DNA of 14,041 bases from Actinomycetota bacterium (GTDB lineage Bacteria > Actinomycetota > Actinomycetes > Nanopelagicales > Nanopelagicaceae), in contig CANIAV010000012.1 of assembly GCA_947465365.1 (NCBI GenBank), forward strand, positions 1 through 14,041, written 5' to 3'. The notes beneath the pieces are model-generated. The model ran no database searches. It was not told the DNA's origin and worked only from the letters and a program-made list of their open reading frames with translations. Below are positions 1-14,041 of this stretch, in pieces. The first letter of the stretch is position 1. Each line of letters begins with the position of its first letter. Position numbers and translations under genes: made by a program.

Positions 1-203
1 AGCATCTTATTAATTGCAAAACCAACTGGTGAAGATGTGGCATATGCCGAAAGTTGCGTGCCAATAAATGATGACGATCCAGATCTTAGAAATCCGGGAT
101 CGCTGGCTTTATCCCAGCCTGCGTAAATCCAAGTTACGCCGAGCCAGATTCGTAAAACGCGCAGCGGCCATAATTGGTTCTTCCAAGAGGTTTTTAAGTT
201 CAT
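1..203 (-). CDS. DoxX/DoxD-like small membrane protein, N-terminal part (runs off left edge)
   Basis: An open frame starts at ATG 203-201 and stays open to base 1, giving 67 complete codons. An in-frame TAA lies seven codons upstream, so this ATG is the natural start. The peptide begins MNLKTSWKNQLWPLRVLRIW and continues with LGVTWIYAGWDKASDPGFL (residues 21-39). A first hydrophobic helix followed by a G-W-D-K-A/L-x-D-P segment is typical of the DoxX / TQO small subunit DoxD family of four-helix membrane proteins. That recognition rests on the N-terminus alone. Members are linked to quinone-dependent sulfur or thiol oxidation and redox homeostasis; no specific substrate can be assigned here. 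There is no Shine-Dalgarno sequence, but TACTTT ends 6 bases before the ATG, suggesting a leaderless transcript. The opposite strand also has open frames here, but their peptides resemble nothing. Confidence 0.62.
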   Translation of the reverse strand, partial: MNLKTSWKNQLWPLRVLRIWLGVTWIYAGWDKASDPGFLRSGSSSFIGTQLSAYATSSPVGFAINKM

Positions 204-209
204 GCGCAG

Positions 210-217
210 AAAGTAAC
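210..217 (-). promoter_or_regulatory. Candidate -10 element of the doxX-like gene (leaderless)
   Basis: GTTACTTT reads on the minus strand with its last T at 210, exactly 6 bases before the ATG at 203. That is the usual distance from a -10 hexamer to the transcription start, so the mRNA could begin at the ATG. The same octamer at the same distance precedes the heliorhodopsin gene. The -35 is poor (AGTACA at 17-base spacing). A better-looking TATAAA at 226-221 is an alternative and would leave a leader of about 10 bases. Confidence 0.38.
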
Positions 218-283
218 GGCTTTATATGTGAATGTACTGAGGGCGCACTGGGCGCCAGGTGAAGATTGACCAACTTAAGAGAG

Positions 284-356
284 CTGCCCCACCTGGCCTC
301 GATCCAGGGACATCCGAATTAACAGTTCGGCGCTCTACCAACTGAGCTATGGGGCA
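284..356 (-). tRNA. tRNA-Asn (anticodon GTT)
   Basis: The 73-base minus-strand sequence folds as a complete cloverleaf. The acceptor stem TGCCCCA/TGGGGCA has 7 pairs with discriminator G. The D arm is GCTCAGTTGGTAGAGC. The anticodon stem CCGAA/TTCGG encloses CTGTTAA, with anticodon GTT (plus-strand bases 321-323), reading Asn codons AAC and AAU. The variable loop has 5 bases. The T arm CCTGG/CCAGG has loop ATCGAGG. The 3' CCA is not encoded and must be added by the CCA-adding enzyme. The T loop starts with A where nearly all elongator tRNAs have T54, the only irregularity. The gene lies 71 bases after dnaG on the same strand, so it may be read from the dnaG operon or from its own promoter. 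Confidence 0.96.
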
Positions 357-427
357 AAGATTTAAATCTTGTCTTGCAGGCGCACACTCTAGCGCACGAG
401 GTGCTTGGGGTTAAAATCGATTTGGGT

Positions 428-2272
428 CTAAATCGAGCGAAGTGCCAGGTCGTGTAGCCCGCGACGGGTGGTCTCGAGGGCGACCAGGCTAGTAAATGCC
501 GCCGTGTACTCCTGTTCATTCTCAACGGGGTTAAGTCTTTGTAGCGATGATTTCAAATCTGCAATCGCGCGCGAAATCGCAACTTCGCGCAACCTTGCGA
601 CGATGCTTTCAACATAGTGTCCAGTTACTTCACCATCGGCGCGGATCGGCTCCACATTTAATTCGGTAAATAGAGCGCGCATATTTTCATCAGCGACTTG
701 TTCGATTTCAATCGAACTCTGCTCTGGCGCAGCGCTAATAATGGCCGCTAACTGGCTGTAGGCCGGATGGGTGAAAGCGTTACTTTCAATCTCAGCCCAA
801 TTTAAAATCAAAGTAGGCATTTGCAAGCGCGCTTTTAAAACTTCGCGCTCGAGAATCAAACGTGGCTCTTGCGGATTAGGGCGCCATTGCACGCTAGCAG
901 TTGACTCTTCAAGAGGAGCAGCGCTGGCACTTTGCGGACGTGATTTCAAACCTTGATTAACTGCCGCAGTTACTAATTCAACTTCAACACCCAACCAACC
1001 GGCAAGCAAACGAGTGTATTCCGGGCGCAGTGACTTGTCGCGAATCTGTGCCACCAGCGGCGCAGTTGCATTAAGTGCGTTAACGCGACCTTCGGCGCTA
1101 TCTAATTTATGTAGACCAAGTTCAGTTTTGATAGCAAATTCAAATAGTGGAACTCGTTTTGCAATCAGATCACGCAGCGCTAGATCACCTTTTTGCTGAC
1201 GCAGATCACAAGGGTCTAAACCATCTGGTTCTACGGCTACAAATGTTTGTGTGACAAATTTCTGATCTTCGCTAAAGGCGCGCAGCGCAGCTTTCTGTCC
1301 AGCTGCATCGCCATCGAAGGTAAAGATAACTTCGCCGCGAAAAGCATCATCGTCCATTAATAAGCGGCGAATAATTCGGATGTGGTCTGCGCCAAATGCG
1401 GTGCCACAAGTTGCAACTGCGGTTGTGATGCCAGCTAATTGCGCCGCCATTACATCGGTATAGCCTTCCACGATAACAACTTGGCGCTTCTTGGCGATCT
1501 CTTTCTTAGCCATATCAAGCCCATATAAAACTTGGCTCTTCTTATAAACCGGGGTCTCGGATGTATTTAAATATTTTGGCCCTTGATCTTCTTCATCACT
1601 TGCCAATTTACGCGCGCCAAATCCAACTACATCACCTGAAATATCGCGGATCGGCCAAGTTAAACGATTGCGGAACTTATCTATCGGACCGCGCTGGCCC
1701 ATCTTAGAAAGCCCAGCAGTTTCTAGTTCATCAATTGTGTAGCCTTCGGCGCGCAAGAATTTAGTCAGGCCATCCCATTCATCGGGCGCATAACCAACAC
1801 CAAATCTTTCACACGCAGCCTTATCAAAGCCGCGTTTGGTCATTAGCTCACGCGCATGGGCTGCAGTAGGTGAAGTATTTAATTGATCTTGATAAAACTT
1901 TGCCGCAAGTGCATTTGCTGCAATTAGCCGCGTGCGATTGCCCGCAGGTGCTGGCGTGAAATTACCTTCTTCATAACGAAGTTGATATCCCATGCGATCT
2001 GCCAGGCGTTCAATAGTTTCAGTAAAACTCAAATGATCCATCTTCATCACAAAGGAAATAACATCGCCACTTGTCTGGCAGCCAAAGCAATGGAAGAAGC
2101 CCTTACTTGGGGTTACGTGAAATGAAGGTGATTTCTCATCATGGAAAGGACATAAACCTTTCTTCTGGCCGCCACCTGCTGATTTAAGTTGAACATAATC
2201 TGCAACGACTTCATCAATGGCCGAGCGTTCGCGGATGTAAGTGACATCCTCTTCCTTGATACGTCCGCTCAT
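428..2272 (-). CDS. dnaG: DNA primase DnaG
   Basis: Synthesises the RNA primers that start Okazaki fragments, working with the replicative helicase. The 614-residue length is normal for bacterial DnaG. The N-terminal CHC2 zinc-binding domain has ligands C41, H44, C62 and C65 (CPFH ... HCFGC). The catalytic core follows, with the basic motif KFRNRLTWPI near residues 199-208. In the Toprim domain, VVIVEGYTD (265-273) supplies the catalytic glutamate E269 and FTFDGDAAG (317-325) supplies metal-binding D320 and D322. The C-terminal 150 residues should be the helicase-binding domain, which is weakly conserved. Start ATG 2272 lies 9 bases after the dgt stop, so this is the last protein gene of the glyS-dusB-ydcF-dgt-dnaG cluster. 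dgt next to dnaG is a conserved actinobacterial arrangement, as in Mycobacterium tuberculosis (recalled). Confidence 0.97.
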   Translation of the reverse strand: MSGRIKEEDVTYIRERSAIDEVVADYVQLKSAGGGQKKGLCPFHDEKSPSFHVTPSKGFFHCFGCQTSGDVISFVMKMDHLSFTETIERLADRMGYQLRYEEGNFTPAPAGNRTRLIAANALAAKFYQDQLNTSPTAAHARELMTKRGFDKAACERFGVGYAPDEWDGLTKFLRAEGYTIDELETAGLSKMGQRGPIDKFRNRLTWPIRDISGDVVGFGARKLASDEEDQGPKYLNTSETPVYKKSQVLYGLDMAKKEIAKKRQVVIVEGYTDVMAAQLAGITTAVATCGTAFGADHIRIIRRLLMDDDAFRGEVIFTFDGDAAGQKAALRAFSEDQKFVTQTFVAVEPDGLDPCDLRQQKGDLALRDLIAKRVPLFEFAIKTELGLHKLDSAEGRVNALNATAPLVAQIRDKSLRPEYTRLLAGWLGVEVELVTAAVNQGLKSRPQSASAAPLEESTASVQWRPNPQEPRLILEREVLKARLQMPTLILNWAEIESNAFTHPAYSQLAAIISAAPEQSSIEIEQVADENMRALFTELNVEPIRADGEVTGHYVESIVARLREVAISRAIADLKSSLQRLNPVENEQEYTAAFTSLVALETTRRGLHDLALRSI

Positions 2273-2281
2273 GAGGCCATG

Positions 2282-3511
2282 CTATCTGAGCGCGCTAAGG
2301 CGAGCATGTAAGGCATATGCGCCGGGGTCCGTCAGGCTGGCGATCTGATCTATGACGATGCGCATCCGCTCGGTCTCATTTGTTGAAGCCTGCCAATCTT
2401 TAGCGAAGATGGAATCTAAATTGGTTGCCGCATGTTTGTGCAGCATCTCAACTAACTCTTTGATTACTACTTGTTGTTTGGCATAGCGCTCTTGCGATGC
2501 CGCCGCATTTATTAGGTAATGGCCAGCTATAGATTTTAGAAAATCGACTTCAACCTGTTGTTCGCGTGGAATAACCAGATCTGCGGTGTAACGCATCAGC
2601 GGTCCATCACCATGGACTTTACGGGTTTCCAGCTCTGCCGCTAATACAAAGCGACCAATTAGCTGCGAAGTGGAATCTTTTAAACGCGCAAGCGAGCGAT
2701 GCGTGCCATCGTAATAACGTGGCCAGCAAGAAAGGTTCTGTAAACGCTCTAGCGCAGCAGCTGCTTCTTCCTTAGTTGCAGTTGATCCATATCCCGAAAC
2801 CATTTCGCTATGCAAAATATCAAAATCACGTTCCAAGTTTTCTACTTTAATTTGGCCCACAAAGATGGCATCTTCTAAATCATGAACTGAATAAGCACAA
2901 TCGTCAGACCAATCCATAATTTGTGCTTCGATACATTTGCGATCTACTGGGGCGGCTTGGCGTACCCAATTAAATATCGCAACATCATCATCGTAAACGC
3001 CAAATTTGCGTGGGTTTATCGCGCGCGGCCATGGATATTTAGTTGCCGCATCCAGTGATGCTCGCGTGAGATTTAAACCAACGCTCTTGCCATCTTTATC
3101 AACTGTCTTTGCTTCAATCCGCGTTAATAAACGAAAGCTCTGGGCATTTCCTTCAAAGCCCCCAAAATCTTTGGCAACTTCAGCAAGTGCTTCTTCACCA
3201 TTGTGGCCAAATGGTGGATGGCCTAAATCATGAGATAAACAAGCAGTCTCAAGTAAATCTGGATCTGCACCTAGTGATTCACCGAGTTCGCGACCGATCT
3301 GTGCGCATTCCAGCGAATGTGAAAGGCGAGTGCGTTGAAAATCATTCTCCCAAGGAACTGCAACTTGAGTCTTTGCAGCTAAGCGGCGCAGCGCTGCAGA
3401 GTGGATAACGCGGGCGCGATCGCGCATAAATTCTGTGCGTCCGGTGCGCTTGGCAGGTTCAAAGAGATAGCGCTCTTGATCTGCTTCACTGTAATTTAAC
3501 GCCCCGCTCAT
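2282..3511 (-). CDS. dgt: Deoxyguanosinetriphosphate triphosphohydrolase-like protein (HD domain)
   Basis: Predicted to hydrolyse dNTPs to deoxynucleoside and triphosphate, limiting dNTP pools. At 409 residues it matches the shorter actinobacterial Dgt-like proteins. The N-terminus has the typical GRTEFMRDRARVIHSAALRR stretch (24-43). The metal-binding HD signature runs RTRLSHSLE (H65), then CLSHDLGHPPFGHNGE with H94 and D95, then the last ligand in MDWSDDCAYSVHDLED near D203/D204. All HD metal ligands appear intact, so it should be active. Exact nucleotide preference and allosteric activators cannot be read from the sequence. ATG 3511 lies 4 bases after the stop of the upstream DUF218 gene and has only a weak purine run before it, which suggests translational coupling. 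Its neighbour dnaG consumes nucleotides, so co-expression makes physiological sense (inference). Confidence 0.94.
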   Translation of the reverse strand: MSGALNYSEADQERYLFEPAKRTGRTEFMRDRARVIHSAALRRLAAKTQVAVPWENDFQRTRLSHSLECAQIGRELGESLGADPDLLETACLSHDLGHPPFGHNGEEALAEVAKDFGGFEGNAQSFRLLTRIEAKTVDKDGKSVGLNLTRASLDAATKYPWPRAINPRKFGVYDDDVAIFNWVRQAAPVDRKCIEAQIMDWSDDCAYSVHDLEDAIFVGQIKVENLERDFDILHSEMVSGYGSTATKEEAAAALERLQNLSCWPRYYDGTHRSLARLKDSTSQLIGRFVLAAELETRKVHGDGPLMRYTADLVIPREQQVEVDFLKSIAGHYLINAAASQERYAKQQVVIKELVEMLHKHAATNLDSIFAKDWQASTNETERMRIVIDQIASLTDPGAYALHARLSALR

Positions 3512-3515
3512 AGCC

Positions 3516-4139
3516 CTACCCTAAATGATCGCTGATATGAATGCCGCGCCTGCCAAGGCTCACATAAGCTAAATAAGCGCCGGCTTCCCGTATTAAATAG
3601 CGTTTTCCGGAAGCTGCCAAAGCATTTGGGCCAGTCTTTACTGGTGAGCAGGTTGCGACAACTCCTAAATCATTGGCCATAGTCATAGCGCGCCGACAGT
3701 GGAACGGATCGGTCACAATAATTACATCTTGCATATTCTTTAACTTCATAAACTTTACATAATTTTCGGTAGATACCCAGGTATCTCGCCCGACTTCTAG
3801 CGCGGAAATATTTTTAGATTTAATTCCGTGTGTAGAAAGCCAATACTTTCCAGAGGCAGCCTCAGTTGTGCGATCTCCAGGTGCGCCGGCACCAACGGTA
3901 ATAATGTGTCGGGCTAAGCCAAGATCGTAAATTCGTTTTGCCTCATCTAAACGCGCTTGTAGAACTTCACCTGGTCGCCCATTTAATTGGGCAGCACCTA
4001 GAACAACGATGACATCGCCTTCGCGAGTTAAGGTGTTATGAGCTGCCTGCCAAGTTACACCAACTGCATAAAGTGGCACAGCAATGATGACTAATAAGAT
4101 CGCAGCAATTACGCGGCGAATAATTTTAAAGATGATCAT
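3516..4139 (-). CDS. YdcF/SanA-type DUF218 membrane-anchored protein
   Basis: A 207-residue protein of the DUF218 (YdcF/SanA/ElyC) family. Residues 7-28 form one N-terminal hydrophobic helix after a short basic start (MIIFKIIRRV), so the rest probably lies outside the membrane. The conserved DUF218 blocks are visible: VIVVLGAAQLNGRPG (43-57), followed by LQARLDEAKRIYDLG; GAGAPGDRTTEAASGKYWL; and VTDPFHCRRAMTMA, the signature D-P-F/Y-H-x-x-R-A. YLIREAGAYL sits near the C-terminus. Family members are implicated in envelope integrity and lipid-carrier or peptidoglycan precursor metabolism in E. coli, but no reaction is established for this one. Its ATG overlaps the dusB stop in ATGA (4136-4139), so translation is coupled to dusB, and dgt follows after 4 bases. 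Confidence 0.88.
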   Translation of the reverse strand: MIIFKIIRRVIAAILLVIIAVPLYAVGVTWQAAHNTLTREGDVIVVLGAAQLNGRPGEVLQARLDEAKRIYDLGLARHIITVGAGAPGDRTTEAASGKYWLSTHGIKSKNISALEVGRDTWVSTENYVKFMKLKNMQDVIIVTDPFHCRRAMTMANDLGVVATCSPVKTGPNALAASGKRYLIREAGAYLAYVSLGRRGIHISDHLG

Positions 4140-5272
4140 CCGCCAGAAATCGCATCCTCTAACTCAACTGCTACATCTTCATCAGGATCATTTAGCCAAC
4201 CATCGGGCAGAGTCGGTGGACGACCATGGCTGACGCGGCCACGTGGTTTCTCGGCAACTTCAACTGGGTATGGCTGATCGGTTAACTGATCAAGCAATCC
4301 GCGCAGTTCCGCAAGAGATGAATGCATACCAAATTGGCGACGAAGTTCGCTATTGACGCGAAATCCCTTTAAATACCAGGCCATATGTTTGCGCAGGTCA
4401 CGACAACCGCGATCTTCTGATTCAAAGTAATCCACTATTAGCTCACCATGGCGATACATAACTTCCCGCACCTGATGAAGCGTTGGTAAAACTTTCTTAT
4501 CCCCGCCATTAAAAGCTTCGACTAAGTCAGCAAATAACCAAGGACGTCCTAAACACCCGCGTCCAACAACAACGCCTGCGCAACCTGTCTCTTTCATCAT
4601 CGCTAATCCATCGCTGCCTGACCAGATATCGCCATTGCCAAGTACAGGTGTGCCAGTCGGTTTTAGATGCTCAACTAAACGAGATATCGCCGACCAATCA
4701 GCTTTACCTTCATACATCTGTTCTGCAGTTCGCGCATGCAAAGCAACCCAGGCAACACCGCTATCGGATGCTGACTTGGCGGCTTCTAAATAAGTGTGAT
4801 GATCGGTATCGATTCCGATACGCATCTTTACCGTTACCGGAATTCCAAATGGTTTCGCCGCTTGTACTGCAGCATCAACAATTGATGCAAAGAGTTTACG
4901 TTTATAGGGAAGGGCTGCTCCCCCACCTTTGCGAGTTACCTTTGGTACAGGACAACCAAAGTTCATATCAATATGATCGGCTAAATTTTCTTTACCGATC
5001 ATTGTTACCGCAGCGCGCATCGTGTGCGGATCAACGCTATACAACTGCACCGAACGCGGCCATTCACCGGCACCAGGTGCAATCATGCGCAAGGTGTCGG
5101 GGCGTCTTTCTATTAAGGCGCGCGCAGTAACCATTTCCGAGACAAATAATCCAGCGCCTTGTTCGCGACATAGCGCGCGAAAGGCAGAGTTAGTGATTCC
5201 CGCCATCGGCGCAAGAACCACCGGTGGATCGATTACATGATCACCACTTGCAAGTGGCAGAGTTAAAGCCAC
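4136..5272 (-). CDS. dusB: tRNA-dihydrouridine synthase, DusB family
   Basis: A flavin-dependent reductase that converts uridine to dihydrouridine in the tRNA D loop. The 378-residue length is normal for actinobacterial DusB. The TIM-barrel start carries LAPMAGITNSAFR (20-32) for FMN binding. MNFGCPVPKVTRKGGGAAL (103-121) contains the catalytic cysteine C107. The FMN-contacting lysine is K149 in VKMRIGI, the barrel HART motif is at 179-182, and the phosphate-binding loops are GNGDI (212-216) and VVVGRGCLGRPW. The C-terminal helical domain begins around LRKHMAWYLKG. The start codon is GTG at 5272, 4 bases after the glyS stop and without a clear Shine-Dalgarno sequence, which points to coupling with glyS. 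A tRNA-modifying enzyme beside an aminoacyl-tRNA synthetase is a sensible functional pairing. Confidence 0.95.
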   Translation of the reverse strand: MALTLPLASGDHVIDPPVVLAPMAGITNSAFRALCREQGAGLFVSEMVTARALIERRPDTLRMIAPGAGEWPRSVQLYSVDPHTMRAAVTMIGKENLADHIDMNFGCPVPKVTRKGGGAALPYKRKLFASIVDAAVQAAKPFGIPVTVKMRIGIDTDHHTYLEAAKSASDSGVAWVALHARTAEQMYEGKADWSAISRLVEHLKPTGTPVLGNGDIWSGSDGLAMMKETGCAGVVVGRGCLGRPWLFADLVEAFNGGDKKVLPTLHQVREVMYRHGELIVDYFESEDRGCRDLRKHMAWYLKGFRVNSELRRQFGMHSSLAELRGLLDQLTDQPYPVEVAEKPRGRVSHGRPPTLPDGWLNDPDEDVAVELEDAISGG

Positions 5273-5276
5273 TTAA

Positions 5277-6656
5277 TTAGCAACCAATTAGTTTGGGAGC
5301 AAGCCAAGCTTCGACTTGATCAAGGGCAATCCGCTCTTGCGCCATAGTGTCGCGATCGCGAATTGTCACTGCCTGATCATCCAAAGTTTCAAAGTCGATG
5401 GTGATGCAATAAGGAGTACCGATCTCATCTTGGCGACGATAACGACGGCCAATTGCACCAGCATCATCAAAATCGATATTCCAGTTCTTACGCAGCTGCG
5501 CAGCTAGATCTCGCGCCTTCGGCGATAGATCAGCGTTGCGAGAAAGCGGCAGTACTGCAACCTTTACCGGTGCCAAGCGATGATCAAGTTTTAGAACTGC
5601 GCGCTTTTCCATCTCGCCCTTAGCATTTGGCGCTTCATCTTCAGTGAAGGCATCCATCAAAAAGGTTAAGGTGCAGCGATCTACGCCTGCCGCAGGTTCG
5701 ATAACAAATGGTGTCCAACGTTCGTTCTTCTCTTGATCAAAGTAAGAAAGATCTTTACCGGATGCGGCAGAGTGCGCTTTAAGATCGAAATCGGTGCGGT
5801 TAGCAATTCCTTCGAGCTCGCCCCATTCAGTACCAGCAAATTCAAATTTATATTCAATATCCGCAGTGCGTTTGGAATAGTGCGATAACTTCTCTTTTGG
5901 GTGGTCATAAATACGTAAGCGATCTGGATTAATTCCTAGATCTTTATACCAAGCAAGTCGCGTATCAATCCAGTATTGGTGCCAATCTTCATCTGTACCA
6001 GGCACGACGAAGAACTCCATCTCCATCTGCTCAAATTCGCGAGTACGGAAGATAAAGTTTCCAGGCGTAATTTCATTACGGAATGATTTACCGATCTGAC
6101 CAATACCAAATGGTGGCTTACGACGTGAGGTCGTCATCACCTGTTCGAAGTTAATAAAGATTCCTTGCGCAGTCTCAGGACGTAGATAAGCAAGTCCTGA
6201 CTCGTCTTCAACTGGTCCAAGGTAAGTCTTTAACAAACCAGAGAATTGCTTTGGAGTTGTGAACTGTCCTTTATTTCCGCAAGCAGGACAGTTCATATCG
6301 GTTAGTGATTCAAGCTTCTTCTTATGCTTTGCTTCATAAGCTTCTTCTAAATGATCTGCGCGATAGCGCTTATTGCACGCGGTACATTCGGTAAGCGGAT
6401 CGCTAAAGGTTGCCACGTGGCCAGATGCTTCCCAAACTTCACGAGCCAAAATTACGCAAGAATCTAGGCCGACCACATCTTCGCGACCCATCACCATGGA
6501 TTTCCACCATTGGCGCTTTACATTGTTCTTTAACTCAACTCCAAGTGGGCCGTAATCCCATGAGGCGCGCAATCCGCCGTAAATTTCTGATGAGGGATAA
6601 ACAAATCCACGTCGCTTGGCGAGGGAAACAATATTTTCTAAACGATCTACGGCCAC
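5277..6656 (-). CDS. glyS: Glycyl-tRNA synthetase, class II alpha2 type
   Basis: Charges tRNA-Gly with glycine in the cytoplasm. The 459 residues match the homodimeric (alpha2) enzyme of Actinobacteria rather than the two-subunit GlyQ/GlyS form. The N-terminus [20 protein letters not shown] and [18 protein letters not shown] are typical of the family. An inserted zinc-binding pair is visible: C91-C94 (CTAC) and C123-C126 (CPAC). Motif 2 is [20 protein letters not shown] (192-211). Motif 3 is the [14 protein letters not shown] block from 324. The anticodon-binding domain starts near [10 protein letters not shown] (361) and runs to the end. The start is GTG at 6656, supported by GGAG 7 bases upstream. 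It opens the tightly packed cluster running down to dnaG. An ABM-like gene ends 58 bases upstream and may be on the same transcript. Confidence 0.97.
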
Positions 6657-6663
6657 AATAATT

Positions 6664-6667
6664 CTCC
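6664..6667 (-). promoter_or_regulatory. Shine-Dalgarno of glyS
   Basis: GGAG within ATGGAGA lies 7 bases before the GTG at 6656-6654. It selects this GTG as the glyS start, and the family N-terminus begins right there. Confidence 0.7.
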
Positions 6668-6714
6668 ATCCGGCTGGCTGTCGGCGAATAGCAACGGGTG
6701 TTGCAAACGTGTGC

Positions 6715-6990
6715 TTAGTTTAACTCGTAGGCACCTGGTTCATCAATTGCGCGCGCTAAAAGCGGAATCGCTTCTAGCTTTGTGCGCATCGCACTTAGCG
6801 CGCGGCGATAAGAGCCCACATTCTCCCAGCGAGTAACGATCGTCCATAAAGTGGGCTCATCGAGGTTCTGGCCATATTCGCCATCGATAAATCCGGCGCA
6901 ACTAGATAGCGCTTCATATGCTTTTTTTGCGTCATTTGCAAAGGCAGCGCTTTCAGCAAGGGAAACATTAAAGCGGGCAATTGCGATCAC
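6715..6990 (-). CDS. Small antibiotic-biosynthesis-monooxygenase (ABM)-like protein
   Basis: From GTG 6990 this encodes 91 residues beginning [14 protein letters not shown]. It has the layout of a dimeric alpha/beta-barrel ABM domain: a first beta strand (IAIARFNV), an amphipathic helix, the block [28 protein letters not shown] near the middle, then the helix [23 protein letters not shown]-fold proteins range from true monooxygenases to haem or small-molecule binders, so no reaction can be assigned. TTG at 7020 would add ten residues and leave only 2 bases to the divergent ZIP start. GTG is preferred because the family fold starts there and TACTCT ends 7 bases upstream, suiting a leaderless start. 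The gene ends 58 bases before glyS on the same strand. Confidence 0.72.
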
Positions 6991-7022
6991 AGGCCCAAGA
7001 GTAATAGCGATATCCTTCAACT
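6991..7022. promoter_or_regulatory. Divergent promoter region between the ABM gene and the ZIP gene
   Basis: These 32 bases separate GTG 6990 (minus) from ATG 7023 (plus). On the plus strand TATCCT (7011-7016) ends 6 bases before the ZIP ATG. On the minus strand TACTCT (7003-6998) ends 7 bases before the ABM GTG. Neither gene has a Shine-Dalgarno sequence. Both transcripts would therefore start at or next to their start codons, with each -35 region lying inside or beyond the other gene's start. No convincing -35 hexamers were found. Confidence 0.4.
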
Positions 7023-7757
7023 ATGAACATGGCCATCGCCTTTGCTGCAATAACGGTCTTGGCAACCACCTTTGGTGGATATGTTGCGCTCAAATCCAAT
7101 GATCGCTTCCATTTAGTCTTGGGATTATCTGCTGGTTTATTACTTGGCTTAGTCGGCTTTGATTTGCTCCCTGAAGTATTTTCAACAAATACGAGTTCAT
7201 TCCTTGGAGTCCCACAAGTTTCAGTTGCAATTCTGGCTGGATTTTTATCACTTCACATTATTGAAGGCGTATTCGGTAGCCACGAACCAGCCGAATCAGA
7301 TTATGGCCACGACCACGAACACCACAATATCGCCGGCACCTTGGGCGCGCTTGCGATGGGTGGCCATGTATTTCTAGATGGCGTTGGTTTGGGCGTTGCC
7401 TTTAAAGTCAGTAACTCACTTGGTTACGCTGTTTTCTTAGCAGTTATGGTCCACGCCTTTAGCGATGGTTTAAATACTGTCTCACTTATTGTAAAAAGTG
7501 GAAACTGGACCAAGAAGAGCTTTCGCTTACTTGGCGTAGATGCCGTTGCCCGCATCGGTGGCGCATCAGTTGGTACATACCTAGCTTTAAATGATTCATT
7601 ACTTGCCCTATATCTAGCGCTTTTTTCTGGCTTTGTTATTTACCTTGCAACATCGCATATCTTGCCGGAAGCCCATTCCAAGCATTCATCACGTTGGACA
7701 TTCTTTGCAACTCTTCTTGGCGTATTAATTATGTGGGGCGTAGTAACCAGTATTTAA
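7023..7757 (+). CDS. ZIP-family divalent metal permease
   Basis: A 244-residue polytopic membrane protein made of about eight hydrophobic segments, the ZIP (ZupT/GufA-like) arrangement, probably importing zinc or another divalent cation. A histidine-rich cytoplasmic loop, GHDHEHHN (95-102), lies between TM3 and TM4. The metal-binding helices carry HVFLDGVGLG (H115, D119) in TM4 and HAFSDGLNTV (H144, D148) in TM5. These correspond to the usual HxxxE motifs but with Asp in place of Glu in both. SHILPEAHSKH (211-221) ends the next helix. It is the only plus-strand gene in the window, flanked by a divergent ABM gene and, 10 bases past its stop, by the end of convergent uppS. It may be leaderless, since TATCCT ends 6 bases upstream. 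The metal specificity is not readable from sequence. Confidence 0.9.
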   Translation: MNMAIAFAAITVLATTFGGYVALKSNDRFHLVLGLSAGLLLGLVGFDLLPEVFSTNTSSFLGVPQVSVAILAGFLSLHIIEGVFGSHEPAESDYGHDHEHHNIAGTLGALAMGGHVFLDGVGLGVAFKVSNSLGYAVFLAVMVHAFSDGLNTVSLIVKSGNWTKKSFRLLGVDAVARIGGASVGTYLALNDSLLALYLALFSGFVIYLATSHILPEAHSKHSSRWTFFATLLGVLIMWGVVTSI

Positions 7758-7767
7758 GCCAAATTTC

Positions 7768-8478
7768 TTAAGCCTTGCCGAATCTTCTATCCCGCTCCGA
7801 ATACTCCTCGATCGCTTTCCAAAGCAATTTTGGCGTCATATCCGGCCATAAGACATCCATAAAGACGAATTCAGCGTAGACCGATTGCCACGGTAAGAAA
7901 TTACTGGTGCGTTGTTCGCCGGAAGATCGCAAGAAGAGATCAACATCGCGCATCTTTGGTGAATACAAATACTTTTCAATCGTTTTCTCGGTAATCGCAT
8001 CGGGCTTTAACTTGCCACGTTTAACATCGCGCGCCAGTGCAGTTGTGGCATCGACGATTTCAGCACGGCCCCCGTAGTTAACACACATATTTAAGGTAAG
8101 GGTTTTATTCTTCTTAGTTAAATCTTCGGCCTCTTCTAGCTCGGCGATAACAGATTTCCATAGGCGCTGGGGGCGACCAATCCATTGAATCTTCACACCC
8201 ATCTCATTTAAACGATCACGGCGCCGGCGCAAAACATCGCGGCTATAGCCCATCAAGAATTTCACTTCTTCGGGAGTGCGCTTCCAATTTTCAGTCGAAA
8301 AGGCATATGCGCTTAACTCTTTAACGCCAAAACCAATGGCTGCTTCTACTAAATCAAATAGAACTTTCTCGCCGGCTTCATGTCCGGCAGTCCTTGGTAA
8401 TCCTCGCTCTTTTGCCCAGCGGCCATTGCCATCCATAACGATGGCGATATGTTGTGGGACTTCCGTCTTTTTACTCAA
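7768..8478 (-). CDS. uppS: Isoprenyl transferase (cis-prenyltransferase, UppS-like)
   Basis: Elongates an allylic diphosphate with isopentenyl diphosphate in cis configuration to make polyprenyl diphosphate, precursor of the cell-wall lipid carrier. All signature blocks are present in the 236 residues: [19 protein letters not shown] (11-29) with catalytic D16; [18 protein letters not shown] (55-72); and [19 protein letters not shown] (180-198), followed by FMDVLWPDM. The chain length of the product (C50 decaprenyl or C55 undecaprenyl) cannot be told by eye. The start is TTG at 8478, 3 bases after the recO stop, chosen because a strong GGAGAGAG lies 8 bases upstream inside the end of recO. The next Met is already inside the catalytic DGNGRW block. 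It is the last gene of the leuA-recO-uppS unit, and uppS beside recO is conserved in Actinobacteria. Confidence 0.96.
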
Positions 8479-8481
8479 CTT

Positions 8482-9213
8482 TTAAACTCTCTCCACGATC
8501 GGCATACTGCGCAAGCCACGTTCCAGATGCCATTGTAAGTAAGCAACAACTAAACCACTAGCCTCGCGGCGATTACGAGGCTCACTTGCCTGTGCAATAT
8601 CCCAATCACCGCTTAACAACGCGCCTAGTAATTGCAAAGTTTCCGGTGCCGGCGTTGCACATGCTGACGGCCGACAATCTGCGCAAACTGATCCGCCACC
8701 GACTAGTGAGAAGTAACGGTGCGGTCCTTCCTTTTCGCAACGTGAACAATTTGAAGTCGATGGCGCATAACCACCAATTGCAAGGGAGCGAAGTAAGAAG
8801 GCATCCAAGATAAGGGATGCGTCATAACGGCTTTCGGCTAGCGCTTTCATGCCGCCGACAACTAACTGAAACTCTTGCAGCGCAGGTTCATATTCTTGCG
8901 AGGTAAATCGCTCGGCAGTTTCTAAGATCGCAGATGCAATTGTCCAGCGCTGATAATCATCAGTTAGCGCCTCGCCATAATTATTGATCGCTTCAACTTG
9001 AGTAATAGTGTCGAAGGTGCGCCCTTTATGTAATTGGATATCAACGTGGCTACCAGGCTCTAAACGCGCACCAAATTTAGACATCGTGCGGCGCACACCT
9101 TTAGCGACTCCTCGCACGCGACCATGTTCGCGGGTTAGTAATGTGATGATGCGATCTGCTTCACCCAGCTTTTGGGTGCGCAAGATAATTGCTTCGTCAC
9201 GATAAAGGCTCAC
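8482..9213 (-). CDS. recO: DNA repair protein RecO
   Basis: A mediator of the RecFOR pathway that loads RecA onto SSB-coated single-stranded DNA and anneals complementary strands. The 243 residues show the expected domains. The N-terminal OB fold begins YRDEAIILRTQKLGEADRII (4-23), then LLTREHGRVRGVAKGVRR (25-42). A helical middle includes RWTIASAILETAERF. The C-terminal zinc ribbon has C156 and C159 (CSRC) plus C177 and C180 (CADC). The start is GTG at 9213, 14 bases after the leuA stop, with no clear Shine-Dalgarno sequence, so translation may depend on leuA. Being downstream of leuA, transcription of this repair gene would follow leuA promoter activity unless it has its own promoter. Whether leucine also modulates it depends on the leader acting at transcription rather than translation. 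Confidence 0.95.
   Translation of the reverse strand: MSLYRDEAIILRTQKLGEADRIITLLTREHGRVRGVAKGVRRTMSKFGARLEPGSHVDIQLHKGRTFDTITQVEAINNYGEALTDDYQRWTIASAILETAERFTSQEYEPALQEFQLVVGGMKALAESRYDASLILDAFLLRSLAIGGYAPSTSNCSRCEKEGPHRYFSLVGGGSVCADCRPSACATPAPETLQLLGALLSGDWDIAQASEPRNRREASGLVVAYLQWHLERGLRSMPIVERV
8487..8494 (-). promoter_or_regulatory. Shine-Dalgarno of uppS within the 3' end of recO
   Basis: GGAGAGAG is followed by 8 bases and then TTG 8478. It lies within the last codons of recO, so recO and uppS translation are probably coupled, and it supports the rare TTG start. Confidence 0.72.
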
Positions 9214-9227
9214 GAAGGTAAAGGTAG

Positions 9228-10967
<1,740 letters not shown>

Positions 10968-10978
10968 CTAAATTTTTG

Positions 10979-11048
10979 GGTTTTGTCGGGTTTTACCGGT
11001 GCGACAAACCCCGCGGCGAGGGGACCGGCTTACTTGGCCCCGCCACGG
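10979..11048 (-). promoter_or_regulatory. LEU-type leader RNA of leuA: two hairpins with complementary loops
   Basis: Read on the minus strand. Hairpin A pairs CCGTGGCG (11048-11041) with CGCCGCGG (11018-11011), including one G-U pair, then GGG (11040-11038) with CCC (11022-11020) around a bulged T at 11019. That makes 11 pairs with a 15-base loop (11037-11023). Hairpin B pairs GGTTTGTCG (11010-11002) with CGACAAAACC (10988-10979), 9 pairs with one bulged A and a 13-base loop. Loop A contains CCGGT (11028-11024) and loop B contains ACCGG (11000-10996), which are perfectly complementary, so the loops can pair as a pseudoknot or kissing complex. The structure starts inside the leader peptide and ends 9 bases before the leuA Shine-Dalgarno. 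No U-tract follows, so control of translation start is likelier than termination. A conserved pseudoknot upstream of actinobacterial leuA, the LEU element, was described by comparative genomics (recalled). Confidence 0.78.
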
Positions 11049-11089
11049 CAGCGAAGGAGGAGGCTGCGATGTGTCACGGTTAAAGACAT
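11030..11089 (-). CDS. leuA leader peptide (19 residues, Leu codon run)
   Basis: The open frame ATG 11089 to TAA 11030 encodes MSLTVTHRSLLLRCRGGAK. Codons 10-12 are CTC CTC CTT, three leucines in a row. A ribosome stalled there for lack of charged tRNA-Leu would sit directly against the 5' arm of hairpin A, which begins 6 bases beyond codon 12. The stop codon falls inside loop A. This geometry is that of an attenuation-type leader peptide sensing leucine. There is no Shine-Dalgarno sequence, but TACTAT ends 6 bases before the ATG, so the transcript probably starts at the ATG itself. The product is expected to have no role beyond its own translation. Confidence 0.8.
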   Translation of the reverse strand: MSLTVTHRSLLLRCRGGAK

Positions 11090-11095
11090 GGTGAA

Positions 11096-11125
11096 ATAGT
11101 AACGCGCAGCCTTACTTATGAGCAA
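11096..11125 (-). promoter_or_regulatory. Predicted leuA operon promoter
   Basis: On the minus strand TTGCTC (11125-11120) could serve as -35 and TACTAT (11101-11096) as -10, with an 18-base spacer. The start point 6-7 bases further coincides with the leader peptide ATG at 11089. The -10 is part of GTTACTAT, nearly identical to the octamer before the heliorhodopsin and doxX-like genes. Confidence 0.5.
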
Positions 11126-11142
11126 GTGGAGTTGAAACTGCG

Positions 11143-12096
11143 TTAGAAGATGTGGATCTGCTCCATGACTTCCATAATTTTCACAGTTTCAGCAAGGCTC
11201 AAGATTGGACTTTCGGTAAGGCCCTTGGCGATGCACTCTTCAACATGGATAGCTTGATACTGCATTCCGCGTCCATTTATCTTCTCTTCATATTTACGTA
11301 CCAACTTATGTTGGCTGTCATAAATAGTAAATGTGGTCTGTTCAAAGAACCAGCCATCTATTTCAATTCGTCCCTTTGTGCCGTGAATTGCCGCGTTTAG
11401 CGTTCCGGCCATAGTCATACAGGAATTAACTAGCGCCAAACTGCCATTGTTATATTGCAGAACTGCAGCAGTTGCCGAATCAACTCCAGTATCAGTCATG
11501 ATTGATTTTCCGCTGACTGAATCTGGAATTCCAAGAGTTCGGATCGCCATATGAATTGGATAAATACCTAAGTCATAGTGAGCACCGCCACCTTGTTCGC
11601 GATTCCAAAGTCGAGGCGCTCTTTCAATTGGTAAGTATTGGCTGTGATCGGCATATACAAAATGTGGAGTCCCGATTTCGCCAGCTTCAATTGCGGCAAA
11701 GACCGCGTTCATCGTTGGTAAGAAGCGAGTCCACATCGCTTCCATCACAAATACATTTTTCCGTTTTGCCGCAGCATAGATTTCATGCGCATCTGCAGCG
11801 TTCATGGTGAAGGGCTTTTCCAGAAGTACATGCTTACCGGCTTCAATTGCAAGCAAGGCATGGTCGCGGTGGAGCGTCTGAACGGTTGAAATGTAAATGA
11901 CATCTACTTCAGGATCTGCCACCAGAGATGCGTAATCAGGATGGCGATTTGGGATATTAAATTGATCAGCAAAAGCGTTGGTTCGTTCCATATCGCGCGT
12001 AGCAACGGCTTGGATTTTTAGCCCAGCATGACCGAAATCTGCTGCGATGATCTTGGCGATGCCGCCTGCTCCTAAATAACCCCAACGAAGTGCCAT
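11143..12096 (-). CDS. Gfo/Idh/MocA-family NAD(P)-dependent oxidoreductase
   Basis: The 317-residue protein starts with a Rossmann nucleotide-binding fold, WGYLGAGGIAKIIAADF (5-21). It has the family's catalytic EKPF (93-96) and the substrate-domain motif GGGAHYDLGIYPIHMA (169-184). EAMWTRFLPTMN (119-130) together with the last motif resembles the dimeric dihydrodiol dehydrogenase / D-xylose dehydrogenase branch, so a sugar or polyol is a reasonable substrate class. The actual substrate is unknown. Residues 1-120 bind cofactor, and the rest is the alpha/beta substrate and dimerisation domain. Start ATG 12096 has GGGAG 4 bases upstream, a short spacing. It begins 43 bases after the heliorhodopsin stop on the same strand and may be cotranscribed with it. 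The leuA leader promoter lies just past its stop. Confidence 0.9.
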   Translation of the reverse strand: MALRWGYLGAGGIAKIIAADFGHAGLKIQAVATRDMERTNAFADQFNIPNRHPDYASLVADPEVDVIYISTVQTLHRDHALLAIEAGKHVLLEKPFTMNAADAHEIYAAAKRKNVFVMEAMWTRFLPTMNAVFAAIEAGEIGTPHFVYADHSQYLPIERAPRLWNREQGGGAHYDLGIYPIHMAIRTLGIPDSVSGKSIMTDTGVDSATAAVLQYNNGSLALVNSCMTMAGTLNAAIHGTKGRIEIDGWFFEQTTFTIYDSQHKLVRKYEEKINGRGMQYQAIHVEECIAKGLTESPILSLAETVKIMEVMEQIHIF

Positions 12097-12139
12097 GACG
12101 CTCCCTATTTTTTAAGTCGAAATTGATTGTGGATATTAA

Positions 12140-12901
12140 TTATGGAATAAGTGTATTGGCGAAAATCTGCCAAGCAAGTAACGATTTCGCAACAAGGGAA
12201 AGCGTTATATAGGTGCGCTCTCCCCGCAGATAATCAGCCCATTTGCCGACTTTCTTATATTGCAGATATTGAACAAGTGCGAATGAGTTAAAGAGGATGA
12301 AAATCGTTAAGACTATGAAGTAGACAAAAGTAGGCGCTTTATTCTCGCCCGCTCCACCTATGGCAAAGACGTAGAAGACCAGCGCAAGCCAAGGGACTAT
12401 GCCGGCGATACAGCCGAAGATAAATGGCACCCAACCACCATTGCCAGGTTCTTCATATTTCTCTTGCAGCCATCCAAATAAAATCATGGAAGCGTTGACG
12501 CCGAAGATTGCAATTAAAGCTGTGATATCTGAAATTCCAGTTATTTGTGCAATTAGAACGATCATTACTGAAGAGCTGATTGAATATTCAACCCAACGGA
12601 AGAAGTTTCGGTGTGCAGCAAGTCCTGCGATATAGCGAGGGAAGAATTTTGGGCTAATGACAATAAAGTGAGCAAGCGATGAAAGCCCCAAGAATATTGC
12701 GACACCGATTGCAAGTGGTGCGTTGTACAAAACAATTAGATCACCGTATGTGCTACCGGGAGGGCCAGACATATATCGCGCAGTAATCGGTAAGGTGAAA
12801 TCTGTTGCCAGGGCAAGTACTGCCACCATCTGTGCCAGGTGAAGAACGCCGGCGATTAAATTGATGCGGCGCAAACCGCTATCGGTTATCTCTTTAGCCA
12901 T
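12140..12901 (-). CDS. Heliorhodopsin
   Basis: A retinal-binding seven-helix photoreceptor of the heliorhodopsin family, inserted in the membrane with its N-terminus inside, opposite to type 1 rhodopsins. The 253 residues equal the length of the founding actinobacterial protein 48C12, and many blocks recall it: HFI after FLGLSSLA, RWVEYSISSSVMIVLIAQI, IFGVNASMILFGWLQEKY, FGCIAGIVPW, NSFALVQYLQYK and YLRGERTYITLSLVAKSLLA. The Schiff-base lysine is K239 in TM7, the counterion is E105 in TM3, and S235 lies by the lysine. The retinal-pocket histidines H21 and H78 match H23 and H80 of 48C12 by a constant offset of two. There is no proton-donor pattern of a pump. Heliorhodopsins have a slow photocycle without detected ion pumping in most cases. 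ATG 12901 lacks a Shine-Dalgarno sequence but has TGTTACTTT 6 bases upstream. Glutamine synthetase ends 36 bases before it. Confidence 0.97.
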   Translation of the reverse strand: MAKEITDSGLRRINLIAGVLHLAQMVAVLALATDFTLPITARYMSGPPGSTYGDLIVLYNAPLAIGVAIFLGLSSLAHFIVISPKFFPRYIAGLAAHRNFFRWVEYSISSSVMIVLIAQITGISDITALIAIFGVNASMILFGWLQEKYEEPGNGGWVPFIFGCIAGIVPWLALVFYVFAIGGAGENKAPTFVYFIVLTIFILFNSFALVQYLQYKKVGKWADYLRGERTYITLSLVAKSLLAWQIFANTLIP

Positions 12902-12907
12902 ACCAAT

Positions 12908-12916
12908 AAAGTAACA
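12908..12916 (-). promoter_or_regulatory. Candidate extended -10 promoter of heliorhodopsin
   Basis: TGTTACTTT on the minus strand has a TG one base before a TAnnnT hexamer (12913-12908), the extended -10 form. It ends exactly 6 bases before the ATG. It lies in the 36-base gap after glnA and would give a leaderless heliorhodopsin mRNA independent of glnA. No -35 is recognisable. The octamer GTTACTTT is shared with the doxX-like gene at the same distance. Confidence 0.42.
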
Positions 12917-12937
12917 GCCAAAGTCTGCTTTACCCCG

Positions 12938-14041
12938 TTAAAGAACTGGTAAATACCGATCTAATTCGTAGGCGCTGACCTGGCGGCGATAGTCCTGCCA
13001 TTCGGCGCGCTTATTGCGCAGCACGTATTCAAAGACATGCTCGCCTAAAGTCTCACGTACGAGTTCGCTCTTCTCCATCACCGCAATCGCCTCATCGAGG
13101 TTGGCCGGCAGTGAAGCAGGAGCTGCATCATCTACTAACTCGTAGTTCTCTTCAATGCCTTTAAGACCAGCTGCCAACATAACTGCATATGCCAGATATG
13201 GATTGCAGGCCGAATCTGGTGAACGGAATTCAATTCGCGTTGAGTTCTCTTTATTTGGTTTATACATCGGAATACGCACTAAAGCGCTGCGATTGTTATG
13301 GCCCCAGTTAATGAGTGCGGGCGCTTCTCCCCCGCCTTGCAGGCGCTTATAAGAATTGACCCATTGATTTGTTACCGCAGTAATTTCAGATGAGTGCTTC
13401 AAAATGCCAGCGATAAATGAGCGCGCCACTTTCGATAAATTAAATTCGGCAGATGCATCATAGAAAGCGTTCTTCTCGCCTTCAAATAAAGATACGTGGG
13501 TATGCATACCGCTGCCCGGGTGATCAGTAAATGGCTTTGGCATAAAGGAGGCGTAGAAACCTTGTTCCAGCGCCACTTCTTTAATCACATGGCGAAAGGT
13601 CATGATGTTATCTGCGGTGCTTAAGGCATCGGCATAACGCAAATCAATTTCTTGCTGACCAGGTGCTCCTTCATGATGGCTAAATTCGACAGAGATTCCC
13701 ATCGCCTCGAGCATCGTGATCGCTTGGCGACGGAAGTCATGTCCAACAACTGCTGGCGTGTGATCGAAATACCCACCTTGATCAACTGGAATCGGTTGTT
13801 CGCCCTTTACGGGATCTGATTTAAATAAGAGGAATTCAATTTCCGGGTGGGTGTAACAGGTGTAACCCATCTGTGCTGCTTTATTTAAAGTTCGGCGCAA
13901 TACGTTGCGGGGATCGGCATGTGATGGCGAACCATCTGGCATCGTAATATCGCAGAACATGCGAGCCGCACCTGGTGATTCAGTACGCCAAGGCAGAATA
14001 GAAAATGTTGCAGGGTCCGGCTTTGCCAACATATCTGATTC
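12938..14041 (-). CDS. glnA: Type I glutamine synthetase (GlnA2-like), N-terminus beyond right edge
   Basis: Makes glutamine from glutamate, ammonia and ATP as a dodecamer. The frame stays open to base 14041 (codons for E-S-D precede the Met at 14032), so about 80 N-terminal residues, the beta-grasp domain, are outside the window. Counting from that Met, the visible catalytic motifs are EIEF (64-67), HHEGAPGQQEID (119-130), GSGMHTHVS (173-181), NSYKRL (226-231), the flap glutamate in GGEAP (E236), NNRSALVRIP (246-255) and EFRSPDSACNPYL (268-280). The C-terminus EHVFEYVLRNKRAEW resembles actinobacterial GlnA2. The Tyr adenylylation motif NLYDLP of GlnA1-type enzymes is absent, and this stretch is shortened. 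Some GlnA2 proteins of Streptomyces act on polyamines, so substrate is not certain. It stands immediately upstream of heliorhodopsin. Confidence 0.95.
   Translation of the reverse strand, partial: ESDMLAKPDPATFSILPWRTESPGAARMFCDITMPDGSPSHADPRNVLRRTLNKAAQMGYTCYTHPEIEFLLFKSDPVKGEQPIPVDQGGYFDHTPAVVGHDFRRQAITMLEAMGISVEFSHHEGAPGQQEIDLRYADALSTADNIMTFRHVIKEVALEQGFYASFMPKPFTDHPGSGMHTHVSLFEGEKNAFYDASAEFNLSKVARSFIAGILKHSSEITAVTNQWVNSYKRLQGGGEAPALINWGHNNRSALVRIPMYKPNKENSTRIEFRSPDSACNPYLAYAVMLAAGLKGIEENYELVDDAAPASLPANLDEAIAVMEKSELVRETLGEHVFEYVLRNKRAEWQDYRRQVSAYELDRYLPVL

Follow-up and report, generated by a model that had tools for sequence, protein, structure and literature searches.

The window analysed here, which is the entire 14041-base contig C12 of a genome in 149 contigs that is 57.75% complete, carries what by sequence identity is the published AbGS-AbHeR operon in a very close relative of strain IMCC26103, a pair already known. 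The newly recognised point, as far as trees and residues can tell, is that the neighbour of the heliorhodopsin (HeR) is a GlnA2 orthologue and not the housekeeping synthetase, which lies on another contig (C52), so that the "glutamine synthetase" (GS) of this operon is likely a gamma-glutamyl-amine ligase. We put the probability of this reading, which concerns the identity of the pair and the enzyme side, at roughly 0.7; physiological control by light, taken alone, falls somewhat short of an even chance. The identity of both genes, the GlnA2 orthology, the substitutions and the restriction to one lineage were observed in our comparisons, and the binding, the small light effect and the co-transcription in relatives were reported by others. 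The features concerned are as follows.

12140..12901, minus strand: heliorhodopsin gene (HeR), 253 aa, complete (ORF call, family profiles, residues)
12902..12937, minus strand: GS-HeR gap of 36 bases (ORF coordinates)
12938..14041, minus strand: GlnA2-type glutamine-synthetase-family ligase, N-terminus cut, motif HPGSGMH with Pro at the Asn264 position
11143..12096, minus strand: Gfo/Idh/MocA family oxidoreductase (gfo), next downstream, part of the published operon (profiles, locus comparison)
9228..10955, minus strand: leuA (2-isopropylmalate synthase), flanking the locus downstream with or without HeR
7023-7757, plus strand: ZIP-family metal transporter (ORF call, profile), in reverse orientation amid an otherwise minus-strand gene row

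With AbHeR of IMCC26103, the closest among the best 80 of 304 loci, the window HeR shares 98% identity; the window synthetase is 98-99% identical to AbGS of the same strain. Cho 2022 described the operon as NAD+ synthetase, AbGS, AbHeR, Gfo/Idh/MocA and leuA (PMC9529153), and the window shares with it the gene order GS-HeR-gfo-leuA, followed downstream by recO, uppS and others; the gfo gene was found in only some relatives. Unlike the IMCC26103 operon, the window stops inside GS. The contig end leaves the synthetase ORF without its 5' end, and the protein aligns to query residues 71-437 of 437, the first ~70 residues being missing. The nadE gene was seen on contig C86 (locus L085), next to the 5' portion of another copy of the GS gene. 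The full order nadE-GS-HeR-gfo-leuA on one strand was thereby recovered, GS-HeR-gfo-leuA in the window and nadE-GS on C86. Over the 387 bases that the C86 copy and the window gene have in common, they are 97.4% identical and so not the same sequence, which makes a mixture of two strains in the genome bin probable. Bulzu et al. 2021 reported for freshwater actinobacteria one transcript class comprising HeR, glutamine synthetase and NAD+ synthetase (PMC8612252), and Cho et al. 2024 listed glutamine synthetase as one among ten HeR neighbour groups (PMC11109279). The earlier note had called this pair a natural version of the reported partnership; it is literally the published pair, but for that reason not a discovery. 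Between gfo and leuA, at 11030-11089 on the minus strand, we noted a small ORF, MSLTVTHRSLLLRCRGGAK, in which three Leu codons stand side by side; a GC-rich stretch comes after it. It has the appearance of a leader for leucine attenuation of leuA, and no Rfam match was obtained at this ORF.

The heliorhodopsin gene scored 320 bits against Pfam PF18761 (cut-off 26.7) and 334 bits against NCBIfam NF038020 (cut-off 100). H21 and H78, which we take to be the conserved His pair of heliorhodopsins, as well as E105, S235 and K239, are intact at exactly these numbers. The earlier note's description of a complete HeR with these five residues, lying 36 bases after the synthetase on the same strand, was thus borne out by family profiles, residue check and gap coordinates alike. 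K239 is the retinal-binding Lys and E105 the counterion Glu, and their roles, like that of S235, are those given by Cho 2022 (PMC9529153), where AbHeR is reported to absorb at 553 nm and to show no pumping. Heliorhodopsin 48C12 belongs to the same family and aligns with the window HeR over its full length (343 bits), but its loop 3 reads KGKGK in place of KKVGK. The GS neighbouring 48C12 is 36.64% similar to AbGS and lies more distant from its HeR (PMC9529153). With regard to retinal supply, neither the retinal-forming dioxygenase Blh (PF15461) nor a type 1 rhodopsin (PF01036) gave a match in the 57.75% of the genome recovered. A Blh match was obtained in 14 of the 24 order genomes searched, IMCC26103 among them. 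In this set, the HeR carriers G129, G255, G066, G067, G068 and G036 had no Blh match, of which G129 is a complete genome with a linked pair.

A match to the GlnA2 orthologue was found in 148/148 sampled class genomes from 67 genera (best E <= 7.8e-185), and those outside the order were 66-79% identical among the matches listed. In the tree, the window gene grouped with these class-wide GlnA2 proteins and the C52 GlnA of its own genome fell in the other group with a support of 99. This places the window gene among the GlnA2 orthologues of the class and separates it from GlnA1; the GlnA2 clade was named from residues and not from the SCO2241 sequence itself. Three further GS-family matches are present in the same genome. 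That on C52 is a canonical GlnA (629.9 bits to TIGR00653, motifs DGSS and NGSGMH, Ser and Asn kept), that on C30 is divergent with a very long branch in the tree, and the third is the copy on C86. The window motif HPGSGMH carries Pro238 at the canonical Asn264 position. In Streptomyces coelicolor GlnA2 (SCO2241), Asn264 is replaced by Pro238 and Tyr179 by Asp150 (PMC8998196), and both replacements, Asp150 and Pro238, recur in AbGS under identical numbering. In 5/5 Streptomyces-like genomes, a label that draws on size and on these same residues, the best match was a 453 aa protein carrying Pro238, Asp150 and Glu310, as given for S. coelicolor GlnA2 (PMC8998196). In two of these genomes, the window fragment shares 71-72% identity with its counterpart. 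Position 55 differs, being Ala in the full-length relatives of the window gene as well as in the Streptomyces-like proteins, whereas Glu55 is printed for S. coelicolor GlnA2 (PMC8998196). The canonical GlnA residues Ser53 and Asn264 were not found, the full-length relatives having Ala55 and Pro238 and the fragment, which does not cover the Ser53 position, having Pro. No HeR was seen at the five Streptomyces-like loci examined, and among the best 120 of 8000 matches in the homologue search only close relatives appeared. The earlier description of the gene as GlnA2-like therefore stands as to type, but the gene is incomplete in the window.

S. coelicolor GlnA2 is a gamma-glutamylpolyamine synthetase, which glutamylates putrescine and cadaverine with a Km of 1.06 mM for Glu and 0.55 mM for putrescine (PMC8998196). 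It is reported to show some activity in vitro at high ammonium and no synthetase function in vivo (PMC8998196, PMC5403932). For AbGS with ammonia, a Km(Glu) of 27 mM and a kcat of 0.15 per s were reported (PMC9529153), and such very low activity would fit a side activity. By its kinship, the window enzyme is probably one that joins glutamate to putrescine or similar amines and probably not an enzyme of ammonia assimilation. All acI clades are reported to have putative polyamine importers (PMC5574706), and a PotA-model match above the curated cut-off lies on contig C7 of the same genome; together these make an amine substrate plausible, though they are no proof. PotA was over the cut-off in 25/26 genomes, and in 5/14 controls also. 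No polyamine-catabolic gene was identified in the sole search made, with PF07722. As a marker for gamma-glutamyl-GABA hydrolase this unspecific profile was discarded as uninformative, matching 24/24 genomes and 14/14 controls, presumably because related amidotransferases match it as well. The main text of Cho 2022 contains none of the words "polyamine", "putrescine" or "GlnA2" (PMC9529153), and a literature search for heliorhodopsin together with GlnA2 found no paper. "Gamma-glutamyl" occurs together with heliorhodopsin in Cho 2022, whose authors left another AbGS reaction possible (PMC9529153).

The published view takes AbGS as a genuine, inefficient glutamine synthetase for which HeR compensates, so that light is coupled to ammonia assimilation. 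It draws on a Pi-release assay with ammonia, on an E. coli glnA knockout that AbGS complemented in part and on a light effect that was lost in K216Q (PMC9529153). Owing to the complementation, some glutamine synthesis is likely real. The full-length AbGS also scored 440.9 bits against TIGR00653 (type I glutamate-ammonia ligase), just above the cut-off of 429.15; the cut window fragment scored 374.6, and the HeR-free orthologue of locus L116, at 431.1 bits, was over the cut-off too. However, Pro238, the weakness that HeR binding was proposed to overcome (PMC9529153), was present in 56/56 readable HeR-linked rows and in 18/18 rows without adjacent HeR (sets in which some single genomes are repeated and the L104 contig breaks off at the locus), and at 36 loci from 35 genomes outside the order the position was P in 34 and A in 2. 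Since Pro238 is the same in orthologues without HeR, there would be no defect for a photoreceptor to repair, and the compensation idea does not fit the residue distribution as it appears in these alignments. A canonical GlnA elsewhere in the genome and GS genes standing without HeR at two loci (L092 and L105, described below) likewise speak against it, and we regard this reading as improbable. The earlier note's coupling of light to ammonia assimilation is doubtful for like reasons, namely the ammonium-site substitutions, the separate GlnA on C52 and the very low activity with ammonia. Another assignment, in which D-glutamate or a precursor of the cell wall (D-isoglutamine) would be the substrate amidated by GlnA2 and the cell wall the target of the light input, takes its cue from a review naming D-glutamine/D-isoglutamine as the product of M. 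tuberculosis GlnA2 (PMC10232911). The S. coelicolor orthologue, with measured amine substrates, has Pro238 and Asp150 too, and no cell-wall amidation gene is found among the named window genes; we consider this assignment very unlikely.

We determined how far the adjacency reaches. In a set of 81 HeR loci, comprising the best 80 of 304 plus the window and including IMCC26103, GS adjoins HeR in 29 and does not in 47, the upstream flank being too short in 5. Chance adjacency was rejected as the pair recurs in these 29 loci. Across 296 genomes of the order, an HeR match was found in 185 and the GS orthologue in 235. Among the 150 matches listed for each gene, 92 order genomes had both genes. In 46 of these the genes lie within 1.5 kb on the same strand with GS upstream, in 3 they are on one contig 77-590 kb apart, and in 43 they are on different contigs, where adjacency across a break is possible. 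All 46 linked genomes, among the matches listed, belong to the window's own genus. Outside the order, HeR was present in 47 sampled class genomes, 46 of which also had the GS orthologue. By comparison of the printed coordinates by eye, adjacency was 0/46, with 4/46 on one contig at 0.3-1.6 Mb and 42/46 on different contigs, where again adjacency across a break is possible. The GS-HeR pair is, in this sample, a trait of one freshwater genus and of part of it. The earlier note had held that adjacency in only this lineage would speak against its proposal, and at genus level this is what the sampled genomes gave. Some loci of the set showed peculiarities. In five genus genomes, 0.4-1.0 kb separates GS and HeR (L121, L129, L130), the interval in both L129 and L130 being occupied by an ORF that matches no Pfam family, joined in L130 by a GNAT acetyltransferase. 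L045 has, at 1712-3004 and ~5 kb upstream of an HeR without adjacent GlnA2, another member of the GS family with 28% identity to AbGS. At L017, GS and leuA are each split into two frames (3799-4988 and 6405-7905), probably by sequencing errors.

The GlnA2 orthologue stands at this locus in most relatives examined, HeR present or not. The HeR-free loci L116, L117, L118, L122 and L135 have the order nadE-cysK-cysE-GS-leuA, and L119, L120, L123, L124 and L131, also HeR-free, have the same with other genes ahead of leuA; cysK/cysE were identified on L116, and by similarity on L136, L139, L142, L144 and L145, and are presumed from matching position and length in the remaining loci. L132, from another genus, has different genes upstream of GS. 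In HeR-linked loci, nadE comes directly before GS in 26/26 named loci showing both, with ~0.1 kb between them. The cysK-cysE pair, found between nadE and GS in the absence of HeR, does not occur in HeR-linked loci, and the two arrangements look like mutual replacements. On the HeR tree the linkage label needs at least 3 changes, of which well-supported branches force 2, and on the GS tree at least 5, with 4 forced; one of these depends on L104, where the contig stops directly behind GS. At L092 (genome G253), with a GS 95% identical, gfo follows GS after ~60 bases, and at L105 (genome G237), leuA follows after ~150 bases, with no HeR in between in either case. No HeR match was obtained in these two genomes (79% and 84% complete), which are not among the 185 with HeR. 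Thus, GS needs no adjacent HeR. The 36-base gap of the window showed no promoter-like or terminator-like site on the strand of the genes in scans where sites were no more numerous than in shuffles. In the corresponding gap of IMCC26103 (L128 6773-6789) a GC-rich hairpin of 7 pairs, accompanied by a weak run of T, was seen, where Cho 2022 reported no terminator (PMC9529153). No such hairpin was reported in the window, and shuffles gave as many overall.

The adjacency may also have no meaning at the protein level, whichever the substrate, if, in a streamlined genome, HeR found its place in a convenient operon and is simply co-transcribed, with the binding and the 10% light effect being in vitro side effects. 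Neighbours in the same loci that are not known to be linked are equally conserved (leuA-recO 18/18, recO-uppS 15/15), and we therefore rejected conservation of the adjacency as proof of function. K216, K217 and K220, common to AbHeR and the window HeR, are invariant in 29/29 GS-linked and in 47/47 unlinked HeRs. These binding lysines, being equally invariant away from GS, carry no signature of the partnership, and were dropped as a pairing marker since they do not separate the two sets. Adjacency was confined to one sampled genus, with the few changes on the HeR tree given above, and HeRs of sister lineages adjoin many different genes, 15/47 unlinked HeRs having a same-strand gene <=100 bases upstream under a simple ORF model. 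The published Kd was 100 μM in detergent and 6.06 ± 5.44 μM in vesicles, and the light effect was small, 1.1-fold on AbGS product and 1.5-fold on kcat/Km (12.2 in light vs 8.0 in dark per M per s) (PMC9529153). On the other side, binding was lost along with the light effect in K216Q (PMC9529153), and co-divergence was weakly stronger for HeR-GS than for HeR with its other neighbours. In mirror-tree analysis, the partial r for HeR-GS was 0.42 vs -0.21 for nadE and 0.17 for leuA over 13 loci, and 0.38 vs 0.30 for recO over 10 loci; the pairs are not independent and these values are descriptive. This excess, the only sequence hint of a special tie found, is itself a weak one. E151 was considered separately. 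It is Glu in 24/29 GS-linked and 0/47 other HeRs, the 5 short-flank loci being left out, and was rejected as evidence of a tuned interface since it may follow phylogeny and the published E151Q change gave tighter binding (PMC9529153). Overall, we think that adjacency without protein-level meaning could well be the case, at slightly less than even odds.

Under the reading we prefer, that of a GlnA2-type gamma-glutamyl-amine ligase, GlnA2 would use ATP to join glutamate to an amine as a gamma-glutamyl amide, the amine being presumed for this lineage to be a short polyamine, putrescine and cadaverine being the first candidates. HeR, a retinal protein with seven helices in inverted orientation that is predicted to be on the same transcript, would touch GlnA2 through its cytoplasmic loop 3 (K216/K217/K220), and when lit would modestly raise GlnA2 activity, with a putative role of light in physiology. 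The locus may thus be a lineage-specific operon with weak light tuning of a gamma-glutamyl-amine ligase and not of ammonia assimilation. A stronger form, which we offer tentatively and consider rather unlikely, is that the HeR of this freshwater genus is a light-responsive regulator of GlnA2-type amine gamma-glutamylation, for example in putrescine salvage, and that the pair was assayed with the wrong nitrogen substrate. If the HeR-linked "glutamine synthetase" is GlnA2, the proposed role in light-driven ammonia assimilation would rest on a side activity. AbHeR is among the few heliorhodopsins with a proposed partner, and the correction would bear on heliorhodopsin function.
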